Below, in pieces: positions 1 through 64,000 of a DNA stretch of 64,000 nucleotides. How positions within the stretch are numbered: position 1 is the stretch's first letter; every line of letters starts with the position of its first letter. Source of the DNA: a virus; IMG/VR virus record IMGVR_UViG_3300047462_000185, positions 42,638 through 106,637 of that record; one strand, written 5' to 3'. The translations under genes and the position numbers were made by a program. Under the pieces are notes generated by a model. The model did no database searches. It saw only the letters and a program-made list of their open reading frames with translations, and had not been told where the DNA came from.

Positions 1-92
1 ATTCCCTCTTTTCCCTTTCCGTCGAAAACGACGAAGGCGAAATACTCGGTGATCGGATCACGCAGAGGCATGTTTTTCAGAACGTCAGGCAT
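1..92 (-). CDS. N-terminal fragment of unknown small protein, runs off the window
   Basis: Only the first 30 codons are visible (starts MPDVLKNMPLRDPITEYF). The start at 92 is chosen because a strong GAGGAGAT Shine-Dalgarno ends five bases before it, preceded by a perfect 6-bp stem hairpin (CCGGCA, loop ATAG, TGCCGG) of the type A leader family. It is the leftmost visible member of the leftward operon. No function can be assigned from so short a piece. Confidence 0.6.
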   Translation of the reverse strand, partial: MPDVLKNMPLRDPITEYFAFVVFDGKGKEG

Positions 93-130
93 TGGGTATC
101 TCCTCGGTCCGGCACTATTGCCGGGGAAGC

Positions 131-580
131 CTATTCTGGCTTTTCGGATGAGCCCTGGACCGGCGCCGGCGGCGGCTCAGGCCCCGCGCCTTCCTTGTCG
201 TCGGGCGGAGCGGCGGGCGGCTGGTTGATCTTCTGGATCAGGTCATGGGCCAGTTCGGCCGCAATCTTGTAGTGCAACTCGCGATCGAGGGCCGGCATGT
301 TGGTGCGCCGCATCGTCTCCTCGATGATCAGGAAAGCGGCAAAAAGCATGTCCTGCATGGGCCGCTCGTTCAGCAGCGCGACGAGGATATTGTATGTCGC
401 CATCGTGGCGGGAAACCGCATCTGAAGCAGGGCGCGTAGCTGAACGTCGAGGAATTTGGTGCGCTCGTGCGCCACCACCTCATCGGGCGAAGGGACAATG
501 TTGAACAGCCTCATCGCGTCTTTCTCGTCCATGACTTCCTCGGCCTGGTTGAACAGGTAGGCCGCGGCGCGGCCTTTCAA
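131..580 (-). CDS. unknown protein, 149 aa
   Basis: Reads as an acidic, mostly helical soluble protein with a proline-rich C-terminal tail (about residues 120-149). The start is a TTG whose last bases overlap the TGA of the upstream gene (TTGA overlap), a common coupling arrangement here; an ATG at residue 17 is an alternative. No recognisable domain. It lies in the leftward operon between two other unknown genes, so a role in early phage takeover is only a guess. Confidence 0.7.
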   Translation of the reverse strand: MKGRAAAYLFNQAEEVMDEKDAMRLFNIVPSPDEVVAHERTKFLDVQLRALLQMRFPATMATYNILVALLNERPMQDMLFAAFLIIEETMRRTNMPALDRELHYKIAAELAHDLIQKINQPPAAPPDDKEGAGPEPPPAPVQGSSEKPE

Positions 581-906
581 TTGGGTTTGGTAAGCCCGGA
601 GCCACGGCCGATCAATCGGGATTGCTCGGTTTCGGCGTAATCGATGAAGCTCTTGGCGAGGCTTTGCATAGCGGCCTCGGTGCGGTTCCGCTCCTCCGGG
701 GTGAAATTGCCATTGCGATAGACAGCCTCCAGTTCGGCGTGGAGCACGAACAGGATGATGATCTTCGATAACGGTTCGGCCATCAGAACGCCGGCGATGC
801 GCTGACCGAGCTGAGTGACCTTCGATCTGTTGAGATCGATCATCATCTTCAGCTGGGCGGCCAATCTTTCCTCGGCAGACATCTGGGAAATTCTGTCGTC
901 TGGCAT
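577..906 (-). CDS. unknown protein, 109 aa
   Basis: Soluble helical protein beginning MPDDRISQMSAEERL. The start at 906 has a GAGGAGAT Shine-Dalgarno at ideal spacing and the CCGGCA/TGCCGG leader hairpin directly upstream, nearly identical to the leader of the gene at 92. Its stop overlaps the TTG start of the next gene. No family recognised. Confidence 0.75.
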   Translation of the reverse strand: MPDDRISQMSAEERLAAQLKMMIDLNRSKVTQLGQRIAGVLMAEPLSKIIILFVLHAELEAVYRNGNFTPEERNRTEAAMQSLAKSFIDYAETEQSRLIGRGSGLTKPN

Positions 907-958
907 TGGGTATCTCCTCAGTCCGGCACTATTGCCGGGGAGCCCGACGGGTGCGCCG

Positions 959-1201
959 TCAGGGTTTCGTCGCGCGATTTTGCGTCTTCAGTTCGCGGTC
1001 AATCTCATGCCGCTCGGTTGTTGTCGTTTCCGATTGGTATAATTCATCCAACAGCCACGCCGTGGCCCGGCATGACGCCGCGATGCCGTCGCGCTTGCCG
1101 CAATAGGACGCAACAACCCGCTGCGCTGCTTCAATCGCTACGACGGCTCGCCGAAGCTTGGTGAGGTCTTCCATCGTCAGGTTTGTGCCAGATTCTGGCA
1201 T
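959..1201 (-). CDS. unknown protein, 80 aa
   Basis: Begins MPESGTNLTMEDLTKLRRA. An upstream in-frame start at 1246 exists, but the ATG at 1201 has a purine-rich site spaced like its neighbours, so 1201 is preferred. The protein is charged and helical with two cysteines and shows no known motif. It lies downstream of the AAA+ ATPase genes in the same leftward transcript. Confidence 0.6.
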   Translation of the reverse strand: MPESGTNLTMEDLTKLRRAVVAIEAAQRVVASYCGKRDGIAASCRATAWLLDELYQSETTTTERHEIDRELKTQNRATKP

Positions 1202-1282
1202 TGGGTCTAACCTTTTCAACCGACGCACGATTGCGTCGAAACGCATCGAGCCGCAGGGAATGCCTGCGGCTCGATGTTTCGG

Positions 1283-1897
1283 TCAGATGCTCAGTCGCTT
1301 GCAGATCTTGTCGACCTGCCCGCCAACTGTGGCAAGCTTGCTCGCAAGGTCCTCGGTCGAAGCGTCAACCGCTTCGGCGACGATGTCTTGCAGGCTGGGG
1401 GCTGTCTTGGACGGCACCTTGGTCTCCAGCAGGTCGAGATGCTGCTGCATCCCGGCCGCCGCGTCGGCGATGTCCTGGTCGGTAATGACGAACTGGCCTC
1501 CTCCGGCCCGACCGATCGCATAGAGCTTGGCGCGCTCCACGGCTTCACGGATCACGGCAGGAATCTGGCCGGCCAAGACGAGGCCCGCGCGCTCCAGGGT
1601 GTCGGCCGCATCGAGGCGGGTGCGCCCATACAGGCGCATCAGCTTGCGAGCCGCCGGCGCGTCCGGGGGCGTCACGTCGATCACCGCATCGAGCCGACCA
1701 GGGCGAAGCATCGCCTTGTTGATCTGCTCGACGTGGTTGGTGGTAAGCGCCACCATGATCTCGGTGTTCTTCGACTGCACGCCATCGATCGTGTTCAGAA
1801 TGTCGTCGATCTTCACGGTGCGGTCAGCGCCGGACAAGACCCGGTCGATGTCCTCCGCGAAGATGACGCAGGGCTGGTAGGCCTTGGCGAAATCCAA
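1283..1897 (-). CDS. C-terminal part of frameshifted AAA+ ATPase
   Basis: This frame carries the second half of an AAA+ module: Walker B (CVIFAEDID), sensor-1-like stretch (IMVALTTNH), an arginine-finger-like LRPGRLD and a C-terminal helical lid. It lacks its own Walker A and a plausible start (its first ATG falls just before Walker B). It joins the upstream frame at about 1895 if one T is removed from a TTTT run, giving a continuous protein of about 485 aa. AAA+ proteins of this CDC48/FtsH-like shape remodel protein complexes; the phage substrate is unknown. A true split gene, assembly error or programmed shift are all possible. Confidence 0.75.
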   Translation of the reverse strand: MDFAKAYQPCVIFAEDIDRVLSGADRTVKIDDILNTIDGVQSKNTEIMVALTTNHVEQINKAMLRPGRLDAVIDVTPPDAPAARKLMRLYGRTRLDAADTLERAGLVLAGQIPAVIREAVERAKLYAIGRAGGGQFVITDQDIADAAAGMQQHLDLLETKVPSKTAPSLQDIVAEAVDASTEDLASKLATVGGQVDKICKRLSI

Positions 1898-2741
1898 AAG
1901 CGTTCGCGAGACCCTTGACCCGCTTCAGCAGCAGGAAGGTCCAGCCGTGCTCGACGGCGATCTTGGCCGTGGCATGGGCGGTCAGCGTCTTGCCCGTGCC
2001 GTAGCGGCCCGAGAGCAGCACACCCCGCTTCAGCGGGATCTTCTGCTCGCGGCACGCCGCGGTGTGCTTGATCGGGGTCCAGAGCGACGTTTCGATCTGC
2101 CGCTCCGTCACCTCGCTGAACACCAGCTCGGTCGTGTCGATCTTGGTCGTGTCGAGGAAGTTCAGTTCGTCATAGTCCAGGTCACCGTCATCATCGGCTG
2201 TCATCGCGAAGGCTTTGCCCTTGTAGATGGACTGCTCCGCGATGAACTTCCGGGTCAGATGTGCCAGTTCCACGATGGTCTTGTGGAACCGGCGCTCCAC
2301 CTCGCCACCGATCAGGAAATTCAGACCGGTCTTGCTGCGCCAGGTGTCGCAGGCGACATAGCCGACGATGCCGGGGATCTCGAAGCGACCCCACACCACC
2401 GACATACGCTTGCCGTTGGCACCGATGGTGACATCGAGCGTTTGGGGTGGGTTGTGGCCCCAGAATCCCGGCGTCGGGACGGCTTCCGCCCAGCCGAACA
2501 TCGTCGCCATCGCACGGTAAAACGCGACGGCGCCGTCGAGATAATGAGCGTTGATCTTCTCATTGATCGCGACCTTCTGGGTCTCCTCGCGCAGCTTGCG
2601 CTGCAACGTGTCGATCGCGGTGGGCAAGCCCATCTCGGCCGGCTGGGCCGGTAGCGTGATGTGCTCGCCAAAGTGGCGAACCGGAACGTCGATCCCTTTG
2701 AAGGGATCTTCGAGAACGGCTGGGGTAAACGAATCAGGCAT
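1824..2741 (-). CDS. N-terminal part of frameshifted AAA+ ATPase
   Basis: Starts MPDSFTPAVLEDPF at 2741 behind ACAGGACAAACAA; a longer ORF to 2804 lacks a good ribosome site. The first 200 residues form a phage-specific N domain; Walker A (GRYGTGKT) is at about residues 245-252. After that the frame runs into low-quality sequence (GFRQGLPALRHLRG), whereas the neighbouring frame continues with Walker B. The intact gene would span 1283-2741. The canonical PPGTGKT is changed to GRYGTGKT, still compatible with nucleotide binding. Confidence 0.75.
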   Translation of the reverse strand: MPDSFTPAVLEDPFKGIDVPVRHFGEHITLPAQPAEMGLPTAIDTLQRKLREETQKVAINEKINAHYLDGAVAFYRAMATMFGWAEAVPTPGFWGHNPPQTLDVTIGANGKRMSVVWGRFEIPGIVGYVACDTWRSKTGLNFLIGGEVERRFHKTIVELAHLTRKFIAEQSIYKGKAFAMTADDDGDLDYDELNFLDTTKIDTTELVFSEVTERQIETSLWTPIKHTAACREQKIPLKRGVLLSGRYGTGKTLTAHATAKIAVEHGWTFLLLKRVKGLANAFGFRQGLPALRHLRGGHRPGLVRR

Positions 2742-2838
2742 TTGTTTGTCCTGTTGTTGTGTCGCGGGGAGCAGCGCGACGGGAAAACTCCCAGCGCTCG
2801 CCAACCGTCATGGGGAAGGACGGCGAGGCTTCTGCGGC

Positions 2839-3492
2839 TCAGTTGTTGGTCCGAGCCGTGTCTTCAGGGGAGTATTCAGGAAGATCGATGTCGCGAAGAA
2901 GGTTGGAAAAGCGGCCAGTGCAGTTCTCGCGAAGTTCGTCATCCTTGTCTGGCACCAAGGCAGCGATATTGCCTTCGGTGTCGCGAATGATATCGAACAT
3001 CGTGAGTTTTCGGACTGTCTGCGTTTCGCAGGTCATCACGACCACCTCGCGCCGGTCTGGCTGCTCCGAGGGTAGAAAATTCGGATCAGCCTTTAAGGCC
3101 TCAGGTGTGGACGTCGCGGTCCACGCTTCCATGACAAGGTAGATCAGGTCGGTGTTGCTCATGGAGCCGGCAAGTATCAGAGCGCCGGCCAGGGCATCTT
3201 TGAGATACGCCGAATTCGGCATGTCGCCCACGACGACCGGCACGAACATGCCGGATGAAGAAACAAAGAAAGCGGTGAACGGACAGCTAGTCTTGCCGCG
3301 CAAGCTTGCCTCGATCATGGGACGAATTACGTCTCGCATGTGGCCGATCGGATCGGCTAATTGCTTGGCCACAATGTCGCGGGTGCGCTGCTCATATTTG
3401 CGCTTGGATAGTTCCACGACGTGAAAGACCAGATCCTTCAAGCTGCCGAACCTGACCTCGTCATACTGTGGCGCGTTATGCGCTTCGCTCAT
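2839..3492 (-). CDS. unknown protein, 217 aa
   Basis: Start at 3492 (MSEAHNAPQYDEVRF) with GAGGAGAT and a leader hairpin (GCC-CGCA/TGCG-GGC). Mixed alpha/beta soluble protein with a central hydrophobic strand-rich region; no family recognised. Two copies of the CACAT-N4-ATGTG operator lie 134-178 bases upstream, so this gene probably begins a promoter-controlled leftward unit that continues into the AAA+ ATPase. Confidence 0.75.
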   Translation of the reverse strand: MSEAHNAPQYDEVRFGSLKDLVFHVVELSKRKYEQRTRDIVAKQLADPIGHMRDVIRPMIEASLRGKTSCPFTAFFVSSSGMFVPVVVGDMPNSAYLKDALAGALILAGSMSNTDLIYLVMEAWTATSTPEALKADPNFLPSEQPDRREVVVMTCETQTVRKLTMFDIIRDTEGNIAALVPDKDDELRENCTGRFSNLLRDIDLPEYSPEDTARTNN

Positions 3493-3626
3493 GGGGTATC
3501 TCCTCAGTGCCGCGCAGAATTGCGTGGCGTATGCCTTGGGGCATTTCGCTGAGCGAGACGACGCGCCGAATGGCGTTGATCCGCTTGCATATATGGTGAT
3601 TTCCCGTTGCCCAGGCAACATGAAAT

Positions 3627-3640
3627 CACATGGTCATGTG
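3627..3640 (-). promoter_or_regulatory. operator palindrome CACAT-GGTC-ATGTG
   Basis: Perfect CACAT/ATGTG palindrome followed by TTTTT, oriented toward the leftward gene starting at 3492. A second copy begins exactly 30 bp away, about three helical turns, which favours cooperative binding of a dimeric repressor. Member of the dispersed operator family described in the findings. Confidence 0.7.
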
Positions 3641-3656
3641 TTTTTCAAGCGGTTTT

Positions 3657-3670
3657 CACATGGTCCTGTG
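3657..3670 (-). promoter_or_regulatory. operator palindrome CACAT-GGTC-CTGTG
   Basis: Second copy in tandem with the site at 3627, same GGTC spacer, one mismatch in the right arm. It is followed by the separate palindrome TTCCACGTGGAA. Confidence 0.65.
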
Positions 3671-3697
3671 CGAATTCGTTCCACGTGGAACACGGCG

Positions 3698-3925
3698 TCA
3701 CAGGAGGGGGTCGAACTTCTGCTGCGCTGCGATGAAGTCCTGCGCGGCGCGGGCGGCGGCGAGATATTCGACCGAGGGCCGCTTGTCGATCTCCTGGCCG
3801 GGCCGGTAGGTGGCCCACACTGCATCCCTGAGCGGCTTGGGCAGGCTGAACCAGTGCTGCTTGCACATGAACATCCGGGGCGGCACGGCCCGCTGGCAGC
3901 CCGGCGCGTGGCAGGTGTGGGGCAT
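3698..3925 (-). CDS. small putative zinc-binding phage protein, 75 aa
   Basis: Starts MPHTCHAPGCQRAVPP; residues HTCHAPGC and MCKQHW give a Cys/His cluster that can hold a zinc ion, followed by PKPLRDAVWATYRPGQE. From memory, similar small proteins with this layout recur in alphaproteobacterial phages. The ATG at 3925 overlaps the TAA of the upstream gene (TAATG), indicating coupling; longer in-frame starts would overlap that gene deeply. Function unknown. Confidence 0.8.
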   Translation of the reverse strand: MPHTCHAPGCQRAVPPRMFMCKQHWFSLPKPLRDAVWATYRPGQEIDKRPSVEYLAAARAAQDFIAAQQKFDPLL

Positions 3926-4125
3926 TACTGGGGCAACTCCATGTCCCATTCGTGGCCGCAAATGTCGCACCGCATCGTCACGATATCGCCGCCGGGATAT
4001 CCGTCGCGGTCAGCGATCTCGTATGCGGCCGGATGAACAGCCGGCGTCGGACCGCCCTTATGCCAGGGATTCAGTTCCGTGCAGACGAAACGCACTTTCT
4101 GAGGCGCTCTCTCAGGATTTGTCAT
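3925..4125 (-). CDS. small putative zinc-ribbon protein, 66 aa
   Basis: Starts MTNPERAPQKVRFVC; contains CTEL near the N terminus and CDICGHEW near the C terminus, a plausible two-knuckle zinc ribbon. An upstream start (MRRQRSM at 4143) is possible. Its stop overlaps the start of the next zinc protein, so the two are probably made together. Function unknown. Confidence 0.7.
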   Translation of the reverse strand: MTNPERAPQKVRFVCTELNPWHKGGPTPAVHPAAYEIADRDGYPGGDIVTMRCDICGHEWDMELPQ

Positions 4126-4183
4126 CGACCGCTGCCGTCGCACTCAGGCGCAGCTTTCGCGCGCTCGCGATACGACTGCGACA

Positions 4184-4576
4184 TCAGGCCATTTCCTCGG
4201 CGCGGGCCTGGTGACGCGCCAGGGTGTGCAGCCGACCCAGCACCGAGCTACCCGCACGGGGTGGAACCATCTGCTTGCCTGTCAGGTGCGCCGAGACGCC
4301 CTGAGCCGCGAGGCGCAGGATGAAAGCATCATCTTCGGCGGTGAAAACGCGCACCACCCGTCCGGCGCGGTAGTTGACCGGCTTACGGACGGGGATCGCA
4401 GTCTGGCGCCGCAGTTCGGTCGGCAGATCGACGCCGTGGGTCAGGCAATGCCAGGCGATGCAACCGGGCGACACGCCGAACCGCCGGGCAATCTCTGGGA
4501 AACCCAGGCCCTCGACCTCACGCATCTGGAACGCTCGGTCGAGGTCGTCCTGGCTGAGCTTGGCGATGCGCCTCAT
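4184..4576 (-). CDS. HTH DNA-binding protein, 130 aa
   Basis: The N-terminal half holds a helix-turn-helix (EIARRFGVSPGCIAWHC, about residues 28-44); the C-terminal half (FTAEDDAFILRLAAQGVS...) resembles a Myb/GcrA-like second HTH. Two DNA-binding segments suggest a transcription regulator. The start overlaps the stop of the ParB-like gene by four bases (ATGA), so it is co-translated with it. Target unknown. Confidence 0.75.
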   Translation of the reverse strand: MRRIAKLSQDDLDRAFQMREVEGLGFPEIARRFGVSPGCIAWHCLTHGVDLPTELRRQTAIPVRKPVNYRAGRVVRVFTAEDDAFILRLAAQGVSAHLTGKQMVPPRAGSSVLGRLHTLARHQARAEEMA

Positions 4577-6225
4577 TCCGCGGCCTCCTGCTGCCCGGCC
4601 TCCTCGTCGGCCTCCGAATCACCCTCGCCGTCATCGTCATCACCGGGTCGCGCCACGATGGGCGCCCGGTCGTCGAACCAGCCCGGCGGCGTCCAACCCG
4701 GCAGCTTGCCGACCAGCTGTGCGCGCAGCTTCGCCCCGGTCTTGGCCGGGACCATCTCCTTGCCCTCGGCCAGCAGCGCCAGCACGTCCGCATTGACGTG
4801 CGCCAGGAATTCCTCGGTGTCGAACCGTGGCTGCTCGACGTGGAAAATCTGGCTGCCAATCCACCCCACGGCAGGGCCGCTCCCGATGCCCTTGCCGTCC
4901 GAGACTTGGATGATGCGGGACAGCGCCTCGCCGGCCATGATCTTCAGATCATCGACGCTCGCGCTGTTGGTGGGCCACGCCAGGGCGCGCTCCGCAATGT
5001 CCTCCATATTTTCGGTGCGCCACGCCACGCCATCCCTGGTGATCCGCAGATTGCTGGCCGCCAGCGCGATCAGCAGAAGCCTGATCATATTGGCGTCGCT
5101 GAGCGCCCGGATTTCGTCGGAGAACGCCTCGGCGAAGAAGCCGCGCTTCATCTCGTTCAGCAGGATTGCGCCCTTCTTGTCGATCGGCGGCTTCACTGTG
5201 ACCGGCTTAGGGTCATCCTGGATCGCCGCTCGGCCCGGCGCGCCCTTCTTTTTCGCGCCGGCTTCGCTGATTGCGGCCGCCGTGGCGCGACCCATGCCAT
5301 AGCCCTCGGGCACGACGCCGATCAGTAGCTTGCGGTCCGGACCCGGGCTGCGGATCGGCTTGCGCGCGTCGAACTGGATGGTGTGTTCCATCTTCCAGCC
5401 GGCCGGCGCCACCAGCAGGCCGGTCGGCCCGACCTCGCCATAGACGGCATGCTTGCTCTTGGCGGCCAACGCCTTCACGGCCTGCACCTGGCAGGCCATG
5501 AACTTTTTCGTGTCCGACGTGGTGAACCGGTCGTCGGCGTCAGGCTCGGCGAACAGGTCCTCGTCCCAGACGATGCCGAATGCGTCAGGATCGAACAGGG
5601 CATCGACCTTGTTCAGTCGCATCACCTCGCAGTGCCGCGCGATGTAATGCCACCGCGGCTCCCGCGCGCCCTTCGGGCCAGCCCAGGAGTGGCGATGCGC
5701 GATAGCCGCCTTCTGCATATCGCGCGGAGCCGCGACGATCCGGCGCAGCTCGTGGGTATTCGGGATGCCGTGCTCGGCAATGGCGGCCAGAACGTCCGGA
5801 TGCGCGCCCGCGAGCAGAGTCATGCGGCGCGCCGTGGTCTCGGGAATGCCCAGGGACTGGGCCGCCAGAGCGACCGACATTCCCCCGTCCTGCAGCGTCT
5901 TCATGGCGCGCCACTGGTCGACCGGGTTCATGCTGCTGCGAACCATGTTCTCAGCCGCTCCAGCGGCGACGATCTGATCGCCGGAGCCGGCATGGTCGAT
6001 CGCCTCGATCTCGGTCCAGCCCAGCGCCTGAGCGGCCCGCCAGCGCCTCTCGCCAGCGACGATGACGTAACGTCGACCACCTTCCGGATTGTCGCGCACC
6101 AGGATCGGCTGCAGCTGGCCCAGCGTGGACATGCTGATCCGCAGCGCCTCGTCCGCCTCCCTCGAAGGCTTGATCCGCCGCACATTGTCCGGATCCGGGG
6201 AGATGTGCGTGATATCGATTTTCAT
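4573..6225 (-). CDS. ParB-like (ParB/Spo0J family) DNA-binding protein, 550 aa
   Basis: The N-terminal 80 residues match the ParB nuclease/CTPase fold: a spaced Q-P-I-V-R strand (LQPILVRDN), box I GERRWRAA and AENMVRSSMNP. An HTH follows (LAAQSLGIPETTARR, about residues 120-140). The long C-terminal region is phage-specific and acidic at the end. ParB proteins bind centromere-like sites or act as nucleases or transcription regulators; no ParA lies nearby, so a replication or regulatory role is more likely than partition. Confidence 0.85.
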   Translation of the reverse strand: MKIDITHISPDPDNVRRIKPSREADEALRISMSTLGQLQPILVRDNPEGGRRYVIVAGERRWRAAQALGWTEIEAIDHAGSGDQIVAAGAAENMVRSSMNPVDQWRAMKTLQDGGMSVALAAQSLGIPETTARRMTLLAGAHPDVLAAIAEHGIPNTHELRRIVAAPRDMQKAAIAHRHSWAGPKGAREPRWHYIARHCEVMRLNKVDALFDPDAFGIVWDEDLFAEPDADDRFTTSDTKKFMACQVQAVKALAAKSKHAVYGEVGPTGLLVAPAGWKMEHTIQFDARKPIRSPGPDRKLLIGVVPEGYGMGRATAAAISEAGAKKKGAPGRAAIQDDPKPVTVKPPIDKKGAILLNEMKRGFFAEAFSDEIRALSDANMIRLLLIALAASNLRITRDGVAWRTENMEDIAERALAWPTNSASVDDLKIMAGEALSRIIQVSDGKGIGSGPAVGWIGSQIFHVEQPRFDTEEFLAHVNADVLALLAEGKEMVPAKTGAKLRAQLVGKLPGWTPPGWFDDRAPIVARPGDDDDGEGDSEADEEAGQQEAAE

Positions 6226-6683
6226 CTCGTGTTGCTCCGCTGATGACGTTCAAGGTGGCGCTGCACCGAGGCCGGCGGGTCGCGGGGCCGGTCGGCCAGC
6301 CCCTTGCAAATTTGCACGACCCTGTCGCACGTCTCGATGTCGAAATACCCGATGTGACAGGCCGACGGCGTCAGATCGAGCTGCATGGCGAGGTAGCCGT
6401 AGGCCGCGCTGCGCGACATCATGCCGCTGCGCCAGAGTGGGTCGAACGCGTTATGAACGCGTATCTTCGCGGCACGCAGCGCCTTGTCGGCCAGGCGGCC
6501 CAGCGGTGTGACGGTGCCTTTGTGGCATCCCACCCAGGCACCGCACGGCACGCAGGCCCACAGCGGCCCGTAATCGCGCCCGTTGTAGAAGCGCTCCGAG
6601 GATTGGAAGAAGCGTGCCGGCTTCCCGCAATAAGGGCACGTCACCGTCACACCGGCCGTCGCCTCGGATGTCGTGCTGCTCAT
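6222..6683 (-). CDS. zinc-finger phage protein, DUF3268-like, 153 aa
   Basis: CPYCGKPA (residues 15-22) and CVPCGAWVGCH (about 43-53) form a zinc knuckle pair; the following KGTVTPLGRLADKALR...AHNAFDPLW-type stretch matches the phage zinc-finger family I know as DUF3268. Length fits the family. It overlaps the ParB-like start by four bases and sits downstream of the recombination genes. Biochemical role not established. Confidence 0.8.
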   Translation of the reverse strand: MSSTTSEATAGVTVTCPYCGKPARFFQSSERFYNGRDYGPLWACVPCGAWVGCHKGTVTPLGRLADKALRAAKIRVHNAFDPLWRSGMMSRSAAYGYLAMQLDLTPSACHIGYFDIETCDRVVQICKGLADRPRDPPASVQRHLERHQRSNTR

Positions 6684-7051
6684 CAGATGCCTCCACGTCG
6701 GTTGGCCGACATGGTCTGCCAGGCGTCACACAGCATCCGGGACGCCTCGCGCCTGGCGCGCAACGTCTCGAACCGAGCTGTGGCGCTGGCGTGCTCCTTG
6801 ACCGCGTTCTGGTATTGGGAGCTGGCGCGCGCCTCCCACTTCTTCGCGTCGGCGGACCGCTCCTCGGACATGCCGGCGGCCAGGGCCTCGATCGAGCCGA
6901 TCATGAATTCGGTGCGCACCATCTCGCCGCGCGCCGCGCCGACCTCCTCGGCGGACAGGGCGAGGAAGTTGAGCGCTTCCTCGACCTGGTTCTCGGTGAC
7001 GAAGGCGCGGCCCGGCGGTTCCCGCCGGCGCGCGTTGTTGTCGTGCGACAT
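6683..7051 (-). CDS. unknown helical protein, 122 aa
   Basis: Arg/Glu-rich and almost entirely helical (coiled-coil tendency in residues 60-110). The stop overlaps the start of the zinc-finger gene (TGATG) and it is nine bases downstream of the SSB stop, so it belongs to the recombination operon. A structural or DNA-associated accessory role is inference only. Confidence 0.75.
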   Translation of the reverse strand: MSHDNNARRREPPGRAFVTENQVEEALNFLALSAEEVGAARGEMVRTEFMIGSIEALAAGMSEERSADAKKWEARASSQYQNAVKEHASATARFETLRARREASRMLCDAWQTMSANRRGGI

Positions 7052-7060
7052 GGGCGATCC

Positions 7061-7654
7061 CTAAAACGGTATCTCGTCGTCGAGATCGTTCGGCGGCGGC
7101 ACGCCGCGGCCTCCATTGCCATTCCCGTTGCCTGGCGGAGCGCCCCGGTCATAGCCGCCGCGCCCGGCGTCACGCGCGTTCTGGCGATCGTCGCGGCGCC
7201 CGCCCCAGGCCCCATCCCCGCCACGCCCCGCGTCCCGGCCATTTCCGTTGCCCCGGTCGCCGCCATTGCCCTGGCTGCGGTCATAGCCGCCCCGGTCGCC
7301 GCCATTGCCCTGGCTGCGGCCTGAAGGCGATCCGCAGGGCACGACCTGACCGCCAGGACCGGCCACCACGACTTCCGAGACGTAGACCTTCTGGCCGTTC
7401 TTGTCGTAGCTGCGGTGCTGCAGCTGGCCCACGATGGTGATCAGGTCGCCCTTGCGCATGCTCTCGACGACTTTGCAGGCACCGCCATAAATCACCACCA
7501 TGTGCCAGTCGGTGATCTCCTCGCCTTGCTGGTTCTTGTAGCGGGTCGTAGCGACGCTGAGGCGCGCCGCATCGTTGTCGCGGCCGATCTGCTTGATCTC
7601 GGGATCCTTGCCCAGCCGGCCGCACAGCGTGACGCTGTTGATCGAGGTTGCCAT
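7061..7654 (-). CDS. ssb: single-stranded DNA-binding protein
   Basis: An N-terminal OB fold (about residues 1-110) with the typical SSB start INSVTLCGRLGKDPEIK and DWHMVVIYG, a Gly/Asn/Arg-rich disordered linker, and the acidic tip DDEIPF that recruits partner proteins. Length 197 aa is normal for SSB. It coats single-stranded DNA during replication and recombination and lies next to ERF and YqaJ genes, the expected phage recombination trio. Confidence 0.97.
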   Translation of the reverse strand: MATSINSVTLCGRLGKDPEIKQIGRDNDAARLSVATTRYKNQQGEEITDWHMVVIYGGACKVVESMRKGDLITIVGQLQHRSYDKNGQKVYVSEVVVAGPGGQVVPCGSPSGRSQGNGGDRGGYDRSQGNGGDRGNGNGRDAGRGGDGAWGGRRDDRQNARDAGRGGYDRGAPPGNGNGNGGRGVPPPNDLDDEIPF

Positions 7655-7660
7655 CTCCGG

Positions 7661-8476
7661 TTACTCCGCCGCCGCTTGGTGTTCAGGCTGATCCGCGGGC
7701 GGCTCGCGATGCCACGTCTCGCGGTAGGTCGTGGTGACGAACGCCAGGGTCGCGGGCGACATCTTGCCGCGCAACTCGACATCATCGAGCCAGAACTTGT
7801 CCGCCTCGGCCGGGTCGGCCGCGTTCTTCAGCGCGGAGTTGAATGCGGCGACGAGCTTTCTGAACGTCGCATCTTCCTTCGTTGCACTCGGCGGCGCAGA
7901 GGCCGGCGTGCGACCCGTGGGGCGGCGCGTCTCCTGCGGTGGCTCGGGCTGCTGCTGCTGCGCCATGTCGCGCTCGAGGGCGGCACGCTCGGCATCGTAG
8001 TCGCGGAAATGGTTGCCCTCGAAGATGTTGGCGTCGTCGTCCTCGTCACTGGCAAGGCAGAGGATCGTGTTCACGCTGTAGCGGCGCATATAGGTCAGCT
8101 GCGAGCCAAACGCCTGCGGACCGCCACCCTCTTCCAGCGGCATTTCGCAGCTGATCCACTGGCCGCTCTTGTGAATGATGCGCGTGGTCAGCCACGGGCG
8201 CGGCTCGTAGGTGATGACCTGGATCACGGCCAGACCCGCATTCGCCATAGGGGCGCGGATCGTGTTCATGATGCTGCCGAGCGTGGCATACTTGAACTTG
8301 TAGGAGCCGCTCGACTTCGATCTGACCTCGACCTCGCGGTCGCGGGGCGGGTTCTGCACCTCTCCCTGGAACTGGACCAGGGCGGCATAGATTTCGACGA
8401 TCTCTGCGCTCTCACGGCGGATCGGGGCAGGCACAACTTGCGCCGGCGGGGCCGACAGGATCGATGCGTCGCTCAT
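7661..8476 (-). CDS. ERF-family single-strand annealing protein
   Basis: Contains the ERF signatures YATLGSIMNTIRAPM (about residue 63), AGLAVIQ, and QAFGSQLTYMRRYSV followed by SDEDDDA. ERF proteins anneal complementary single strands in phage recombination. It is directly downstream of the exonuclease (ATGA overlap) and upstream of SSB, a classic two-component recombination module. The C-terminal third is a phage-variable domain. Confidence 0.93.
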   Translation of the reverse strand: MSDASILSAPPAQVVPAPIRRESAEIVEIYAALVQFQGEVQNPPRDREVEVRSKSSGSYKFKYATLGSIMNTIRAPMANAGLAVIQVITYEPRPWLTTRIIHKSGQWISCEMPLEEGGGPQAFGSQLTYMRRYSVNTILCLASDEDDDANIFEGNHFRDYDAERAALERDMAQQQQPEPPQETRRPTGRTPASAPPSATKEDATFRKLVAAFNSALKNAADPAEADKFWLDDVELRGKMSPATLAFVTTTYRETWHREPPADQPEHQAAAE

Positions 8477-9483
8477 TCTGCGGCCTCCTGGACCGGTTCT
8501 GCGGCCTGCTCGGCCGGTGCCTCATCGGGCATTTTGACGATGGTGACGGCGCCGTTCTTCGCCTTGCTGGCGCTGATGCCGTGGCCGAACGCGCGGCGCG
8601 CCTCCTTCGGGAAAAGCGCCTTGATGTCCTTCTTGGCGGCGTCGAGAATCTTCGCGGCCTCCTCGTGGTCGATGAACCGGTGTGCCGCATCGGCCCAGGC
8701 GTTGCTCGCCGTCATGTCGGTCTCGACCATGCTGCTTAGGTCGAGCACGGCGGGCGGCAGGTTCATCGCTTTTGGCTCGATGCCGCGCTCGACCGATTGC
8801 CAGAACCGCGCCTCGGCCTCGGCCAGTTCGGCCATATAGACCGGATCGAATTCGATGGGCTGGAGGATGTGCTTGTAGGTGCCCATCGTCATCGAGAGAT
8901 AGGCGAACTCGGTGCCGGCGACCCACATGTTGTGCTGACATTGGGGCCAGAACTTTTCGATCAGCTCGGGCAGCTTCTGGAACCCCACCGCTGCCTTACA
9001 CTCGACAATGCCTGTCATGCCGGCGATCGTGCTGAGCAGGAATCCGTCGAGCGAAGCGTGCCGGTGCGCCACCTTCGGATGTCGCGCCACCTCGCCGTGA
9101 CGGGTGATGCGCGTCCCAGGCGCGCAGAAGCCCTGCGCCGCGGCCGCTTCCTCGGTGATGGCGAGGTTGAGACGTTCGAGCCAATGGCCGCAGCGCACCG
9201 TCAGGTCGCCCGAGATGTCATGGTGGGCGCGTTCGCCCCGCATGATCTCGGCCAGTTCGAGCAGCTTGCCCGGCTCGCCCTTGGCGATGATCCGGGCGTC
9301 CGAGCCGCCGATGCTGCGCTCGCGCTGGGCGCGCTGCTTGGGGGTGAGGCCGAGACTGGCCAGGTCGACGATACCGTCGGGCCGGAGCCCGTAATGGGGC
9401 GTCAGTGCTGCCATGACCGAGAGCAGCCGTTCGAGGGAAAGCTCCTCGCTGGCCGCGATGGCGGCCAATTCCTCATGATCCAT
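8473..9483 (-). CDS. YqaJ-type viral recombinase (5'-3' exonuclease)
   Basis: Start MDHEELAAIAASEEL at 9483 with AAGGACAG in front; the in-frame extension to 9600 runs into the opposite gene. Motifs of the PD-(D/E)XK YqaJ/lambda-exonuclease fold are present: GGSDA near residue 60, a conserved Glu helix, then GIVECKAAVG (E-x-K catalytic) and QCQHNMWVAG. It would resect double-strand ends for ERF annealing. 336 aa is normal for the family. Confidence 0.92.
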   Translation of the reverse strand: MDHEELAAIAASEELSLERLLSVMAALTPHYGLRPDGIVDLASLGLTPKQRAQRERSIGGSDARIIAKGEPGKLLELAEIMRGERAHHDISGDLTVRCGHWLERLNLAITEEAAAAQGFCAPGTRITRHGEVARHPKVAHRHASLDGFLLSTIAGMTGIVECKAAVGFQKLPELIEKFWPQCQHNMWVAGTEFAYLSMTMGTYKHILQPIEFDPVYMAELAEAEARFWQSVERGIEPKAMNLPPAVLDLSSMVETDMTASNAWADAAHRFIDHEEAAKILDAAKKDIKALFPKEARRAFGHGISASKAKNGAVTIVKMPDEAPAEQAAEPVQEAAE

Positions 9484-9513
9484 TTCGCTGTCCTTGCTGG
9501 ATTGGCGATAAGC

Positions 9514-9527
9514 TACATGGTAGTGTG
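9514..9527 (-). promoter_or_regulatory. operator-like palindrome TACAT-GGTA-GTGTG
   Basis: Lies 30 bases before the YqaJ start and between two divergent genes; the right arm is followed by TTTTC as in most copies. One mismatch in each arm relative to CACAT/ATGTG. Confidence 0.55.
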
Positions 9528-9550
9528 TTTTCTCGTCAAGCCCGGGGGAC

Positions 9551-9880
9551 GTGATCAAGATGCGACGCCGTCCAAACCCACTCAGCCATGTGCCAGTCAC
9601 GCGAGCACAGGCGATAGCGGCTCACACGGCGGGCCAGCATGCCTATGCTGCTGGCACCGAACACGGTGCGTGCGACATCGCGAGTGTAGAGCTTAGGTGG
9701 CAATGGCAGGCCGGCTGGCGCGCCGCCGATGCAGCGTTCTGGCGCCGGCTACGCGATTGTGCTGAGCGCGGCCCGCTTCCAGGTGTTGGTCGCGGTGCGG
9801 ACCTAGACATAGCTCGCGTCCCACGATCCGCCGTCGAGCCGACACACCGGATGGAGCTTCCACCAAACTCACTTGGCTAG
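9551..9880 (+). CDS. RMF/CrpP-like small protein, 109 aa
   Basis: The only rightward gene in the first 13 kb. A central block (QHAYAAGTEHGAC...WQWQAGWRAADA) follows the ribosome modulation factor/CrpP pattern: Ala-rich helix, G, Cys, then W-x-x-GW-x-x-A. RMF dimerises and inactivates ribosomes; whether phage relatives do so is unknown. GTG at 9551 or ATG at 9560 may be the start. The C-terminal 35 residues look unstructured. A second gene with this pattern is at 44131. Confidence 0.6.
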   Translation: MIKMRRRPNPLSHVPVTRAQAIAAHTAGQHAYAAGTEHGACDIASVELRWQWQAGWRAADAAFWRRLRDCAERGPLPGVGRGADLDIARVPRSAVEPTHRMELPPNSLG

Positions 9881-9917
9881 AATGCGAAAAAGCCCCCCGA
9901 ACAAACGGGCGGCTTTG

Positions 9918-10517
9918 TCACGCTGCGGCCGGTTCGGACTCCGCCGACACCAGGGCCGGCGGATCGAATCTCCGCTTGCCGCGGGCCTCCGAGTGCCGGA
10001 TCACCTTGCGCCGGATTTCATCGGTCAGGGCGACATATTCGTGGTGCATGCGGCCGCCGGCCAGCAGGAACGCCTCGTCGGTATAGTCCGGCTTGGGCAG
10101 GGACGAGACCCAGCCGGGTCCGCGTTCCTTGCCCCAGCGGGACACCGCAGCGGCAGTGCTGGCCCAGAGGTAGGTTTGCGCCAAGGTGTGCCCCATCGGG
10201 GACTCCATGGAGCGGCTGTGCATCACGATCATGATCTCGGTCGGGCCAACCCTGTGGCCGGGCATTTGCCCGAACAGGATCTTGAGCCGCTCTTCGTAGA
10301 TCATGGCCTTCCACTCGTTGATGAATTCGATATCGGTCCATTTGCCGAGATTGTGGAACACGACCGGACCGAACGTGTAGCGCCGCTGATCGGCGGTGAG
10401 GATCGGCAGATCGGGACATAGGTCGTAGCTGAATTCCAGAACGCGCGGCGGCGAGCCCATGCGGGCCAGCAGCAGCAGCATCTTCTGGTTCTGGTTAGTT
10501 CCGGGTATCTCTGTCAT
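9918..10517 (-). CDS. unknown protein, 199 aa, paralogous to the 11236 gene
   Basis: Start MTEIPGTNQNQKM at 10517 behind GAGGAGACC and a CCTGGC/GCCAGG leader hairpin. Its middle (VGPTEIMIVMHS...LWASTAAAVS) aligns with VGPAEIVVAMNN...DWASVRVCAE of the protein at 11236-12033, so the two are paralogues. Soluble, no known domain. Confidence 0.75.
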   Translation of the reverse strand: MTEIPGTNQNQKMLLLLARMGSPPRVLEFSYDLCPDLPILTADQRRYTFGPVVFHNLGKWTDIEFINEWKAMIYEERLKILFGQMPGHRVGPTEIMIVMHSRSMESPMGHTLAQTYLWASTAAAVSRWGKERGPGWVSSLPKPDYTDEAFLLAGGRMHHEYVALTDEIRRKVIRHSEARGKRRFDPPALVSAESEPAAA

Positions 10518-10560
10518 CGGACAGGTCTCCTCAGTCCTGGCTCCATTGCCAGGGGACCGC

Positions 10561-10851
10561 CTAGTCGGCGGCTTCGACGTCCGATGTGATGCGGCGCTCA
10601 TCCACGGCGAGCGCGATTGCTTCCCACTCCTTGCGGAGCTGGTCGAGCTTTTCGCAGCGCCGACGATGCTGGGCCACAGCAACTTGCATCGCGCCGGGAT
10701 CCTGCACGTAATAGTCGCGGCCGTTCGGATGAACCTCCTGAAGCAATTTCTGAAGCCGATCGATTGCGTCGAGCACTTTTATGATTGGCTCGACCAGGCC
10801 GTCGCGTGACGTGCCGTTCATGTGCAGGGTGGGGATGGCGAGCTTTGCCAT
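10561..10851 (-). CDS. unknown helical protein, 96 aa
   Basis: Start MAKLAIPTLHMNGTSRD at 10851 with GAGGAGACC and an almost identical leader hairpin to the gene at 10517 (CCTGGCAATTGGGCCAGG). Helical, with a possible coiled coil in the second half. No family recognised. Confidence 0.75.
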   Translation of the reverse strand: MAKLAIPTLHMNGTSRDGLVEPIIKVLDAIDRLQKLLQEVHPNGRDYYVQDPGAMQVAVAQHRRRCEKLDQLRKEWEAIALAVDERRITSDVEAAD

Positions 10852-10895
10852 TGCGGGTCTCCTCAGTCCTGGCCCAATTGCCAGGGGACCGCCGA

Positions 10896-11183
10896 TCAAA
10901 CGAGATCGGCGGGGTCGACCTTCTGTTTCCAGGGCGCCAGCTGATAGAACAGCGGCTCCAAGCGTCGCGTTGGCTCGACAAACACGTAGGTCATGTCGAG
11001 CTTACGCTTGTCTTCGTCGATCGTGGTGCCCAGGAAATGCACCTTCCAGCGATGCGCCAGATCCTGGCCCATCGTGCTATAGCCGAACGGGTTGTCTTCG
11101 TCGGCCGTCGGTGCGTCCTTGTTGGCGCGAACCCGTTCCAGGGTGGCGCGCAGCTTCTTCGGGTATTGCTTCTTCTTTGCCAT
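10896..11183 (-). CDS. unknown protein, 95 aa
   Basis: Lys-rich N terminus (MAKKKQYPKKLRATLERVRA) then an alpha/beta part with HRWKVHFLGTTID. GGAGATACT precedes the ATG at 11183. No family recognised; part of the leftward operon. Confidence 0.75.
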   Translation of the reverse strand: MAKKKQYPKKLRATLERVRANKDAPTADEDNPFGYSTMGQDLAHRWKVHFLGTTIDEDKRKLDMTYVFVEPTRRLEPLFYQLAPWKQKVDPADLV

Positions 11184-11235
11184 AGTATCTCCAATGGCTT
11201 CATCGGGCCGCGGGATGCGGCGAGCCTGACCGCCC

Positions 11236-12033
11236 CTATGCGGGGACGGCCTGCTCTTCTGCCATTTGGTTCCTCACGAATTCCTGGTAGCTCATGATCG
11301 AGCGTTCGATCGTAGCGGCGAGCTGTTCCAGGTGGGCGGCCTCTTCGGCATTGTCACCTGGTGTCAGCTTCTTCTGCATGATCTGGATCGCTTCAAGCAG
11401 ATTGAGTCCAGTGACCGCGGCGATTGCCTTGGCCGTCTTCGTGGGGTGAAGTGCTGCGACGGTTGTGCGCCGCAGGTTCTGTGCGATTTCCACGTAGGTG
11501 TTGTAGTATTGCCCACGCGGTTTAAGCACGGCATCGTCGGGGATCAGATCGCATTTCAGCTTGGTTGCGGCGTCGGCCAGGGTGAGGCCCTCAAGCTCGG
11601 CGCAAACGCGCACCGAGGCCCAGTCGAAAACCTTGCGATATCCTTCCGGCACTTCGTCCGTGATGCAATTGTTCATGGCTACCACGATCTCGGCCGGCCC
11701 GACCATGACCCCTTTGGTCGCACCGAAGACGACCTCGGCGCGTTGCGACATGGCAAGCGACTCGATCTCAGGGGTGCGGTCATGGGTTGGCATGTCGGGG
11801 TGGCTACGCCACTGCATCAGGGGCGCGGCCAGGTAGGCGCTCTGGTTCGGGGGCAGCGGATCATAGAGACCGAGCGTTGCTGCGAGCTCATCGAGCGCTG
11901 CTACCAGGTTCCCTGGCATTCCGAACCGTGCCGCTTCGAGCAGCACGAGCCGGGTGAATTCGCCGGGGTTTGCGATGATCTTGCGTCCCAACGCGGATGC
12001 CGTCATGACTTGTGCAACAGATGATGACATCAT
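11236..12033 (-). CDS. unknown protein, 265 aa
   Basis: AGGAGAAC precedes two adjacent ATG codons (12033 and 12030). A strong 8-bp leader hairpin (CGGCACGC/GCGTGCCG) lies just upstream. Largely helical; the segment VGPAEIVVAMNN is shared with the 9918 gene. No catalytic motif seen. Confidence 0.75.
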   Translation of the reverse strand: MMSSSVAQVMTASALGRKIIANPGEFTRLVLLEAARFGMPGNLVAALDELAATLGLYDPLPPNQSAYLAAPLMQWRSHPDMPTHDRTPEIESLAMSQRAEVVFGATKGVMVGPAEIVVAMNNCITDEVPEGYRKVFDWASVRVCAELEGLTLADAATKLKCDLIPDDAVLKPRGQYYNTYVEIAQNLRRTTVAALHPTKTAKAIAAVTGLNLLEAIQIMQKKLTPGDNAEEAAHLEQLAATIERSIMSYQEFVRNQMAEEQAVPA

Positions 12034-12102
12034 GTTCTCCTGGTCGGCACGCGGGATTGCGTGCCGGGCAACAGCTTTTCAATGGCTATGCCACTCAGGC
12101 GA

Positions 12103-12663
12103 TCATCTCGGATCGCCTGGTTCGCTGTTGAGGATTTCCCATCCCTTCCCTTCCTGACCTGGGTGGACCGGTGCATACCGATGAACCTCCGGCTTGCCGA
12201 TCGCCAGTCCTTGTTCGCGCTCGATATGCTCTACAAATCGCATGAAAAGCGCTCTTCTGAACTCGGGATTGGTTTGCAGCAGTCGTCGGAATTCGCCGTA
12301 GACCTCGTTGTTGCTACGGGCATTTATCAGGACACGGGTGGGGACAGGATCATAGTGCAGATCGAATCTGAGCTCGAATTTCACGAGTGGCAGTTCGATT
12401 GTGTCAGTCTCTTTCAGCCGTTTCAGATCAACGGTTGAAAGAGCCATGTCGAACAGACCCTCAAAGGTGAGGGCCTCGTCGTGGTCGGCGAGCGGCTTGA
12501 TGATGATTTCATCGCCACCCTCGTCGCAGAGCAGGGTCGGTTTTTCGAACCTGACTGCCATATTGATCAGATCGATTTCGTCTTCGGTCTGCATCACGTC
12601 CAGTAGTTGCGCCATCGAAAGTTCGAGGCGTTTCATGCCGGATTTGTAAACTGAGAATTGCAT
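12103..12663 (-). CDS. unknown protein, 186 aa
   Basis: Begins MQFSVYKSGMKRLEL; acidic alpha/beta protein with strand-rich centre (TIELPLVKFELRFDLHY). The Shine-Dalgarno is weak (TAGGCG). It follows the 12673 gene after nine bases and continues the leftward operon. No family recognised. Confidence 0.7.
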   Translation of the reverse strand: MQFSVYKSGMKRLELSMAQLLDVMQTEDEIDLINMAVRFEKPTLLCDEGGDEIIIKPLADHDEALTFEGLFDMALSTVDLKRLKETDTIELPLVKFELRFDLHYDPVPTRVLINARSNNEVYGEFRRLLQTNPEFRRALFMRFVEHIEREQGLAIGKPEVHRYAPVHPGQEGKGWEILNSEPGDPR

Positions 12664-12672
12664 TGGGTTCGC

Positions 12673-13176
12673 CTATGCTGGTGGAACAAGTGCGGGATAG
12701 CGTGACCGAGCCACGTCTGTGACGTCGATCTGCGCCACGCTTCCGAACGATCCTCTGGTTGTCATGTCGTGGACCGCATCGCGGAGCGATTCGACCAGTT
12801 GGTGGACATCGACCGTGACGCGCTCATGCGCTTCGCGGCTGCCGCCCTGCCAGGCATCGATCACTTCGCAAGCCTCCTCGCCGGACGTAACGCCGTCGAT
12901 GAGAAGGTCTGTCGTTGCGGTCAACGTGACATCCACGCGCGCCGTGTATTGTTCTGGTCGCGGCGTGAACAGAGGCAGGTCGTCATCGTCCGCCCGATAG
13001 AGCGAGACGGTGGCGACGAGATTTCCAAGCATTCTCACTTGCACGTCCTTCTCGAACGAGAGCGCGACAAGCGTCTCGACCGGATCGGTGTGCGGGTGCA
13101 GCCGAGAGACAAAATCATCGAGGCCGAGGACACTGGTTGTGCCGTCGGCATGATGAATTCGGAATGACGGTGGCAT
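12673..13176 (-). CDS. unknown protein, 167 aa, first gene of leftward operon
   Basis: Start MPPSFRIHHADGTTSVL at 13176 with GAAGGAGACAG; the ORF extends to 13224 without a better site. Strand-rich first half, helical second half. It is the promoter-proximal gene of the leftward block; an operator copy lies 108 bases upstream. Confidence 0.7.
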   Translation of the reverse strand: MPPSFRIHHADGTTSVLGLDDFVSRLHPHTDPVETLVALSFEKDVQVRMLGNLVATVSLYRADDDDLPLFTPRPEQYTARVDVTLTATTDLLIDGVTSGEEACEVIDAWQGGSREAHERVTVDVHQLVESLRDAVHDMTTRGSFGSVAQIDVTDVARSRYPALVPPA

Positions 13177-13284
13177 TCCTGTCTCCTTCGATTGTTTGGG
13201 GGTGTGACGAGTCCGAAACGGCAATCGTCACGGAATAGATATGGTGCGCAGATCGGCCAAAATCAACGAGTTGGGGCCTGGCGA

Positions 13285-13298
13285 CTCATTTGCATGTG
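13285..13298 (-). promoter_or_regulatory. operator palindrome CTCAT-TTGC-ATGTG
   Basis: One mismatch in the left arm; the right arm is followed by seven T residues as in other leftward copies. Placed 108 bases before the start at 13176. Confidence 0.6.
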
Positions 13299-13361
13299 TT
13301 TTTTTGTTCGGGCTTGCACGGGCGCCGGGTGCGGGATTAGGTTCTCGGCTTCGGTCCAAAT

Positions 13362-13392
13362 GAAAACCCCCCGGCCTGGCGGGCCGAGGGGT
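13362..13392 (-). terminator. terminator-like hairpin
   Basis: On the minus strand: CCCC-GGCC...GGCC-GGGGGG stem followed by TTTT. It sits just before the leftward operon and could block leftward read-through from the replication side. Confidence 0.55.
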
Positions 13393-13542
13393 CTGAAGGG
13401 ATCGATCAATTCGCTTGGCTGTTACCGCAGCCTTGCGGCGATGCTGGGGGCGTCGGCCCCGGCCCGGACTGATCCCGAGTCGCTTAGGCTTGGGATATAT
13501 GGGCTTTTCAGCCTCGTCGCAAGGCCTTCCGCAACGCGAAAG

Positions 13543-13556
13543 CACACATTGCTGTG
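13543..13556. promoter_or_regulatory. operator palindrome CACAC-ATTG-CTGTG
   Basis: Symmetric with one tolerated change per arm; right arm followed by TTTTC. It lies 16 bases before the initiator-like gene start, so binding here would silence replication functions. Confidence 0.6.
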
Positions 13557-13572
13557 TTTTCATGGAGGGTCG

Positions 13573-14640
13573 ATGCATTCGTCGTTCAACGCCCCGGCCT
13601 GCTCTTGGGCATTTTCAATCACAGCGCCCTCGGCGCACGCAAAGCTGCTGTTGGTAGCGGTGGCTGCGCATGCGGATCAGGACGGGCTGTCGAAGGTCTC
13701 GATCACGCGGTTGGCCGAGATGACGGATATGAGCTTGCGGGGCGTTCACAACGTCCTGGCCCAACTTGAGCGGGCACGCCTGATCGCCGGCGAGCGAGTG
13801 CCGGGCATCGTGACGGCCTACAGAATCAAATGGCGTGGCACCGCCAAGGAAATGGAGACCCCTGCACCGGATGCAGGGGTGGTTGTCGGAACTCCTGCAC
13901 CGGATGCAGGGGTGGTTGTCGGAACCCCTGCACCGGATGCAGGGGTGGTTGTCGGAACCCCTGCACCGGATGCAGGGGTTCGCGCGCGCGTAGATTCTGA
14001 ATCTCAGAGAGAGAAAGAAAGAAAGGAAGTAAGCAAGTCCTCAGATTCTTCTCCGCTTCGCTACGAAGAATCTGAGACCCCCCTGCCCCCCACAGAAATT
14101 CCGACAGCGGCACAACTCGCCAAGGCTGAGATTGGCGGCAGGATGCGGGACATTTGGAACGCGGTGGTCAAGCCGTTCCCGCATTTTGCCCAGTCGAAGT
14201 GGCTCACCCCGAAGCTGCTCAATCTCGCGGTCGAGCGGTTCCAGCACGAGTTCAACCGCAGCTTCGAGCAGTGGGAAGCCTATTGCCGCAGGTTGACCAG
14301 GAACGCGTGGCTCCGCGGCGAACGTCCGGACGACAGGTCGTGGCGCCCCAGCATCGAGTGGGCCATCCAGGCCGACACGGTGCTGAAGGAGGCCGAGGGC
14401 CGCTACCCGCCCGACCCGGAGCCGAAGCCCCAGGTCGTGCAGCCGATGCACGACGTCGATCCCACCCAGGACCCGATCTGGGGCAAGCCGAACAGGATCA
14501 AGCTCGAGATCGCGCTGGCGATGCAGCGCCCCGTGATCGACGACGCCAAGCTCCAGGAGCTGTCGCGCGACTACAAGGCGGCGCTGGTCGAGGCCAGAGC
14601 CGCCCAGGCCGCGCTGAGCGGGGCGGTGGCCCATGTCTGA
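13573..14640 (+). CDS. HTH replication initiator-like protein, 355 aa
   Basis: Start MHSSFNAPACSWAF at 13573 with GGAGGGTCG. The first 90 residues form a winged-HTH typical of phage replication proteins (AKLLLVAVAAHADQDG, VSITRLAEMTDMSLRGVHNVL). Residues about 95-136 are four tandem units of TPAPDAGVVVG encoded by 33-bp iteron-like repeats, then a charged linker and a C-terminal helical domain. The next gene is the primase-helicase, so it probably loads the helicase at an origin inside its own gene, as lambda O does. This role is inference. Confidence 0.75.
   Translation: MHSSFNAPACSWAFSITAPSAHAKLLLVAVAAHADQDGLSKVSITRLAEMTDMSLRGVHNVLAQLERARLIAGERVPGIVTAYRIKWRGTAKEMETPAPDAGVVVGTPAPDAGVVVGTPAPDAGVVVGTPAPDAGVRARVDSESQREKERKEVSKSSDSSPLRYEESETPLPPTEIPTAAQLAKAEIGGRMRDIWNAVVKPFPHFAQSKWLTPKLLNLAVERFQHEFNRSFEQWEAYCRRLTRNAWLRGERPDDRSWRPSIEWAIQADTVLKEAEGRYPPDPEPKPQVVQPMHDVDPTQDPIWGKPNRIKLEIALAMQRPVIDDAKLQELSRDYKAALVEARAAQAALSGAVAHV
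13859..13980 (+). repeat. 33-bp iteron-like tandem repeats, candidate replication origin
   Basis: Three full units and one partial unit, starting at 13859, 13892, 13925 and 13958. Each contains the inverted repeat CCCCTGCA-CCGGA-TGCAGGGG (the second has one change). Even spacing of 33 bp is about three helical turns, as in iteron arrays. The repeats stay in frame within the initiator-like gene. Confidence 0.7.
14040..14076. repeat. 12-bp perfect inverted repeat near candidate origin
   Basis: Arms CTCAGATTCTTC (14040-14051) and GAAGAATCTGAG (14065-14076) with a 13-base loop. Upstream lies a purine-rich AT-richer tract (14002-14030) and the related palindrome AGATTCTGAATCT (13992-14004). This layout resembles a melting region next to iterons. 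Confidence 0.55.
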
Positions 14641-16540
14641 CGCTCGGCCCGACGAGACCCTGGAAGATGCGCTGGGGCGGCACGGCATCCAGCTGCCCGG
14701 CGCGCCCAAGGCTGGGCACACCTACGGCGGCCCACGCGACCGGCGCCAGGTCATGTGCCCGCATTGCAATGGCGGGAGGTCCCGCGAGGCCAACTTCTTC
14801 GTCACGATCGACGCGGACGGCCAGGGTGCGGTGTGGGTGTGCCATAGCGCCAAGCGCTGCGGGTGGACCGGGTCGGTGCGCCTGCAAAATGCACCCCATA
14901 TCAAGCGCGCCAAGGCGCCTCGCCCGATCCGCCGGCCAGAGCCGGAGCGTGACCCGCAGCTGCCCGAGCAGACCATTGCCTACTTCGCGGCGTTCGGGGT
15001 GCCGCTCGAGACGCTTGAAGAGTTCGGCGTGTTCCGCACCGTGCGGCGCTTTCCGGTCATGGACGCAGAGGGGCGCTTCACCGACGAGAAGCTGCCTCGC
15101 CCCTGTATCGCCTATCCGTATTACCGCGGCGGCGAGTTGGTGAACTGCAAATACAAGACGGTTTACCCCAGCGGGAAAAAGGCCTTCGCGCAGGAGTGGG
15201 GCGCCGAACGGACGATGTTCAACATCGATGCGTTCGAGTCGGATGACATCGGTTACATCGTCGAGGGCGAGGACGACGTCCTGGCGATGCGACAGTGCTA
15301 CCGCCAGGTCACCACGCTGCCCGACGGCAGTCCTTCGGCCAAGAAGCACGAGGAACCGGAGCAGCCCTACGACCCTGACCAGGACGACGATGATCGCTAC
15401 GAGGCGCTGCGCAACGAGCCGAAGATCTTGAACCTAAAGAAGGTCGTGCTGTGCGGCGACGCCGATGAGGCCGGGGCGCGGCACATGGAGCAGATCGCGC
15501 GGCGCATCGGCAAGGAGAAATGCTGGATCGTGCGCTGGCCCACCAACTGCAAGGACGCCAAGGACACGTTGAGGCTATATGGGCCAGAGGCATTGTTCGC
15601 CACGGTCGAGGCTGCGGTGCCCTACCCGATCGACGGGTTGGCCGATGTCGATGACGAGGAGATCGCCAGCTATAGAGCCGGCCTCGACGAGAAGCGCATC
15701 ACGTGCGGCATTTCGCAGATCGACCGCTACCTATCGCTCGCCGATTCGGGTCGCAACTTCATCGCCTGCACCGGGATACCGGGTCACGGCAAGACCGCGT
15801 TCTGGGTCGCGTTATCCGTGCTCTATGCTGAGACCAACACCGACTTCCACACCGTCATGTTCTCGGGCGAGATGGAGGTGAAGGAGATCGTCGCGGCGAT
15901 CGCCTCGGCGCATACCCAGAAGCCATTCTTCGATGGGCCGGCCGGCGAGGGCATCAGCACCGACGAGCTGGTCGATCATGTGCTGCCCTGGATGCGGCAG
16001 CACTACACCTTCATCGAGCCGGAGGACAGCAGGGGCGACAGCCCTCCGGTCGACTGGGTCGTCGAGAAGGGCCGCATCGCGATCCGGCGCACCAAGGCTA
16101 AGCTGTTCATCGTCGATCCGTGGCAGGAGATGGACATGTGCTACCCGGAACGGTGCAGCAAATCCATGTCGGCCTGGATCGGCGATCAGCTGCGCAAGTT
16201 CCGCTACTTGGGCCGGACCGAGCGGTGCAACGTGGTCTGTGTGGCGCACCCGTCGAAGTTGAGGCGCGACAAGGACGGCAAGCTGCCGATCCCTGAGGGC
16301 TACGATATCATGGACAGCCAGCAGTGGTTCTCGGTGAGCCGCACCGGCATGACGATTTACAGGCCGGGCGATGACAGCAGCCCCGAAATGAAGGTGCGGG
16401 TCTGGAAGGCGCGCTACAGCCAGTTCGCGATGAGGGGCGACACCTCGGTGCGGTTCAACAAGACGACGAAGCGGCTCTACCCCCCTCTGACCCAGGCCGA
16501 CATCGATTCGGGGCGCGCCTGGGGCAGCGACGCGGCTTAG
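14633..16540 (+). CDS. DNA primase-helicase (T7 gp4-like)
   Basis: Domains in order: N-terminal zinc finger (CPHCNGG...CHSAKRCGW, about residues 42-82), TOPRIM primase (VEGEDDVLAM at about 205 and VVLCGDADEAGARH at about 270), and DnaB-type RecA helicase with Walker A (GIPGHGKTAF, about 384-393) and Walker B (KLFIVDPWQEMD, about 485). It overlaps the initiator-like gene by eight bases. It unwinds DNA and primes lagging strands at the phage fork. Confidence 0.95.
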   Translation: MSDARPDETLEDALGRHGIQLPGAPKAGHTYGGPRDRRQVMCPHCNGGRSREANFFVTIDADGQGAVWVCHSAKRCGWTGSVRLQNAPHIKRAKAPRPIRRPEPERDPQLPEQTIAYFAAFGVPLETLEEFGVFRTVRRFPVMDAEGRFTDEKLPRPCIAYPYYRGGELVNCKYKTVYPSGKKAFAQEWGAERTMFNIDAFESDDIGYIVEGEDDVLAMRQCYRQVTTLPDGSPSAKKHEEPEQPYDPDQDDDDRYEALRNEPKILNLKKVVLCGDADEAGARHMEQIARRIGKEKCWIVRWPTNCKDAKDTLRLYGPEALFATVEAAVPYPIDGLADVDDEEIASYRAGLDEKRITCGISQIDRYLSLADSGRNFIACTGIPGHGKTAFWVALSVLYAETNTDFHTVMFSGEMEVKEIVAAIASAHTQKPFFDGPAGEGISTDELVDHVLPWMRQHYTFIEPEDSRGDSPPVDWVVEKGRIAIRRTKAKLFIVDPWQEMDMCYPERCSKSMSAWIGDQLRKFRYLGRTERCNVVCVAHPSKLRRDKDGKLPIPEGYDIMDSQQWFSVSRTGMTIYRPGDDSSPEMKVRVWKARYSQFAMRGDTSVRFNKTTKRLYPPLTQADIDSGRAWGSDAA

Positions 16541-16553
16541 CGGGCTTGCGAAA

Positions 16554-16567
16554 CACATAACCGTGTG
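16554..16567 (+). promoter_or_regulatory. operator palindrome CACAT-AACC-GTGTG
   Basis: Preceded by GAAA and followed by GTTTG; 33 bases before the start at 16601. One change in the right arm. Confidence 0.65.
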
Positions 16568-16600
16568 GTTTGTTGCGAGTCCCTTCATCCAGGAGCGATC

Positions 16601-16966
16601 ATGAGCGAGACCCAGACGCCACAGCCGGTCGACCCATCAGCGGCGGCGCCGGCGACGTTGTCCAACGATGACCTCGCTTCGGCCCTCCACGCGGCGCTGA
16701 GTCTGCCGGAAGGCCATCCCGCTGAAGGGCTTCTAATGGAGGTCGTGGCCCGGCTGCGTGCCTCGGGTGAGCTGGATACCGAAGACAAGGCCGTCGCCGT
16801 TAATCAAACCTCAGTCGGCACGGCTTACGGCGCCACCTTTCTGGATGGCATCGAACATGCCGCGAAGTTCGTCGAGGCCGGCGCGCTGGGCTGGCTTACC
16901 GGTCGCGCCCAGCAGGTCGCAGCGCTGATCCGGGACAGCGGAAAGGCCGCGGCTTCCAAACAGTGA
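16601..16966 (+). CDS. unknown small protein, 121 aa
   Basis: Start MSETQTPQPVDPSAA with AGGAGCGATC; Ala-rich helical protein with a low-complexity N terminus. It has its own operator and precedes an ASCH-like gene with a GTGA overlap. No family recognised. Confidence 0.75.
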   Translation: MSETQTPQPVDPSAAAPATLSNDDLASALHAALSLPEGHPAEGLLMEVVARLRASGELDTEDKAVAVNQTSVGTAYGATFLDGIEHAAKFVEAGALGWLTGRAQQVAALIRDSGKAAASKQ

Positions 16967-17715
16967 AGCCAAAGCCCTTCCCGATCGCGCAGCGCCTGCT
17001 ACCCCTGTTCCAGAAGGGGATGAAGTCGCAATGGCGCGTGCCGATCTCAACCCACGTCGCGGAGTTCACCACGGCGTCGCGCGAGTTCTGGCAGCATGGC
17101 GATTTCGGGCTGGCGCGGCCTGATCCCGGTGATGCGGACCGGATGGGCGAACATTTGCGCGTGCCGTGCAAGCACGAGCACGGCCGCTGCAAGGTCTGCG
17201 ACGAGAAAGGCTGGCCCGAGACGACGCACCGGCTCTACCCACGCATGATGGTCGGCCAGATTCTTTGGATTCAGGAGGCCTGGGGTTACTGGAAAGGCGC
17301 ACCGCTGGCGCCCGGCAAATTCGTCGCCAACCCCAAGACCGGCGAGGCTGCGGTCTGGTCTGTCGACCATAACGGGATTCGCAGCCAGGCCGTGCCGAAA
17401 TGGCGTCCCGGCCCGCAGATGCCGCGCTGGGCCAGCCGCTACACCATGAAGGTGGTCAGCGTTCGCATCGAGCGCTTGCACCACATCACTGAGCAGGATG
17501 CGAGAGCGGAGGGGATGATCCCCTACCAGGGCGGCTGGGTCTGCGGCTTGCCTTGGGATGGTATGCCGCTCGGCAGCGCGGTCGAGGCGTTCCGCTGGCA
17601 ATGGGACTCTTCCAAATCTCCAGGTTTCCGATCGGACCCCTGGGTCGTCAGGATCGAGTGCGACGTTTATCCGGGCAACATCGACAGGATCAAAATACCG
17701 GGCCACACCCCATGA
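16963..17715 (+). CDS. ASCH-like phage protein, 250 aa
   Basis: GTG start overlapping the upstream TGA. The middle carries the pattern GQILWIQEAWGYW...MPRWASRYTMKVVSVRIERL...ITEQDARAEG, which I recognise from ASCH-fold (PUA-related) phage proteins that probably bind RNA or modified nucleic acid. A CKHEH...CKVC motif near residue 75 may bind zinc. Precise role unknown. Confidence 0.75.
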   Translation: MKPKPFPIAQRLLPLFQKGMKSQWRVPISTHVAEFTTASREFWQHGDFGLARPDPGDADRMGEHLRVPCKHEHGRCKVCDEKGWPETTHRLYPRMMVGQILWIQEAWGYWKGAPLAPGKFVANPKTGEAAVWSVDHNGIRSQAVPKWRPGPQMPRWASRYTMKVVSVRIERLHHITEQDARAEGMIPYQGGWVCGLPWDGMPLGSAVEAFRWQWDSSKSPGFRSDPWVVRIECDVYPGNIDRIKIPGHTP

Positions 17716-18056
17716 GCGCATCGTTGGGGCGCATGATGACGGGCGGCAGCAACCCGGCCTCGCAGAAGGCCCGCAAAGAGTGTGACTTCTTCCCGACCCC
17801 GCTGGACGTGACACTTGCGCTGCTGCGCGCCGATCTAGGCCCGAAGTTTTTCAGCACCCTGATCTGGGAACCGTTCGCTGGCGACGGTGCGATCGCCAGC
17901 GTGTTGCGTGCGAGTTGCCATCTGGTGCGCTGCTCTGGCGTCCTGATTTCCTCAGCCTCGGTCGTCCCACAATGGAGGCGCAATGGTGCGTCTGGGACTG
18001 CGACTATTCCGGCCCGACCCGATACGAACCGCTGCGGCGTCCGAGCCGCGCCATAG
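17712..18056 (+). pseudogene. truncated SAM-dependent methyltransferase
   Basis: The first 60 residues are typical of small phage class I methyltransferases: CDFFPTPLDVTLALL then IWEPFAGDGAIASVL (SAM-binding motif I). The catalytic DPP[F/W/Y] motif and the rest of the fold are missing; after residue 65 the sequence becomes Arg/Ser-rich and stops. A small ORF at 17972-18064 (30 aa) fills the 3' part and ends next to the following gene. It looks like a deletion remnant that fused to unrelated sequence. Confidence 0.65.
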
Positions 18057-18065
18057 GAGAGTGAG

Positions 18066-18416
18066 ATGGACGAAGACGCTGAATTCTTCGATCGCTTGGG
18101 CACTTCGACCGGCCCGAAAATGCATGGGGCGCGGGTCAGCGGCATCGAGTGTGCCCAGCCAAGCGGACAGCCACCCTCCACCATGCAGTTGAGCGGCCAT
18201 GATGGCATCCAGCGCTGGGCCAGATCAGGAGACCTGTTCTGGCGGGCCTCGGAAAGTTGCGAAAGTCTGATGCCGGCGTTCTATCGCTTCGACGCTCTGC
18301 CCAACATCGGCCTGGTGGTGAAGCGCACCGCCACGGTATTATGTAGCAACGGGCACCAACTTGCCGATGCGCGAAGGGCGGCCGATCTGCGAAAATCCGG
18401 AGGGAACGTGACGTAG
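18066..18416 (+). CDS. unknown protein, 116 aa
   Basis: Good Shine-Dalgarno AGGAGAGTGAG before the ATG. Soluble, no recognisable motif, ends just before a convergent membrane-protein gene. Composition is less GC-skewed at third positions than neighbours, so it may be a recent acquisition or a fragment. Confidence 0.5.
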   Translation: MDEDAEFFDRLGTSTGPKMHGARVSGIECAQPSGQPPSTMQLSGHDGIQRWARSGDLFWRASESCESLMPAFYRFDALPNIGLVVKRTATVLCSNGHQLADARRAADLRKSGGNVT

Positions 18417-18444
18417 GAGGCGCGCCATGTGGGCGCAGTCCATC

Positions 18445-19236
18445 TTAATCGCCGTATTCGTAGTTGGGATCATCCACGACCTCGAAGCGGCGCGTCTGCC
18501 TGTTATAGCGGCGGCAGAATGCCATATACCTCCGCACGCCAATCCCATCAGCGTATTGAATGTAACCGATGAAATAGACGAATGCTTGCCCAGCGGCGTG
18601 GGCATCGTCCTGCCACTCGCGCAGGCTTTCGGAGTCGAATTGGGCCAATGGAACTCCAGTCCCCGGTTCGACCGTGAGGCTGCCCATAGACGTCTTTTCG
18701 TCGCTGTATTCTGGAATCGGTTCAAGGATTTTGGGGCCAGAGAGTTTGACGGTTGCATTGCTCTCGGTGATCGTTCCTGGAGTTCCGCCTATGTTGGCGA
18801 CGATCCATTCTATTTTGAGCGGCCGTCCTGGGCGGGGTTCTTCCAAGCTGATGCGTTTGACAACGAGCTTTGGTCGAAAGGTTGCGACAAGGGCCTTCTC
18901 GGCCGTGTCGGCCGATTTGAGAGCGGCATTAGCCGCACTGGCGGCGTCTTTCGCGCCAGCCTGGATCAAACTCAACTGCCAGACGAACAGCGCAGCCTGC
19001 CCGATCGCAACGAGGACGAGCGCCAGTGTCAGGGTGGTGATCGGCTCATACGTCGAAGGAGCCCAGAGGGATTCCCCTATCTTCTTGTCGCGATCTACCT
19101 CATTGGGATTTCCGGCGTGTTCACCGTTCGTTGGATAATGAACGGTTCGGACGGCAAAAACAGCCATGACCAAGATACAGACAACGAGGAGCGCGACTAG
19201 CGCGGTCTGCGTCCGTTCGATCTTAGAGGTCTTCAA
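18445..19236 (-). CDS. two-helix membrane protein, about 263 aa
   Basis: Two hydrophobic segments near the N terminus (TALVALLVVCILVMAVFAV, and a second at about residues 75-92), a short coiled-coil-like Ala-rich helix (SAANAALKSADTAEKAL), then a soluble strand-rich domain. This layout is common among unannotated alphaproteobacterial proteins. The start is uncertain: TTG at 19236 (used here) or TTG at 19266, both overlapping the upstream DUF6471 gene. Possibly a superinfection or defence-related moron; that is inference. Confidence 0.7.
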   Translation of the reverse strand: MKTSKIERTQTALVALLVVCILVMAVFAVRTVHYPTNGEHAGNPNEVDRDKKIGESLWAPSTYEPITTLTLALVLVAIGQAALFVWQLSLIQAGAKDAASAANAALKSADTAEKALVATFRPKLVVKRISLEEPRPGRPLKIEWIVANIGGTPGTITESNATVKLSGPKILEPIPEYSDEKTSMGSLTVEPGTGVPLAQFDSESLREWQDDAHAAGQAFVYFIGYIQYADGIGVRRYMAFCRRYNRQTRRFEVVDDPNYEYGD

Positions 19237-19462
19237 GCCTAACCCCGTCCATCCCCAACGCAGCAAGCGTAGCCAGCAAGAAAGTCGCGGTCAGCGTGCC
19301 ACGACTTAGCTTGTTGGTGATCGACGCTTCTGTCTCCTTCAAGCCGTGCTGATCCAGCCGGCGCGCCAGTTCGGCGTAGGTGACGCCCGCCCGCTTCAAC
19401 TCGGCCTTCAAGAACCGGGTGGCCTTATCAGCCAGCTCCTTCTCGGTCGCGGCCAGTCCCAT
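19223..19462 (-). CDS. DUF6471 family protein, 79 aa
   Basis: Matches the DUF6471 pattern: ATRFLKAELKRAGVTYAELARRL, then ETEASITNKLSRGTLTATFLLATLAALG. The fold resembles a small HTH. It is coupled to the downstream membrane protein by overlap, a pairing I know from alphaproteobacterial chromosomes, so the pair is probably a host-derived accessory cassette. Confidence 0.85.
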   Translation of the reverse strand: MGLAATEKELADKATRFLKAELKRAGVTYAELARRLDQHGLKETEASITNKLSRGTLTATFLLATLAALGMDGVRLEDL

Positions 19463-19534
19463 AGCTACCTCTCAAAATCAGCGGCAGCCCATCATATCCG
19501 ATATTTTCCTGTAGACAAAGGCTGCTTGTCCTCT

Positions 19535-19562
19535 CACTATCGGTCGGTACCAACCGATAGTG
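19535..19562. repeat. 10-bp perfect inverted repeat
   Basis: CACTATCGGT and ACCGATAGTG around an 8-base centre, between the divergent DUF6471 and transposase genes. It may be an operator, an overlapping promoter structure or an insertion-element end. Confidence 0.5.
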
Positions 19563-19566
19563 ATAG

Positions 19567-20541
19567 ATGCCTCAGCACTTCCTCCTGTCAGCAAAGGCCC
19601 GGACGCTCTCGCTAGCGTCGGTGCTGCGCATGACGGACGAACAGGCTGAGACGGCCTTCATCCGCATCCGCTGGGCGGCGACCGAAGGCAAGCCGGTGTG
19701 CGTCCATTGCGAGTGCCCGACCGTGTGGGACTGCCGCAAGGCGAATGGCTTGCCCCGCTGGCGCTGCAAGGCGTGCCGCAAGAGCTTCTCAATCACCAGC
19801 GGCACGATCTTCGCTTCCCGTAAGATGCCGCTGCGCAACTACCTCGCGGCCATCGCGATCTTCGTCAACGAGGTCAAGGGCAAGTCGGCGCTGGCGCTGT
19901 CCCGCGATCTCGGGTGCCAATACAAGTCGGCCTACGTCCTTGCGCACAAGCTGCGCGAGGCGATGGCGTCCGAGTTGAAAGGGCTGCGGCTGGGCGGTCC
20001 CGGCCGCGTGGCCGAAGTCGATGGCGGCTACTTCGGCGGCTACGTAAAGCCGTCCAACCGCGTCGAGAACCGCCGTGATCGCCGACTTGCCAAAAACCAG
20101 AACGGCAAGCGCCAGGTGGTCGTCGTGGTCCGCGAGCGCGAAGGCCGCACCCTTCCCGCAGTGTTCAAGTCGGAAAGCGCCGCACTCGGCTTCATCGCCC
20201 GCAGCGTCGCCAAGGACACCCAGATGATGGCCGATGAAGCCCCGTCATGGAACGGGCTGCATGCGCGGTTCGCCATGCAGCGGATCGACCATCAGGCGAT
20301 GTATTCGGACCGGGCCGGGGTCTACACGAACGGAGCCGATCGCCAGGGCGAGACCGAACCGGAGCAGGACAAGGTCTCAGACATCATCGCCGGGCGCGCG
20401 CTGGCCTGTCTCGAACACGTCCGGAAGGTGCGGTTCGGCGAGGCGTCGGCAAATTTCCAGATCTCGGATAGCGACAATCTTCCCCTCATCGTGAATATCA
20501 CGGTCAGCCTCGACCGCAACAAATGGACGCGGCACACCTGA
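19567..20541 (+). CDS. IS1595-family transposase, C-terminal end replaced
   Basis: The N-terminal 245 residues are a clear IS1595-type transposase: zinc ribbon (CVHCEC...CKACRKSFS), TSGTIFASRKMPLRNYL, LSRDLGCQYKSAYVLAHKLREAM, VAEVDGGYFGGY (first catalytic Asp) and MMADEAPSWN (second Asp). After YSDRAGVYTNGA the expected AESFFSRLRRAEIG region with the last catalytic residue is absent and an unrelated 65-residue sequence follows. It is probably inactive. It marks insertion-driven decay of this region. Confidence 0.85.
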   Translation: MPQHFLLSAKARTLSLASVLRMTDEQAETAFIRIRWAATEGKPVCVHCECPTVWDCRKANGLPRWRCKACRKSFSITSGTIFASRKMPLRNYLAAIAIFVNEVKGKSALALSRDLGCQYKSAYVLAHKLREAMASELKGLRLGGPGRVAEVDGGYFGGYVKPSNRVENRRDRRLAKNQNGKRQVVVVVREREGRTLPAVFKSESAALGFIARSVAKDTQMMADEAPSWNGLHARFAMQRIDHQAMYSDRAGVYTNGADRQGETEPEQDKVSDIIAGRALACLEHVRKVRFGEASANFQISDSDNLPLIVNITVSLDRNKWTRHT

Positions 20542-20621
20542 TGTCGTTCTGGGTGGTAAGCGTCATCGTCGCGCCGCTCGCGGCCGAAGTCGCCGCCGCC
20601 TATCTCGACTGCCGACACTGA
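20541..20621 (+). CDS. possible 26-aa hydrophobic peptide
   Basis: ATG overlaps the transposase stop (TGATG). It encodes MSFWVVSVIVAPLAAEV... with one potential membrane segment. There is no independent ribosome site; it may be a remnant. Confidence 0.25.
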   Translation: MSFWVVSVIVAPLAAEVAAAYLDCRH

Positions 20622-20625
20622 GTAG

Positions 20626-21146
20626 TCACTAAACCCCGGACAGGAACATCACATTCTCGTCGCCCCCATCCAGCACTTAGCAGCGATTGAACTGACGGAG
20701 GCGAATGCCGCACTCGTTCGGTGGGGGCATCGCATGGGCGCATGCAGCCGGCCCAACGCCGTCATCTGGCCGCATGGCATGTTCCAGCATGGGGAGTTGG
20801 TGGCCGTGACGATTGGGTCGTCGCTGATCAGAGAGCGGGTGGTTGGAGGCATGACGCGGGAGAACGCGATGGAGTTGGCGAGGCTCTGCGCGGCTCGGAC
20901 CGATCTGTGCCGCGTGATGCTTCGGCTTTGGCGCGAAATGATCTTTCCGGCCTATGGCTACGAGTGGGCAATCAGCTATCAGGACGAGGCGCTGCACTCG
21001 GGCGATACCGCTTTGACGGCTGGGTTGCACTCGGAAGGTCGCGGTCCGGCACCGATAGCCGGAGCGGCCGGAAAGGGCGCAACAAGACGATCTGGGGATG
21101 GCACCCCGACCCTGCCGTGCGGGCCGCGCGGCGATCGACCACCTAA
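20626..21146 (+). pseudogene. frameshifted Mom-like/GNAT DNA-modification gene remnant
   Basis: The frame from 20626 reads ILVAPIQHLAAIELTEANAALVRWGHRM and later AMELARLCAARTDLCRVMLRLWREM...YGYEWAISYQDEALHSGD; the +1 frame continues RYRFDGWVALGRSRSGTD...GRNKTIWGW up to 21146. Joined, they form the Mom-like pattern known from phage adenine-modification (antirestriction) proteins. No start codon precedes the N-terminal part and one or a few bases are missing near 21005. It lies right after the damaged transposase. Confidence 0.6.
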
Positions 21147-21237
21147 CCCCGATCTGATCCTGGAGTTCCGCGCCGGTCAGGGGCGCCGCCGATAGCCGCG
21201 ATTTGACAGCGCTGGCCGGCCCGTTCCAGCGTGGCGC

Positions 21238-21750
21238 ATGCCGTCGTTCCTCGACACGTTCTTCCCGACCAGGCCGGCCCAGGAGCGGCTCGAGCTGCTC
21301 GCCGCGCTCTATGAACCGCTGGGCCGGGAACTGGCCCTGGCCTACGAGAAGCTGGAGGACCAGGCCGCCCTGGAGCGCTCGCTGAGGGCCGCGGCCGACG
21401 CCAGCTTCGCTATTCCGGGCGCTGACATGGAGCGGATCGCCTCGATCAAGATGGCGCGGGTCGAGGCGCGCCTGATGACCCGGCTCGCGGTTCGGAACGT
21501 CCTGATGCGGCGCCTCTGTGCCGCGCTACAGGAGGTTCAGGACTGGCTGGCCGCCAATGTCACGCCCGAGGGCCTGGAGGCCTGGGAGGCGCGCCACGGC
21601 CCGCTGCTCAGCGAAGAAGAGCTAATGGCTCGTTTGGGCGTGCTGCTGGCCGAGGCAGACCAGCGGGACGGATCCGATGCGGCACCCCGTAGTGATCTAC
21701 CACGGCCCATAGATCGGCAAGGCTCCGAATCACATAGACCGGGTGATTGA
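21238..21750 (+). CDS. unknown helical protein, 170 aa
   Basis: Begins MPSFLDTFFPTRPAQERLELL; long amphipathic helices through residue 140, then a low-complexity tail that overlaps the 3' end of the convergent VRR-NUC gene by 143 bases. The tail is probably not conserved. No family recognised. Confidence 0.6.
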   Translation: MPSFLDTFFPTRPAQERLELLAALYEPLGRELALAYEKLEDQAALERSLRAAADASFAIPGADMERIASIKMARVEARLMTRLAVRNVLMRRLCAALQEVQDWLAANVTPEGLEAWEARHGPLLSEEELMARLGVLLAEADQRDGSDAAPRSDLPRPIDRQGSESHRPGD

Positions 21751-22225
21751 GGGCCCGGATCTCGGTGTGGACCTCGCGCTGCCGGGGCTTGAGGTAGGTC
21801 TTCTCTTGGCCCGGGCCGTCGTCGATCTTCACCTCGAGCCAGACGGTGCGGCCGTCGCGTAGCAGCAGCATGAGATCGGGCCAGCCGGCCAGCATGCCCT
21901 CGGCGACGAGAATTCCGATGACGCCTTTACGAGGACCGCCGTTTGGCACCGCGACCAGGAGGGCGTCCCTCTTCGAGACGGCCCGGCGGAAAAAGTCCAC
22001 CATCGCTTGCTGTAGGTTGGATTCGAGGTGCCGGTGCGGCGCGGCCGGCGCCGTCAGTTGAAACTTTAAGTTGTCCTGGGCGAGCCGTTTCTTCGGCTTG
22101 GTGGGCCGCTTCGATATGGGCGGTGCAGAACCACCGGGTCCGTTCGATGTAGTAGGCGGCAGGCTGTCCCAGGCCTGGCGGGCAGAGCCCGAACCAGGCG
22201 TCTCCGCCACAGGTCTCACAAGCAT
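21608..22225 (-). CDS. VRR-NUC domain nuclease
   Basis: The C-terminal 130 residues match the VRR-NUC (PD-(D/E)XK) fold: HLESNLQQAMVDFFRRA, VPNGGPRKGVIGILVAEGMLAGWPDLMLL, VWLEVKIDDG (E-x-K) and LKPRQREVH. These nucleases cut structured DNA in replication or repair. The start is uncertain; ATG 22225 is used, GTG 22285 would add 20 residues. The N-terminal 70 residues are low complexity. Two weak operator-like palindromes overlap its 5' region. Confidence 0.85.
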   Translation of the reverse strand: MLVRPVAETPGSGSARQAWDSLPPTTSNGPGGSAPPISKRPTKPKKRLAQDNLKFQLTAPAAPHRHLESNLQQAMVDFFRRAVSKRDALLVAVPNGGPRKGVIGILVAEGMLAGWPDLMLLLRDGRTVWLEVKIDDGPGQEKTYLKPRQREVHTEIRALNHPVYVIRSLADLWAVVDHYGVPHRIRPAGLPRPAARPNEPLALLR

Positions 22226-22228
22226 GTG
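22215..22228. promoter_or_regulatory. weak operator-like site CTCAC-AAGC-ATGTG
   Basis: One mismatch plus one tolerated change in the left arm; overlaps the proposed VRR-NUC start. Supported mainly by closeness to the repressor locus. Confidence 0.35.
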
Positions 22229-22280
22229 TCGGTTTGTATCGTGATGTGGAACGCGCTTCGATCTTTTGGACCTATGAAAA

Positions 22281-22294
22281 CCCACGAGTGTGTG
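22281..22294. promoter_or_regulatory. weak operator-like site CCCAC-GAGT-GTGTG
   Basis: Two left-arm changes. It lies just beyond the end of the Cro-like gene and before VRR-NUC. Low confidence alone. Confidence 0.3.
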
Positions 22295-22299
22295 CTAAT

Positions 22300-22590
22300 T
22301 TATTTTCGTTGGGTGGCGGCCGTTTCGGGTTTGGGTGCCAGAACGGTGCGCCGCGGGCGTCCCCCGCGTCGTTTGCGAGGCGCGGGGTCAGAGGATGTGG
22401 TTGGAGTGTGCCTTAGGATTCTCTCGAGCTGGGCGATTGTCTCGGGGCGAGGCTTCCAGTCGGGATCGAAAAGGCGGGCGATCGTGTTCTTGTGGAGACC
22501 GGTGATGCCGGCGAGATCGGCGTTTGTTGCTACAAGGCGAGCCGCCGCTGCCCGAATCTGGCTCATCAGCTGATCGATCTGCGATTCCAT
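22300..22590 (-). CDS. Cro-like HTH regulator, 96 aa
   Basis: Start MESQIDQLMSQIRAA at 22590. HTH at about residues 23-45 (NADLAGITGLHKNTIARLF), then a basic C-terminal tail (RKRRGGRPRR). It is divergent from the repressor gene and shares with it a perfect operator palindrome at 22605, the expected arrangement of a lysis-lysogeny switch. An upstream in-frame extension to 22683 would cover the operator and is rejected. Confidence 0.8.
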   Translation of the reverse strand: MESQIDQLMSQIRAAAARLVATNADLAGITGLHKNTIARLFDPDWKPRPETIAQLERILRHTPTTSSDPAPRKRRGGRPRRTVLAPKPETAATQRK

Positions 22591-22604
22591 GCCAACCAAA
22601 AAAA

Positions 22605-22618
22605 CACATTCTAATGTG
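22605..22618. promoter_or_regulatory. switch operator CACAT-TCTA-ATGTG
   Basis: Perfect arms preceded by AAAA, located between the divergent Cro-like and repressor genes. This ties the dispersed palindrome family to the lysogeny regulators. Confidence 0.75.
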
Positions 22619-22654
22619 AATATCAAGAAGTCGAGAAAGAGAGGCTCAGCGCAA

Positions 22655-23392
22655 GTGAGTGCGGCAAAAGACCGGAATCCCATACCATCAGACGGAGAAC
22701 GTCAGCGCGAAGCGCTGCGCCGGATCATGGCTATGAAAAATGTGTCAGCAGCGGAATGGGCCAGGTTGGCTGGCCTGTCGAACGCCAACGCGATCTATAA
22801 CCTCCAGGCGGGCCGGTCCGAGCACCTCTCGGTGCCCGTGCTGCAGAAGCTGGCCAAGGTATTCGAAGATATCGATCTATCCACTGTAACTGGCGAAATT
22901 TCATCCACTCAGCGTAAGATTCGACGCATGACAGTGAAGATGGTTGCGGTCCAAGGGGTGTGGCGTGACCAGGCCGATGCGCCGCTCGACGAGCAATACG
23001 ACATCTCGGTGCCAGACAATGTGGATGGCAGCTTTGCGGTCCGCGTGGTGGGCCAGCACGCCGACGAAATGCTGCCCGACGACAGCCACGTCATCATCGA
23101 GGAAGTGGGTCGCTTCCTGGGCGCGTTCTACTCGGGGATCTGGGTGCTGGTCCGGCGCAACCGGGGCCGCCAGGTCGAGGTGACGTTGCGCACCCTCACC
23201 TCGGACCGAGAGGGCAAGTGGTGGCTCATGGCGCGCAGCAAGTCGCCCGACCAGACCATGCCCAGCGTTCCGGTGCCGTGGCCCTACGAGGGGCAGGTCT
23301 GGTCGGTGGGCAACGAGCGCTACCAGATCATCGGTGTGGCGACGGATGCCGTTCTCTCCCTAATCACGCGCCCGGTCCATATCGTCCGTTAA
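22655..23392 (+). CDS. LexA/CI-like phage repressor, 245 aa
   Basis: GTG start at 22655 is preferred because GAGAGG lies at good spacing and the longer ORF would overlap the operator. HTH at about residues 35-60 (SAAEWARLAGLSNANAIYNL). The C-terminal half has the beta-rich shape of S24 repressors (VRVVGQHADEMLPDDSHVIIEEV...GIWVLVRRN) but the nucleophile motif GDSM is not present, so RecA-stimulated self-cleavage is doubtful. Probably the main repressor acting at the CACAT-N4-ATGTG sites. Confidence 0.8.
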   Translation: MSAAKDRNPIPSDGERQREALRRIMAMKNVSAAEWARLAGLSNANAIYNLQAGRSEHLSVPVLQKLAKVFEDIDLSTVTGEISSTQRKIRRMTVKMVAVQGVWRDQADAPLDEQYDISVPDNVDGSFAVRVVGQHADEMLPDDSHVIIEEVGRFLGAFYSGIWVLVRRNRGRQVEVTLRTLTSDREGKWWLMARSKSPDQTMPSVPVPWPYEGQVWSVGNERYQIIGVATDAVLSLITRPVHIVR

Positions 23393-23408
23393 GGCTACGC
23401 GACACACC

Positions 23409-23430
23409 GGAATATTTTCGGAATATTTTC
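23409..23430. repeat. tandem GGAATATTTTC repeat
   Basis: Two exact 11-bp units right after the repressor gene, followed by GCCGG. A related pair occurs in opposite orientation at 54911-54935. Unusually AT-rich for this genome; function unknown. Confidence 0.55.
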
Positions 23431-23463
23431 GCCGGAATCGGGCGACCGGTTCCCTGCGTTGAC

Positions 23464-23478
23464 AACGGTTTGACCGTT
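23464..23478. promoter_or_regulatory. inverted repeat AACGGT-TTG-ACCGTT
   Basis: Perfect 6-bp arms just upstream of the operator at 23501; possibly a second regulator site for the gene at 23535. Confidence 0.4.
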
Positions 23479-23500
23479 CAATAAACCTCGATCCCTGGGC

Positions 23501-23514
23501 CACACAATCGTGTG
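23501..23514 (+). promoter_or_regulatory. operator palindrome CACAC-AATC-GTGTG
   Basis: Fully symmetric arms with the tolerated C/G variant; 20 bases before the start at 23535. Confidence 0.65.
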
Positions 23515-23534
23515 GTATTTCGGTCGAGATTGCA

Positions 23535-24074
23535 TTGCCCTCGAAACGCAAGCGTCGATATCACCGGGCCACAGCGCGTCACGTGACGCTGAGCCGCGAC
23601 GCGGCCGGCACCCTCTCCCTGTCTCGAGTCGTTCACCCGCCGAAGGAGCGGCGCCAGCACGACGTCGTGGTGCGCCAGGAGCGCATCGGAGAGGGTGGGC
23701 AGCGCCTCATAGCCTCCGCGATCGACAGGCCCACCGCGCTTGACCAGTTGGCCGCGGCCGGCGCGCTGGGCGAGGCAGAGGCAAAGCGGCGCCTTCTGGA
23801 TGCGTCGGATTGGTTCAAGGAGCGGCTCGAGCTGCTCCAGCTGCGCGCCGTCGTCACGGCCGCGTTCGAGCGGCAGGCCAAGGGCGAGCGTGGCATGACG
23901 CCGCGGCAGGTCAGGGCGGACGCCGAGATGAAGCGCCTCGCCAAGGCGATCGGCGCCGAGCCGTTCAACCGGCTGTTCGACCTGCTGGTCTGGGACGTGC
24001 TGCCCCTGGTCGAGCCGCGCCGGCGCGAGACGGTGGAGGCGTTGGACGCAGCGGCGCGCCACCTTAAGCTGTGA
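23535..24074 (+). CDS. unknown helical protein, 179 aa
   Basis: Basic N terminus (MPSKRKRRYHRATARH) followed by an all-helical body (LLDASDWFKERLELLQLRAVV...LFDLLVWDVLPLVEPRRRETVEAL). It has its own operator and a strong terminator about 125 bases downstream, so it is probably a single-gene unit. Size and architecture recall DUF6456-type proteins but I cannot confirm this. Function unknown. Confidence 0.75.
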   Translation: MPSKRKRRYHRATARHVTLSRDAAGTLSLSRVVHPPKERRQHDVVVRQERIGEGGQRLIASAIDRPTALDQLAAAGALGEAEAKRRLLDASDWFKERLELLQLRAVVTAAFERQAKGERGMTPRQVRADAEMKRLAKAIGAEPFNRLFDLLVWDVLPLVEPRRRETVEALDAAARHLKL

Positions 24075-24200
24075 AACGGCTTGACCTGACCCGGCGCTTT
24101 GCTTGACATTGGGGTCTGCCAGAAAAGCGTCTTTGAGGGGTTCGAGGGCGGCCCTCGCCGGTGCAAGCCGGCAGGGTGGACGGAGCGGCGGAAACGACGA

Positions 24201-24234
24201 AACCCCCGCAGGATTGCTCCTGCGGGGGTTTTTG
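24201..24234. terminator. strong rho-independent terminator, bidirectional
   Basis: AACCCCCGCAGGA / TCCTGCGGGGGTT stem with a short loop and T tracts on both strands. It separates the rightward gene at 23535 from the leftward gene ending at 24237. Confidence 0.9.
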
Positions 24235-24236
24235 TC

Positions 24237-24428
24237 TCAGTCGGCAGCGCTGCCGAGCCGGTCGCCCAGGTCGATCACCTCGCCGGCGAGCGGCTCGGGC
24301 GACGGGGACTTGGTGGGCCAGAGCGACATGGCGCCCTTCACCAGCGTATAGGCCGGCGGTGCCAACACGGCACACGCCAGCTCGACGCGGTTGCGGGGCC
24401 GCAACGTGCTCATCATTGAGGTCAGCAT
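24237..24428 (-). CDS. unknown small protein, 63 aa
   Basis: Start MLTSMMSTLRPRNRVEL behind TAGGAGACGACC. Mildly hydrophobic centre, no clear membrane helix. Last gene of the leftward small-gene array, ending at the bidirectional terminator. Confidence 0.7.
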   Translation of the reverse strand: MLTSMMSTLRPRNRVELACAVLAPPAYTLVKGAMSLWPTKSPSPEPLAGEVIDLGDRLGSAAD

Positions 24429-24712
24429 GGTCGTCTCCTATAGGGATTGAGACTTGGCTGGGTCTCGTCAGCCTACGCGCGAGGGCGCGCAGATACCGGG
24501 TCGCATGGGGTGGTTCGGGCGACCACCACACCCCCATGCCTCGCAAATGTGGGCCGAGCATGATCCGGCTCGACGCGGCAGCGCATCATTCGTGCGCACT
24601 TCCTGGTCGCCCAAAGGGTGAAGTCCCGGTTTCAGTGTGTCGGCCGGTCCCGGGGGAACGGGTGGAACCGGCCGACCTGGTCACGCCACCGTCAGGGTCT
24701 CTTGGGCGGTGG
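24429..24712. other. gene-poor stretch with strong hairpin
   Basis: No convincing gene. It holds a 10-bp perfect inverted repeat (GTCGGCCGGT, 24639-24648, and ACCGGCCGAC, 24667-24676) and a smaller CCACCG/CGGTGG repeat; it may be an untranslated leader or a small RNA. Confidence 0.5.
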
Positions 24713-25156
24713 CTACCGGGACGTGATCAGCTCCAGCAGGCCAAGGGCTGGGCGGGCGAGCGATTGTGTTGGTTCGACACGTGTTGTCCGAACCGTGGCT
24801 TCGCGGCTGATCACGATCCACGCGCCGGCGCTTTCCGTCGTCATGGGCAAGCCCATCACCGGTGCGTTTCGGTGCGTTGGCCCGATCTGGTGACGTCCGC
24901 GCTGCCTCGGGTGACGCGGGTCGGAATCGGCTCTTGGCGGTATCTTGAGAATTGTCGAGAGAGTTGCCTGAGGTGCCGATACGTCTTCGATCGGTATCAT
25001 CCTCTGATCCTGGCGTCCTTCGCCTGGACCGCTCGGTCGACGCGCCAGTGATTGGCAGCGTGTAGCACCGCTGAAGGGAGTGCGAGCGTCCTGTGGGATG
25101 ATCGGCTGCTGCGCCAATGGCGCGCTGCCTGAGTGATAGATGGGGAGGCGTATCAT
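24713..25156 (-). CDS. unknown protein, 147 aa
   Basis: Start MIRLPIYHSGSAPLAQQ at 25156 directly behind AAAGGA and a leader stem-loop (CCTGC/GCAGG) like those of neighbouring genes. The composition is unusual (many Pro/Arg/Ser), so it could be spurious; the C-terminal 45 residues (GAWIVISREATVRTTRVEP) look most protein-like and may start at an internal ATG near 24837. Confidence 0.45.
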   Translation of the reverse strand: MIRLPIYHSGSAPLAQQPIIPQDARTPFSGATRCQSLARRPSGPGEGRQDQRMIPIEDVSAPQATLSTILKIPPRADSDPRHPRQRGRHQIGPTHRNAPVMGLPMTTESAGAWIVISREATVRTTRVEPTQSLARPALGLLELITSR

Positions 25157-25218
25157 TCCTTTCAAGGGGTGAACCCTTTCATCGGCCTGCATCGAGCAGG
25201 AAGGCCCGCCGGAGCGGG

Positions 25219-25395
25219 TTAGTCGGTGGGAGGCCGGTCGACGAAGACCGAGCCAACCTGCGTGTATGAGAATTTCCCGATATGCACGCTGGTGATGAAA
25301 TTCACGCGCAGGCCAGCTTCATGAGCGGCTTGGATGGCTTTGTTGAGCTGATCAGACCTTTGGCGAATCAGCACTTCGTGTTCCTCGTCTGTCAC
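25219..25395 (-). CDS. unknown small protein, 58 aa
   Basis: GTG start two bases beyond the upstream stop. Sequence MTDEEHEVLIRQRSDQLNKA then a strand-rich C-terminal half. Short but well-formed, with normal codon usage. Confidence 0.65.
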   Translation of the reverse strand: MTDEEHEVLIRQRSDQLNKAIQAAHEAGLRVNFITSVHIGKFSYTQVGSVFVDRPPTD

Positions 25396-25396
25396 G

Positions 25397-25576
25397 TCAG
25401 CCGTCCTTCGCGGTGATTTTCAGCTTCCAGTCGCCAACGGTGTTGCCGTTGATGTCGACGGCGTTGCCCTCCATGAGTCCGTTTTGAATCTGGTGGGAAA
25501 CCTCGCGCAGTATGCGGGTCATTTCGCTTGCGCCATAGCCGTCGTTGAACGCGGCGTTGCCTGTGTCGATCTTCAT
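25397..25576 (-). CDS. unknown small protein, 59 aa
   Basis: Reads MKIDTGNAAFNDGYGASEMT... to KLKITAKDG. GAGGAG lies 15 bases before this ATG, too far; the position expected for the start in this leader family reads ATA, so the original start may have been lost by mutation. A type A leader hairpin (CCGGC/GCCGG) precedes it. Confidence 0.65.
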   Translation of the reverse strand: MKIDTGNAAFNDGYGASEMTRILREVSHQIQNGLMEGNAVDINGNTVGDWKLKITAKDG

Positions 25577-25623
25577 TCTGAATATGTGGTTCTCCTCAGT
25601 CCGGCGGGATGCCGGGCACCGGG

Positions 25624-25785
25624 TCAGCCGGTTTCGATTGCGTTTACGTCGGCGATACGCGCTACGGTCTGGCGCTTGCCGTCAAGAGTCACACCTACGA
25701 CGGAAGGGATAAACCCTGCCGCATCGTAGAAACGCACCACGCGGAAAATCAAAGTGGGATATCCGATCAAGGTGAAGTGGCTCAT
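25624..25785 (-). CDS. unknown small protein, 53 aa
   Basis: Start MSHFTLIGYPTLIFRVV with GAGGAGACGAAAG and a type A leader hairpin. Strand-rich, no motif recognised. Confidence 0.7.
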   Translation of the reverse strand: MSHFTLIGYPTLIFRVVRFYDAAGFIPSVVGVTLDGKRQTVARIADVNAIETG

Positions 25786-25824
25786 CTTTCGTCTCCTCAG
25801 TCCGGCGGGATCGCCGGGCACCGG

Positions 25825-26040
25825 CTAGGCCGGTTTCGTCTCAGGCCATTCGATGCCTTCCGCGACGCCTGCGAGATGATAGATGTCGCGGGGCGATACG
25901 TCAGTAGGAGCCGAAAGACGGCAAGCGTTCTGCGCGAAGGCGACCTTTGCCGCAGGCATTCCGGCTGCTGCGTTCCGGGCGAGATGCCGCAGATGTGGGT
26001 AGCGCCGCACGTAGGCGTCGAGAACTGATTGTGGGATCAT
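25825..26040 (-). CDS. unknown small protein, 71 aa
   Basis: Start MIPQSVLDAYVRRYPHL with GAGGAGAAAATA and type A leader hairpin. The helical first half ends in a Tyr/His-rich patch, the C-terminal half includes DIYHLAGVAEGIEWPE. No family recognised. Confidence 0.7.
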   Translation of the reverse strand: MIPQSVLDAYVRRYPHLRHLARNAAAGMPAAKVAFAQNACRLSAPTDVSPRDIYHLAGVAEGIEWPETKPA

Positions 26041-26103
26041 TATTTTCTCCTCAGTCCGGCGGGATGCCGGGCATCCGGCCAGGTCGATCCTGGCCGGGTT
26101 TCG

Positions 26104-26784
26104 CTAAAAGGTGAAGGCGCGAATCACGGGCGCGCTGCCGTCAAGCGGCGCGTAGCACGTCCGGACCGAGGGCCGGTCGATCTGCACGGTTAGCGTCCCT
26201 GTGGGATGCGCGTTCTCCGCCTCGATCATCACCCGGGCCAGCCGGTAGATTGTCGAGCAGTTCAGCTCGTGGGCGCGCGCTTCGGTGATGGTGCCCTCCG
26301 TGGTGAAGAGCGAGACCTCGCCGCTGAGCCATCGCGTCGCTCCCTCCATAGTCAGCCCGGATGGACTGTAGTCCAGCGACCCGTAGGGGCGAGGCTGGAT
26401 GGAGATGTGGGACACATGGCTCCGCTCCACCCGGGCAACGTATTGCCTGATCGGCGTGGGAGAAGCGGCGTCGGCCTGGAAGGCGCTGATACGCTCGAGC
26501 TGCAGGCAGAGCAGCTTGATGGCTGTCTGATATTCGCTGTCCTTCGGCCTTTTCTTGCCGAGATAGCGCCAGAACGCCGGCAGGGAGCTGGTGCGCATGA
26601 CGTGGTCATGGGCATACCAGAGCCCGTGGCTGATGTTCCGGGGGTCGGGTTCCTCGTTGGCGCGGCCGTCCATCTGCTGGATGAAGGTCCGCAGATGGGG
26701 GTGGGTCGGGGCCGTGGTGCCGATCGCACCGGCGCCGGCCAGGCCGCGCACGAAGTCCGACGTCATGTCGTAGAGCAAGGTCAT
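26104..26784 (-). CDS. unknown protein, 226 aa
   Basis: Start MTLLYDMTSDFVRGLAG with AAAGG and the type B double stem-loop leader. Contains YAHDHVMRTSSLPAFWRYLGKKRP and several Trp/Tyr-rich segments; no catalytic motif seen. Largest protein of the array. Confidence 0.7.
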   Translation of the reverse strand: MTLLYDMTSDFVRGLAGAGAIGTTAPTHPHLRTFIQQMDGRANEEPDPRNISHGLWYAHDHVMRTSSLPAFWRYLGKKRPKDSEYQTAIKLLCLQLERISAFQADAASPTPIRQYVARVERSHVSHISIQPRPYGSLDYSPSGLTMEGATRWLSGEVSLFTTEGTITEARAHELNCSTIYRLARVMIEAENAHPTGTLTVQIDRPSVRTCYAPLDGSAPVIRAFTF

Positions 26785-26854
26785 TAGTGTGCCTTTCTGC
26801 CGGGAAGCGCCGGCTGATCGCGCTGGATGGGGGTCCAGCAAGGCCCCTGGTTGG

Positions 26855-27052
26855 CTAGGGGTCTTCGAGCGTCGGGCCGTCATTGTGGCTCGCCAGGATC
26901 GGCGCGCCGGTGCGATGAGCCTCTGCCATGCGGCGAGCTTGGTCGCGCGTGTAGCCCGCGCGCTCGAGCGCGAGAATGAGCGACATTTCGCTATTGTGGT
27001 CGTTCGACCATTTGTCGTTGTGCCGTCGCTCGAAGAAGTTTTCTTTGCTCAC
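26855..27052 (-). CDS. unknown small protein, 65 aa
   Basis: GTG start overlapping the upstream TGA (GTGA). Reads MSKENFFERRHNDKWSNDHN, then an ubiquitin-associated-like helix ILALERAGYTRDQARRMAE. Longer in-frame starts overlap the upstream gene. Confidence 0.65.
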   Translation of the reverse strand: MSKENFFERRHNDKWSNDHNSEMSLILALERAGYTRDQARRMAEAHRTGAPILASHNDGPTLEDP

Positions 27053-27213
27053 GGCAGTTCGCCGGTCGGGCGGCCGAGCTTGCGCCGCAGCCGGTTGATC
27101 TGCGGCTCGTAGAGGGCGCGCGCCGCCGGCGTCGCAGCGGCTAGCTGCTCGGCGATGAACTGGCGGTCTCTTGGGCATTTGGCGAGCCTGGATGGGGCGA
27201 ACCGGGTCGACAT
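27049..27213 (-). CDS. unknown small protein, 54 aa
   Basis: Start ATG 27213 (MSTRFAPSRLAKCPRD). Its first 12 bases are the second copy of a 22-bp tandem repeat whose first copy holds the end of the upstream gene. Helical, basic. Confidence 0.6.
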   Translation of the reverse strand: MSTRFAPSRLAKCPRDRQFIAEQLAAATPAARALYEPQINRLRRKLGRPTGELP

Positions 27214-27244
27214 CGACCACTCACCGGGTCGACATCGACCACTC
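27201..27244. repeat. 22-bp perfect tandem repeat at a gene junction
   Basis: Two exact copies, 27201-27222 and 27223-27244. On the coding strand each contains GAGTGGTCG-ATG-TCGACCCGG, so the upstream protein ends MSTR and the downstream one begins MSTR. This looks like a slippage duplication that created a second start. Confidence 0.85.
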
Positions 27245-27412
27245 GCCCCCGATCCGCTTGCAGGCCGCCTCCGCGGCGTTCCTGGCACGATTGGCGGCCA
27301 GGTCTTCAAGGTGTGCGATCTCGGCGCGGATGCGCTGGATCACCTCGTCACGGGTCGGACCGGGCGTGGTGAGTGCAGGACCGCCGTTGTGGCCGATTTT
27401 CGATAGTGGCAT
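27221..27412 (-). CDS. HNGGP-motif small phage protein, 63 aa
   Basis: Start MPLSKIGHNGGPALTTP with AAAGGCCTCCC and a type B leader. The SKIGHNGGP N terminus is a recurrent signature of small alphaproteobacterial phage proteins. The rest is a single helix. Function unknown. Confidence 0.75.
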   Translation of the reverse strand: MPLSKIGHNGGPALTTPGPTRDEVIQRIRAEIAHLEDLAANRARNAAEAACKRIGGEWSMSTR

Positions 27413-27476
27413 GGGAGGCCTTTCTGCCGGCGAAGCGGCCGGCTGGACGCGCTGCACGGTGTGCAGCAAGGCCCCG

Positions 27477-27683
27477 CTAGGCGGGGGTAGCAGGCCCCTC
27501 AGGGCGCATGGAGTTGGGATGGGTGGGCAGCTGGCACCGCTTCGTCGTGAAGCGCGCCAGGCGCCGGTTTTCGCGTCGGATGAACCGAACCGCACTGGCC
27601 AGCGCCGCGACCTGGTCGGTCGCGAAGCAGTCGAGCGTCACGTAGTTGTGGTAGCTCGGGTGCCAGAAGCGATAGGTGAACAT
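27477..27683 (-). CDS. unknown small protein, 68 aa
   Basis: Start MFTYRFWHPSYHNYVTL, eight bases after the upstream stop. Aromatic N terminus, basic C terminus. No family recognised; start chosen because the longer ORF overlaps the zinc-protein gene. Confidence 0.6.
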   Translation of the reverse strand: MFTYRFWHPSYHNYVTLDCFATDQVAALASAVRFIRRENRRLARFTTKRCQLPTHPNSMRPEGPATPA

Positions 27684-27691
27684 CTGCACGG

Positions 27692-27895
27692 CTACGCCGT
27701 CATGATCAGCAGCTGCTCGGCGCCATAGACTGCCGCCTCGCCGCACATCTCGCACTCGCCGCCTTCCATGTCGGGCTCGCATTCCTCGGCCTCTGCGCCG
27801 CATGCGGTGCAGAAGCCGGGGCTGTCGAGACTGGTTAGGTGCCGTTCGACCGCTTTCATGATGCGGTCCGTCGTGATGGACTCATGGATCTTCAT
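27692..27895 (-). CDS. small zinc-ribbon protein, 67 aa
   Basis: Start MKIHESITTDRIMKAVE with AAAGGCATACCC and type B leader. CTACG and CEMCG give a four-cysteine zinc ribbon flanking an acidic loop. Probably nucleic-acid or protein binding. Confidence 0.75.
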   Translation of the reverse strand: MKIHESITTDRIMKAVERHLTSLDSPGFCTACGAEAEECEPDMEGGECEMCGEAAVYGAEQLLIMTA

Positions 27896-27960
27896 GGGTA
27901 TGCCTTTCTGCCGGTAAGCGCCGGCTGATCGCGCTGCACGGTGTGCAGCAAGGCGCCCGG

Positions 27961-28413
27961 TCACGCCGGGCTTTCGGCAATCGTTTTCGGCTTGAACATG
28001 ACCAGCGAGATCGCGTCGGCCGTGAGGTCGATGATCAGTTCGGTCATGTTCGGCGGATAGGTCGCGAGTGCGGCATTCAGCTCGGTGAGCAGGATATGCT
28101 CCGAGCCATCGTCGCCGCCGAACAATCTGTTCTTCGCCTCCCACCAGTCGTCGAAGTCCATCTTGGTCGGATCGCACTCGCGTGCGTAGACCACGAAGCT
28201 CTTCGTCTTTGACTGGTTCGGATCAGCGGGATCGGGCGGCACGAGCAGGCCCGGATCGCCGTTGCTCATCAGGTAGACACCAACATCGCCGACCAGCATC
28301 AAGGCAGGCTTCGGTTTGCCTTTCTTGCCGTATTGGCGGTGATGCTTCGGGGCTGCGGCGCAATGTTCGATCAAACGTCGCACGCCTATCAGGTCGAAGT
28401 GTATCCGAGACAT
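27961..28413 (-). CDS. DUF3085-like phage protein, 150 aa
   Basis: Start MSRIHFDLIGVRRLIEH with AAAGG and type B leader. Contains PALMLVGDVGVYLMSNG, FVVYARECDP, DDWWEAKNRLFGGDDG, which match my memory of the DUF3085 family. Function of the family unknown. Confidence 0.8.
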   Translation of the reverse strand: MSRIHFDLIGVRRLIEHCAAAPKHHRQYGKKGKPKPALMLVGDVGVYLMSNGDPGLLVPPDPADPNQSKTKSFVVYARECDPTKMDFDDWWEAKNRLFGGDDGSEHILLTELNAALATYPPNMTELIIDLTADAISLVMFKPKTIAESPA

Positions 28414-28476
28414 GGGTTGGTCCTTTCTGCCGGTGAGCGCCGGCTGGACGCGCTGGACGAGGTCCAGCAAGGAGCT

Positions 28477-28608
28477 TCACCCCTCTGCATCTGGATCAGA
28501 TTGGCGAGGCGTGAAGCAAAGCACTCCGATCAGCAGGCCAGCACCTAGCCCGATTAGGCCAAGGCTGCCCCATCTGAGCAACGTGCTGATGAGGAACAAA
28601 AGAGTCAT
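28477..28608 (-). CDS. small membrane protein, 43 aa
   Basis: Start MTLLFLISTLLRWGSLG with AAAGGCACACCC and type B leader. Two short hydrophobic stretches form one or two membrane helices, then a charged C-terminal tail. Possibly a membrane-acting phage effector. Confidence 0.65.
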   Translation of the reverse strand: MTLLFLISTLLRWGSLGLIGLGAGLLIGVLCFTPRQSDPDAEG

Positions 28609-28673
28609 GGGTGTGCCTTTCTGCCGGATAGCGCCGGCTGATCGCCCCGCATCGGATGCGGGAAGGCCCGCCG

Positions 28674-29153
28674 TTAGGCGGGGATAGGCTTCTCCGGCGC
28701 CAGCGGTGCATCGATCCGCAGGAACTCGTTGATGGGGTTGTGGTCCGCCTGTTCGTAGGCGCTCGTGTCGATCTCGCGCAGCTCGATGGTCTGGCTGTAG
28801 GCGACATGCCAGCACACGTGATCCTTGGAGGTCACGTGCGCGACCAGGCAGTCGAACCTGTCGCCCGGAGCCTTCGAAATGGCGGTCTCGGCGTTCATTC
28901 GGTCCACCGGATTTTCCATGTTGAGATAGCGCCAGAACATCCAGACGTGGCTGGTGCGCGAGTCGATCATTGGCCATTCCAGGCCTTCCTTGTGCTGGAT
29001 GATGTCGCCGCGCTTGAAGGTCGGGACGGCCTTGTTGAACTGGGCCAGCCTGGCGCGCAGCTCGACCACCTGAGCCTCGGGAATGTCCCGATGCGTTTTC
29101 TGGTCGACCGTGCCGCGGGCCGCGCCCATCAGGTCTGAAAGTGAAAGAAGCAT
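28674..29153 (-). CDS. unknown protein, 159 aa
   Basis: Start MLLSLSDLMGAARGTVD with AAAGGATAAC. Contains FKRGDIIQHKEGLEWPMID and CLVAHVTSKDHVCWHVAYS, suggesting a small beta-barrel-like fold. Type B leader upstream. Function unknown. Confidence 0.7.
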   Translation of the reverse strand: MLLSLSDLMGAARGTVDQKTHRDIPEAQVVELRARLAQFNKAVPTFKRGDIIQHKEGLEWPMIDSRTSHVWMFWRYLNMENPVDRMNAETAISKAPGDRFDCLVAHVTSKDHVCWHVAYSQTIELREIDTSAYEQADHNPINEFLRIDAPLAPEKPIPA

Positions 29154-29254
29154 GGATGTTATCCTTTCTGCCGGGACGCGCCGGCTGATCGCTCCGCGGG
29201 GATCGCGGAAAGGAATGAGCCGCCCCACCCGATTTGGGCAGGGCGGCTCGTTGG

Positions 29255-29572
29255 TCAGATACTCGGCTCGGGCCGCTCCTCGATCACGACATTGCCGAGA
29301 TCGATGGCGGGGCTGGGAGCCTCGCGGGTGAACATCGCCTTGGCACGGCGCATGCCGGCCTGGCTGGCGGTGCTCAGCTTGCTCATCCCGGTCGTGGCGC
29401 AGCGGTGGGCCTGGTAGGCGCCATATGCGGCGACACCGATCGTGCCGCAGATCACCACCACGGCGGCGAGAGCCTGGACGCCTTGAAGGGCCCCTTCACG
29501 GAGCATGGGAGCGGCGGCGCGGCCCACGTTGACCATGACGGGAACGGCGGGACGGATGATGGACTGGAGCAT
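29255..29572 (-). CDS. single-span membrane protein, 105 aa
   Basis: Start MLQSIIRPAVPVMVNVG with AAGGAGAAC. A hydrophobic helix at about residues 30-55 (ALAAVVVICGTIGVAAYGAY) separates a basic N terminus from a cytosolic-like tail. Leader contains the SL2 part of the type B module. Confidence 0.7.
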   Translation of the reverse strand: MLQSIIRPAVPVMVNVGRAAAPMLREGALQGVQALAAVVVICGTIGVAAYGAYQAHRCATTGMSKLSTASQAGMRRAKAMFTREAPSPAIDLGNVVIEERPEPSI

Positions 29573-29714
29573 GGGGTGTTCTCCTTGGGATTTCGCCGGA
29601 AGCGCCGGCTGAACGCCCTCAGCTGAGCTGAGGGATCCCGGACCGCGCCACTTGTGGCGCAGCCCTCGCGCGGGGGCGTTCGCATCGCTGCGGCCCGCAC
29701 GACCTAGGGATTGA

Positions 29715-30062
29715 TCAGGCATTGACGACTTGTTGCAGCACGCCGCGCAGCTGGTCGCGATGAGGGGTCAGCAGTTCGGCAGTCGCCAGAATCTGCAGCC
29801 CCGTCGCGAAGCAGTTGCGTGACCGTGTGATCGTGTCGAGATGATCAGGGGGGAAGTCTGTCCCGACCAGGGCCAGGATGATCATCTCGTTGCGGCGCCG
29901 GCGCCGGGCCATGCCGATCCGGATCCGCTGTATCAGGTCTTTGCCTTCGTCGTAGAGCAGCTGGTATCCGGCCGAGAGGGTAATGCCGCCGACCAGGGCG
30001 CCGAGCGCAACCGCGCCGCGCCTCAGGAAGGGCCGGGCCAATGCTGTGGACATGGGGGTCAT
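29715..30062 (-). CDS. unknown protein with N-terminal hydrophobic segment, 115 aa
   Basis: Start MTPMSTALARPFLRRGA with AAGGAGAGACGC. A hydrophobic stretch (AVALGALVGGITLSAGY) may anchor it; an Arg-rich patch RRRRRNE follows. An operator copy lies 86 bases upstream. Confidence 0.7.
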   Translation of the reverse strand: MTPMSTALARPFLRRGAVALGALVGGITLSAGYQLLYDEGKDLIQRIRIGMARRRRRNEMIILALVGTDFPPDHLDTITRSRNCFATGLQILATAELLTPHRDQLRGVLQQVVNA

Positions 30063-30148
30063 GCGTCTCTCCTTGGTGTTTCGACCGGTCGGACCGGCCC
30101 TTATCGAGGGTCAAACGTGACCCGAAACCACAGCGAGACTCATGTTTA

Positions 30149-30162
30149 CACAGATATATGTG
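30149..30162 (-). promoter_or_regulatory. operator palindrome CACAG-ATAT-ATGTG
   Basis: One left-arm change, right arm followed by GTTTG; lies in an AT-rich stretch before the leftward gene at 30062 and may overlap its promoter. Confidence 0.6.
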
Positions 30163-30294
30163 GTTTGAAAAAGAAGAATTTCAAGACCCGAAACGATTTC
30201 CGCCCCGACTGCCGAGGTTCGCCTGTGGGGTTGGTCCCACCCGCGTCGCGGGTTCGCGCCTGAAGCGCTCGTCGGGGGATCTGGGTGGCGGCCC

Positions 30295-30522
30295 TCAATG
30301 GATCTCGTATCGCTCGATCATGAGCCAGCCGCCGCATCTCTGGGGCTTGCAGGTGCAGGCGCCAGGGACGGCGATCATTTCGACCGAGCCGTCTGGGCAG
30401 GACAGGATGCAGCCACGTGGCGTGGTGTGGACGTGGTAGCCGCACCCCTCGTAGTGGCGGGCCGACATGTTGATGAACTGGTCGAGCGAGACGACCTTCT
30501 TGGGTCTCTGGCGCGCAGCCAT
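30295..30522 (-). CDS. unknown small protein, 75 aa
   Basis: Start MAARQRPKKVVSLDQFI with GGAGAAGCATCA. Several cysteines (EGCGYHVH, CILSC, CTCKPQRCGG) suggest zinc binding. Its leader includes CCCGCGCC hairpin sequence. Confidence 0.7.
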   Translation of the reverse strand: MAARQRPKKVVSLDQFINMSARHYEGCGYHVHTTPRGCILSCPDGSVEMIAVPGACTCKPQRCGGWLMIERYEIH

Positions 30523-30573
30523 TGATGCTTCTCCGTGTCGTGAGGCGCGGGGATCCACGCCTTCCCGCCCGGC

Positions 30574-30876
30574 TCAGCCGGGTTCGCCTTGCGGCTCATC
30601 AGGGGATTTTTTCGGCACGAAAGATTTCATGCCGCCGTCGTTTTCGATCTGATGGTGATTTTTCAGCGTATCGGACAGCAATCTGGCGACGCTGCCTGAA
30701 CTGAGAAAGCCGATGATTTGCTTCTGATCGACGCCTAACTTGGCGACGCACTCGTTGTAGATTTCCATCGGCGAGAAGTTGCGATAATCCTGCGTGAGTT
30801 CGACGCGCACCAGCGCATAGATGACGTTGGTCCCGTCGCTCAGCAGGGTTTTGATCGTATTGGGCATATCTGACAT
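30574..30876 (-). CDS. unknown protein, 100 aa, paralogue of the 30953 gene
   Basis: Start with AAGGAGATCCCC. The core IIKTLLSDGTNVIYALVRVEL...FSPMEIYNE parallels AIIKQMAELDGPKVGYALVRFEL...YAPDEIKSD of the next gene, so they arose by duplication. Helix-rich C-terminal half. Function unknown. Confidence 0.75.
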   Translation of the reverse strand: MSDMPNTIKTLLSDGTNVIYALVRVELTQDYRNFSPMEIYNECVAKLGVDQKQIIGFLSSGSVARLLSDTLKNHHQIENDGGMKSFVPKKSPDEPQGEPG

Positions 30877-30952
30877 GGGGATCTCCTTATGTTGGTCCCG
30901 CCCGGCCTAGCCGGGTTCGCCCTTGGCGGGCTCGTCTGGGGATTTGGGACGG

Positions 30953-31219
30953 CTAACGAACATCGCGGTGCTCAGCTTGCTCGGTCATTGGCATGTTGCG
31001 CATAATGCCGAGCAGGATATTACGAGCTGCGGATGAGTTCATCGTCGTGATAACGGTCTCGGTCGACAACCTAGCGTGGCGCACCACGTCGGACTTTATC
31101 TCATCCGGCGCGTAGTTCTTGAGCGAATAGGGAAGCTCGAACCGCACCAGGGCATAGCCCACCTTCGGTCCGTCTAGCTCGGCCATCTGCTTGATTATTG
31201 CCATCGGGTGCATTGGCAT
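30953..31219 (-). CDS. unknown protein, 88 aa, paralogue of the 30574 gene
   Basis: Start ATG 31219 with GAAGGAAATCCCC. See the paralogue for the shared core. An operator palindrome lies 21 bases upstream, inside the leader. Confidence 0.7.
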   Translation of the reverse strand: MPMHPMAIIKQMAELDGPKVGYALVRFELPYSLKNYAPDEIKSDVVRHARLSTETVITTMNSSAARNILLGIMRNMPMTEQAEHRDVR

Positions 31220-31240
31220 GGGGATTTCCTTCTGCTGAAG

Positions 31241-31254
31241 CACATATTGATGTG
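31241..31254 (-). promoter_or_regulatory. operator palindrome CACAT-ATTG-ATGTG
   Basis: Perfect arms, 21 bases before the leftward start at 31219, inserted between the type C leader hairpin and the Shine-Dalgarno sequence. Confidence 0.65.
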
Positions 31255-31285
31255 CTTTCCCGCCCGCACACAAGCGGGTTCGCGC

Positions 31286-31651
31286 CTATGCGGCGCTCGT
31301 CTGGGGAAGCTCGGCCAGCATCTGGGGTGAAAGGCGCAGGTTGGCGTGGGGACGCCGCGCCGCCTCTTGGCAGGCCATGTAGCCGATTGCCTGGCGAATC
31401 TTCTGCGCCGCGGCGTGAACCGTGCCGTCATAGGCCGGTTTCGTCACCACGGGCACAGACCAACCGGCCACCTTGTGCAGGCCGCATTGGAGAGCGCCGC
31501 CGGCATGCAAGCTCTGAATCGCCGTCTCGAAGGCTTTCACCTCGTGGGGCTGGACCACGGCGCAGAACCGTAGCTCGGCCGTGGTGTAGGTCTGGCGCTG
31601 GTTGATCGCCATAGCAAGCAGGACGCGCCGCTCCATTGGATCGGTGAACAT
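31286..31651 (-). CDS. unknown protein, 121 aa
   Basis: Start MFTDPMERRVLLAMAIN with TAGGAGATTCCC. Helical N-terminal half could be a winged helix (TAELRFCAVVQPHEVKAFE). Its last residues, PQTSAA, are encoded by the repeated type C module. Confidence 0.7.
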   Translation of the reverse strand: MFTDPMERRVLLAMAINQRQTYTTAELRFCAVVQPHEVKAFETAIQSLHAGGALQCGLHKVAGWSVPVVTKPAYDGTVHAAAQKIRQAIGYMACQEAARRPHANLRLSPQMLAELPQTSAA

Positions 31652-31700
31652 GGGAATCTCCTATTTGGTTGGTCCCACCCGCCGCAGCGGGTTCGCGCCG

Positions 31701-31892
31701 TCAGGCGCTCGTCTGGGGAAGGAACTGGTCGGCCGGCGCCGCGCTGTCGCGGATCGCCTCGGCGATCGCGGCCGTCACCTCGTCTCGATCGGGCCGGAAC
31801 GGCCGGTGATCGAGGGTCAGGTCGGCCGAGACGCGGATCACGGCGGCGCGCCGAACAGAGCAGGGCCAGCTGGACAGTGTCATGCGGAACAT
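31701..31892 (-). CDS. unknown small protein, 63 aa
   Basis: Start MFRMTLSSWPCSVRRAA with AAAGGCATATCCCC and type B leader. Ends PQTSA, again from the repeated type C module. No motif. Confidence 0.65.
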   Translation of the reverse strand: MFRMTLSSWPCSVRRAAVIRVSADLTLDHRPFRPDRDEVTAAIAEAIRDSAAPADQFLPQTSA

Positions 31893-31961
31893 GGGGATAT
31901 GCCTTTCTGCCGGGAAGCGCCGGCTGATCGCGCTGGATGGGGGTCCAGCAAGGCGCCCGCG

Positions 31962-32363
31962 CTAGGCGGGCTCCAGGACATGCTCCTGGGCAGGAACGGT
32001 TGGCCTGGTGGTGAGAGGCGTGCCATCGGGGTGCTCGCCCCACGCCTTCAGGCGCTCGATCGCGAGATCGAACATCTTCAGCACGGCCGGGTGGCCATAC
32101 ACGTCGTTCAGGTGAATGACGCTTAAGGCTCCTGGCTCAACCGCTCTCACGACCGAGGTCAGGGTCGGTGTGCCGCGCTCACCGTCGAGCTCGGCATTTT
32201 GGCTGACGAAGCGACAGGCCCCGATGGCGCACCACCGGACCGCGTTCGCCTGCAAAGCGAACGCGGATTCGCCCGAAGCATCGCGTGCCGCGGCAAACCG
32301 GCAATACCGATTTGGATCGCTGATCAGCGCCCGCGCCGCGACATACATCTCGAATTCGGTCAT
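31962..32363 (-). CDS. unknown protein, 133 aa, first gene of the small-gene array
   Basis: Start MTEFEMYVAARALISDP with GGAGGATTCC. Contains RWCAIGACRFVSQN and ALSVIHLNDVYGHPAVL, a pattern I recall from DUF6197-like phage proteins; not certain. Promoter-proximal gene of the leftward array. Confidence 0.7.
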   Translation of the reverse strand: MTEFEMYVAARALISDPNRYCRFAAARDASGESAFALQANAVRWCAIGACRFVSQNAELDGERGTPTLTSVVRAVEPGALSVIHLNDVYGHPAVLKMFDLAIERLKAWGEHPDGTPLTTRPTVPAQEHVLEPA

Positions 32364-32606
32364 GGAATCCTCCGTGTGGCCCGGAGCAGGGGCCGGTTGA
32401 TCAAGCTCCTCCCCCGTGCCACATCGGCATGGGATTCGCGGTCCGATCAGAACCGCTCGTCAGGGACAAAAAGAGGCGCCCTCCCTATGGAGCAGAGAGA
32501 GCGCCTGAGTTTAGGTCTAGGAAAGCAACCAAGGGGGGAACGATCCCTTGGCCTATCAGAAATGGTTACGAAACCGGCCAAGATCAAGGCTTTGTGAGCC
32601 ATAAAA

Positions 32607-32620
32607 CACATGATAATGTG
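32607..32620 (+). promoter_or_regulatory. operator palindrome CACAT-GATA-ATGTG
   Basis: Perfect arms preceded by AAAA; ends only five bases before the terminase small subunit start, so it overlaps the ribosome-binding region as well as any promoter. Confidence 0.7.
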
Positions 32621-32625
32621 AGTCA

Positions 32626-33609
32626 ATGCCGGTCCCCACGACTCTCACCCCTGAGCAGGAACTGCTGCTCGAACAGGACTACAGCAACCCATCCCTCTCG
32701 CTGCGCGCCCTCGCCGCCAAATACGGGGTCGACAAAAAAACCATCCAGCGCGCCGCCGTCCGGAACCGATGGGTCCGAGACTATGGCAAGCGCGCCAGAG
32801 AGGTGGCGAATGCCATTCTCTCGCAACATGCCAACCAGATCGTCGAGCAGATCGCTGACGACGCGCCACAGCCGCCACAAAGTCCCCAGCCTCCCACAGG
32901 ACCAAAAGCCGTTGTGGTCGACCACCCGAAACGCCATGCGCCCCGCAAAAGCGCCCCACCGCGCCTGACCGTGGTCAGCGATCAGCCCCAGAATACCGCC
33001 CAACCACACCGACCCACCGCAAACCCCAGCGAAACAGCGCCGCTCGGGGATGCCGCCCCACCACACGCCCCATCGTCCCAAAATACGTCGCTAGATGAAA
33101 TGATGCAGCGCTTCGAGGAGGACGTGCGCGCCGAGGTCGCCGTGAATATCGGCCGCATCCAGGCCGCCGTCACGCTCCGCCAGCTCTACGAGACGCGCCA
33201 GTTCCACGCGACCTTCACTATCATGCAGCAACTGGTGCTGGACTGGCTCGGCGATGACCCGGAGAAACGTGAGCGGGCCGCCCATAAGCTGTTCGGCGGT
33301 GGCGCCAGGACCTCGATCGGCCACGTCATCAAGCAGCTGGCCGACGCGATGGGCATGAACGCGGCGCTCGAGCGCAAGATCGTGGGGATCGTCGATCAGC
33401 CCGATCAGCCGGCCGGCCAGCCTGGCGCGCCGGTCGAGGTGAACGTGACCCAGGTCATTGGCGAAATGCCCACCGAGAAGCTTCGGGTGCTCAACGAGGC
33501 GCTGGCTGAGATCCAAGGGAAGCGGCGCGACGCGAGGTCCCTCCCCGTCCCGCCTGGCTATGAGCCGCCGCCAGGGTCCACATCCGGTCCAGAGGAGGCG
33601 CCACGATGA
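32626..33609 (+). CDS. terS: terminase small subunit
   Basis: N-terminal HTH (LSLRALAAKYGVDKKTIQRAAVRNRW, about residues 24-48, quoted in part) binds the packaging site; a long Pro-rich linker (about 75-140) and a C-terminal helical oligomerisation region follow. Position directly before the large terminase gene supports the call. 327 aa is long for TerS because of the linker. An operator copy ends five bases before the ATG. Confidence 0.85.
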   Translation: MPVPTTLTPEQELLLEQDYSNPSLSLRALAAKYGVDKKTIQRAAVRNRWVRDYGKRAREVANAILSQHANQIVEQIADDAPQPPQSPQPPTGPKAVVVDHPKRHAPRKSAPPRLTVVSDQPQNTAQPHRPTANPSETAPLGDAAPPHAPSSQNTSLDEMMQRFEEDVRAEVAVNIGRIQAAVTLRQLYETRQFHATFTIMQQLVLDWLGDDPEKRERAAHKLFGGGARTSIGHVIKQLADAMGMNAALERKIVGIVDQPDQPAGQPGAPVEVNVTQVIGEMPTEKLRVLNEALAEIQGKRRDARSLPVPPGYEPPPGSTSGPEEAPR

Positions 33610-33800
33610 TCTGGTTCATCCTGGTCGCCCTGCTCGCCCCGCAGGTCGGACTGATCGTCTTCGTGTTCTATGCGAACCGCGCCACGCTGCGCGCCCTGCG
33701 CGGTCCGACCGAGCAGGTGCGGATCGACGCCTATCTGGCGGTGCTGGACCGTCGTGTCGCTGTGCATAAGACTGGGGACCGACCACATGGACGTGTGTAA
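33606..33800 (+). CDS. small membrane protein, 64 aa
   Basis: ATG overlaps the terS stop (ATGA). One strong N-terminal membrane helix (IWFILVALLAPQVGLIVFV) and a basic tail. Its stop codon lies at the end of an operator copy. Located between terminase genes; function unknown. Confidence 0.75.
   Translation: MIWFILVALLAPQVGLIVFVFYANRATLRALRGPTEQVRIDAYLAVLDRRVAVHKTGDRPHGRV
33784..33797 (+). promoter_or_regulatory. operator palindrome CACAT-GGAC-GTGTG
   Basis: Overlaps the last codons of the preceding gene and lies 24 bases before the large terminase start. Confidence 0.6.
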
Positions 33801-33821
33801 GTTCAGCACGATACGCTGGGG

Positions 33822-36398
33822 ATGAACCTGCCGGATGGTGTGGCCGAGATCAGGGACACGCTGCTCGCCAACGAGATCGCGATCCAGCGCGAGCTGGGCC
33901 GGCGCTCGTTCTACGACTTCTACAAGATGGCGTGGCCCGAGCTCGATCCGGCCCCGTTCGTCGACAATTGGCACATCGGGCTGATCTGCGACGAGTTACA
34001 GGCCGCGGCGCGCCGCGAGGTGCTGAACCTGTGTATTGCAATTCCGCCAAGGCACAGCAAGCCTGTGCATGAGGATGAGCCGGTTCTCACTGCCCGAGGA
34101 CGTATTTCATTGCGCGAAGTGGTGGTGGGCGATTTCGTTCTGACCCACATGGGACGCTTTCGGCGAGTCGAGGCGGTTCACATCCAGGGCGAGTTGCCTA
34201 CGCTCACGGTGCGCGCCTGGTCAGGTCGCGCTGCCCGTATGGCACCTGACCATCCTCTGCTGACGGCGCGTGGGTGGGTGCAAGCCCAGCATTTGGTTGC
34301 GGGTGACAGGGCAGCGGTCGCACGCATCGATGAGCAATGTGGGCAGGATACCGTCTCGGCCGAGGAGGCGCGACTTCTGGGCTATCTGGTGGGTGATGGA
34401 TCATGCACTCACTCGGCAATCAACATCACAGCTCTAGATGAGACTGAAATTGCCGATATCCAGGCATGCGCCAACACCCTCGGGATCGGGACGTCCATCA
34501 CACGCAAAACAAAGACCGCAGCGGTCAAAGTCGGATTACTCAATGACAGACTGAAAAACCGATGCGGTGCTGCGCATCAGCTTATCGATCGTGCTGGCCT
34601 CACGGGCAAGAATAGCTACACGAAGCGAGCTCCGCCTTCGATTATGGCCGCAACGCAGCGCATCATCGCCGAATTCCTGGCCGCCTACTGGGCCTGCGAT
34701 GGGTATATCGCGAAACGGGGCTTCCTAAAGGACGGTAGAATTCGAACTGATGTCTGTGTCGGTTGCGACACGGTCAGCCGAGAGTTGGCGCTCGATGTCC
34801 AGCATTTGCTTTATCGGCTGGGCGTAAACTCTCGCGTCAGGACGAAGGTAGCGAAGATCAAGACTAGGAAACAGGGTAGCGACACTTACACATCGTATTC
34901 CGTCTCGATGACGTCAGCTGATGATGTCGCGCGTTTTGCGTCGGCGGTCACAATTCCGCACGCCAAGCAAGCTCTCCTTGACCGACATAAGGGGCGCACA
35001 GACTTCGATAGGCCGCTCTGGCGCGATGAGATTGTGGCAATCGAGCAGAGTGAACCCGCGCCATGTCGATGCCTGACGGTTGATGAGGATCAAAGCTTCA
35101 CCGCAGGCGACCTGGTGGTCCACAACAGCCTGCTCTGCTCCGTGGCGTTCCCGGCCTGGGTGTGGACCTGGTGGCCCGCGGCCCGCTTCATCACGTCGAG
35201 CTACGATGTGGTGAAGCTCGCGATGCGGGACGCGCTGGCGGCGCGCCGGCTGGTGACCAGCGACTGGTATCAGACGCGCTTCCCCGAAGTGAAGCTGGCG
35301 GCCGATCAGAACGTCAAGAGCTTCTACCAGACCACGGCGGGCGGGGCGCGGTTCGCCTGTAGCCCGACGGCCGGCCTCACCGGTCATGGCGCCGATTTCG
35401 CGATGTTCGACGACCCGCACAACGTCACGAAGGGTGAGTCCGAGAAGGATAGGGACAGGGCCAGGACGTTCTGGTTCGAGGCCATGTCGCCCCGGTTCAA
35501 CAACCCGTCTCACGGGGTGCGGATCGTGGTCCAGCAGCGCGTCAACGAAGCTGACGTCGCGGGCGAGTGCATCCGGCGCGGCTATCATACAGTAGTTTTG
35601 CCGGCCCGGTTCGAGCGCGACCATCCGCAGCGCTCGCCTCGGGATCCGCGCCAGGTCGAGGGTGAGTTGCTTTGGCCCGACAAGTTCTCCGATGCGGATG
35701 TCACCAAGCTCGAAAAGGACATGGGGCAGTTTGCCGCGGCGGGCCAGCTGCAGCAGCGTCCCGTGCCGCGCGAGGGTGGGCTGTTCAAGCGCCACTGGTT
35801 CGAGATCGTGGACGCGGCGCCGGCGACGCAGCGCAGGGTCAGGTCGTGGGACCTGGCCGCATCCGAGAAGAAGGTCACGTCGAGCGATCCGGACTACACC
35901 GTGGGTCTGCTCATGTCGCTGTGCGACGGCGTCTACTACATCGAGGATGTGAGGCGTGACAGGCTCTCGCCGCACGGCGTCGAGCTGATGATCACGAACA
36001 CGGCCAAGCAGGACGGCAAAGGGGTGAGGATCAGGTTCCCGCAGGACCCGGCCCAGGCCGGCAAGTTCCAGGTCCGCTATTACGTGACGCAGTTGGCCGG
36101 GTGGATGCTGCACATCGAGCAGGAGACCGGAGACAAGGTGACGCGTGCCGATCCGTTCTCGAGCCAGGCCGAGGTTGGGAATGTGAAGCTGGTCAAGGGC
36201 GCATGGAACGAGGATTTCCTGTCGGAGATCGCGATATTTCCTGGGGGTGCGCACGACGACCAGGTCGATGCGGCGACGGGCGCGTTTCGGGCCCTGACGA
36301 GCGGCACGACGGGGATCATCGACTTCTACCGGCAGCAGATCGCGGCGCGTGACGCGGCGCGTGACGCGGCACGGGGTCCGGGCGACGGCACACGATAG
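33822..36398 (+). CDS. terL: terminase large subunit with in-frame intein, 858 aa
   Basis: Extein parts: residues 1-80 end at the ATPase Walker A region IAIPPRHSK; residues 436-858 continue SLLCSVAFPAW, Walker B (FAMFDDPH), and the RNase H-like nuclease (RSWDLAASEK, DPDYTVGLL, GGAHDDQVDAATGAF). Removing the 355-aa intein leaves a normal TerL of 503 aa. It translocates and cuts DNA during head filling. The intein sits in the most conserved catalytic loop, the usual place for such elements. Confidence 0.97.
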   Translation: MNLPDGVAEIRDTLLANEIAIQRELGRRSFYDFYKMAWPELDPAPFVDNWHIGLICDELQAAARREVLNLCIAIPPRHSKPVHEDEPVLTARGRISLREVVVGDFVLTHMGRFRRVEAVHIQGELPTLTVRAWSGRAARMAPDHPLLTARGWVQAQHLVAGDRAAVARIDEQCGQDTVSAEEARLLGYLVGDGSCTHSAINITALDETEIADIQACANTLGIGTSITRKTKTAAVKVGLLNDRLKNRCGAAHQLIDRAGLTGKNSYTKRAPPSIMAATQRIIAEFLAAYWACDGYIAKRGFLKDGRIRTDVCVGCDTVSRELALDVQHLLYRLGVNSRVRTKVAKIKTRKQGSDTYTSYSVSMTSADDVARFASAVTIPHAKQALLDRHKGRTDFDRPLWRDEIVAIEQSEPAPCRCLTVDEDQSFTAGDLVVHNSLLCSVAFPAWVWTWWPAARFITSSYDVVKLAMRDALAARRLVTSDWYQTRFPEVKLAADQNVKSFYQTTAGGARFACSPTAGLTGHGADFAMFDDPHNVTKGESEKDRDRARTFWFEAMSPRFNNPSHGVRIVVQQRVNEADVAGECIRRGYHTVVLPARFERDHPQRSPRDPRQVEGELLWPDKFSDADVTKLEKDMGQFAAAGQLQQRPVPREGGLFKRHWFEIVDAAPATQRRVRSWDLAASEKKVTSSDPDYTVGLLMSLCDGVYYIEDVRRDRLSPHGVELMITNTAKQDGKGVRIRFPQDPAQAGKFQVRYYVTQLAGWMLHIEQETGDKVTRADPFSSQAEVGNVKLVKGAWNEDFLSEIAIFPGGAHDDQVDAATGAFRALTSGTTGIIDFYRQQIAARDAARDAARGPGDGTR
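34062..35126 (+). other. intein with LAGLIDADG homing endonuclease in terL
   Basis: Residues 81-435. Block A reads P-VHEDEPVLT with Pro where Cys or Ser is usual; block B APDHPLLTARGW; endonuclease motifs LLGYLVGDG and FLAAYWACDG (LAGLIDADG pair); block F CRCLTVDEDQSF with Cys at the position normally Asp; block G VVHN followed by Ser. Extein joins as HSK/SLL. The non-nucleophilic residue 1 plus block F Cys points to a class 3-like splicing mechanism. Confidence 0.9.
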
Positions 36399-36668
36399 TA
36401 TTCCCCATCAAAGACTCATCCCATGATCCGCGCGTCATGGCATGAGTCCGTGTATCTTTTGATAAATAAACGTGAATTAAAGTTTTGGCCCGAGTCGGGC
36501 TGTCGACACTATTATATGTATGATTTCATACGATTAGCGATAATCCCTTGTGATTGCTTATGAAACCACAGGTTTCGGTGCAAAACACTCTATGCAACCC
36601 TTCACGTTTGTGTAACCATGTGGCTCCGGTGGATCATTTTTCGTCAAGCGCCCGAGGGAAGGGAAACA
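36399..36668. promoter_or_regulatory. AT-rich intergenic region before head genes
   Basis: About 270 bases without a gene, the most AT-rich part of the neighbourhood. It contains a GCCCGA/TCGGGC hairpin (36488-36500), a GTATGA-TT-TCATAC inverted repeat (36518-36531), and a half operator (ATGTG at 36616). It likely holds the promoter for the head-gene operon, but I could not fix -35 and -10 boxes. Confidence 0.5.
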
Positions 36669-36881
36669 ATGCAAACCCGAAACGCTACACCCGATCGGCC
36701 GCCCCTCATCCTGATCCTCGATCATCCAAACGGACCAGCGCTGGCCCGGGTCAGCTACGCCGAGGGCGACAAAATCGTGGCCCGGCTCAACGGTCGCGTG
36801 TCGACATACCACACGAGCATGGTATTTGTTGTCCCGAATGGGGCCGAGGCGCATCTGTCACAGATCGTCGGACACGCCTGA
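36669..36881 (+). CDS. unknown small protein, 70 aa
   Basis: Start MQTRNATPDRPPLILIL with AAGGGAAACA. Compact strand-rich sequence (VSYAEGDKIVARLNGRVSTY), maybe an SH3-like barrel. First gene after the AT-rich control region. Confidence 0.7.
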   Translation: MQTRNATPDRPPLILILDHPNGPALARVSYAEGDKIVARLNGRVSTYHTSMVFVVPNGAEAHLSQIVGHA

Positions 36882-36899
36882 CCCCTCCGGGGGACACCA

Positions 36900-37403
36900 A
36901 TGCTGCGAAACCTGCTGAACCGCCTCGCCAAGCCGCACGAACTGGTAGGGCCGGCCCAAGACCCGCTGATGCGGCGCTGGTTCCTGTTTCCCAAGAACCG
37001 CTGGTTCGGCATCTACCTGCACCACATCCGGTGCAGCGATGAGGACCGGGCGCTCCACGACCACCCGAAGCCCAACATCAGCATCGTGCTGCGCGGCTCC
37101 TATCGCGAATGGATGTTCCTCCAAGACGCGCCGCGCCGGCGCGAGACCTGGGACGGTGTCAAACTCTTCGCCTGGGATGGCCTCGCCGTTGACGAAAGCG
37201 GCCGCATCACAGCCGCCCTGATCCGACGCGCGGGCCAGATCGTCTGGCGTCGCGCCTCTCTGGCCCATCGCATCGAGCTGATCGACGACAAGCCGTGCTG
37301 GACCCTGTTCATCACAGGCCCGAAGCACCGCCAGTGGGGCTTTCACTGTGTCCGGGGCTGGGTCCCGCATTACGTGTTCCACGACAGGAACGGATGCGGC
37401 TGA
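36900..37403 (+). CDS. cupin-like phage protein, 167 aa
   Basis: Pattern LHHIRCSDEDRALHDHPKPNISIVLRG (metal-binding His and Glu), AHRIELIDDKPCWTLFITGPK and WGFHC matches small cupin-like proteins often found near phage head genes. A GGGG-rich site precedes the ATG. Enzymatic role unknown. Ends before a terminator. Confidence 0.8.
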   Translation: MLRNLLNRLAKPHELVGPAQDPLMRRWFLFPKNRWFGIYLHHIRCSDEDRALHDHPKPNISIVLRGSYREWMFLQDAPRRRETWDGVKLFAWDGLAVDESGRITAALIRRAGQIVWRRASLAHRIELIDDKPCWTLFITGPKHRQWGFHCVRGWVPHYVFHDRNGCG

Positions 37404-37414
37404 ACGCTTAACCG

Positions 37415-37440
37415 AGCCGCCTCATGAGGGCGGCTTTTTT
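37415..37440 (+). terminator. rho-independent terminator
   Basis: GCCGCC-TCATGA-GGGCGGC stem followed by TTTTTT, immediately after the cupin-like gene and before the small head-associated gene. Confidence 0.85.
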
Positions 37441-37454
37441 CATGGAGAAACGTC

Positions 37455-37739
37455 ATGGCGACCGGCGTGAATGCAACACCCTATGACCCCTGGTATGGCG
37501 CTGTGGGCGAGATCGGCCTCACGATGCAGAACGCGATCGCCATCACCCCGTCCGACGCCGCACCACTGCCCTTCGTGACGCGCCAGATCCGCGTCGTCGG
37601 GGGGGGCAATCTCAACGTCATGTTCGAGAAGGCCACAGCCGCCATCACCATCGCGGTGAGCGCCGGCGAGACGCTGAACTGGCGCGTCAAGCAGGTCTTC
37701 GCGACAGGCACCACCGCGACAGCCATCGCGTTCCAGTAA
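37455..37739 (+). CDS. small head-associated protein, 94 aa
   Basis: Starts MATGVNATPYDPWYGAV; beta-rich (FVTRQIRVVGGGNLNVMF, LNWRVKQVFATGTTAT). Small proteins of this pattern beside portal genes are usually capsid decoration or head-associated proteins. Assignment by pattern and position only. Confidence 0.65.
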   Translation: MATGVNATPYDPWYGAVGEIGLTMQNAIAITPSDAAPLPFVTRQIRVVGGGNLNVMFEKATAAITIAVSAGETLNWRVKQVFATGTTATAIAFQ

Positions 37740-37750
37740 GGAGCACGCCC

Positions 37751-39544
37751 ATGAGCGATCGTCCTTCACCGTCGAACCGCGAGGCGATGCCGTTCAAACT
37801 GCTCGACAGCGCTATGGTGCAACGCGTCGTGCAGGGCGCCAAGCAGATGATGGGGCTGCGTCCCATAAACGCGGGCCAGTCCCTCGCGCCGGGCCACAAG
37901 CCAAGGGTCGAGCCGACCTTCTTCCCACCCGGCGAGGCCATGATGCCGGCCGCGCCCGACGCGGCGGGCCGCAGGCTCGACTATCCGACCAACTACAACA
38001 TCACCTACACGCCGCGTAGCTTCGAGAACGTCAGCTTCGAGACGTTGCGCGGCCTGGCCGAATACTGGGACCTGCTTAGGCTCGCCATCGAAACGCGCAA
38101 GGACCAGATGGCGAAGCTCGAATTCTCGATCATGATGAAGAAGCGGCCCGGCCAGGAGATGAGGCCTAAGGCCGACCAGCGCTGCGTCGAGGTCGAGCAG
38201 TTCCTGCAAAGCCCGGACAAGAACCTGCCCTGGGCCGACTGGGTCCGGATGCTGCTCGAGGAACACCTCGTCATCGACGCGCCGGCCGTCTACTGCAAGA
38301 AGACGGTGGGCGGAAAGCCTTATGCGTTCCAGATTGTCGCCGGCGACACGATCAGCCCCAAGCTCGACTACTACGGCCGTCGCCCTGCACCGCCCAACGT
38401 CGCCTATCAGCAGGTCCTGAAGGGTCTGCCCGCGGTCGATTACACGGCGGACGAGATGATCTATGCGCCGCGCAACCCGCGCGCCAACCGGGTCTACGGC
38501 ATGTCGCCGGTGCAGCAGATCCTGATGACGATCAACATCGGGCTGCGCCGCCAGGTCGGCCAGTTGAACTATTTCACTGATGGCAACGTGCCCGACGCCC
38601 TGGCCCAGGTCCCGCCCGACTGGTCGCCCGACGTGATCATGCAGTTCCAGCAGATCTGGGACAGCATGATGTCGGACTTCAGCCAGCGCCGGAAAATGAA
38701 ATTCATCCCGGGCGGGGTGAACTTCATCCCGACCCGGCTCGACAACTCGCTGATGGACCAGTTCGACGAGTGGCTGGCCCGCGTGGTGTGCTACTGCTTC
38801 AGCCTGCCGCCCCTGCCCTTCGTCAAGGTGCAGAACCGCAGCACGGCCGAAACAGCCTATGAGACCTCGATCAGCGAGGGGCTCGAGCCCCTGATGATGT
38901 GGGTCAAGAACTTGATCGACCTCGCCATCACCAATTGGTTCGGCTACTCGGACCTGGAGATGGTGTGGGACGACGTCCGCAAGGTCGACCCGGCCGAAAA
39001 GGAGGAGCGCGACCTCGCCAAGGTGAAGGCCGGCGTCATCTCGATCGACGACATGCGGCTCGACGAGGGCAAGGATCCGCTGGGCGTGCCGCCCATCGTG
39101 TTCGGCATCGGTCCGATGGGCTTCATGGCGGTGTCGGACATCGTCAAGGCGATCAAGATGGGCTACACGCTCCAGGGCGTGCCGCAGCCGATGGCCGCGC
39201 CGGGGATGGGCATGCCGGGACAGCCTGGCATGCCTGGTGCGGCGCCCCCTGGCGTGGCCCAGTCCGTCATGGGGCAAGACCCTTCGGACCCGCTGGCCGG
39301 CCTGCCACCGGCGCTGCTGCAAGCCTTTGGCCTGGTGCCGGGGTCCAAGGTCGAGCCGGCGGTGCAGCTGACCCACGAGGACCTGGAGGACGCCTACCAG
39401 GACGGCCACGACGACGCCATGCTGCTGGCCGGGACGGACCGCAGCAACGTGGTGCCGATCCACAAGCACCCCGCCGTGCAGGCCGCGCTGCGCGACGGCA
39501 CCAGGCTGGCCCAGCGTCACGCGCGTCACCTCGGCGGCCGATGA
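37751..39544 (+). CDS. portal protein
   Basis: 597 aa, typical portal length. Portal-like features: N-terminal region YTPRSFENVSFETLRGLAEYWDLLRLAIETR (quoted in part), clip/wing region RVYGMSPVQQI, and the long stem helix followed by TSISEGLEPLMMW. C terminus is Gly/Met/Pro-rich. It forms the dodecameric channel at the packaging vertex and follows the terminase genes as expected. Confidence 0.88.
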   Translation: MSDRPSPSNREAMPFKLLDSAMVQRVVQGAKQMMGLRPINAGQSLAPGHKPRVEPTFFPPGEAMMPAAPDAAGRRLDYPTNYNITYTPRSFENVSFETLRGLAEYWDLLRLAIETRKDQMAKLEFSIMMKKRPGQEMRPKADQRCVEVEQFLQSPDKNLPWADWVRMLLEEHLVIDAPAVYCKKTVGGKPYAFQIVAGDTISPKLDYYGRRPAPPNVAYQQVLKGLPAVDYTADEMIYAPRNPRANRVYGMSPVQQILMTINIGLRRQVGQLNYFTDGNVPDALAQVPPDWSPDVIMQFQQIWDSMMSDFSQRRKMKFIPGGVNFIPTRLDNSLMDQFDEWLARVVCYCFSLPPLPFVKVQNRSTAETAYETSISEGLEPLMMWVKNLIDLAITNWFGYSDLEMVWDDVRKVDPAEKEERDLAKVKAGVISIDDMRLDEGKDPLGVPPIVFGIGPMGFMAVSDIVKAIKMGYTLQGVPQPMAAPGMGMPGQPGMPGAAPPGVAQSVMGQDPSDPLAGLPPALLQAFGLVPGSKVEPAVQLTHEDLEDAYQDGHDDAMLLAGTDRSNVVPIHKHPAVQAALRDGTRLAQRHARHLGGR

Positions 39545-39822
39545 GACTGTCATGGTGGCGCTGGGGGCGCCGGCGCCGGCGCCGGCCGTTCGTGAAGCCG
39601 CTTGACATCATGGCGGGCGGCTACACCGGCCCAATGATTGCGGCGGCGCTGCTCAGTGGTCCGCAGCGTGAGCCGGGTGCTGTAATCCTGATCGGGCGCG
39701 CCATGAACATGGAGAATAAGCTGTTCGTCAGGGTCAGGCACGAATTACTGCCCAGTGAAGCGGATGACTTGGCCAATCAACTCAGGGCGATGGCCGCGTC
39801 GGCGCGCCAGAAACGGCTATAG
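39541..39822 (+). CDS. unknown protein, 93 aa
   Basis: ATG overlaps the portal stop (ATGA). Very basic start (MRLSWWRWGRRRRRRPF), then FIX-type hydrophobic segment GGYTGPMIAAALLSG and an amphipathic C-terminal helix. Possibly DNA- or membrane-associated; function unknown. Confidence 0.65.
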   Translation: MRLSWWRWGRRRRRRPFVKPLDIMAGGYTGPMIAAALLSGPQREPGAVILIGRAMNMENKLFVRVRHELLPSEADDLANQLRAMAASARQKRL

Positions 39823-40080
39823 CCCGGTCGCGTCCATCGTTTCCGGCTTCTCGTAGAATGCGCGCGTCGTCTGCTCGAGCGTTTCCCTCGCCAGTTTGAT
39901 GCCGTAATCAAGGTGCTCGGCGCTGCGGGCCATGCGTGCCAGCCGTGCCGACAGGCCGACGGTAAGGACGCCCATTGCGAGTGTTTCGTCGCTGAACACC
40001 TCGTCGAGAAATATTCTGATCTCACGCGCTCTGGCTAAAACGGCGTCGTATTGTTCTGGCGTTCGTTGCTTTATCGACAT
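39817..40080 (-). CDS. unknown helical protein, 87 aa
   Basis: Start MSIKQRTPEQYDAVLAR; all helical. Last gene of a four-gene leftward unit led by a Cro-like HTH gene; overlaps its upstream neighbour by ten bases. Confidence 0.7.
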   Translation of the reverse strand: MSIKQRTPEQYDAVLARAREIRIFLDEVFSDETLAMGVLTVGLSARLARMARSAEHLDYGIKLARETLEQTTRAFYEKPETMDATGL

Positions 40081-40373
40081 GCCGGTGGATCCTTGTCGAG
40101 CTGGCGCCCCATATGGCGCTGGAAGATGGCGCGCAGATCGTTCTCCCAGCCGCCGCCCGAGCGATATTCGGCATAGTGTTTGATGCGGCGCAGATCGTCG
40201 CGCTCGAGCAGAAGATCGGTGCTCGCCACGACGCGGTCGGCGAGCTTGCGCATCAGGCCCTGAAAGCCGCCGGGTTGCTTGCATGGTCGATCGATGTGCG
40301 ACAGCAGGGTGCGGCGCTCGAATTCGCTGAGCGTGATGGTCCAGCGGTCCGGTTCGCCGAACAGGTCGGTCAC
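40071..40373 (-). CDS. unknown protein, 100 aa
   Basis: Start MTDLFGEPDRWTITLSE; charged and helical, with many Arg residues. Overlaps the 40370 gene by four bases. No family recognised. Confidence 0.7.
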   Translation of the reverse strand: MTDLFGEPDRWTITLSEFERRTLLSHIDRPCKQPGGFQGLMRKLADRVVASTDLLLERDDLRRIKHYAEYRSGGGWENDLRAIFQRHMGRQLDKDPPACR

Positions 40374-40564
40374 AGCTTCAGGGCTTCGAGTTCGGCCTCG
40401 GCTTGAGCGGCCCAGCGGTCATAACGCTGCGCGTCGGCGATATGATTGGCCCGGTCCTTCGACGCAAGACAGAGTTCCGCGTAATCGCGCTCACGCTTGG
40501 CTTTCTCGCGGCAGCGCGCCGCGTATTCGCGCAGCTGGGTGGGGTCGGACTTCCAGTCGGTCAC
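40370..40564 (-). CDS. unknown coiled-coil protein, 64 aa
   Basis: Start MTDWKSDPTQLREYAAR; a single long Ala/Glu/Arg helix (RCREKAKRERDYAELCL). Overlaps neighbours on both sides by four bases, so it is co-translated with the HTH gene. Confidence 0.7.
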   Translation of the reverse strand: MTDWKSDPTQLREYAARCREKAKRERDYAELCLASKDRANHIADAQRYDRWAAQAEAELEALKL

Positions 40565-40770
40565 TGCCTGATCTCCCGGTAGGTCACCACCCTGATGATG
40601 CTGAGCGCGGCCAGGATGCGGTCCGACGGGGCGCGCTTACCAGAAAGCACATCGGAAACATAGCTATCCGATAGATCATGCTGCTTGGCCCATTGCCTCG
40701 CGCTGCCCGCTTCCCGGCAGGCCCGAGCCAGAAAAAGCCTTACGCTCTCGACGTCCATGTCAGATGTCAT
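40561..40770 (-). CDS. Cro/CI-type HTH regulator, 69 aa
   Basis: Start MTSDMDVESVRLFLARA. HTH at about residues 22-48 (SARQWAKQHDLSDSYVSDVL). The perfect palindrome TTTCGCTT-TT-AAGCGAAA lies three bases before the ATG and an operator of the CACAT family 66 bases before it, so the gene is probably autoregulated and under the main repressor too. Confidence 0.82.
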   Translation of the reverse strand: MTSDMDVESVRLFLARACREAGSARQWAKQHDLSDSYVSDVLSGKRAPSDRILAALSIIRVVTYREIRQ

Positions 40771-40772
40771 GT

Positions 40773-40790
40773 TTTCGCTTTTAAGCGAAA
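40773..40790. promoter_or_regulatory. autoregulatory palindrome TTTCGCTT-TT-AAGCGAAA
   Basis: Perfect 8-bp arms directly adjacent to the HTH gene start; not seen elsewhere in the window. Likely the HTH protein's own operator. Confidence 0.6.
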
Positions 40791-40836
40791 TCGCTTGCGA
40801 GGGTCAAGGCGCTGGTCTATGAGTCGTGCGCCATTC

Positions 40837-40850
40837 CACATGTTTGTGTG
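40837..40850 (-). promoter_or_regulatory. operator palindrome CACAT-GTTT-GTGTG
   Basis: One right-arm change, followed by TT. Placed between the leftward HTH operon and the rightward small-gene operon. Confidence 0.6.
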
Positions 40851-41022
40851 TTGGCGCTGGGCGCGGCGGCTCACCGCGCGTCTCCCGGCCATTGAGGCCA
40901 AGGAAGCTCGCGTCGCCTGATCGGGACCGCGAGCATCTGCACGACGGATGCTTGCGGACGGACGCCGTGTGGCCCCGAGCGGTCCGATGGATCGGGGCAT
41001 CGTTTCAGGCCAGGAGATCGTC

Positions 41023-41109
41023 ATGTTCGGAGTCGAACTGCTGATATTCGGCTATGCGCTGGACCGGCTGCGCGGCTTCGTCAAGAAAGCGCCTCGGTGG
41101 CTGCCGTGA
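41023..41109 (+). CDS. tiny membrane-associated protein, 28 aa
   Basis: Reads MFGVELLIFGYALDRLRGF... with AGGAGATCGTC before the ATG. Hydrophobic start then a basic tail. Its TGA overlaps the GTG of the next gene, supporting real translation. Confidence 0.55.
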   Translation: MFGVELLIFGYALDRLRGFVKKAPRWLP

Positions 41110-41408
41110 CGCCGCACACGAGCCAAAGAACGAGTCATCTGATGGCATGGGTCTATTACTGGCTCTTCCAGCACGAAGGGCCTCTACCCAAACTGGCCGA
41201 TATCGCCAAGCAATATCCGCGGCAGCGCATCGAGGCCTACAACATCCATCAAGCGCTTGCCTCTCTCAATCGTTCGAAGCGTATCAGGTGGCGCAGCGGG
41301 ACGCGAAGCCTGCATCGCGGCCATCAGGCGATCTGCATCGTGAGCAGTGGCAAAGTGCTGAAGACCATCGATTGCCCGTTCGATCCGCCTGGAGAGGAAT
41401 CATCGTGA
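41106..41408 (+). CDS. unknown protein, 100 aa
   Basis: GTG start overlapping the upstream TGA. Sequence MTPHTSQRTSHLMAWVYYW then a winged-helix-like part (LPKLADIAKQYPRQRIEAYNIHQALASL). Possibly a small DNA-binding protein. Ends with a GTGA overlap into the HAD gene. Confidence 0.7.
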   Translation: MTPHTSQRTSHLMAWVYYWLFQHEGPLPKLADIAKQYPRQRIEAYNIHQALASLNRSKRIRWRSGTRSLHRGHQAICIVSSGKVLKTIDCPFDPPGEESS

Positions 41409-41671
41409 ACATCGCGATCGACTACGACAACACCTTCACGCTCGACCCGCCGTTCTGGCGCGGATTCATCATGCGTGCTGTTATGGCGGGCCACAAAGTG
41501 CTGTGTGTCACGATGCGTCACGATAGCATGCCGGTCGAACACGAGATGTCTGTTCCGGTCCACTACACCGGTCACAAGGCGAAGCGGCCGTTCATGGAGG
41601 CGCAGGGCATCCATATCGACGTGTGGATCGACGACATGCCCGAGTTTGTCTGCGTCGATGCTGCGGCATGA
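41405..41671 (+). CDS. HAD-like hydrolase, 88 aa
   Basis: Starts MNIAIDYDNTFTLDPPF: DYDNT matches HAD motif I (nucleophile Asp). VLCVTMRHDS resembles motif II, KRPFMEAQGI carries a Lys of motif III and WIDDMPE motif IV. Small single-domain HAD proteins of this type occur in many phages, possibly polynucleotide or nucleotide phosphatases. Confidence 0.78.
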   Translation: MNIAIDYDNTFTLDPPFWRGFIMRAVMAGHKVLCVTMRHDSMPVEHEMSVPVHYTGHKAKRPFMEAQGIHIDVWIDDMPEFVCVDAAA

Positions 41672-41883
41672 AGCTGACCATCACCCAGACCGAGCAGATC
41701 ATCGACTACTGCGGCGTGCCGTGCCGCATGTGGCGCGGCACGACCGAGAAGGGCACTCAGATCTACGCCTTCATTCCGTTCATCGGCATCCTGGCCGGCC
41801 AGGACATGAGCGAGATGGACGAGTTGATGGAGGTTCCGGCGCCGCCCCAGGCCGACGCGCTGTTGCAGAAGACCGAGCAATGA
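41668..41883 (+). CDS. unknown small protein, 71 aa
   Basis: ATGA overlap with the HAD gene. Reads MKLTITQTEQIIDYCGV; strand-rich N-terminal half, Pro/Ala tail. No family recognised. Confidence 0.7.
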   Translation: MKLTITQTEQIIDYCGVPCRMWRGTTEKGTQIYAFIPFIGILAGQDMSEMDELMEVPAPPQADALLQKTEQ

Positions 41884-42125
41884 CCAAGCGAAACCCATAT
41901 CGCGGGGCGTGCTGGGACTTCCAGGTCAAGCCGGATTACACCGGCAAGAGCGAGATCGTTCGCGAGCCGGGCAAGCCGTATCAGATCAGCCCGATGGATC
42001 GGTCGCAGTTCAACTGCCAGGACTGCCTCGACAGCGGAACAGTGCTGGGTCCGGAGCGCCATCCGGTGTGGCCTAACTATGTGCCGTGCCCCACGTGCCA
42101 ACCTGTCGAGCAGACCTCCCGATGA
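41880..42125 (+). CDS. small cysteine-rich protein, 81 aa
   Basis: ATGA overlap with the previous gene. CQDC and CPTC near the C terminus form a zinc ribbon. Reads MTKRNPYRGACWDFQVK. Function unknown. Confidence 0.7.
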   Translation: MTKRNPYRGACWDFQVKPDYTGKSEIVREPGKPYQISPMDRSQFNCQDCLDSGTVLGPERHPVWPNYVPCPTCQPVEQTSR

Positions 42126-42460
42126 CCGACCTCGCCGGCGCCATCGAAGCACTGGATCCTGCGCATCACGCGCATGTCGCGGCGTTGCTGGTCGACATTG
42201 TGGCGGCGCGGGAGTTGCTCGCGAAGCTCACGCCGCGCGAAGCAGATGTTCTCGACTGCATGACGCGTGGAATGCCGAACAAGGAAATCGCGCGGACCCT
42301 GGGCATTTCGCCGCGGACTGTGGAGATACACCGCGTGCGGGCGGCCAGGACGCTTGGTGTGCGGAGGTCGGCCGAGGTAATACGCATTGCCGTGCTGGGA
42401 GGTCGCATAGCACCCCCGTTCGACGGAACCGCATCGGAGAACCACCGTCGTGCCGGATGA
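42122..42460 (+). CDS. LuxR-type HTH regulator, 112 aa
   Basis: Residues 39-95 are a typical LuxR/GerE HTH: LTPREADVLDCMTRG, NKEIARTLGISPRTVEIHR. No receiver or sensor domain, so it is a stand-alone DNA-binding module. Coupled to neighbours by four-base overlaps. It may activate late phage genes or host genes. Confidence 0.85.
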   Translation: MTDLAGAIEALDPAHHAHVAALLVDIVAARELLAKLTPREADVLDCMTRGMPNKEIARTLGISPRTVEIHRVRAARTLGVRRSAEVIRIAVLGGRIAPPFDGTASENHRRAG

Positions 42461-42722
42461 TGCACCTTCTTTTTTCGAGCGGGCCGTCTATTGGCCGACT
42501 TGCTTCAAGTGCCGCAAGCGCGTCGATCAGATCACGGCCAACTATGATCATGAGCATGGCGTGCTGCGGCTCGAAGCCGAGTGTCACGGCGAGCGCGACA
42601 CGGAGGTCGTTTCCATTCCTAAAGGCGCAACGCCGACGATCTTGCTGCGCTGGCAGATGAACGAGGGCTTCGCGTTCACCTGGATTTCCCCTTCATATCG
42701 AGGAGCTTTTCTCAATGACTGA
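42450..42722 (+). CDS. unknown small protein, 90 aa
   Basis: GTG start inside the end of the LuxR gene. CFKCRKR near residue 18 may bind metal with later His/Cys (ECHGERD). Strand-rich C-terminal half. No family recognised. Confidence 0.65.
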   Translation: MPDDAPSFFERAVYWPTCFKCRKRVDQITANYDHEHGVLRLEAECHGERDTEVVSIPKGATPTILLRWQMNEGFAFTWISPSYRGAFLND

Positions 42723-42993
42723 GGAAATCGAGAAGATACAGGAAAAGACTGGCGAAACTCCCGAGAAGCGGATGCCTGCCCTTAGCGCTACGCCGGAGTT
42801 GCGTTGGTATAGTCGACCATTCAAGAGGTTAGGTAGCTCGACGGTCGACTACACGAAGCCAGAGTTGGAGCAGTGCTACATCGATTACGAGACAGGCGAC
42901 ACATTTTGGAAGGCAGTTCATCTTTTCATAGACACGATAACAGTAATGGTGAGCAACCCGCAGCCTCCTGCGCAGGATAGCGGTGATGCGTGA
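42715..42993 (+). CDS. unknown protein, 92 aa
   Basis: Start MTEEIEKIQEKTGETPE; acidic N terminus then a strand-rich part. Lower GC than neighbours. Overlaps the next gene by eight bases. Confidence 0.65.
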   Translation: MTEEIEKIQEKTGETPEKRMPALSATPELRWYSRPFKRLGSSTVDYTKPELEQCYIDYETGDTFWKAVHLFIDTITVMVSNPQPPAQDSGDA

Positions 42994-43123
42994 TCTGTTG
43001 GAAACTCTCGCGGTTATATTGATCATCCTGATTTTTTGGGTGCTTAGAAGAGGACCTGAGGGCGTGGGCACCGATATTGGCGTTGCCATCGCCGCGTTCA
43101 GAAAGGCGGTCGGCCGTGGGTGA
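42986..43123 (+). CDS. small membrane protein, 45 aa
   Basis: Reads MRDLLETLAVILIILIFWV then a basic tail; one clear membrane helix. Overlaps both neighbours by eight bases, supporting translation. Confidence 0.65.
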   Translation: MRDLLETLAVILIILIFWVLRRGPEGVGTDIGVAIAAFRKAVGRG

Positions 43124-44141
43124 GATTACGGGCATCGAATGGACCGATCACACTTGGAATCCCTGGATAGGATGCCAGGCTGTCTCATGCGCATGTGATT
43201 TCTGCTACGCCGAGGCGACAGTTAAGCGTTTCGGTGGCGACTTCGCCGAACGGCGCCGCACCAGTGAGCAAAACTGGAACCAGCCGTTCCGGTGGAACCG
43301 GCAGGCCGAAGCCGAGGGTCGGCGCCATCGGGTGTTCACCTGCTCGTTTGCCGATTTCTTCGACAACAAAGTGCCGCTCGAATGGCGCCTCGACGCATGG
43401 GCCGTGATTCACGACACGCCCTGGCTCGACTGGCAGATCCTGACCAAGCGGCCGCAGAACATCGTCGCCATGCTGCCGTCTGACTGGGGCGACGGCTGGT
43501 CGAACGTGTGGCTCGGCACCACGGTGGAGAACCAGAAAGAGGCCGATCGGCGCATCCCAGTGCTGTTGGATGTGCCCGCCGCGAAGCGCTTCCTGTCGTG
43601 CGAGCCATTGCTCGGTCCAGTCGACCTGGATGACGTCGGCCTGACGAAGGTGGATTGGGTGATTGCCGGCGGCGAGTCAGGACTGCATGCGCGGCCAACC
43701 CACCCCGATTGGTTTCGCGACTTGCGCGACCAGTGCGTCGAGGCTGGTGTGCCGTTCTTCATGAAGCAGCATGGCGAGTGGATCGGGGTTCCTGATCTGC
43801 GCAACTTACCCGGCGGTAATGGGCCCGGCTTCGGTGCCTTCGATCATCATCCCTACGACCAAGAACATGAGGCGATTCGGGTCGGCAAGAAGCTGGCCGG
43901 CAAAACGCTGGATGGCCGCGAGTGGCAGGAGTTCCCAGAATCTTGGGATTTCCCTGCCAGCCCATCGAACAAGAACTCGATCCCTCTGGATCATGCGGGG
44001 CCATGCATGTGCTTCGGCAAACCAATCAACCCCGTCTGGCGCTCTGCTACCGACAAGACATTGATTGGCTATCGATGCGGCGAGTGTGGGTCTGCGTGGC
44101 CGATTTCTCCCAGGATGTTGGATTTGTCCAATGACAGCTAA
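43116..44141 (+). CDS. DUF5131 (phage Gp37/Gp68) family protein, 341 aa
   Basis: GTG start MGEITGIEWTDHTWNPW. The pattern NPWIGCQAVSCACDFCYAE carries the radical-SAM-like CxxxCxxC cluster of this family; TCSFADFFD, LDWQILTKRP, WLGTTVENQ, LSCEPLLGPVDL and WVIAGGESG are family hallmarks. Chemistry is unproven. The C-terminal 70 residues include an extra Cys pair (CMCF, CGECG). Confidence 0.92.
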   Translation: MGEITGIEWTDHTWNPWIGCQAVSCACDFCYAEATVKRFGGDFAERRRTSEQNWNQPFRWNRQAEAEGRRHRVFTCSFADFFDNKVPLEWRLDAWAVIHDTPWLDWQILTKRPQNIVAMLPSDWGDGWSNVWLGTTVENQKEADRRIPVLLDVPAAKRFLSCEPLLGPVDLDDVGLTKVDWVIAGGESGLHARPTHPDWFRDLRDQCVEAGVPFFMKQHGEWIGVPDLRNLPGGNGPGFGAFDHHPYDQEHEAIRVGKKLAGKTLDGREWQEFPESWDFPASPSNKNSIPLDHAGPCMCFGKPINPVWRSATDKTLIGYRCGECGSAWPISPRMLDLSNDS

Positions 44142-44373
44142 AGCAAAGTGTGACTTCCGGCGCGACAAAAAGTCCAGGTCCGTCTACCCGACCGCCAGCG
44201 ACGCCGAGCTGGCGCAATGCTTCAGGGAAGGCTCGGCCGATTGGGACAAAGGTGGGCCTTGTCCTTACCCGACCGGCGAACGCAGGTGGTGGTGGCAGCA
44301 AGGCTGCATCTTCGGGGAGAACGCATTCTGGCGGCAGAGGCGCGTCCCTGCCGCGGTGCGGGGTGCAGCATGA
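44131..44373 (+). CDS. RMF/CrpP-like small protein, 80 aa
   Basis: Contains AELAQCFREGSADWDKGGPCPYP...RRWWWQQGCIFGENAFW: Gly, CPY and WW-x-QG positions follow the RMF/CrpP pattern. Ribosome modulation factor binds 30S/100S ribosomes; the phage function is unknown. Coupled to the AlpA-type gene by ATGA. Confidence 0.65.
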   Translation: MTAKAKCDFRRDKKSRSVYPTASDAELAQCFREGSADWDKGGPCPYPTGERRWWWQQGCIFGENAFWRQRRVPAAVRGAA

Positions 44374-44606
44374 CTGACCGCAACCTGCGCCTGCCGGCCG
44401 TCATGGAGCGCACCGGCTTGAGCAAGAGCACAATCTATGATCACGTCCGCCTCGGCATCTTCCCGGCGCCGCGCAAGATCGGCCCGCGCATCTCTGCCTG
44501 GCGTGAGGACGAGATCACAGCGTGGATGGAAAATCTGCCCGAGAAGCCGCACGTCCCGCTCGAACCCAAGCGAAATGGGACACAAAGCGGGACACGCCCC
44601 TCGTAA
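44370..44606 (+). CDS. AlpA/excisionase-type HTH regulator, 78 aa
   Basis: RLPAVMERTGLSKSTIYDHV and GIFPAPRKIGPRISAWREDEI are the winged-HTH signature of AlpA-type regulators. Placed directly before the integrase, it is probably the excisionase or regulator of excision. Confidence 0.85.
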   Translation: MTDRNLRLPAVMERTGLSKSTIYDHVRLGIFPAPRKIGPRISAWREDEITAWMENLPEKPHVPLEPKRNGTQSGTRPS

Positions 44607-44787
44607 CGCACTGATTCCGCATCAGTCCCGTCTCCTACTCCGGGAGCCATGTGACCACCAAAACTTCCTGCGTTATCAACAGCTTAATAGCGGAAAACCG
44701 CCGCGCCACGCATTTCGTGGTCGTCCGGCAAGAGCCGTAGAAAACCGCCAAAAACCCGTTGAAGCCGGGCCGAGTCATGTGACACGG

Positions 44788-44825
44788 ATGGGACACCGTG
44801 TCCCATGCCCTGGTGTCCCATGCCC
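44788..44825. promoter_or_regulatory. palindrome and direct repeats before the integrase
   Basis: ATGGGACAC-C-GTGTCCCAT (44788-44806, 9-bp arms) plus the direct repeat GTGTCCCATGCCC at 44798-44810 and 44813-44825. The integrase start lies inside. Candidate arm-type or AlpA-binding sites, or an integrase autoregulation element. Confidence 0.6.
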
Positions 44826-46025
44826 CTCACCGACGTTCAGGTCCGCAAGGCCAAGCCGCGCGACAAGCGCTACCGCCTGGCCGACGGTGATTGCCTCTCC
44901 CTCCTGGTGCTGCCCAGCGGGGTGAAATCGTGGCGCTTCCGTCGAGTCAGGGGTGGCGTCGAGCAGGTCCAGACCCTCGGCCAATACCCGGACATGAGCC
45001 TGATCGCGGCCCGCCGGCGGCGCGACGAGCTGCTCGACGCGCCGATCGCCGGCTCGGCCGTCTCACCCCCGCTGCGCGACGTGGCGCGGGCATGGCACAC
45101 CGCCCAGGCGCCAATCTGGAAGCCGGGCCACGCCCGCGACGTCTGGACCGACCTGGAGCGGGAGATCTGGCCCAAGCTGGGCGACAAGCCGCTCTCGACG
45201 ATCACCAGGCCCGAAATCCTGGCCGTGTTGCAGCCTATCCAGGACAGGGGCGCGGTCGACCTGGCGCACCGGCTGCGCCAGCGACTGACCGACATCTGGG
45301 GCTTCGCGATCCAGGGCGGCGCGCCGGTGAGCAACCCGCTGGTCGGCATGGAGCGCGCCATGACGAAGCTGATCCAGCGCGGCCGCCGGCCCGCCGCGCT
45401 GACGCTCGAGGGCGCGCGGCAGGTGCTGGGCCGGGTCGACCGAATCCCGGCGCACCCGATCACGCGGTTCGCGGTGCGCCTGCTCGCCCTGACCGCGTTG
45501 CGCCCTGGCGAGTTGCGCCTGGGCCGCTGGGAGGACCTGACCGACCTGGATGGCGACGAGCCGATCTGGCGCGTCCCGCCGCTGCGCATGAAGCACAAGC
45601 TGGTCGACCAGCTCGACCAGCACGAGCACTTGGTGCCGCTGTCCCGGCAGACCGTGGCGCACCTGCGGGCGCTGCACCGGCTGACCGGCAAGACCCCGCT
45701 GATGTTCCATTCCTGGCTGGCGCGCGGCAATCCGCTGACCGAGGACGGCCTGATCCGGATCCACCAGCGCGCCGGGCTGTCAGGGGTGCAGGTGCCACAC
45801 GGCTGGCGCGCCACGTTCAGCACGATCATGAACGAGCGCTACGGGGCGGATTACAGCGTGATAGAGCTGATGCTGGCCCACAAGCCGAAGGACCAGGTCG
45901 CGGCGGCCTACAACCGGGCGCAGCACATGGCGCGCCGCCGCGAGTTGGCGCAGCGCTGGGCCGACCTCCTCATGATCGGGTTGCTGGAGCCGGAGCAGCT
46001 GGTGGAACTGCCTCGACGGGGTTGA
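44820..46025 (+). CDS. int: tyrosine integrase (P4-like)
   Basis: MPLTDVQVRKAKP is the standard start of P4-type integrases with an N-terminal DUF4102 domain. Catalytic residues visible: Arg in ALRPGELRLGRW, His/Arg in HGWRATF, His in MLAHKP and nucleophile Tyr in VAAAYNRA. It integrates and, with AlpA, excises the prophage. An ATG at 44805 is an alternative start. The attachment site itself was not identified. Confidence 0.95.
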   Translation: MPLTDVQVRKAKPRDKRYRLADGDCLSLLVLPSGVKSWRFRRVRGGVEQVQTLGQYPDMSLIAARRRRDELLDAPIAGSAVSPPLRDVARAWHTAQAPIWKPGHARDVWTDLEREIWPKLGDKPLSTITRPEILAVLQPIQDRGAVDLAHRLRQRLTDIWGFAIQGGAPVSNPLVGMERAMTKLIQRGRRPAALTLEGARQVLGRVDRIPAHPITRFAVRLLALTALRPGELRLGRWEDLTDLDGDEPIWRVPPLRMKHKLVDQLDQHEHLVPLSRQTVAHLRALHRLTGKTPLMFHSWLARGNPLTEDGLIRIHQRAGLSGVQVPHGWRATFSTIMNERYGADYSVIELMLAHKPKDQVAAAYNRAQHMARRRELAQRWADLLMIGLLEPEQLVELPRRG

Positions 46026-46200
46026 TTGGCTCCCAAGTCTCGCATCGGCGCCCGTCCGTTGCCCGTGTCCAGTTCGCGTGATCGTGACCGCTGTCGATCG
46101 AGGCCCAGAACGGCAGCTCGGGCGGCAGCCAATCGCACAGCTTTGAGCCATCGATTTCTTCGCCATGCCACCGGCGGCAGGTGCCGCAGCTCTTGATCAT
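45970..46200 (-). CDS. small zinc-binding protein, 76 aa
   Basis: Start MIKSCGTCRRWHGEEID; CGTC, a later Cys and CETW suggest a zinc site. Overlaps the 3' end of the convergent integrase gene by 56 bases and the upstream gene by four. Confidence 0.7.
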   Translation of the reverse strand: MIKSCGTCRRWHGEEIDGSKLCDWLPPELPFWASIDSGHDHANWTRATDGRRCETWEPINPVEAVPPAAPAPATRS

Positions 46201-46406
46201 GGTTGGTCCACACTCCTGGAGCTGACACGAACGCTCTTGCGATCAACCAGAAACGACGGCTCGAAATCGACCCACATCTCGAACGTGGCGCCGCAGCCGC
46301 AGGTGAACTCGACCTTGCCTTCAGCGTTTGGACCGCCATCGAGCACGTCGGGATTGCTGGCGTATCGGTGCTCGGTCCCGCAGTAGGGGCAGAACCATCT
46401 GCTCAT
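46197..46406 (-). CDS. small zinc-ribbon protein, 69 aa
   Basis: Start MSRWFCPYCGTEHRYAS; CPYC and CGCG form a zinc ribbon. Coupled by ATGA overlaps in a leftward string of small genes. Confidence 0.75.
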   Translation of the reverse strand: MSRWFCPYCGTEHRYASNPDVLDGGPNAEGKVEFTCGCGATFEMWVDFEPSFLVDRKSVRVSSRSVDQP

Positions 46407-46627
46407 GCGAATGCCTCGATCCAGGCGCGCATGTCGCCCATCGTGCCGTGCATCGCGATCTTCAGCCCGAGATTGCGAACTTCGCTCCTGATCATGCGCG
46501 TCTCAGTATGCTTTTCCAGATCGGATAGCATCGAGGTCAGCGCATTCGGCAGGTCGCCGGCGTCGACGAATTCGAGCGCGCGGCGCTTGCAGAACGCCAA
46601 ATGCTCGGCGCGGGACCAGTCCATCAT
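46403..46627 (-). CDS. unknown helical protein, 74 aa
   Basis: Start MMDWSRAEHLAFCKRRA; pattern DWSRAEHLAFCKRRALE...LVDAGDLPNALTSMLSDL-type helices, which I recall as a recurrent small phage protein. Function unknown. Confidence 0.75.
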   Translation of the reverse strand: MMDWSRAEHLAFCKRRALEFVDAGDLPNALTSMLSDLEKHTETRMIRSEVRNLGLKIAMHGTMGDMRAWIEAFA

Positions 46628-46896
46628 GGCTCGACACGCGTGTAGCCGTCCTCGAACGCCGCCCTGGGCGATATGGACCGAAACCCATCGTCATAGCGCA
46701 CCGCATAGTCGCCCACTTCGGCGCGCTCGGCCATCGCCGGCACACTCGGGAAAAACGACCGCCGCCCCTTATCGTCCGGCTCGACGAACAGCAGGCGCGT
46801 CATGCCGTGGCCGGATGGCAACGGCTCTTCCTCGATTGCCACGATGGGGAGCGCCTCGACGATCTTGTGCGAGCGGTATTTCGGCCAGTCCGTCAT
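46624..46896 (-). CDS. unknown protein, 90 aa
   Basis: Start MTDWPKYRSHKIVEALP with AAAGGAAGC; strand-rich, with DDGFRSISPRAAFEDGYTR near the C terminus, typical of small phage proteins with a conserved FEDGYT end. Overlaps the upstream frameshifted gene by four bases. Confidence 0.75.
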   Translation of the reverse strand: MTDWPKYRSHKIVEALPIVAIEEEPLPSGHGMTRLLFVEPDDKGRRSFFPSVPAMAERAEVGDYAVRYDDGFRSISPRAAFEDGYTRVEP

Positions 46897-47197
46897 ATCG
46901 AGCTTCCTTTGTCGTTCTCGGCGCACCAGACTTCACAGTCATCAAGACCTGGAAGGCGACCGAGGACGAGCGGACCCGCGAGACGCACCGCGAGCTCGAC
47001 GGGCGCCAGGTCCTGGGGATCGACACGCCGTTCCTGACCGGCACATCGAAGCGGCCAGACTTCCATTCGTAGATCAGGCCGTGCTCGAGCAGTTCTAGAG
47101 CGGTCTCGTCGCTCATCTCGGGCTGTATGCCGATAGCCAGCGTCTCGAACGCGGTGCCCGCTTCCTTCGACAGCCCTTTACAAGGGTGCTCGGTCAC
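46893..47197 (-). pseudogene. small phage protein gene with frameshift
   Basis: The N-terminal frame (MTEHPCKGLSKEAGTAF...DVPVRNGVSIP) runs on to 46769 and would overlap the next gene by 128 bases, while the alternative frame gives QDLAPVELAVRL...CEVWCAEN and ends with a clean ATGA overlap at 46893. Restoring one C to the CCCC run near 47005 joins them into a roughly 102-aa protein. Either genuine decay, an assembly indel or a programmed shift. Confidence 0.6.
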
Positions 47198-47439
47198 AGC
47201 GTTTCGTCCTGAAGGATCGAGACGGCGTGCTGCATGCCGCTCAGGTAGATCGCGGCCAACGCCTCGCGGAACGAGAAAGACGCGTTGCTCATGTCGGTGA
47301 AAATGCTCAGCGCGATCTGCTGCGCCGCCTCGTTCTGGTCAGCGGTCACGTTGCATCGATCCATGTTGTAGGGGACCATTCGAAACCGCCCGCCCGGCCT
47401 GGACGGCCTCAGCGGCTCGGGTTGCACTGGACTCTTCAT
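47194..47439 (-). CDS. unknown protein, 81 aa
   Basis: Start MKSPVQPEPLRPSRPGG; helical C-terminal half (NEAAQQIALSIFTDMSNASF, partly quoted). Coupled by four-base overlaps on both sides. Confidence 0.7.
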   Translation of the reverse strand: MKSPVQPEPLRPSRPGGRFRMVPYNMDRCNVTADQNEAAQQIALSIFTDMSNASFSFREALAAIYLSGMQHAVSILQDETL

Positions 47440-47717
47440 GTCGGGCGCGCCTGCTCGCGTTTGAGCTCACTCTGGCGGCGCTGGTCTTCGGCCGCTTTGC
47501 CATGCTCGACCCAATACCGTGTAACCCTAGCCAAAGCTTCCAGCGCAATCTTGCGTTCGGGATTTGTCGCAGCGGTTCCCAGCGCTGCGACACAGCCATA
47601 GGACAACGCCTGAATCACCTGGTTGGGGGAATGTCCATCCATGATCGCGTGTCTGAGCAATTCGCCAACTCCGACGCTGAACCGTTCGCCGAGTTCGACG
47701 TTTAACTTCTCGCCCAT
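47436..47717 (-). CDS. unknown helical protein, 93 aa
   Basis: Start MGEKLNVELGERFSVGV; all helical, ends Lys/Arg-rich. Overlaps the 47702 gene by 16 bases. No family recognised. Confidence 0.7.
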   Translation of the reverse strand: MGEKLNVELGERFSVGVGELLRHAIMDGHSPNQVIQALSYGCVAALGTAATNPERKIALEALARVTRYWVEHGKAAEDQRRQSELKREQARPT

Positions 47718-47863
47718 GCCGATTTGCTATCAGCAAGAACGGTTGCAACGATATGCTGAACAGACTCAATCGTGACCTGCATATTGGCCAAGCGTTTTTC
47801 GGCGTCCACTAAGCACAGACGTATCGCCTCCCCGCCGTCCTGGATTTTGGATTCTTTAGTCAT
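47702..47863 (-). CDS. unknown small protein, 53 aa
   Basis: Reads MTKESKIQDGGEAIRLC, then a helix (DAEKRLANMQVTIESVQHI). Overlaps the upstream gene by eight bases (ATGACTAA) and the downstream one by 16, which supports translation despite its size. Confidence 0.6.
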   Translation of the reverse strand: MTKESKIQDGGEAIRLCLVDAEKRLANMQVTIESVQHIVATVLADSKSAWARS

Positions 47864-48374
47864 GTCCCGAACGCCCCTCAAGATACGAAAACAAGGCTAT
47901 TGCGAGTTCGCGCTCATCGTGGTCGGCCAACACTAAGTCGCCTCGGGGCGCGACCCTTGTCATGCGTCTGATAATTCCGCACATGCCGGAAAGCAGCTGC
48001 TCTCGGGTTGATCGTTGAATAGGAAGATCGACGGCGCGCACCCCCACAACAGCCTCCACGAACGCCGCGCCTTCGCGCTTTGCTTCGGACGCCGCGCCGG
48101 ATAGGGCTGGGGATTGGCGCTGGGCGTGTGAGTTGTTGCGGTTAGCGTCTTCGCAGATAGTCAATATGCGAGAGCAAGCAAGTAAGGCGGCTCCATGCCT
48201 TTCTGCATCGAAGGAGTGATAGGCCGTTTGCGGGATGCGTCCCGTGCCATCGCACCGGTCGCACGCGAGCGAAAGCGCGCCACCGTTGCATTCCGGCTCA
48301 GCTACGGGAAGGGCGCCCCTGCCGCCGCAGCGCGGGCACAGGGCCGTTTGGAGTTGGTCAGCGGGCATTTTCAT
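47856..48374 (-). CDS. unknown protein with zinc finger, 172 aa
   Basis: Start MKMPADQLQTALCPRCG; two CxxCxGxG-like knuckles (CPRCGGRG and CDRCDGTG) as in DnaJ zinc fingers, then a helical region. Start at 48374 or 48368. Coupled to the upstream gene by overlap. Confidence 0.7.
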   Translation of the reverse strand: MKMPADQLQTALCPRCGGRGALPVAEPECNGGALSLACDRCDGTGRIPQTAYHSFDAERHGAALLACSRILTICEDANRNNSHAQRQSPALSGAASEAKREGAAFVEAVVGVRAVDLPIQRSTREQLLSGMCGIIRRMTRVAPRGDLVLADHDERELAIALFSYLEGRSGHD

Positions 48375-48555
48375 CCTCCAAACTGAGAACCGCGCGGATG
48401 GCATCTTCGGCTGTAAGGTAAGGGCCGCCGCGCCCTATGGTGCTGCGCTCATTCCATCTGGCTTGCCAGTGCTGGCCGCCCGCGCGATCTCCCCATGAGA
48501 GGCCGCAACGCTGCTGCGGCGTCAGGGATGCGAGCAGGTCGCTCAAGCCGGTCAT
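48358..48555 (-). CDS. unknown small protein, 65 aa
   Basis: Start MTGLSDLLASLTPQQRC; reads as a small helical protein with WGDRAGGQHWQARWNER in the middle and TAEDAIRAVLSLEDEN at the end. ATGA overlap upstream. No family recognised. Confidence 0.65.
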   Translation of the reverse strand: MTGLSDLLASLTPQQRCGLSWGDRAGGQHWQARWNERSTIGRGGPYLTAEDAIRAVLSLEDENAR

Positions 48556-48671
48556 GACAGCACCATTGGCGTGAAGTCCGGGTTGCGGATGCTTTCATCC
48601 TTGTCGCCGCGCAATCTTCGTGCTTGCCGCCGTGCTCGGCGGGGCATGAGCCTAGGTCGGCCATTTATCAT
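48552..48671 (-). CDS. tiny basic protein, 39 aa
   Basis: Reads MINGRPRLMPRRARRQA with 12 Arg/Lys in the first 25 residues, so possibly nucleic-acid binding. Four-base overlaps with both neighbours. Confidence 0.5.
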   Translation of the reverse strand: MINGRPRLMPRRARRQARRLRGDKDESIRNPDFTPMVLS

Positions 48672-48859
48672 AGGTAGACCCCTTCCCTGATCTGGGTGGC
48701 GAGCCGGATCACCTCGTCGAGCTGGCCCGTCGAGATCAACGCCTGAGGCGACCGTCCGCCCAGCAGCTTGTGCGGCTCGTCCAGCCAGTCGTCGAACTCC
48801 TCCAGGGTGAACAGGTCGCTCAGCAGTTCGTAGACCTGGGTCGCGTCGATGCAGTCCAT
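48668..48859 (-). CDS. orphan MbcA/ParS-type antitoxin toxin-binding domain, 63 aa
   Basis: LDEPHKLLGGRSPQALISTG followed by QLDEVIRLATQIREGVYL closely follows the MbcA/ParS/Xre toxin-binding C-terminal domain (DUF2384). The usual DNA-binding half and a RES-type toxin gene are both missing. AGGAGGACATCC precedes the ATG and an operator copy lies 46 bases upstream. It could neutralise a host RES toxin; that is inference. Confidence 0.72.
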   Translation of the reverse strand: MDCIDATQVYELLSDLFTLEEFDDWLDEPHKLLGGRSPQALISTGQLDEVIRLATQIREGVYL

Positions 48860-48905
48860 CCTGGATGTCCTCCTGCTCGCGTGAATCGTAGCGCGGCGAG
48901 ATTGA

Positions 48906-48919
48906 CACATCAATATGTG
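48906..48919 (-). promoter_or_regulatory. operator palindrome CACAT-CAAT-ATGTG
   Basis: Perfect arms followed by TTTTG, in the divergent interval between the leftward antitoxin-like gene and the rightward membrane-protein gene. Confidence 0.7.
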
Positions 48920-48960
48920 TTTTGTAGCGTGCCGTGCAGCAGCATGAGGCGGCCCGGATC

Positions 48961-49122
48961 ATGAGGATGATCTCAATCTCTGTGATGGTCTTCATCGGCA
49001 TTGCGGCCTGGAAGGCCCTCGACATGATCAAACTTCTTTGCGGAACGGAAACCGCGATCTGGATCGCTCTGATCGTCATCGTCGTTGTGCTCTGCATCCT
49101 GGACAGCACGAACTATGGGTGA
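48961..49122 (+). CDS. small two-helix membrane protein, 53 aa
   Basis: Reads MRMISISVMVFIGIAAWK, then AIWIALIVIVVVLCILD: two membrane helices. ATG overlap with the next gene. Possibly holin-like by shape, but size and position do not prove this. Confidence 0.6.
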   Translation: MRMISISVMVFIGIAAWKALDMIKLLCGTETAIWIALIVIVVVLCILDSTNYG

Positions 49123-49288
49123 CGTCGATCTCGATCAGGTCAGATGCATTACCCTGATTGGCTATCGCACGGCCGAACCGCCCGAATGGAACAACGATGC
49201 CGAAGCCCTGGCTGAGCAACAGCGTATCGAATACCTGGATGGCCTGCCGTGCTGGCTGGAGTATCGAAAGAAATGCGCCGGGGCGTAG
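49115..49288 (+). CDS. unknown small protein, 57 aa
   Basis: Start MGDVDLDQVRCITLIGY overlapping the upstream stop by eight bases. Acidic helix in the middle, ends with YRKKCAGA. No family recognised. Confidence 0.65.
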   Translation: MGDVDLDQVRCITLIGYRTAEPPEWNNDAEALAEQQRIEYLDGLPCWLEYRKKCAGA

Positions 49289-49373
49289 GCCGTCCAGCCG
49301 CCACGGGAGCGGCTGGAAACGGGCTGTCAACCTTTACGACCCCGGCGCACCTGACCACGAGAGGATGTAGTAG

Positions 49374-49748
49374 ATGCCGGACGATCTGAACAAGCTGTTC
49401 GGACTCGACAAGCTGCCACCGCCGGTCGACCAAGACGAGCGCACCCTCCTCGATGGATCGCCCGTCACACCGGATCATCTCGAAATCCAGCCCGACGGCA
49501 TGCAGAAGAGCTATATGGTGCTCAGCGAGGCCGAACGCGCCAAGGGCTTCGTGCGCCCCGTCAGGCACTCCTACAGGCATTTGACCTGCGGCACGGTCAC
49601 CACGATGGGAAGTGCGCTGGCCGAGACTTATGCGCGCTCGCCCACGTTCTATTCGGGCACGTTCTGCGTCGGTTGCCGCAAGCACCTTCCGGTCGGTGAG
49701 GATGGTGAGTTCGTGTGGGATGGCACTGACGAGAAGGTCGGCACATGA
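49374..49748 (+). CDS. unknown phage protein with zinc site, 124 aa
   Basis: Start MPDDLNKLFGLDKLPPP with GAGAGGATG. Contains SEAERAKGFVRPVRHSY, TCGTVT...AETYARSPTFY and FCVGCRKHLP, a pattern of small zinc-containing phage proteins I have seen repeatedly without assigned function. A stem-loop (49294-49316) lies in its leader. Confidence 0.78.
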   Translation: MPDDLNKLFGLDKLPPPVDQDERTLLDGSPVTPDHLEIQPDGMQKSYMVLSEAERAKGFVRPVRHSYRHLTCGTVTTMGSALAETYARSPTFYSGTFCVGCRKHLPVGEDGEFVWDGTDEKVGT

Positions 49749-49948
49749 CCACGCGCGCCGCTGACGATGTCACCGAGATCGCGAAGCGCACCAAGCAGCT
49801 TCGGGACGAGCGCGAGATGGCGACTGATATCGACAAGGCCACAGGCGAGTGGCTGGACCTGCACGGCCGCCGTGCCGGTGTGACGCGGGTCGCTCATGAG
49901 TCCGATTATGCCTATCGCAACCGCATCAAAGCGGCGACAGGACAGTGA
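49745..49948 (+). CDS. unknown helical protein, 67 aa
   Basis: ATGA overlap upstream; Lys/Arg/Glu-rich coiled helix (EIAKRTKQLRDEREMATDI) followed by a short globular end resembling phage DUF2612-like YRNRIK motifs; unproven. Confidence 0.7.
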   Translation: MTTRAADDVTEIAKRTKQLRDEREMATDIDKATGEWLDLHGRRAGVTRVAHESDYAYRNRIKAATGQ

Positions 49949-50202
49949 CAGCCAATGCGAAAACCTCGATCCGGATGCGTCGGCCTGGCGGCGGCGATCT
50001 CGACGGCTATATTTTCACTGATGAGGCCCATGCGCGCCGGTGGTTGCAGCAGGGATTCGTGGCCGACTGGGATATCAGACTTGAGCGCGTTGAGCTGAAA
50101 AACGACGGCATATGTCCGCATTGCCGCGGTTCGGGCACCAGTGAACGCCACGCCAAGGTAATCCAGCGGCTGAGTGTGGCCGAATTCCTGGGGAAATCAT
50201 GA
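49945..50202 (+). CDS. unknown protein with zinc knuckle, 85 aa
   Basis: GTG start overlapping the upstream stop. DGYIFTDEAHARRWLQQGFVAD then CPHCRGSG (single CxxC knuckle). No family recognised. Confidence 0.7.
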   Translation: MTANAKTSIRMRRPGGGDLDGYIFTDEAHARRWLQQGFVADWDIRLERVELKNDGICPHCRGSGTSERHAKVIQRLSVAEFLGKS

Positions 50203-50453
50203 CCGCATACATCGACGCCGCCAGTCTGAACGAAAACGACCGGATCATAATGATCGGGTCGTCGGTGATGAAGGCGCCGGCGTCGTCGGCCGACAAGCCG
50301 CTGGTCGCCGGCTTCATCGTCGAGACGGACGAGAAGGCCGATCGCTACATCGCCAAGCTGCAGAAGCGCTTCCCCGGCATTCGTGTCATCGACCGCAACC
50401 CTGGCCCAGTGGCTGACACGGTCCTGGTGCGGGTCGGGCCGCCCCTACGGTGA
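50199..50453 (+). CDS. unknown alpha/beta protein, 84 aa
   Basis: Start MTAYIDAASLNENDRII; compact alpha/beta pattern (GFIVETDEKADRYIAKL, GIRVIDRNPGPVADTVLVRV). Last protein gene before the tRNA array. Confidence 0.7.
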   Translation: MTAYIDAASLNENDRIIMIGSSVMKAPASSADKPLVAGFIVETDEKADRYIAKLQKRFPGIRVIDRNPGPVADTVLVRVGPPLR

Positions 50454-50757
50454 TCACGAAAATTCCGCTTGCGCGACCACATCAAGATGGGATAGCGCTT
50501 CCGGTCATGAGCATGAAGCCATCACATCGCGTCACGAATACATTCCGGCTCGGGCAAGAAAAGCCCGCGTCGCAGGGTATTTGCGCGCGTGGAGGGTTCT
50601 GGCGGGGGTAACGCCCCGGATCGGCGAAAGCCACCAGAAGCCTCCGCGGGTCAGCCCTCGGAGGCTTTTTTGTTGCTCGCGAGATGTCAGTCCTGTGCAA
50701 GTCCAGGGCCAAGCGCCGACTACGTGGCCTGGTAGAGCTTTTTGTTCTTTGACTTGT
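50454..50757. other. intergenic region before tRNA array
   Basis: No protein gene. It contains a strong terminator (50639-50672) and, after it, an AT-richer stretch (TTTTTGTTCTTTGACTTG, 50740-50757) that may hold the promoter for the tRNAs. Confidence 0.55.
50639..50672 (+). terminator. rho-independent terminator
   Basis: AAGCCTCCG / CGGAGGCTT stem followed by TTTTTT, isolating the tRNA array from upstream genes. Confidence 0.88.
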
Positions 50758-50832
50758 GGGGGCGTAGCTCAGCGGGAGAGCACTGGTCCTGCAAACCGGG
50801 TGTCGTCGGTTCGAGTCCGACCGCTTCCACCA
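50758..50832 (+). tRNA. tRNA-Ala(TGC)
   Basis: Full cloverleaf with encoded CCA. Acceptor contains the G3-T70 pair that marks alanine tRNAs. Anticodon loop CCTGCAA; base 33 is C instead of the usual T. Confidence 0.88.
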
Positions 50833-50836
50833 CTAT

Positions 50837-50911
50837 GCGGCTGTAGCTCAGAGGTAGAGCACCTGCTTGCCAAGCAGGATGTCGAGGGTTCGATTCCCTC
50901 TGGCCGCTCCA
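50837..50911 (+). tRNA. tRNA-Gly(GCC)
   Basis: Acceptor GCGGCTG/TGGCCGC, anticodon loop TTGCCAA, canonical T loop TTCGATT, encoded CCA. Confidence 0.93.
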
Positions 50912-50940
50912 TATTGCGTGTCCCGATTGGGACGATAGTT

Positions 50941-51015
50941 GCGCTTGTAGCTTAATGGTAGAGCCGGCTGCTCATAACAGCCTCGGTGCCCGTTCGACCC
51001 GGGCCGGGCGCACCA
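50941..51015 (+). tRNA. tRNA-Met(CAT)
   Basis: Acceptor GCGCTTG/CGGGCGC, anticodon loop CTCATAA between GGCTG and CAGCC, encoded CCA. A lysidine-modified Ile decoder is an alternative for CAT. Confidence 0.9.
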
Positions 51016-51034
51016 TTTGGCTCGCGCAGGAGAT

Positions 51035-51110
51035 AGCGGGGTAGACTGGAGGCGGTTCCAGCTAGGTCTCATAAGCCTAAGAGGGTGGTTCGATTCCACC
51101 CCCGCTACCA
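51035..51110 (+). tRNA. tRNA-Met(CAT), initiator-like, irregular
   Basis: Acceptor AGCGGGG with CCCGCT, anticodon loop CTCATAA, T loop TTCGATT, CCA. One C seems missing at the T-stem/acceptor joint and the D arm is unusual (CTGG/CCAG). The GGGG acceptor resembles initiator tRNAs. Confidence 0.7.
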
Positions 51111-51114
51111 AATT

Positions 51115-51189
51115 GCCGATGTAGCTCAGTGGTAGAGCGCCGCTTTGAAGAAGCGGGCGTGGGTGGTTCAATTCCATCCGTCGGCACCA
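51115..51189 (+). tRNA. tRNA-Phe(GAA)
   Basis: Acceptor GCCGATG/CGTCGGC, anticodon loop TTGAAGA, T loop TTCAATT, CCA. Confidence 0.93.
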
Positions 51190-51193
51190 CGAT

Positions 51194-51269
51194 GCGGCGC
51201 TAACACTCTGGGGAGTGTGTCTGCCTTCCAAGCAGTTCCAGACGGGTTCGATCCCCGTGCGCCGCTCCA
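51194..51269 (+). tRNA. tRNA-Gly(TCC)
   Basis: Acceptor GCGGCGC/GCGCCGC, anticodon loop CTTCCAA, T loop TTCGATC, CCA. Confidence 0.92.
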
Positions 51270-51331
51270 TCTAGCCGGGAGTGCTCCATTTTGCACGTCC
51301 GCGCCACGGTGCGGTCCGGCGGCCATTTCGA

Positions 51332-51408
51332 TCCGGTCGGTCCATAATGGCAATGGAACGAGACTGTTAATCTCGACGCTGCTGGTTCGAATCCAGCGAC
51401 CGGAGCCA
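51332..51408 (+). tRNA. tRNA-Asn(GTT)
   Basis: Acceptor TCCGGTC/GACCGGA, anticodon loop CTGTTAA between CGAGA and TCTCG, discriminator G, CCA. Confidence 0.93.
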
Positions 51409-51412
51409 GTTT

Positions 51413-51486
51413 GGGAGTCAAGTGTTACGGTAGCACGACCGGCTCCAACCCGGTTAGCGTGGGTTCAACTCCTACGACTCCTGCCA
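51413..51486 (+). tRNA. tRNA-Trp(CCA)
   Basis: Acceptor GGGAGTC/GACTCCT, anticodon loop CTCCAAC between ACCGG and CCGGT, discriminator G, CCA. Confidence 0.92.
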
Positions 51487-51490
51487 AATT

Positions 51491-51566
51491 GCGTCGCGAG
51501 CCAGACGGCAGAGGCGTTCCGCTGCAAACGGAAAAACACCGTGTTCAATTCACGGGCGGCGCTCCA
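51491..51566 (+). tRNA. tRNA-Cys(GCA)
   Basis: Acceptor GCGTCGC/GCGGCGC, anticodon loop CTGCAAA between TTCCG and CGGAA, discriminator T as in cysteine tRNAs, CCA. Confidence 0.92.
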
Positions 51567-51573
51567 ACTCGAT

Positions 51574-51649
51574 GGTGACGTGAGTCAGCCGGCGTGGACG
51601 GCCCGCTGTGACCGGGTCTAGATGGGTTCAACTCCCATACGTCACCCCA
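51574..51649 (+). tRNA. tRNA-His(GTG)
   Basis: Encodes the extra G at position -1 opposite C73, the histidine identity pair. Acceptor GTGACGT/ACGTCAC, anticodon loop CTGTGAC, CCA. Confidence 0.93.
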
Positions 51650-51653
51650 ATTT

Positions 51654-51728
51654 GCCGGATTAGCACAGCGGAAGTGCAGTGGTTTTGTAAACCGAAGGTC
51701 AGGAGTTCGAATCTCCTATCCGGCTCCA
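51654..51728 (+). tRNA. tRNA-Thr(TGT)
   Basis: Acceptor GCCGGAT/ATCCGGC, anticodon loop TTTGTAA, T loop TTCGAAT, CCA. Confidence 0.92.
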
Positions 51729-51737
51729 GTTTCATGA

Positions 51738-51811
51738 TCCCCGGTCGTCTAATGGCAGGACATCGGATTCTGGATCCGAGGGTTGTGGTTCGAGTCCATG
51801 CCGGGGAGCCA
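51738..51811 (+). tRNA. tRNA-Gln(CTG)
   Basis: Acceptor TCCCCGG/CCGGGGA, anticodon loop TTCTGGA between TCGGA and TCCGA, discriminator G, CCA. Confidence 0.93.
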
Positions 51812-51819
51812 TTGAAACA

Positions 51820-51833
51820 CACACTTCGATGTG
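51820..51833 (+). promoter_or_regulatory. operator palindrome CACAC-TTCG-ATGTG
   Basis: Preceded by AAA and placed 14 bases before the HNH gene inside the tRNA array, suggesting the HNH gene has its own repressor-controlled promoter. Confidence 0.6.
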
Positions 51834-51847
51834 TTATTGCCGTTTTA

Positions 51848-52159
51848 ATGAAGATGCGCACCGATCGCAGTCAGATCAAGGAAATGCTTCGAAGAGGCGT
51901 TTCATATTCGAAGATCACTGCTAAGACGGGCGCAACAAAAGGCACGCTCAGCTACATAGCAAAGAGCAGTGGAAAACCTCTAACGCTTCGTCTTGATCAT
52001 TTCGATGGTGATGGAGGAAATCACGACATTGAAAACCTACGGTTCATATGTCCCAATTGCGATAGCCAATCTCCAACTTACGGACACAGAAACCGCGGGC
52101 GTTACGCTCGGCTTGGGGTTAAGCTTTCAAGTGTGCAGGGTAGCCACACCGCGTTTTGA
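51848..52159 (+). CDS. HNH endonuclease within tRNA array, 103 aa
   Basis: N-terminal HTH-like part (IKEMLRRGVSYSKITAKTG) and C-terminal HNH core (LDHFDGDGGNHDIENLRFIC, then CPNC-like). The order HTH then HNH is typical of free-standing homing endonucleases. Composition is AT-richer than neighbours, a sign of separate origin. Its 3' end overlaps an irregular tRNA-Gln. Confidence 0.78.
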   Translation: MKMRTDRSQIKEMLRRGVSYSKITAKTGATKGTLSYIAKSSGKPLTLRLDHFDGDGGNHDIENLRFICPNCDSQSPTYGHRNRGRYARLGVKLSSVQGSHTAF

Positions 52160-52198
52160 GCGCGGAAGCAAGGGGTTCGACTCCTCGGCCCCAAACCA
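52113..52198 (+). tRNA. tRNA-Gln(TTG), irregular
   Basis: Acceptor TTGGGGT/GCCCCAA, anticodon loop TTTTGAG between CCGCG and CGCGG, T loop TTCGACT, CCA. About nine extra bases separate the acceptor from a GTGT/ACAC D stem, and the HNH reading frame runs into its 5' half. It may be degenerate. Confidence 0.65.
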
Positions 52199-52202
52199 GT
52201 TT

Positions 52203-52277
52203 CGCCCATTCGTTCAATGGCAGGACAACCGATTCTCGATCGGTCAACGCGGGTTCGATTCTCCGCATGGGCGACCA
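52203..52277 (+). tRNA. tRNA-Glu(CTC)
   Basis: Acceptor CGCCCAT/ATGGGCG, anticodon loop TTCTCGA between ACCGA and TCGGT, CCA; T loop appears one base long. Confidence 0.85.
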
Positions 52278-52280
52278 GTT

Positions 52281-52362
52281 GCGCGTGTGGCGGAACGGTA
52301 GACGCGGCCCCCTTAAAGCGGGCTGTCTCGGCGTGCAGGTTCGATTCCTGTCGCGCGCACCA
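52281..52362 (+). tRNA. tRNA-Leu(TAA)
   Basis: Acceptor GCGCGTG/CGCGCGC, anticodon loop CTTAAAG, long variable arm as expected for leucine, CCA. Confidence 0.9.
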
Positions 52363-52376
52363 ATCAGGAGCAGCAC

Positions 52377-52571
52377 ATGAGTGATCGCGATGTCCCGCTG
52401 CACACCTACGAGCTGATCTATCGAGACGCCAATGTGAAGCGACAGCGCATGCGCGTCGCCGGCGGCTGGATCTACTCGTGCTCGCTGCTTAGCTCGACCG
52501 GCAGCGTGGCAATTTCGGAAGTTTTGGTTCCAGATGCTCGCGTGGGCCAACAGGTAGAGTCAGCACGTTGA
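52377..52571 (+). CDS. unknown small protein, 64 aa
   Basis: Start MSDRDVPLHTYELIYRD with AGGAGCAGCAC. The core VAGGWIYSCSLLSSTG...AISEVLVPD resembles small strand-rich phage proteins. The last 12 codons lie inside tRNA-Leu(GAG), so the original 3' end was probably replaced. Confidence 0.6.
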   Translation: MSDRDVPLHTYELIYRDANVKRQRMRVAGGWIYSCSLLSSTGSVAISEVLVPDARVGQQVESAR

Positions 52572-52612
52572 GAGCGTGTCCAGTGCCGGTTCGAGTCCGG
52601 CCGCGAGCACCA
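52536..52612 (+). tRNA. tRNA-Leu(GAG), short variable loop
   Basis: Acceptor GCTCGCG/CGCGAGC, anticodon loop TTGAGAG between GCACG and CGTGT, CCA. The variable loop is five bases, not the long arm expected for leucine. Confidence 0.8.
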
Positions 52613-52616
52613 GATT

Positions 52617-52693
52617 GCGGGGATGGGCAAATCGGTAAAGTCGCTGCGTTCAGACCGCAAGGTGTGGGCTTCGAATGCACCCGCTCTCCGCCA
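52617..52693 (+). tRNA. tRNA-Leu(CAG), short variable loop, irregular
   Basis: Acceptor GCGGGGA/TCTCCGC, anticodon loop TTCAGAC between TGCG and CGCA. T stem is poor and the 3' end lacks a clear discriminator. It resembles the neighbouring GAG tRNA, a likely duplication. Confidence 0.7.
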
Positions 52694-52696
52694 AAT

Positions 52697-52785
52697 GGAA
52701 GGTGAAGTCGGCAGGAGCCGGCCGCCCGTTCGAAACGGGAGGAGACCCGCGAGGGTCAGGGGATCAAGACCTCCGCCTTCCGCCA
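52697..52785 (+). tRNA. tRNA-Ser(CGA)
   Basis: Acceptor GGAAGGT/GCCTTCC, anticodon loop TTCGAAA, long variable arm, discriminator G and CCA fit serine. The T loop ATCAAGA is atypical. Confidence 0.85.
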
Positions 52786-52789
52786 GCTT

Positions 52790-52878
52790 GGATCGTGCCG
52801 GGGGTTGGCTCCCCCAGCGGGTTGCTAACCCGTGGCTCCCCTCCGGGGATGAGGGTTCGATGCCTTCACGATCCGCCA
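52790..52878 (+). tRNA. tRNA-Ser(GCT)
   Basis: Acceptor GGATCGT/ACGATCC, anticodon loop TTGCTAA, long variable arm CTCCCCTCCGGGGA, discriminator G, CCA. Confidence 0.9.
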
Positions 52879-52879
52879 T

Positions 52880-52955
52880 GCCCCGTTAGCAGAGTGGCTA
52901 ATGCGCGTCCTTGGTAAGGACGAGATCGCCGGTTCGATTCCGGCACGGGGCTCCA
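52880..52955 (+). tRNA. tRNA-Thr(GGT)
   Basis: Acceptor GCCCCGT/ACGGGGC, anticodon loop TTGGTAA, canonical T loop, CCA. Confidence 0.93.
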
Positions 52956-53041
52956 TACGACCAGCCGTTTGCACCACGCCTGAGCCGGCCGCGGCCTGAT
53001 GGGGCCGGACGCTTTCGCGAACGGGTGTGGCAGGCTGTGCT

Positions 53042-53126
53042 GGGCAGGGACAGCCGGTGGCTCCGGCGAGCGGCCTGTAAAGCCGTGCCCTTCGGGGGAG
53101 AGGATCGAAACCTCACCTGCCCACCA
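53042..53126 (+). tRNA. tRNA-Tyr(GTA)
   Basis: Acceptor GGGCAGG/CCTGCCC, anticodon loop CTGTAAA, long variable arm (TGCCCTTCGGGGGA), discriminator A, CCA, as for bacterial tyrosine tRNAs. Confidence 0.9.
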
Positions 53127-53128
53127 TT

Positions 53129-53203
53129 GCTCGCGTAGCTCAATGGCAGAGCAGTCGGTTGATAACCGACCGACGATGGGTTCGATTCCCACCGCAAGCA
53201 CCA
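53129..53203 (+). tRNA. tRNA-Ile(GAT)
   Basis: Acceptor GCTCGCG/CGCAAGC with one C-A mismatch, anticodon loop TTGATAA between GTCGG and CCGAC, CCA. Confidence 0.88.
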
Positions 53204-53214
53204 GATCACGAGAA

Positions 53215-53290
53215 ACACCGGTAACTCAGAGGCCAGAGTGCTGTCCTTTTAAGTCAGAGGTCGCGGGTTCGAATCCCGTCCGGTGTTCCA
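53215..53290 (+). tRNA. tRNA-Lys(TTT)
   Basis: Acceptor ACACCGG/CCGGTGT, anticodon loop CTTTTAA, T loop TTCGAAT, CCA; one T-T mismatch in the anticodon stem. Confidence 0.85.
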
Positions 53291-53363
53291 TGAATTCCTC
53301 GCGGACGCGCGGGGCGCTGCATTCCGCGATAGGTCCAAAGAGCACGCGGGTGCAGCTGGATTT

Positions 53364-53437
53364 GCTCGCATCTTTCAGTGGCAGGAAGCTGGATTGTCGA
53401 TCCGGTAACAGGGGTTCGATCCCCCTTGCGAGCGCCA
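53364..53437 (+). tRNA. tRNA-Asp(GTC)
   Basis: Acceptor GCTCGCA/TGCGAGC, anticodon loop TTGTCGA, discriminator G as in aspartate tRNAs, CCA. Confidence 0.92.
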
Positions 53438-53568
53438 TAAAGCCGCTTCATCAAATCGGCGCGCCATCTACCTGCCGCTTGCCGAGGCGCGGCGAGGGTC
53501 AAACCGAAGCCGAGGGGTGCGACCCGCCCCGAAGCCTGGGGCTCGCCCGCCACGGCAAGCAGCAGTTT

Positions 53569-53644
53569 CAGGGCGTAGGACAGTGGCCAGTCCGCCTGCT
53601 TCGGGAGCAGGAGATCGTGAGTTCGAATCTCACCGCCTTGACCA
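53569..53644 (+). tRNA. tRNA-Pro(CGG)
   Basis: Acceptor CAGGGCG/CGCCTTG with the C1-G72 pair typical of proline, anticodon loop TTCGGGA between CCTGC and GCAGG, CCA. Confidence 0.9.
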
Positions 53645-53652
53645 TTTTCGTT

Positions 53653-53725
53653 GTCCTCGCCTGCGGATCAGGCGCCGGCACTCCTAATGCTGGGTGCGCC
53701 GGTTCGAATCCGGCCGGGGACGCCA
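53653..53725 (+). tRNA. tRNA-Arg(CCT)
   Basis: Acceptor GTCCTCG/CGGGGAC, anticodon loop CTCCTAA, CCA. Its D arm, T arm and flanks are close to tRNA-Arg(CCG) at 54651, indicating duplication. Confidence 0.88.
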
Positions 53726-53726
53726 A

Positions 53727-53801
53727 CAGGATGTAGCTCAATGGGAGAGCACCGCGTTTGGGGCGCGGGGGCTGGTGGTTCGAGTCCACTCATCCTGACC
53801 A
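53727..53801 (+). tRNA. tRNA-Pro(TGG)
   Basis: Acceptor CAGGATG/CATCCTG, anticodon loop TTTGGGG between CCGCG and CGCGG, discriminator A, CCA. Starts one base after the previous tRNA. Confidence 0.9.
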
Positions 53802-53804
53802 ATT

Positions 53805-53879
53805 GCGTGCATAGCTCAGCGGGAGAGCGCTCCGTTCACACCGGGGATGTCGGGAGTTCAATCCTCTCTGCACGCACCA
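53805..53879 (+). tRNA. tRNA-Val(CAC)
   Basis: Acceptor GCGTGCA/TGCACGC, anticodon loop TTCACAC, discriminator A, CCA. Confidence 0.92.
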
Positions 53880-53951
53880 GTTCGGGGGGCACAGTCCCGC
53901 CCGTGGGGCACGGTCCGACCCGGAGAACCGGTCGGCCGCGAAGCTATCGTT

Positions 53952-54026
53952 GCGCGCCTAGCTCATCGGGAGAGCGTCGCTTTGACATAGCGAAGGCGGC
54001 CGGTTCGATTCCGGCGGCGCGCACCA
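53952..54026 (+). tRNA. tRNA-Val(GAC)
   Basis: Acceptor GCGCGCC/GGCGCGC, anticodon loop TTGACAT between TCGCT and AGCGA, discriminator A, CCA. Confidence 0.92.
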
Positions 54027-54039
54027 GCTACCGCTCCGG

Positions 54040-54312
54040 CGGTTATGGCTGTAACGGCCTGGATGGAATGCCGACCTGGACCCGGGGGCAGCGCCCGGCG
54101 TCTCCACCAAGGGGGACGACGCAGATCTCGACAGGTCGATCAAAGATCCAGGCTCAGCCCGGCAAGGAACGGCCGGCAATCTGTCCGCATGAGAAATGCC
54201 AATGACAACACTGGCATGGGAGCGGTGCGCCTCGCGGCGTAACCACCCGGCGCCCTGAGGGGGGCGTGGCAACAGCAGGGGCGGCCCTCGAAAGGTCGCC
54301 CCACCCTCGCCT
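54040..54312 (+). ncRNA. ssrA: circularly permuted tmRNA
   Basis: The acceptor piece comes first: T-arm-like CCGGG-GGCAGCG-CCCGG then CGTCTCC-A-CCA (54099-54109). Two bases later the coding piece begins with GGGGACG (54112-54118), which pairs perfectly with CGTCTCC. The tag frame, GCC AAT GAC AAC ... GCG GCG TAA at 54198-54242, encodes ANDNTGMGAVRLAA. Permuted two-piece tmRNAs are typical of alphaproteobacteria. It would rescue stalled ribosomes and tag proteins for proteolysis. Outer limits are approximate. Confidence 0.88.
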
Positions 54313-54316
54313 ATTC

Positions 54317-54392
54317 GGGGCTGTGGCGCAGCTGGGAGCGCGTCTGCATGGCATGCAGAAGGTCGTCGGTTCGATTCCGACCAGTTCCACCA
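54317..54392 (+). tRNA. tRNA-Ala(GGC)
   Basis: Acceptor GGGGCTG/CAGTTCC with the alanine G3-T70 pair, anticodon loop ATGGCAT between TCTGC and GCAGA, CCA. Confidence 0.92.
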
Positions 54393-54396
54393 AATT

Positions 54397-54470
54397 GCCG
54401 CGGTCGAATAAGGTAGTTCACCGGTCCTTCAAATCGGTCGGCGCGGGTTCAAATCCCGTCCGCGGCACCA
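54397..54470 (+). tRNA. tRNA-Glu(TTC)
   Basis: Acceptor GCCGCGG/CCGCGGC, anticodon loop CCTTCAA with C at position 33, T loop TTCAAAT, CCA. Confidence 0.85.
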
Positions 54471-54495
54471 ACCGTTTCCATATTGGAAAGTGTTT

Positions 54496-54568
54496 ACCCC
54501 TGCCGATGGCTCTCGGGCTCTGCGCTACGAACGTGGAAGAGCTGGTTCGATTCCAGTCAGGGGTTCCA
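54496..54568 (+). tRNA. tRNA-Arg(ACG)
   Basis: Acceptor ACCCCTG/CAGGGGT, anticodon loop CTACGAA, T loop TTCGATT, CCA. Confidence 0.88.
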
Positions 54569-54574
54569 GATCAT

Positions 54575-54646
54575 GCGGCGGCCGCCGAGCCGGGCCATGG
54601 CCTTCTAAGCCGAGGGAGGTGGGGCAAGCACCCACCCGCCGCACCA
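54575..54646 (+). tRNA. tRNA-Arg(TCT)
   Basis: Acceptor GCGGCGG/CCGCCGC, anticodon loop CTTCTAA, CCA. T loop GCAAGCA departs from TTCRANY, so T-loop modification and elbow packing would be unusual. Confidence 0.82.
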
Positions 54647-54650
54647 GCTT

Positions 54651-54723
54651 GCTCTCGCCTGTGGATCAGGCGCTGACCCTCCGAAGGTCGGACGCGCCGG
54701 TTCGAATCCGGCCGAGAGCTCCA
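54651..54723 (+). tRNA. tRNA-Arg(CCG)
   Basis: Acceptor GCTCTCG/CGAGAGC, anticodon loop CTCCGAA between TGACC and GGTCG, CCA. Paralogue of tRNA-Arg(CCT). Confidence 0.9.
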
Positions 54724-54818
54724 GCAAGGGACCGGGTCGCGTGCGAGCGTGTCTCCCGGGACAAAGTCGATGCCGAGACGCGAGCCCCGGCATGGTCCCT
54801 CACAGCGGCGGCGCGACC

Positions 54819-54893
54819 GGCTGACGACGAGCGTGGAATGCAGTCCCGAGATGCCGCGCGGGGCAGGCCGTTCGATACGGCTAGTCGTCAGCC
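54819..54893 (+). other. tRNA-like structure, probably degenerate
   Basis: Perfect 10-bp closing repeat (GGCTGACGAC, 54819-54828; GTCGTCAGCC, 54884-54893) around a canonical T arm (GGCCG-TTCGATA-CGGCT, 54866-54882). No convincing anticodon arm or CCA. A decayed tRNA or a tRNA-mimic RNA. Confidence 0.45.
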
Positions 54894-54910
54894 AAACCGC
54901 CCAAAATCGG

Positions 54911-54935
54911 CGAAAAATATTCCTGGAAATATTCC
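54911..54935. repeat. tandem GGAATATTT-type repeat, reverse orientation
   Basis: On the minus strand: GGAATATTTCC then GGAATATTTTTCG, matching the tandem repeat after the repressor gene at 23409. AT-rich island in a GC-rich array. Confidence 0.5.
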
Positions 54936-54943
54936 AGATCGTT

Positions 54944-55025
54944 GCGGGCGTGGCGGAAAGGTAGACGCGGCCGGCTCAAACCCGGCTGATCATTCGTGCA
55001 GGTTCGAATCCTGTCGCTCGCACCA
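54944..55025 (+). tRNA. tRNA-Leu(CAA)
   Basis: Acceptor GCGGGCG/CGCTCGC, anticodon loop CTCAAAC between GCCGG and CCGGC, long variable arm, discriminator A, CCA; normal leucine type. Confidence 0.92.
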
Positions 55026-55031
55026 TTTCAT

Positions 55032-55119
55032 GGACCAGTGCGCCGAGTGGCGAAGGCAGCCGACTCTTAATCGGATGGGCGAAAGCCCCGCGTGAGTTCG
55101 AATCTCACCTGGTCCTCCA
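55032..55119 (+). tRNA. tRNA-Lys(CTT) with long variable arm
   Basis: Acceptor GGACCAG/CTGGTCC, anticodon loop CTCTTAA, CCA. The variable arm is a long stem (GGGC-GAAA-GCCC), a feature of Leu/Ser/Tyr tRNAs and not of lysine. Charging identity is therefore uncertain. Confidence 0.82.
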
Positions 55120-55121
55120 AT

Positions 55122-55196
55122 GCCCGTGTAGCTCAATGGCAGAGCAGCCGCCTCGTAAGCGGCCGACGAGCGGTTCGATTCCGCCCACCGGCTCCA
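55122..55196 (+). tRNA. tRNA-Thr(CGT)
   Basis: Acceptor GCCCGTG/CACCGGC with one C-C mismatch, anticodon loop CTCGTAA between GCCGC and GCGGC, CCA. Last tRNA of the array. Confidence 0.88.
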
Positions 55197-55244
55197 TGAG
55201 GATGTGTTATCTCGGCTCTACCAACAACCGCGAAAGCCCGTGTC

Positions 55245-55829
55245 ATGCGTGCCAGAAACTCCGCCCTCGACCTGGAAGCGCTCGTCCTCAACGCTGACGC
55301 GCGGCCGCTCTCGACCTGGCCGCTCAGCAAGGAAAGCGCACGCGACGCCATCACCGCCGTGATGAAAGGCAACGTCGAGGTGGTCGACACCTGGGACGCC
55401 GTGATCCGCACGCCGCGCATCGAAATCCCGGTGCCGAAGGTCATCATGCTGCGCTACTACGCGCCGATCCGGGCCGAGCCGAAGTTCTGCCGGGCCAGCG
55501 TGTTCCTGCGCGACAGGTTCAAGTGCCAATACTGCGGCGAGCCGTTTCCGCGCGAGCAGTTGACCTACGACCACGTCATCCCGCGCACCAAGGGCGGCCA
55601 GACCGTGTGGGAAAACATCCTGACCTGCTGCGAGACCTGCAACGCGCTCAAGCGCGACCGGCCGGCCAACTGGAGCGGCAGGCGCGGCGCCGGCGAGATG
55701 CGTCCGCTCAAGGCGCCTCGGCGCCCCAGCACGGCCGAACTGCTCCGCGCCGGGCTCGATCTGCTCGACCAGGAGACGCGGGAGACCTGGGGCGACTGGC
55801 TCTACTGGAACGCCGAGCTGAAGGCCTAA
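55245..55829 (+). CDS. HNH endonuclease, 194 aa
   Basis: Core CQYCGEPFPREQLTYDHVIP, then GGQTVWENILTCCETCN: two zinc CxxC pairs and the DH of the HNH fold. This is the common stand-alone phage/bacterial HNH family (length fits) with an N-terminal beta domain. It lies directly after the tRNA array; it may be a homing nuclease or assist packaging. Confidence 0.93.
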   Translation: MRARNSALDLEALVLNADARPLSTWPLSKESARDAITAVMKGNVEVVDTWDAVIRTPRIEIPVPKVIMLRYYAPIRAEPKFCRASVFLRDRFKCQYCGEPFPREQLTYDHVIPRTKGGQTVWENILTCCETCNALKRDRPANWSGRRGAGEMRPLKAPRRPSTAELLRAGLDLLDQETRETWGDWLYWNAELKA

Positions 55830-56023
55830 GCGTTGTTGGCCGCGATCCAGCCAGCCTGAGCCTCGGCGTTTAGGTTGCCTTCCGCGATGAAGCGGTCGAA
55901 CTCCGGATCATCGAGCGAGCCGAAATAGCGCGACACGAGCCACCGTCCCTGGAGCCACAGGCCCAGCGTGACGGTGGCGATCGGCGTCTCGCTGGGCCAC
56001 GCCTTGGGCGCGAATTCGTTCAT
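55826..56023 (-). CDS. unknown small protein, 65 aa
   Basis: Start MNEFAPKAWPSETPIAT, four bases after the upstream stop, with AAGGAA ahead. LWLQGRWLVSRYFG in the middle. Overlaps the HNH 3' end by four bases on the opposite strand. No family recognised. Confidence 0.7.
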   Translation of the reverse strand: MNEFAPKAWPSETPIATVTLGLWLQGRWLVSRYFGSLDDPEFDRFIAEGNLNAEAQAGWIAANNA

Positions 56024-56027
56024 GATG

Positions 56028-56930
56028 TCACGCCATTTCCTTCTGACCTGTGTTGAGTCGCCCACGCGACGGCACGTCATGCGTGCTCGCGATAGGCGGG
56101 AAGCCGGCACTGGTCCGCTCCGAGTCCTGGACCCGCAGCACCGTCATGGGTCGGTTCGCCACCCAGGCGTTCCACGTCTTCACGCCCAGCACGAGCCGAT
56201 CGATGGTGCGCAGCTTGGTGTGCGACATCGCATCGTTGACCAGGCGCTCATGATAGCGCCGGGTCGGGCTCGTCTCCGCGCCCTGCCCGTCGTCGACCGA
56301 CGACGCGAATTCCCGGGTCTCGTCGAACGTGCTGCGCCGGCACACCAGGGCAAGCAGGCCGCCGAACCATGCCGCCTTGATCGCCTGGAACCGTAGCGAT
56401 CCGTTGAAATTCGCGATGTCCTGGATGATCGGGAATTTCTTCAAGGTATCGACGATGTCGGCCGACTCGAGTGGGCACGACATGTAGGAGATCGAACCAG
56501 CATCATAGTGCCACACGATCTTGGCGATCGCGGCGCAGCGTTTGGCTTCCTGCACGCCGTTGATGTCGAGCACGTCGGCCGCGCTCCGCTTCGAGCCTGT
56601 CCCGGTTGCTGTGAACGCTTCGCGCGCGATGCCGAACCTGATGTCACAAATCGCGGCAATGCCGGTCTCATGGATCGCGGTGAGCCGGTGCTGCCCGTCG
56701 TTGAGGATGCCTTCCCGGCTGACGATGATCGGCTCGCCGGTGTTCACCCATTGGCCGCGCTCCAGGATGTTGGAAAACCGGCGCACCAAGGACTTCTTTA
56801 CGGACCGGTTGCCCGTGTTGAGGCGCAGAATCCAACCCGCCACATCGGCCGTGCAAAGCCCTGTGATGGTGCCGTCGTATTCGGTCACCAGGGTAAGCAG
56901 ATCATCCTCGGTCGTGGCGATCGGCTTCAT
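56028..56930 (-). CDS. DGQHR-motif phage protein, 300 aa
   Basis: Start MKPIATTEDDLLTLVTE with GAAGGAACC. REGILNDGQHRLTAIHETG is the ParB/DndB-like DGQHR signature (about residues 75-95), after a strand IIVS; a helical region follows. DGQHR proteins appear in many phages and in DNA-modification systems; the biochemical role here is unknown. The next gene upstream encodes a glycosyltransferase. Confidence 0.82.
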   Translation of the reverse strand: MKPIATTEDDLLTLVTEYDGTITGLCTADVAGWILRLNTGNRSVKKSLVRRFSNILERGQWVNTGEPIIVSREGILNDGQHRLTAIHETGIAAICDIRFGIAREAFTATGTGSKRSAADVLDINGVQEAKRCAAIAKIVWHYDAGSISYMSCPLESADIVDTLKKFPIIQDIANFNGSLRFQAIKAAWFGGLLALVCRRSTFDETREFASSVDDGQGAETSPTRRYHERLVNDAMSHTKLRTIDRLVLGVKTWNAWVANRPMTVLRVQDSERTSAGFPPIASTHDVPSRGRLNTGQKEMA

Positions 56931-57103
56931 GTCTTTGGTTCCTTCGGACCCGGCTTTGGATTGGTCCTTGCGTGGCGCTGGATTTCCTCCTGGCGCTGTG
57001 TATCGGCCCTGGGCGTGGGGCGAGGCATGGCCTTGGTCGCCACATTCTTGATCCACCAGGCGCCCTGGCGCAGCGCTGAAAAACCCTTCTTTGGCGGCGT
57101 CAT
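56927..57103 (-). CDS. unknown basic protein, 58 aa
   Basis: Start MTPPKKGFSALRQGAWW with ATGA overlap upstream and downstream. Lys/Arg/Pro-rich C-terminal tail (KPGPKEPKT), probably unstructured. No family recognised. Confidence 0.65.
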   Translation of the reverse strand: MTPPKKGFSALRQGAWWIKNVATKAMPRPTPRADTQRQEEIQRHARTNPKPGPKEPKT

Positions 57104-57870
57104 TCGTCTTTGCCATAGGAAGGGCCGCACCACGCCGCCGGTGCGGGCGGCGTGCGCTCGGGTGTGGGACCGAACCAGTCGGCACGCCGGCCGCGCCAGT
57201 TCTTCTCGCCGGGCCGCATCCGGCCTTCCAGGTGGATGCCCATCAACTCGGGGAGGAGCACCCGCTTAGGGCGCGGCCATTGCAGCGAGAACAACATGTC
57301 AGTGCGTCCCGCCGTGCCGTGCTGGTTGGGGTAGGTCTTGATCCCAGTCCTCGCCGCGTTCCAGAGCTGGAAGAAGCCGATCGGGACGTAGCCGTCCTCC
57401 TGCAGCTTGGCGACGCGCGCGCCCAAGGGCCACGGCCCGGGCACGATGTAAGTCTGATCGGAATGCATGACCTGCGGTGTTCCGATGTGCTGCATCCACG
57501 CCTCGTAGTCGGGACACATCATCCGGTCGATGCCGTAGATGCATTCCGGATCGAGCGACGCGACGTTCAGGATTTCGCGGGTGCGTGGCGGCAGCACGAT
57601 GTCGGCGTCTATGTGCAGCACCCAGTCCGACAGCGACAGCGCGGCGACGCCGGCGTTGATCCCGTTCCCCTTATTGAAGGCCTGCTCCTGGTAGTAAAAA
57701 TGGTCGGTCTGGATGACCCGGATGTGATGATGGGCGCATAGGTTGTGCGTTCGCACGTCCCCGGTATCGCTGACCACCACCATGTCGTCGAAATGCACCT
57801 TGTTGAGCGGCAAGGTGTGGGCCAGCACGTCGGAGAAATTCACGCAGACCGTCACGCATTCGAGCCGCAT
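57100..57870 (-). CDS. GT-A fold glycosyltransferase (family 2-like), 256 aa
   Basis: Nucleotide-sugar transferase features: N-terminal Rossmann-like strands (MVVVSDTGD), FNKGNGINAGVAAL typical of GT-A enzymes, and the D-x-D in LHIDADIVLPP (about residues 87-97). It might glycosylate DNA bases, a virion protein or a host surface. Its operon with the DGQHR gene makes DNA modification worth testing. Confidence 0.82.
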   Translation of the reverse strand: MRLECVTVCVNFSDVLAHTLPLNKVHFDDMVVVSDTGDVRTHNLCAHHHIRVIQTDHFYYQEQAFNKGNGINAGVAALSLSDWVLHIDADIVLPPRTREILNVASLDPECIYGIDRMMCPDYEAWMQHIGTPQVMHSDQTYIVPGPWPLGARVAKLQEDGYVPIGFFQLWNAARTGIKTYPNQHGTAGRTDMLFSLQWPRPKRVLLPELMGIHLEGRMRPGEKNWRGRRADWFGPTPERTPPAPAAWCGPSYGKDE

Positions 57871-57871
57871 A

Positions 57872-58081
57872 TCAGGCGTCCTCTAGGGGTTTCGGCCTGA
57901 CCCGTCGCGGGCCACCTTGGCCGCCGTCTTCATCATCGCCCGGGCAGATCGGCGAGCAGGGCGGCATCCAGGCATATCGGCCACCGGTCGTCTGCCTTTC
58001 GTATTTCTGGACCCGGTGACACACTTCGCAGTAGCGCCGCTGGCCGTGGTGCCCGGTGTAGTGCCACAGGTGCTGCGGCAT
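57872..58081 (-). CDS. small zinc-binding protein, 69 aa
   Basis: Start MPQHLWHYTGHHGQRRY; CEVCHRVQKYE with a later Cys pair (CSPIC) gives a zinc site. One-base overlap with the upstream frame's stop (TGATG type). Function unknown. Confidence 0.75.
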   Translation of the reverse strand: MPQHLWHYTGHHGQRRYCEVCHRVQKYERQTTGGRYAWMPPCSPICPGDDEDGGQGGPRRVRPKPLEDA

Positions 58082-58667
58082 CAGTGCTCCGGTTCATCCG
58101 GGGGCGGCTCATCGGCAGGCGGCTCATCGCCGTCGGGCTTCGCATCGCCGGCGGGCGGCTTGCGTCGGTCCAGATCGGAGCCGGGCCCGTCGTCCTTGAA
58201 CATCGCGCCCTGGTCGAAGTTGATCGGCACTTCGGCGCGCGCCCCGCTGTATTTCTCGCCATCCGCGATCGCCAGCAACACGGTCATGCCCTGGCTATCG
58301 AACAGCTCGTGGCGCAGCGGATCGCTGCTGTCGAAATCGCGACCTGGGTCTGGATCGACGTGCCCTTGCGGACGATCTTGATCAGCTTGCCGGGCAGGGT
58401 GCGCCGTCCATCCGCGGCGATCATCTCGACGGCGCGGCTCACCGCGTATCTGATCGACGCGCTCACCCGATCGATGGTGGCCTTCTGCTCGTCCTGCTTG
58501 CGCATGTGCCAAGGCAGCGGGTTGTGCTCGTGCTTGAACGTGTCCAGCACCAGGTCGCGCAGGTCGCCGAACATGGTGTCCGCCGCCAGCACCAGCAGAG
58601 CGGCACGTTTTTCGGCAGCGCTGTCACGCGGCTGTTCCGGCGGCGTTGCGGTTCCGGCCTTCTTCAT
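58081..58667 (-). pseudogene. unknown phage protein gene with frameshift
   Basis: The N-terminal frame starts MKKAGTATPPEQPRDSA at 58667 with AAAGGAGAG and runs to KGTSIQTQV; the other frame continues DFDSSDPLRHELFDSQGM...VPINFDQGAMFKDD and an acidic Pro-rich tail to 58081. A single missing base near 58345 separates them. Joined length about 195 aa. Helical N-terminal half, beta C-terminal half. May be real decay or an assembly indel. Confidence 0.65.
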
Positions 58668-58691
58668 GCGACTCTCCTTTGCGAGGTGGAC

Positions 58692-61649
58692 ATGGAAACA
58701 CATGATAATGTGCTTGCCAAGCGCGATTTGAGCGCGGCGCAACTTGCGGAGCGCAGCGTCGCTGCACGTGCCCGCTGGGCCGGCCATCGAGCCGAGACCA
58801 ATCCGACGGTCCGCCAAGCCGCGTGGGGAGAAGCGACACCGCCCTCCAAATCCGCCGTATCGCTGTTCCGGCAGGGCATGCCGTCGAGCGGCCGCTCAGG
58901 CGGGTTGTGGGACACCCGATCGGTCGAGCCGTCGGCGGGCCAGATCCGGGGCAGGTTGACGTTCCATTTCCCCAGGGCCTACCGCAGCGACAAGCCCGAC
59001 GCGCCGCTAAAGCACGAAAAGAAGCTGCTGGCCCATCGCCTCGCCGCTGATCCGGCCCAGCCCGTCGCGATCACCAACCCAGGCACCATCGCCGAGGCGC
59101 AGCGCCACCCCGAGATGCGCGCCCTGATGCAGGGCGCGGTCGAGACGGTGCGCCAGAACCAGAAGGGGGCGATCGCCAAGGCGACCGAGGACGGCATCAT
59201 CCCCGAGGGCACGCCGCCCGGTCTGGTGCGCGAGGCCTACAAGCACGCCGCGCTGCTGGCGCTCCACAAGGCCGGCCTGGTCGACTGGGCGTTCGAGATG
59301 GATGCCCACGCCAAGAAGGCGTTCAAGCCGCTGGTGCCGTTCATGCGCTATGCGTCGCGCCGCGTGTTCGACCAGCTCAACGTGCAGCACAAGGGCAAAT
59401 GGACCGCGTTCCGCGACGAGTTCGGCGAGGAATTCAAGGATCGACGGAAGGATGCGGCTGGCAAGGTGCGCCGGCGGATGCGGCCCAACCAGGAGTTCGT
59501 GAAGGTCGATCAGGCCTGGGGCGAGCTAGCCAAGGCGTTCGATGCGACGAAACACCCGCGCGGCCAAGGGGGTAAGTTCTCCCGCAGCGGCACGTTCGAC
59601 GATGCGATCCGCGGCGCTCAGCTGAGCGGGGGCGCCGTTGGCGGCATCGCGACGGGCCACCTGATTTCGTCGCCGCGGGCAGCGCGGCACCTGACAGCGG
59701 CCGTCGACAAGGTCGGCAAAAAGATTGGCAACGCGGCCGAGGCCCGGTTTCGCCTGGCGAGTCGAAAGGCCGGCGCCTACACGTCGCCGCATGCCGAGCA
59801 GGTGCTGCGCAGCCAGGGACGACTCCTGAACGGAGCTGCACGTCTGGCTGGCAAGGGGCTGGGGCGTGCTGGGATCGCCACAGCTGCCTTCGCCGCGGGC
59901 GATTACGCGGGCGACCTGGTAGGCCGCAAGGTGTTCGGCCAGCACGGCAGCAAGAAGCACTACCGGCATTTCAATGCCCTGGGTTTCGGTCTCGGCAGCG
60001 CCGGCGCGGTTGGTGCTCATCTGCTGGCCCGGGCCCGGTTCGCGCGCAAGCTGGTCCGTCGCTTTCCGTTGTCGGGACGCGCCAAGTTGCTGGCCTCTGG
60101 CATTGCCTTGACGGCTGGCCTTGAGGGGGCTGGCACGCACATCCAGGATCGCGGCGAAGAGGCAATCGGCAAGCTCGCCAAGATGACGCTGGCCGACCTG
60201 GGCCTCGACATCGGCAAGGCCCCTTCCCCGGGCCAACCGCTTCCCGGTGGAGTCCAGTCTGGCTGGCTTGCGGGCCGCCTCGCCCTGGCCCGCAAGGAGT
60301 CGCAGGGCCAGCGCGCCATGAAGATCCTGACCCAGAAACAGAAGATGGAGCGCCACTTCGCCGCCAACGCGGAACGGGTCAAGGACCTGGAGCACGCCCC
60401 CACCATCAAGCAGGGCATGCTCGGCTCGACCCGGGGCTACGACCTGAAGCGCGAGGGCATGTCCCAGCCCGGCCTGGGCCTGGGCGGCGCGATGGGGACC
60501 CGCATCGGCTCTGCCAGCCGGGTGGGCCAAGGCATGCGGATCGGATCGACCCAGCGCGTCGGTTCGGTCGACCGGATCAGCCCCGGGCTACGCCTGGGCC
60601 AGACCGCCAAGTTCGGCGTCAAGCAGAAGATCGGCACCACGGCGCGGTTCGGCGTGACGCAACGACTCAGCCCGTTCCAGCGGGTCGAGCCGGTCGGGCC
60701 GCTGCGCAAGGACACGATCGGCGGTCAGATGGTGATGCAGCGCGCCACGCACCTCGGTAACATCAGACCGATCGCCGCGCCGCACTACCAGAACAAGAAG
60801 ATCCAGTATCACGCCAACCCGACCTTCGCGCGGCCCGGCTCGATTCAGCGCTTCGTGAACTCGATCACGGGGGTCAACAGCGCGGCCATGTTACCTGGGC
60901 CAGCCCGCTCGTTCCGCAAGCCGCGCCGGTTCACCAGCCATTCCGCGACCAGCACCTACGGGGGCGCCTACGCCAGCTCGGGCACGCCGACGCAGGGCGG
61001 CGCCCAGATCAGCGTGCAGACCCCGAACCCGTCGCTCTACCAAAAGCTGGAGCCGATCGAGGAGGCTATCGCGCTGCGCAAGGCGATCCAGGATGTCGAA
61101 CGACGCGCCGCGGTCCGGCAGACCATGCACGAGTTCAAACATGGCAAGCTGCGGTCCGGGTCCAAGAAAGGGCCTCGCGTCACCAATCGTCGCCAGGCCG
61201 TCGCCATCGCGATCAGCCAGGCCGAGCGGCTCGGCAAGCGCGTCCCGGCCAAATTCCTGGCCGGGGCCGCCGTCGGCGCTGGCGCAGCCCTGTTCGGCCA
61301 GCACGCCAAGGAGTCCTACGACGAGAGCTCGCCGGCCACGCATGCCATGGCAGGAGCCGCGACCGGTCTTGGCGCGGCCTACCTGCTGGGCCGCACCAGG
61401 GCGCGCTACGCGGCCCGGCGCGAGGCGAGCCGCATCTTCCATGCCGGCCTCGATGCGGCGCGCACCCATCTGGGCGCGACGGGCGACAGGTCGGCGTTTC
61501 GGACCGCCAAGCATGCCGCGGTCCAAACGGCTCGAAAGCATCGTGACGAGGCCCGAGCCGCATGGCGGCCGCGCAAGTCGCACCTTGCCATTGGGGCCGC
61601 CACTGGCGCGACAGCAGCTCTCCCGTCTCGTGATCAGGAAAACACATAA
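58692..61649 (+). CDS. large virion-associated protein candidate, 985 aa
   Basis: Start ATG 58692 (METHDNVLAKRDLSAAQ) after GAGGTGG; GTG 58710 is an alternative. Features: basic N-terminal helical region, Gly/Ala-rich membrane-active segments (GGAVGGIATGHL at about 320; AGAAVGAGAALFG and GAATGLGAAYLLG near the end), and a repeat region around residues 595-665 with units like RIGS-x-x-RVG. Such large Gly/Ala and Arg-rich proteins beside structural genes are often ejected internal virion proteins. Not assigned by homology. Confidence 0.7.
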   Translation: METHDNVLAKRDLSAAQLAERSVAARARWAGHRAETNPTVRQAAWGEATPPSKSAVSLFRQGMPSSGRSGGLWDTRSVEPSAGQIRGRLTFHFPRAYRSDKPDAPLKHEKKLLAHRLAADPAQPVAITNPGTIAEAQRHPEMRALMQGAVETVRQNQKGAIAKATEDGIIPEGTPPGLVREAYKHAALLALHKAGLVDWAFEMDAHAKKAFKPLVPFMRYASRRVFDQLNVQHKGKWTAFRDEFGEEFKDRRKDAAGKVRRRMRPNQEFVKVDQAWGELAKAFDATKHPRGQGGKFSRSGTFDDAIRGAQLSGGAVGGIATGHLISSPRAARHLTAAVDKVGKKIGNAAEARFRLASRKAGAYTSPHAEQVLRSQGRLLNGAARLAGKGLGRAGIATAAFAAGDYAGDLVGRKVFGQHGSKKHYRHFNALGFGLGSAGAVGAHLLARARFARKLVRRFPLSGRAKLLASGIALTAGLEGAGTHIQDRGEEAIGKLAKMTLADLGLDIGKAPSPGQPLPGGVQSGWLAGRLALARKESQGQRAMKILTQKQKMERHFAANAERVKDLEHAPTIKQGMLGSTRGYDLKREGMSQPGLGLGGAMGTRIGSASRVGQGMRIGSTQRVGSVDRISPGLRLGQTAKFGVKQKIGTTARFGVTQRLSPFQRVEPVGPLRKDTIGGQMVMQRATHLGNIRPIAAPHYQNKKIQYHANPTFARPGSIQRFVNSITGVNSAAMLPGPARSFRKPRRFTSHSATSTYGGAYASSGTPTQGGAQISVQTPNPSLYQKLEPIEEAIALRKAIQDVERRAAVRQTMHEFKHGKLRSGSKKGPRVTNRRQAVAIAISQAERLGKRVPAKFLAGAAVGAGAALFGQHAKESYDESSPATHAMAGAATGLGAAYLLGRTRARYAARREASRIFHAGLDAARTHLGATGDRSAFRTAKHAAVQTARKHRDEARAAWRPRKSHLAIGAATGATAALPSRDQENT
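58699..58712 (+). promoter_or_regulatory. operator palindrome CACAT-GATA-ATGTG
   Basis: Identical to the copy before the terminase small subunit. It overlaps the first codons of the 985-aa gene if ATG 58692 is used, and lies 31 bases before the leftward gene at 58667. Confidence 0.65.
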
Positions 61650-61656
61650 CTCTGTG
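61643..61656 (+). promoter_or_regulatory. operator palindrome CACAT-AACT-CTGTG
   Basis: Preceded by AAAA; includes the stop codon of the 985-aa gene and lies 49 bases before the secreted-protein gene. Confidence 0.6.
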
Positions 61657-61705
61657 GCATTTTGCACGGACCATGTGATAAGCTGCCATTTTCATGGAGC
61701 TTGCG

Positions 61706-62104
61706 ATGACGAAGATGCTTGGGTATCTTGACATCCTGAGGGGGGCGAGTTGCGCCCTGGGCGCGGCGCTTCTCATCGGGATGTGTTTCGCGGCCCACGC
61801 CGAGGCTCCGCCCGGCACCGATCACAACACCCCCGAGGCACGCTGGTATGAGGGCGCCCGCTCCGAGACGGGCGTGAATTGCTGCAGCATGGCGGACGGG
61901 CACCGGGCCCAGGCCCGCTACATCGGCACACCGCCCAACGGGCGATACGAAGTCCTGATCAACGGCGAGTGGAAACCCGTGCCGCCCTGGACCTATCTCA
62001 TGAAGGGGTATCCACCTCACCCGGCCGGCTCGGCCGTGGTCTGGGAGACCCATATCCCTTCGGATCCGATCCGCTGCTTCTCGCCTCCGGTCGCGGCTCA
62101 ATGA
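61706..62104 (+). CDS. secreted small protein, 132 aa
   Basis: Start MTKMLGYLDILRGASCA at 61706 with GGAGCTTGCG. A signal peptide with hydrophobic core ALGAALLIGMCFAAHA and AxA cleavage site precedes a domain with NCCSMADGH, YEVLINGEWKPVPPW and VVWETHI...RCFSP. From memory, periplasmic proteins of this pattern are frequent in alphaproteobacteria. Likely a host-derived moron; own operator upstream suggests expression from the prophage or on induction. Confidence 0.8.
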   Translation: MTKMLGYLDILRGASCALGAALLIGMCFAAHAEAPPGTDHNTPEARWYEGARSETGVNCCSMADGHRAQARYIGTPPNGRYEVLINGEWKPVPPWTYLMKGYPPHPAGSAVVWETHIPSDPIRCFSPPVAAQ

Positions 62105-62562
62105 TGCGCGAACCCGTCGCCCGCGACGAGGCCGGCGTTCCGATACTTCAGACGTGCGGCCGGCGCATGAATGATTTCGGTCCGTGGCCCAAGCTCGAAC
62201 TTCTCGATCACTGGAACATCCAGCCCAACGGTGATCGGACCTGCTCGTTCTGCGGCTCGCTGCACCACGACGATTTCTACCGTCTCGTCGTGGCATCGCT
62301 GGCCGACGACAGCACGATCCGGATCGAAGTGAGTGACAAGCGCTACAAGATCTATGTGCATCGCCCCGAGATCCGAAACGCCGCCGAGGGTGGCATCAAG
62401 TTCTACAAGCACCACGACGTGCATTGGACCGACGAACAGCGTGCCGAGATCATCCGCATCTGGCCCGACGTGATCGGCAAGTCGAGCGCCAGGTTCGAGC
62501 AGGTCATGGAGCGGCTCAAGCTGCGCTTTCCCGTGCCGGAAACGCCGCCAGACTCCGAATGA
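62101..62562 (+). CDS. unknown protein with zinc knuckle, 153 aa
   Basis: ATGA overlap with the secreted-protein gene. Reads MMREPVARDEAGVPILQ; CSFCGSLHHDDFYR holds a CxxC, then KRYKIYVHRPEI and KHHDVHW. From memory, this resembles a recurrent phage protein with FYKVYLHDL-like and FKF-type blocks. Function unknown. Confidence 0.75.
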   Translation: MMREPVARDEAGVPILQTCGRRMNDFGPWPKLELLDHWNIQPNGDRTCSFCGSLHHDDFYRLVVASLADDSTIRIEVSDKRYKIYVHRPEIRNAAEGGIKFYKHHDVHWTDEQRAEIIRIWPDVIGKSSARFEQVMERLKLRFPVPETPPDSE

Positions 62563-62694
62563 CCACGACGACTTACCTCCACAGCCTGATCGAATAACCC
62601 AGAGCAGAACGCAAGACTAAAGCCGCACCCCTGGATCGTTCCCAGGGGTGCGGCTGGCGCTGGCCGCTCGCACCCATTCCCATTGTGACTTCGC

Positions 62695-62722
62695 AAAGCC
62701 CCGCCCCCGAGCGGGGCTTTTT
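62695..62722 (+). terminator. rho-independent terminator
   Basis: AAAGCCCCGC / GCGGGGCTTTTT with a short loop. A second GC hairpin (AGCCGCACCCCTGG / CCAGGGGTGCGGCT) lies at 62622-62656. Confidence 0.88.
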
Positions 62723-62737
62723 CTGTTGGAGGTGCGT

Positions 62738-63037
62738 GTGACGCAATTCACCAACTACAGCCAGACCATCGGCCTCACGCCGGTGCAGATATGGCCCACC
62801 CTGAGTGGGACGGTGTCCTACATGCGGCTCTGGAACGTCAGCGCGTCCGGCGGTCCAACGATATGGCTGACGCGATACGGCTCCAGTCCGGCCGCAAATA
62901 CGCCCGGCTCGTTTCCCCTGCAACCAGGCGAATTCGAGGAATTCGAAATCGCGTCCGGCTTCAATCCGCCGCTCAATTCGGTGTGGGCCATCGCCACCGC
63001 GGCCGGCGCCGAACTGACCGCAGAAGTGGGGTCCTGA
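62738..63037 (+). CDS. small tail-associated protein candidate, 99 aa
   Basis: GTG start MTQFTNYSQTIGLTPVQ with GGAGG. Beta-rich sequence (YMRLWNVSASGG, IWLTRYGSS, ELTAEVGS) directly before the SGNH tail protein. Pattern and position suggest a virion surface protein; no family confirmed. Confidence 0.65.
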   Translation: MTQFTNYSQTIGLTPVQIWPTLSGTVSYMRLWNVSASGGPTIWLTRYGSSPAANTPGSFPLQPGEFEEFEIASGFNPPLNSVWAIATAAGAELTAEVGS

Positions 63038-63038
63038 C

Positions 63039-64000
63039 ATGCCGGTCCGGCGCATCGGTTCGTCCAGCTCCATCATCACGCGCCGGACCAACTTTCAGGG
63101 CAGGTCCGCAATCATCAACCAGCCCGTCGTCGCGTTTCCGTGGCGGACCCTCTACCAAGGCGTCTACACGAGCGGCGCAGGGTCTGTGGCGGCGTCGAGC
63201 GATCGAGGCGGCCAGTCGCAGCACACTTGGTATTTCATTGCGCCGGGCGTGACCTCGATCAGGGCCGTCTTTGGCAACACGGCCTACAACGCCAACTCGC
63301 CGGCCGGCGAATACACCACCGGTCTTTCCACACTCACGGTCGGCATGTCCTGGAACAGCCCGAAGAATATTGCGGCCAACGGCTGGCGCTACGGCACGTT
63401 CCTGGGCGGCAACAACACAATCTCGATCCCTCCCGGCGCACTCATCGCGTCCGATCCCGTGCCGGTGGTCGGCGTGGTGGGAGCGCCGTTCTGGAGCAGG
63501 ACCTGGCTACAGATTCCGGCCGGCGGATCATTTCCGTTAGGAATGGTTTCCAGCGCGTTCAGCTTGTCGGGACTGCCGATCATCGCGCTGGATGCATCAT
63601 CCTGCGGCCACAATTACCCACAGAGCAATCCTTTCAACAACGGCAACAACACAGGCGCCGACAAGCGCTTGGTCCAGGGCGTCTCGGGCGACGGCGGCGA
63701 TGGCGGCGCGTTGTGGATCAGCACCTACGGTGACCACAGCTACGGGCCGCTGGGTATCATCGGAACCTGCGCCACGCCGAACATTCCGGTTGTCGCCATC
63801 ATCGGCGACAGCAACGCCGAGGGTCTGGGCGACGCCTGGGCGGAACTGGGGATTTTCCAGCGCGCCCTGCTCGCCGCTGGCCTGACCGGCATCAAGCTCG
63901 CGTTCAGCGGGGACTCGGCCTATCAGTTCACCCCGCTCACGCAACGTCTCATGCGGCAACTTCTGCTCGAAGCATGCACGCATGCGATCTGCGAATATCC
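63039..64000 (+). CDS. tail fibre/spike with SGNH hydrolase domain, truncated by window end
   Basis: ATG 63039 one base after the previous stop; open to the window end (320 codons). The first 250 residues are beta-rich and Gly/Asn-rich, then VVAIIGDSNAEGLGDAW gives the GDS-x-x-x-G block I of SGNH esterases. Phage SGNH domains de-acetylate host surface polysaccharides. The Gly and Asn of block III and the His of block V lie beyond the window. Confidence 0.8.
   Translation, partial: MPVRRIGSSSSIITRRTNFQGRSAIINQPVVAFPWRTLYQGVYTSGAGSVAASSDRGGQSQHTWYFIAPGVTSIRAVFGNTAYNANSPAGEYTTGLSTLTVGMSWNSPKNIAANGWRYGTFLGGNNTISIPPGALIASDPVPVVGVVGAPFWSRTWLQIPAGGSFPLGMVSSAFSLSGLPIIALDASSCGHNYPQSNPFNNGNNTGADKRLVQGVSGDGGDGGALWISTYGDHSYGPLGIIGTCATPNIPVVAIIGDSNAEGLGDAWAELGIFQRALLAAGLTGIKLAFSGDSAYQFTPLTQRLMRQLLLEACTHAICEY

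Follow-up and report, generated by a model that had tools for sequence, protein, structure and literature searches.

A permuted tmRNA gene is located in a phage tRNA gene array

A tmRNA gene is located in the analysed window, a stretch of 64,000 nucleotides covering positions 42,638 to 106,637 of a 106,637-base IMG/VR virus record. It is flanked by a tRNA-Val gene that ends at position 54026 and a tRNA-Ala gene that starts at 54317, and the surrounding array of tRNA genes covers all 20 amino acids (Table 1). The same record encodes a large terminase, a portal protein, a primase-helicase, a RecE-like exonuclease, a ParB-like protein and a tyrosine integrase. The initial annotation had described the tmRNA as phage-borne, and the terminase, portal, primase-helicase and integrase genes on the same contig confirm this. 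An intein that contains a LAGLIDADG domain splits the large terminase gene (33822-36398), and an HNH endonuclease gene (55245-55829) lies after the tRNA array. The tyrosine integrase gene (44805-46025) suggests a temperate phage. A promoter scan of the tRNA array revealed no sigma-70-like site.

Table 1. Elements of the permuted tmRNA gene and the tRNA array that encloses it (window coordinates)
Feature	Position	Strand	Basis or remark
tRNA gene array enclosing the tmRNA gene	50758-55196	+	all 20 amino acids; ARAGORN at relaxed threshold
Permuted tmRNA gene	54028-54316	+	outer limits set by neighbouring tRNA genes; RF01849, RF04321, ARAGORN
Acceptor piece (mature 3' part, encoded first)	54028-54109	+	5' hairpin, P2 strands, T-arm, acceptor 3' strand, A, CCA; alpha_tmRNA alignment, fold
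5' hairpin of acceptor piece	54030-54043	+	alpha_tmRNA alignment, fold
P2 helix strand, acceptor piece	54047-54078 (54047-54051, 54056-54064, 54072-54077)	+	pairs with 54133-54159; folds, consensus pairs
T-arm, stem CCGGG/CCCGG, loop GGCAGCG (54087-54093)	54082-54098	+	ARAGORN; alpha series GGCRGYR
Acceptor stem 3' strand CGTCTCC	54099-54105	+	
Discriminator A	54106	+	
Encoded CCA	54107-54109	+	
Intervening spacer AG, 2 nt	54110-54111	+	
Coding piece (mature 5' part, encoded second)	54112-54316	+	acceptor 5' strand, P2 strand, tag frame, 3' hairpins; alignment, fold
Acceptor stem 5' strand GGGGACG, third pair G3:U70	54112-54118	+	
P2 helix strand, coding piece	54133-54159	+	folds, alpha_tmRNA alignment
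Tag reading frame, stop TAA, resume codon GCC	54198-54242	+	tag ANDNTGMGAVRLAA; ARAGORN
3' region, two GC-rich hairpins	54250-54302 (54250-54267; 54278-54302)	+	folds
Conserved GCAACAG	54269-54275	+	between the two 3' hairpins

The gene is an intact alpha-type two-piece tmRNA

Two Rfam models match the gene far beyond chance. The alpha_tmRNA model (RF01849) aligned to positions 54030-54242 with 112.4 bits (E 7.3e-30, gathering threshold 50) and the tmRNA_permuted model (RF04321) to 54047-54242 with 99.6 bits (E 3.5e-18, gathering threshold 47). ARAGORN likewise called a permuted tmRNA (score 102), with the same tag frame. The two models and the tmRNA finder thus bear out the two-piece permuted, alphaproteobacterial type that had been proposed. 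The ARAGORN span (54017-54333) runs into both tRNA-Val and tRNA-Ala; it appears to be a padded range, the true gene lying between them. Two-piece tmRNA was described in Caulobacter (Keiler 2000, as cited in PMC9004378).

The elements that had been read from the sequence between 54040 and 54312 were all found in place: CGTCTCC, the single A, CCA, AG, GGGGACG, the T-loop and the tag frame with its stop. The order is permuted, with CCA and the acceptor 3' strand upstream of the acceptor 5' strand, and the tag frame is open, has an alanine resume codon and ends with AA and the stop. Only AG separates CCA from G1, in agreement with a spacer of about two bases, and the T-loop, thought to be alpha-like, fits the alpha-type series. 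The acceptor strands had been called perfectly complementary. All seven base pairs indeed form, but the third is a G-U pair and not a Watson-Crick one.

This third pair, between G54114 and U54103, is G3:U70, the identity pair of alanyl-tRNA synthetase, and strengthens the identification. G3:U70 was present in 291 of the 292 permuted tmRNAs that we collected. The acceptor stem was fully paired in nearly all of the distinct sequences (163/165), and four different complementary pair types occurred at each of the positions 5:68 and 6:67. This covariation, together with the full pairing, is strong evidence from sequence comparison that the stem would form whatever the length of the spacer.

The alpha_tmRNA match of the window gene covers only model positions 40-270 of 355. 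Positions 271-355, the 3' domain, lie outside the match, while the GCAACAG motif, which also occurs 3' of the tag in most relatives compared, is retained. At 112 bits the gene also scores much lower than bacterial short-spacer genes do with the same model (214-249 bits). The partial match and the low score indicate that the 3' domain of the window tmRNA is divergent. RF04321 covers the tRNA domain only, so that a 3' domain is not required for it (PMC11915505). These results support an intact, phage-borne, circularly permuted two-piece tmRNA of the alpha type.

The phage likely infects an alphaproteobacterium

The best relatives of the terminase are from Rhizobium phages (about 41% identity over about 400 amino acids), and further relatives, at no more than about 41% identity, belong to Caulobacter, Brevundimonas and other alphaproteobacterial phages. 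These relationships make an alphaproteobacterial host likely. Placement in a family by the terminase was rejected, the best match of about 41% identity including no named close relative. Relatives of the portal and of a 1047-amino-acid protein were found on five contigs (37-67% identity), none of which carried a permuted tmRNA (0/5). A blastn search with the tmRNA alone against known phages returned only short chance-like matches and no near identity. A search for the codon pattern encoding MGAVRLAA found it neither in 398 genomes of the Camelimonas order nor in viral contigs, and the tag match to a Microvirga plasmid (see below) therefore does not settle the host.

No match to the SmpB family (PF01668) was detected in the 106,637-base record, which may be incomplete. 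The record thus holds a tmRNA without smpB, not a complete phage-encoded trans-translation system, and the tmRNA would rely on host SmpB.

Two-piece tmRNAs occur in other phages

The initial annotation had taken known phage tmRNAs, such as those of cluster C mycobacteriophages, to be of the one-piece kind. This is contradicted by a 2022 survey of 18,146 genomes, in which two-piece forms made up 53 of the 133 distinct tmRNA structures from phages; the paper also describes one in the Methylophilales phage Melnitz (PMC9004378). A further collection lists, across all forms, 79 unique tmRNA sequences from bacteriophages (PMC11915505). We found permuted tmRNAs in the cultured phages MD18, DSS3_MAL1, RcXuper, RpAliso, Cp1R7A-A1, RcRudolph, RcSimone-Hastad, Lacusarx, CcrPW and XacN1, which speak equally against a one-piece rule. 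In DSS3_MAL1 and Sphingobium phage Lacusarx the gene is annotated as ssrA. MD18, RcXuper, RpAliso, Cp1R7A-A1, RcRudolph, RcSimone-Hastad, CcrPW and XacN1 are without tmRNA annotation, and the RcRudolph gene is partly overlapped by an annotated hypothetical protein. The 98-nt spacers of MD18 and DSS3_MAL1 have a T-arm-like GGTTCGAAACC hairpin at the end, inside a long stem, and look somewhat tRNA-like; ARAGORN called no tRNA within them. A two-piece tmRNA in a phage is as such already published, and a claim of novelty on this ground is mostly not supported.

The two-base spacer is rare but not unique

A pattern scan of viral contigs yielded at least 61 ARAGORN-supported permuted genes with spacers of 0-8 nt, the window gene included. 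Among the viral matches listed, one spacer had 0 nt, two had 2 nt (the window gene and locus L104) and two had 3 nt, while most had 4-8 nt. When 0-30 nt were allowed, 6 of the 82 viral genes among the matches listed had spacers of 8 nt or less; both scans demand exact motifs, and their counts are not population frequencies. From alphaproteobacterial genomes we took a class-wide sample of about 150 listed matches, from which the ten shortest matches were picked deliberately, plus others. In this selection one gene had a spacer of 2 nt (L383) and two had 3 nt (L382, L388). The neighbours of L383 (also L431) have matches to ThyX, Band-7 proteins (two genes), a DegP-like protease and fumarase, which makes L383 a cellular gene. 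In total, spacers of 0-3 nt were found in seven other unrelated records, bacterial genome contigs among them. One viral gene (L035, 6943-7126) has no spacer at all, CCA being followed directly by GGGGCTG; it scored 111 bits with tmRNA_permuted and 108 bits with beta_tmRNA.

A spacer of 2 nt is therefore rare, not unique. The initial annotation had concluded that processing must differ in this case. The spacers of 0-8 nt in at least 61 viral loci, and the 2-nt spacer AC of the cellular gene L383, lend no support to anything special here: different processing is unproven and, if real, not special to this phage.

The short spacer probably arose by loss of a hairpin

The relationships of 63 permuted tmRNAs were analysed in an unrooted tree from which the spacer was left out. 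The window tmRNA fell into a clade (99/93) with plasmid tmRNAs of Microvirga and Methylobacterium, those of phages RcRudolph and RcSimone-Hastad, and the viral sequence L050. It sits on a long branch (1.06) and has an atypical base composition, which makes the exact placement unsure. The plasmid and Rhodobacter-phage members of the clade have spacers of 83-98 nt, each forming one long hairpin. Several other cultured phages have hairpin spacers of the same design, in which TGAT or a similar sequence immediately precedes G1. Methylobacterium radiotolerans pMRAD01 and Microvirga sp. VF16 pMVF16-2 each carry a permuted tmRNA gene that clusters with those of phages, and a lineage of tmRNAs on mobile elements is possible.

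Eight independent changes on the tree were required to account for the eight sequences whose spacers have 3 nt or less, and a single grouping of all eight was rejected (p 2e-5), which indicates that the short spacer was reached repeatedly. A constraint placing the window gene together with the bacterial L383 (2 nt) was not rejected (p 0.17). Judged by its nearest relatives, the window gene probably lost a hairpin spacer of the kind they carry, although the tree is unrooted and a count of changes on it is no proof of the direction.

Proposed maturation and alternative readings

The reading that we consider very probable is that of an intact alpha-type phage tmRNA which lost its hairpin spacer, is cut by RNase P, charged with alanine and bound by SmpB, and rescues ribosomes stalled during infection. 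The tmRNA would most likely be co-transcribed with the enclosing tRNA array. In the precursor, a loop of six bases, A-CCA-AG, is predicted to close the acceptor stem. The cut between 54111 and 54112 would be made by an endonuclease that generates the 5' ends of tRNAs, most likely RNase P of the host, and host 3' exonucleases would trim the leftover AG back to CCA. The P2 helix, through its strand at 54133-54159, would hold both pieces together after cutting. Charging with alanine would proceed via G3:U70, and the mature tmRNA would bind host SmpB, rescue stalled ribosomes in infection and add the degradation tag ANDNTGMGAVRLAA. Since charging of a tRNA requires a free CCA end, some cut is needed if the tmRNA works.

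Maturation by another enzyme or in another order than in long-spacer tmRNAs, for instance with both ends produced by one cut within the acceptor loop, is possible but rather unlikely. A spacer of 0-2 nt leaves little room for two separate cuts, and in the viral gene without a spacer one cut would yield both mature ends. RNase P may cleave a loop of only six nucleotides poorly. The same problem was flagged as unsolved for the permuted tRNA-Tyr of the archaeon T. pendens, with its 1-nt spacer (PMC3978253). Against this, the ordinary tmRNA pathway, with RNase P for the 5' end and exonuclease trimming for the 3' end, suffices on paper (PMC3968760): applied to the AG spacer it would mean one cut before G54112 and the removal of two bases. 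Bacterial genes are short-spacered as well, so that nothing phage-specific is needed. More generally, near-spacerless permuted tmRNAs might be opened by one acceptor-loop cut that gives the 5' end and a CCA end with little or no trimming, phages and some bacteria having repeatedly deleted the long hairpin spacer; we regard this as doubtful.

It is improbable that the window tmRNA is a decaying or captured host fragment without function in the phage, as might follow integration at a host ssrA gene. The tyrosine integrase at 44805-46025, the known use of ssrA genes as integration sites (PMC9004378, PMC11915505) and the divergent 3' domain would fit such an origin. Integration, however, would usually leave a fragment and not a whole gene within a tRNA array, whereas here the gene has all its parts (both strands of the acceptor stem, G3:U70, CCA, P2, an open tag ending in LAA, and GCAACAG), and every related copy in phages and plasmids is intact. 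That the RNA is a decoy which titrates host SmpB instead of acting as tmRNA we hold to be highly improbable. A TLD-only form is reported from mycobacteriophage DS6A, and a molecule of this type strongly inhibits tmRNA (PMC4131195, PMC11915505), yet the tag frame, the resume codon and the structure of the coding piece, all retained here, would be of no use to a decoy. Just as implausible is an assembly or amplification artefact that dropped a long hairpin spacer: the source is one IMG/VR virus contig, hairpins are prone to loss and the nearest relatives have them (83-98 nt), but spacers of 0-3 nt recur in the seven unrelated records, bacterial genome contigs included, and the Rfam permuted models accept short-spacer genes.

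Comparison with known systems

How an acceptor loop is opened with almost no spacer is a question common to the window gene and the other short-spacer genes. With spacers ranging from 0 to more than 100 nt and a repeated origin of short ones, it can be tested with natural variants. The T. pendens tRNA-Tyr is a different case: it is an archaeal tRNA, is re-ligated to one piece and, as a permuted gene, is not homologous to the window gene. With the Rfam RF01849 and RF04321 genes the window gene shares the permuted order, the G3:U70 acceptor, the encoded CCA, the alpha-type T-loop, P2 and an ANDN...LAA tag. It differs from them in its 2-nt spacer (mostly 10-40 nt in the sampled bacterial genes), its divergent 3' domain and its position in a phage tRNA array. 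The cellular gene L383 has the identical acceptor stem CGTCTCC/GGGGACG and also a 2-nt spacer (AC), but, unlike the window gene, a full-length alpha model match (249 bits).

A phage-borne permuted tmRNA with a complete tag is common to the window phage, Melnitz, DSS3_MAL1 and Lacusarx, whereas the spacers of the latter three are far longer (142, 98 and 74 nt, respectively). The window gene is a well-defined addition to the two-piece tmRNAs of phages, located inside a 20-amino-acid tRNA array, and a tmRNA in a full array is in line with the view that phages of this kind bring a translation maintenance kit of their own. Its nearest neighbours on the tree are plasmid-borne and come from Microvirga sp. 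VF16 and Methylobacterium (H98, H92). The Microvirga tag ANDNVDMGAVRLAA is identical to the window tag in 12 of 14 residues and differs in two, while the plasmid spacers, each one long hairpin, measure 91 nt in Microvirga and 83 nt in Methylobacterium against 2 nt in the window gene. What is mildly new is that the window gene groups with the hairpin-spacer tmRNAs of plasmids and Rhodobacter phages, having itself probably lost the hairpin.
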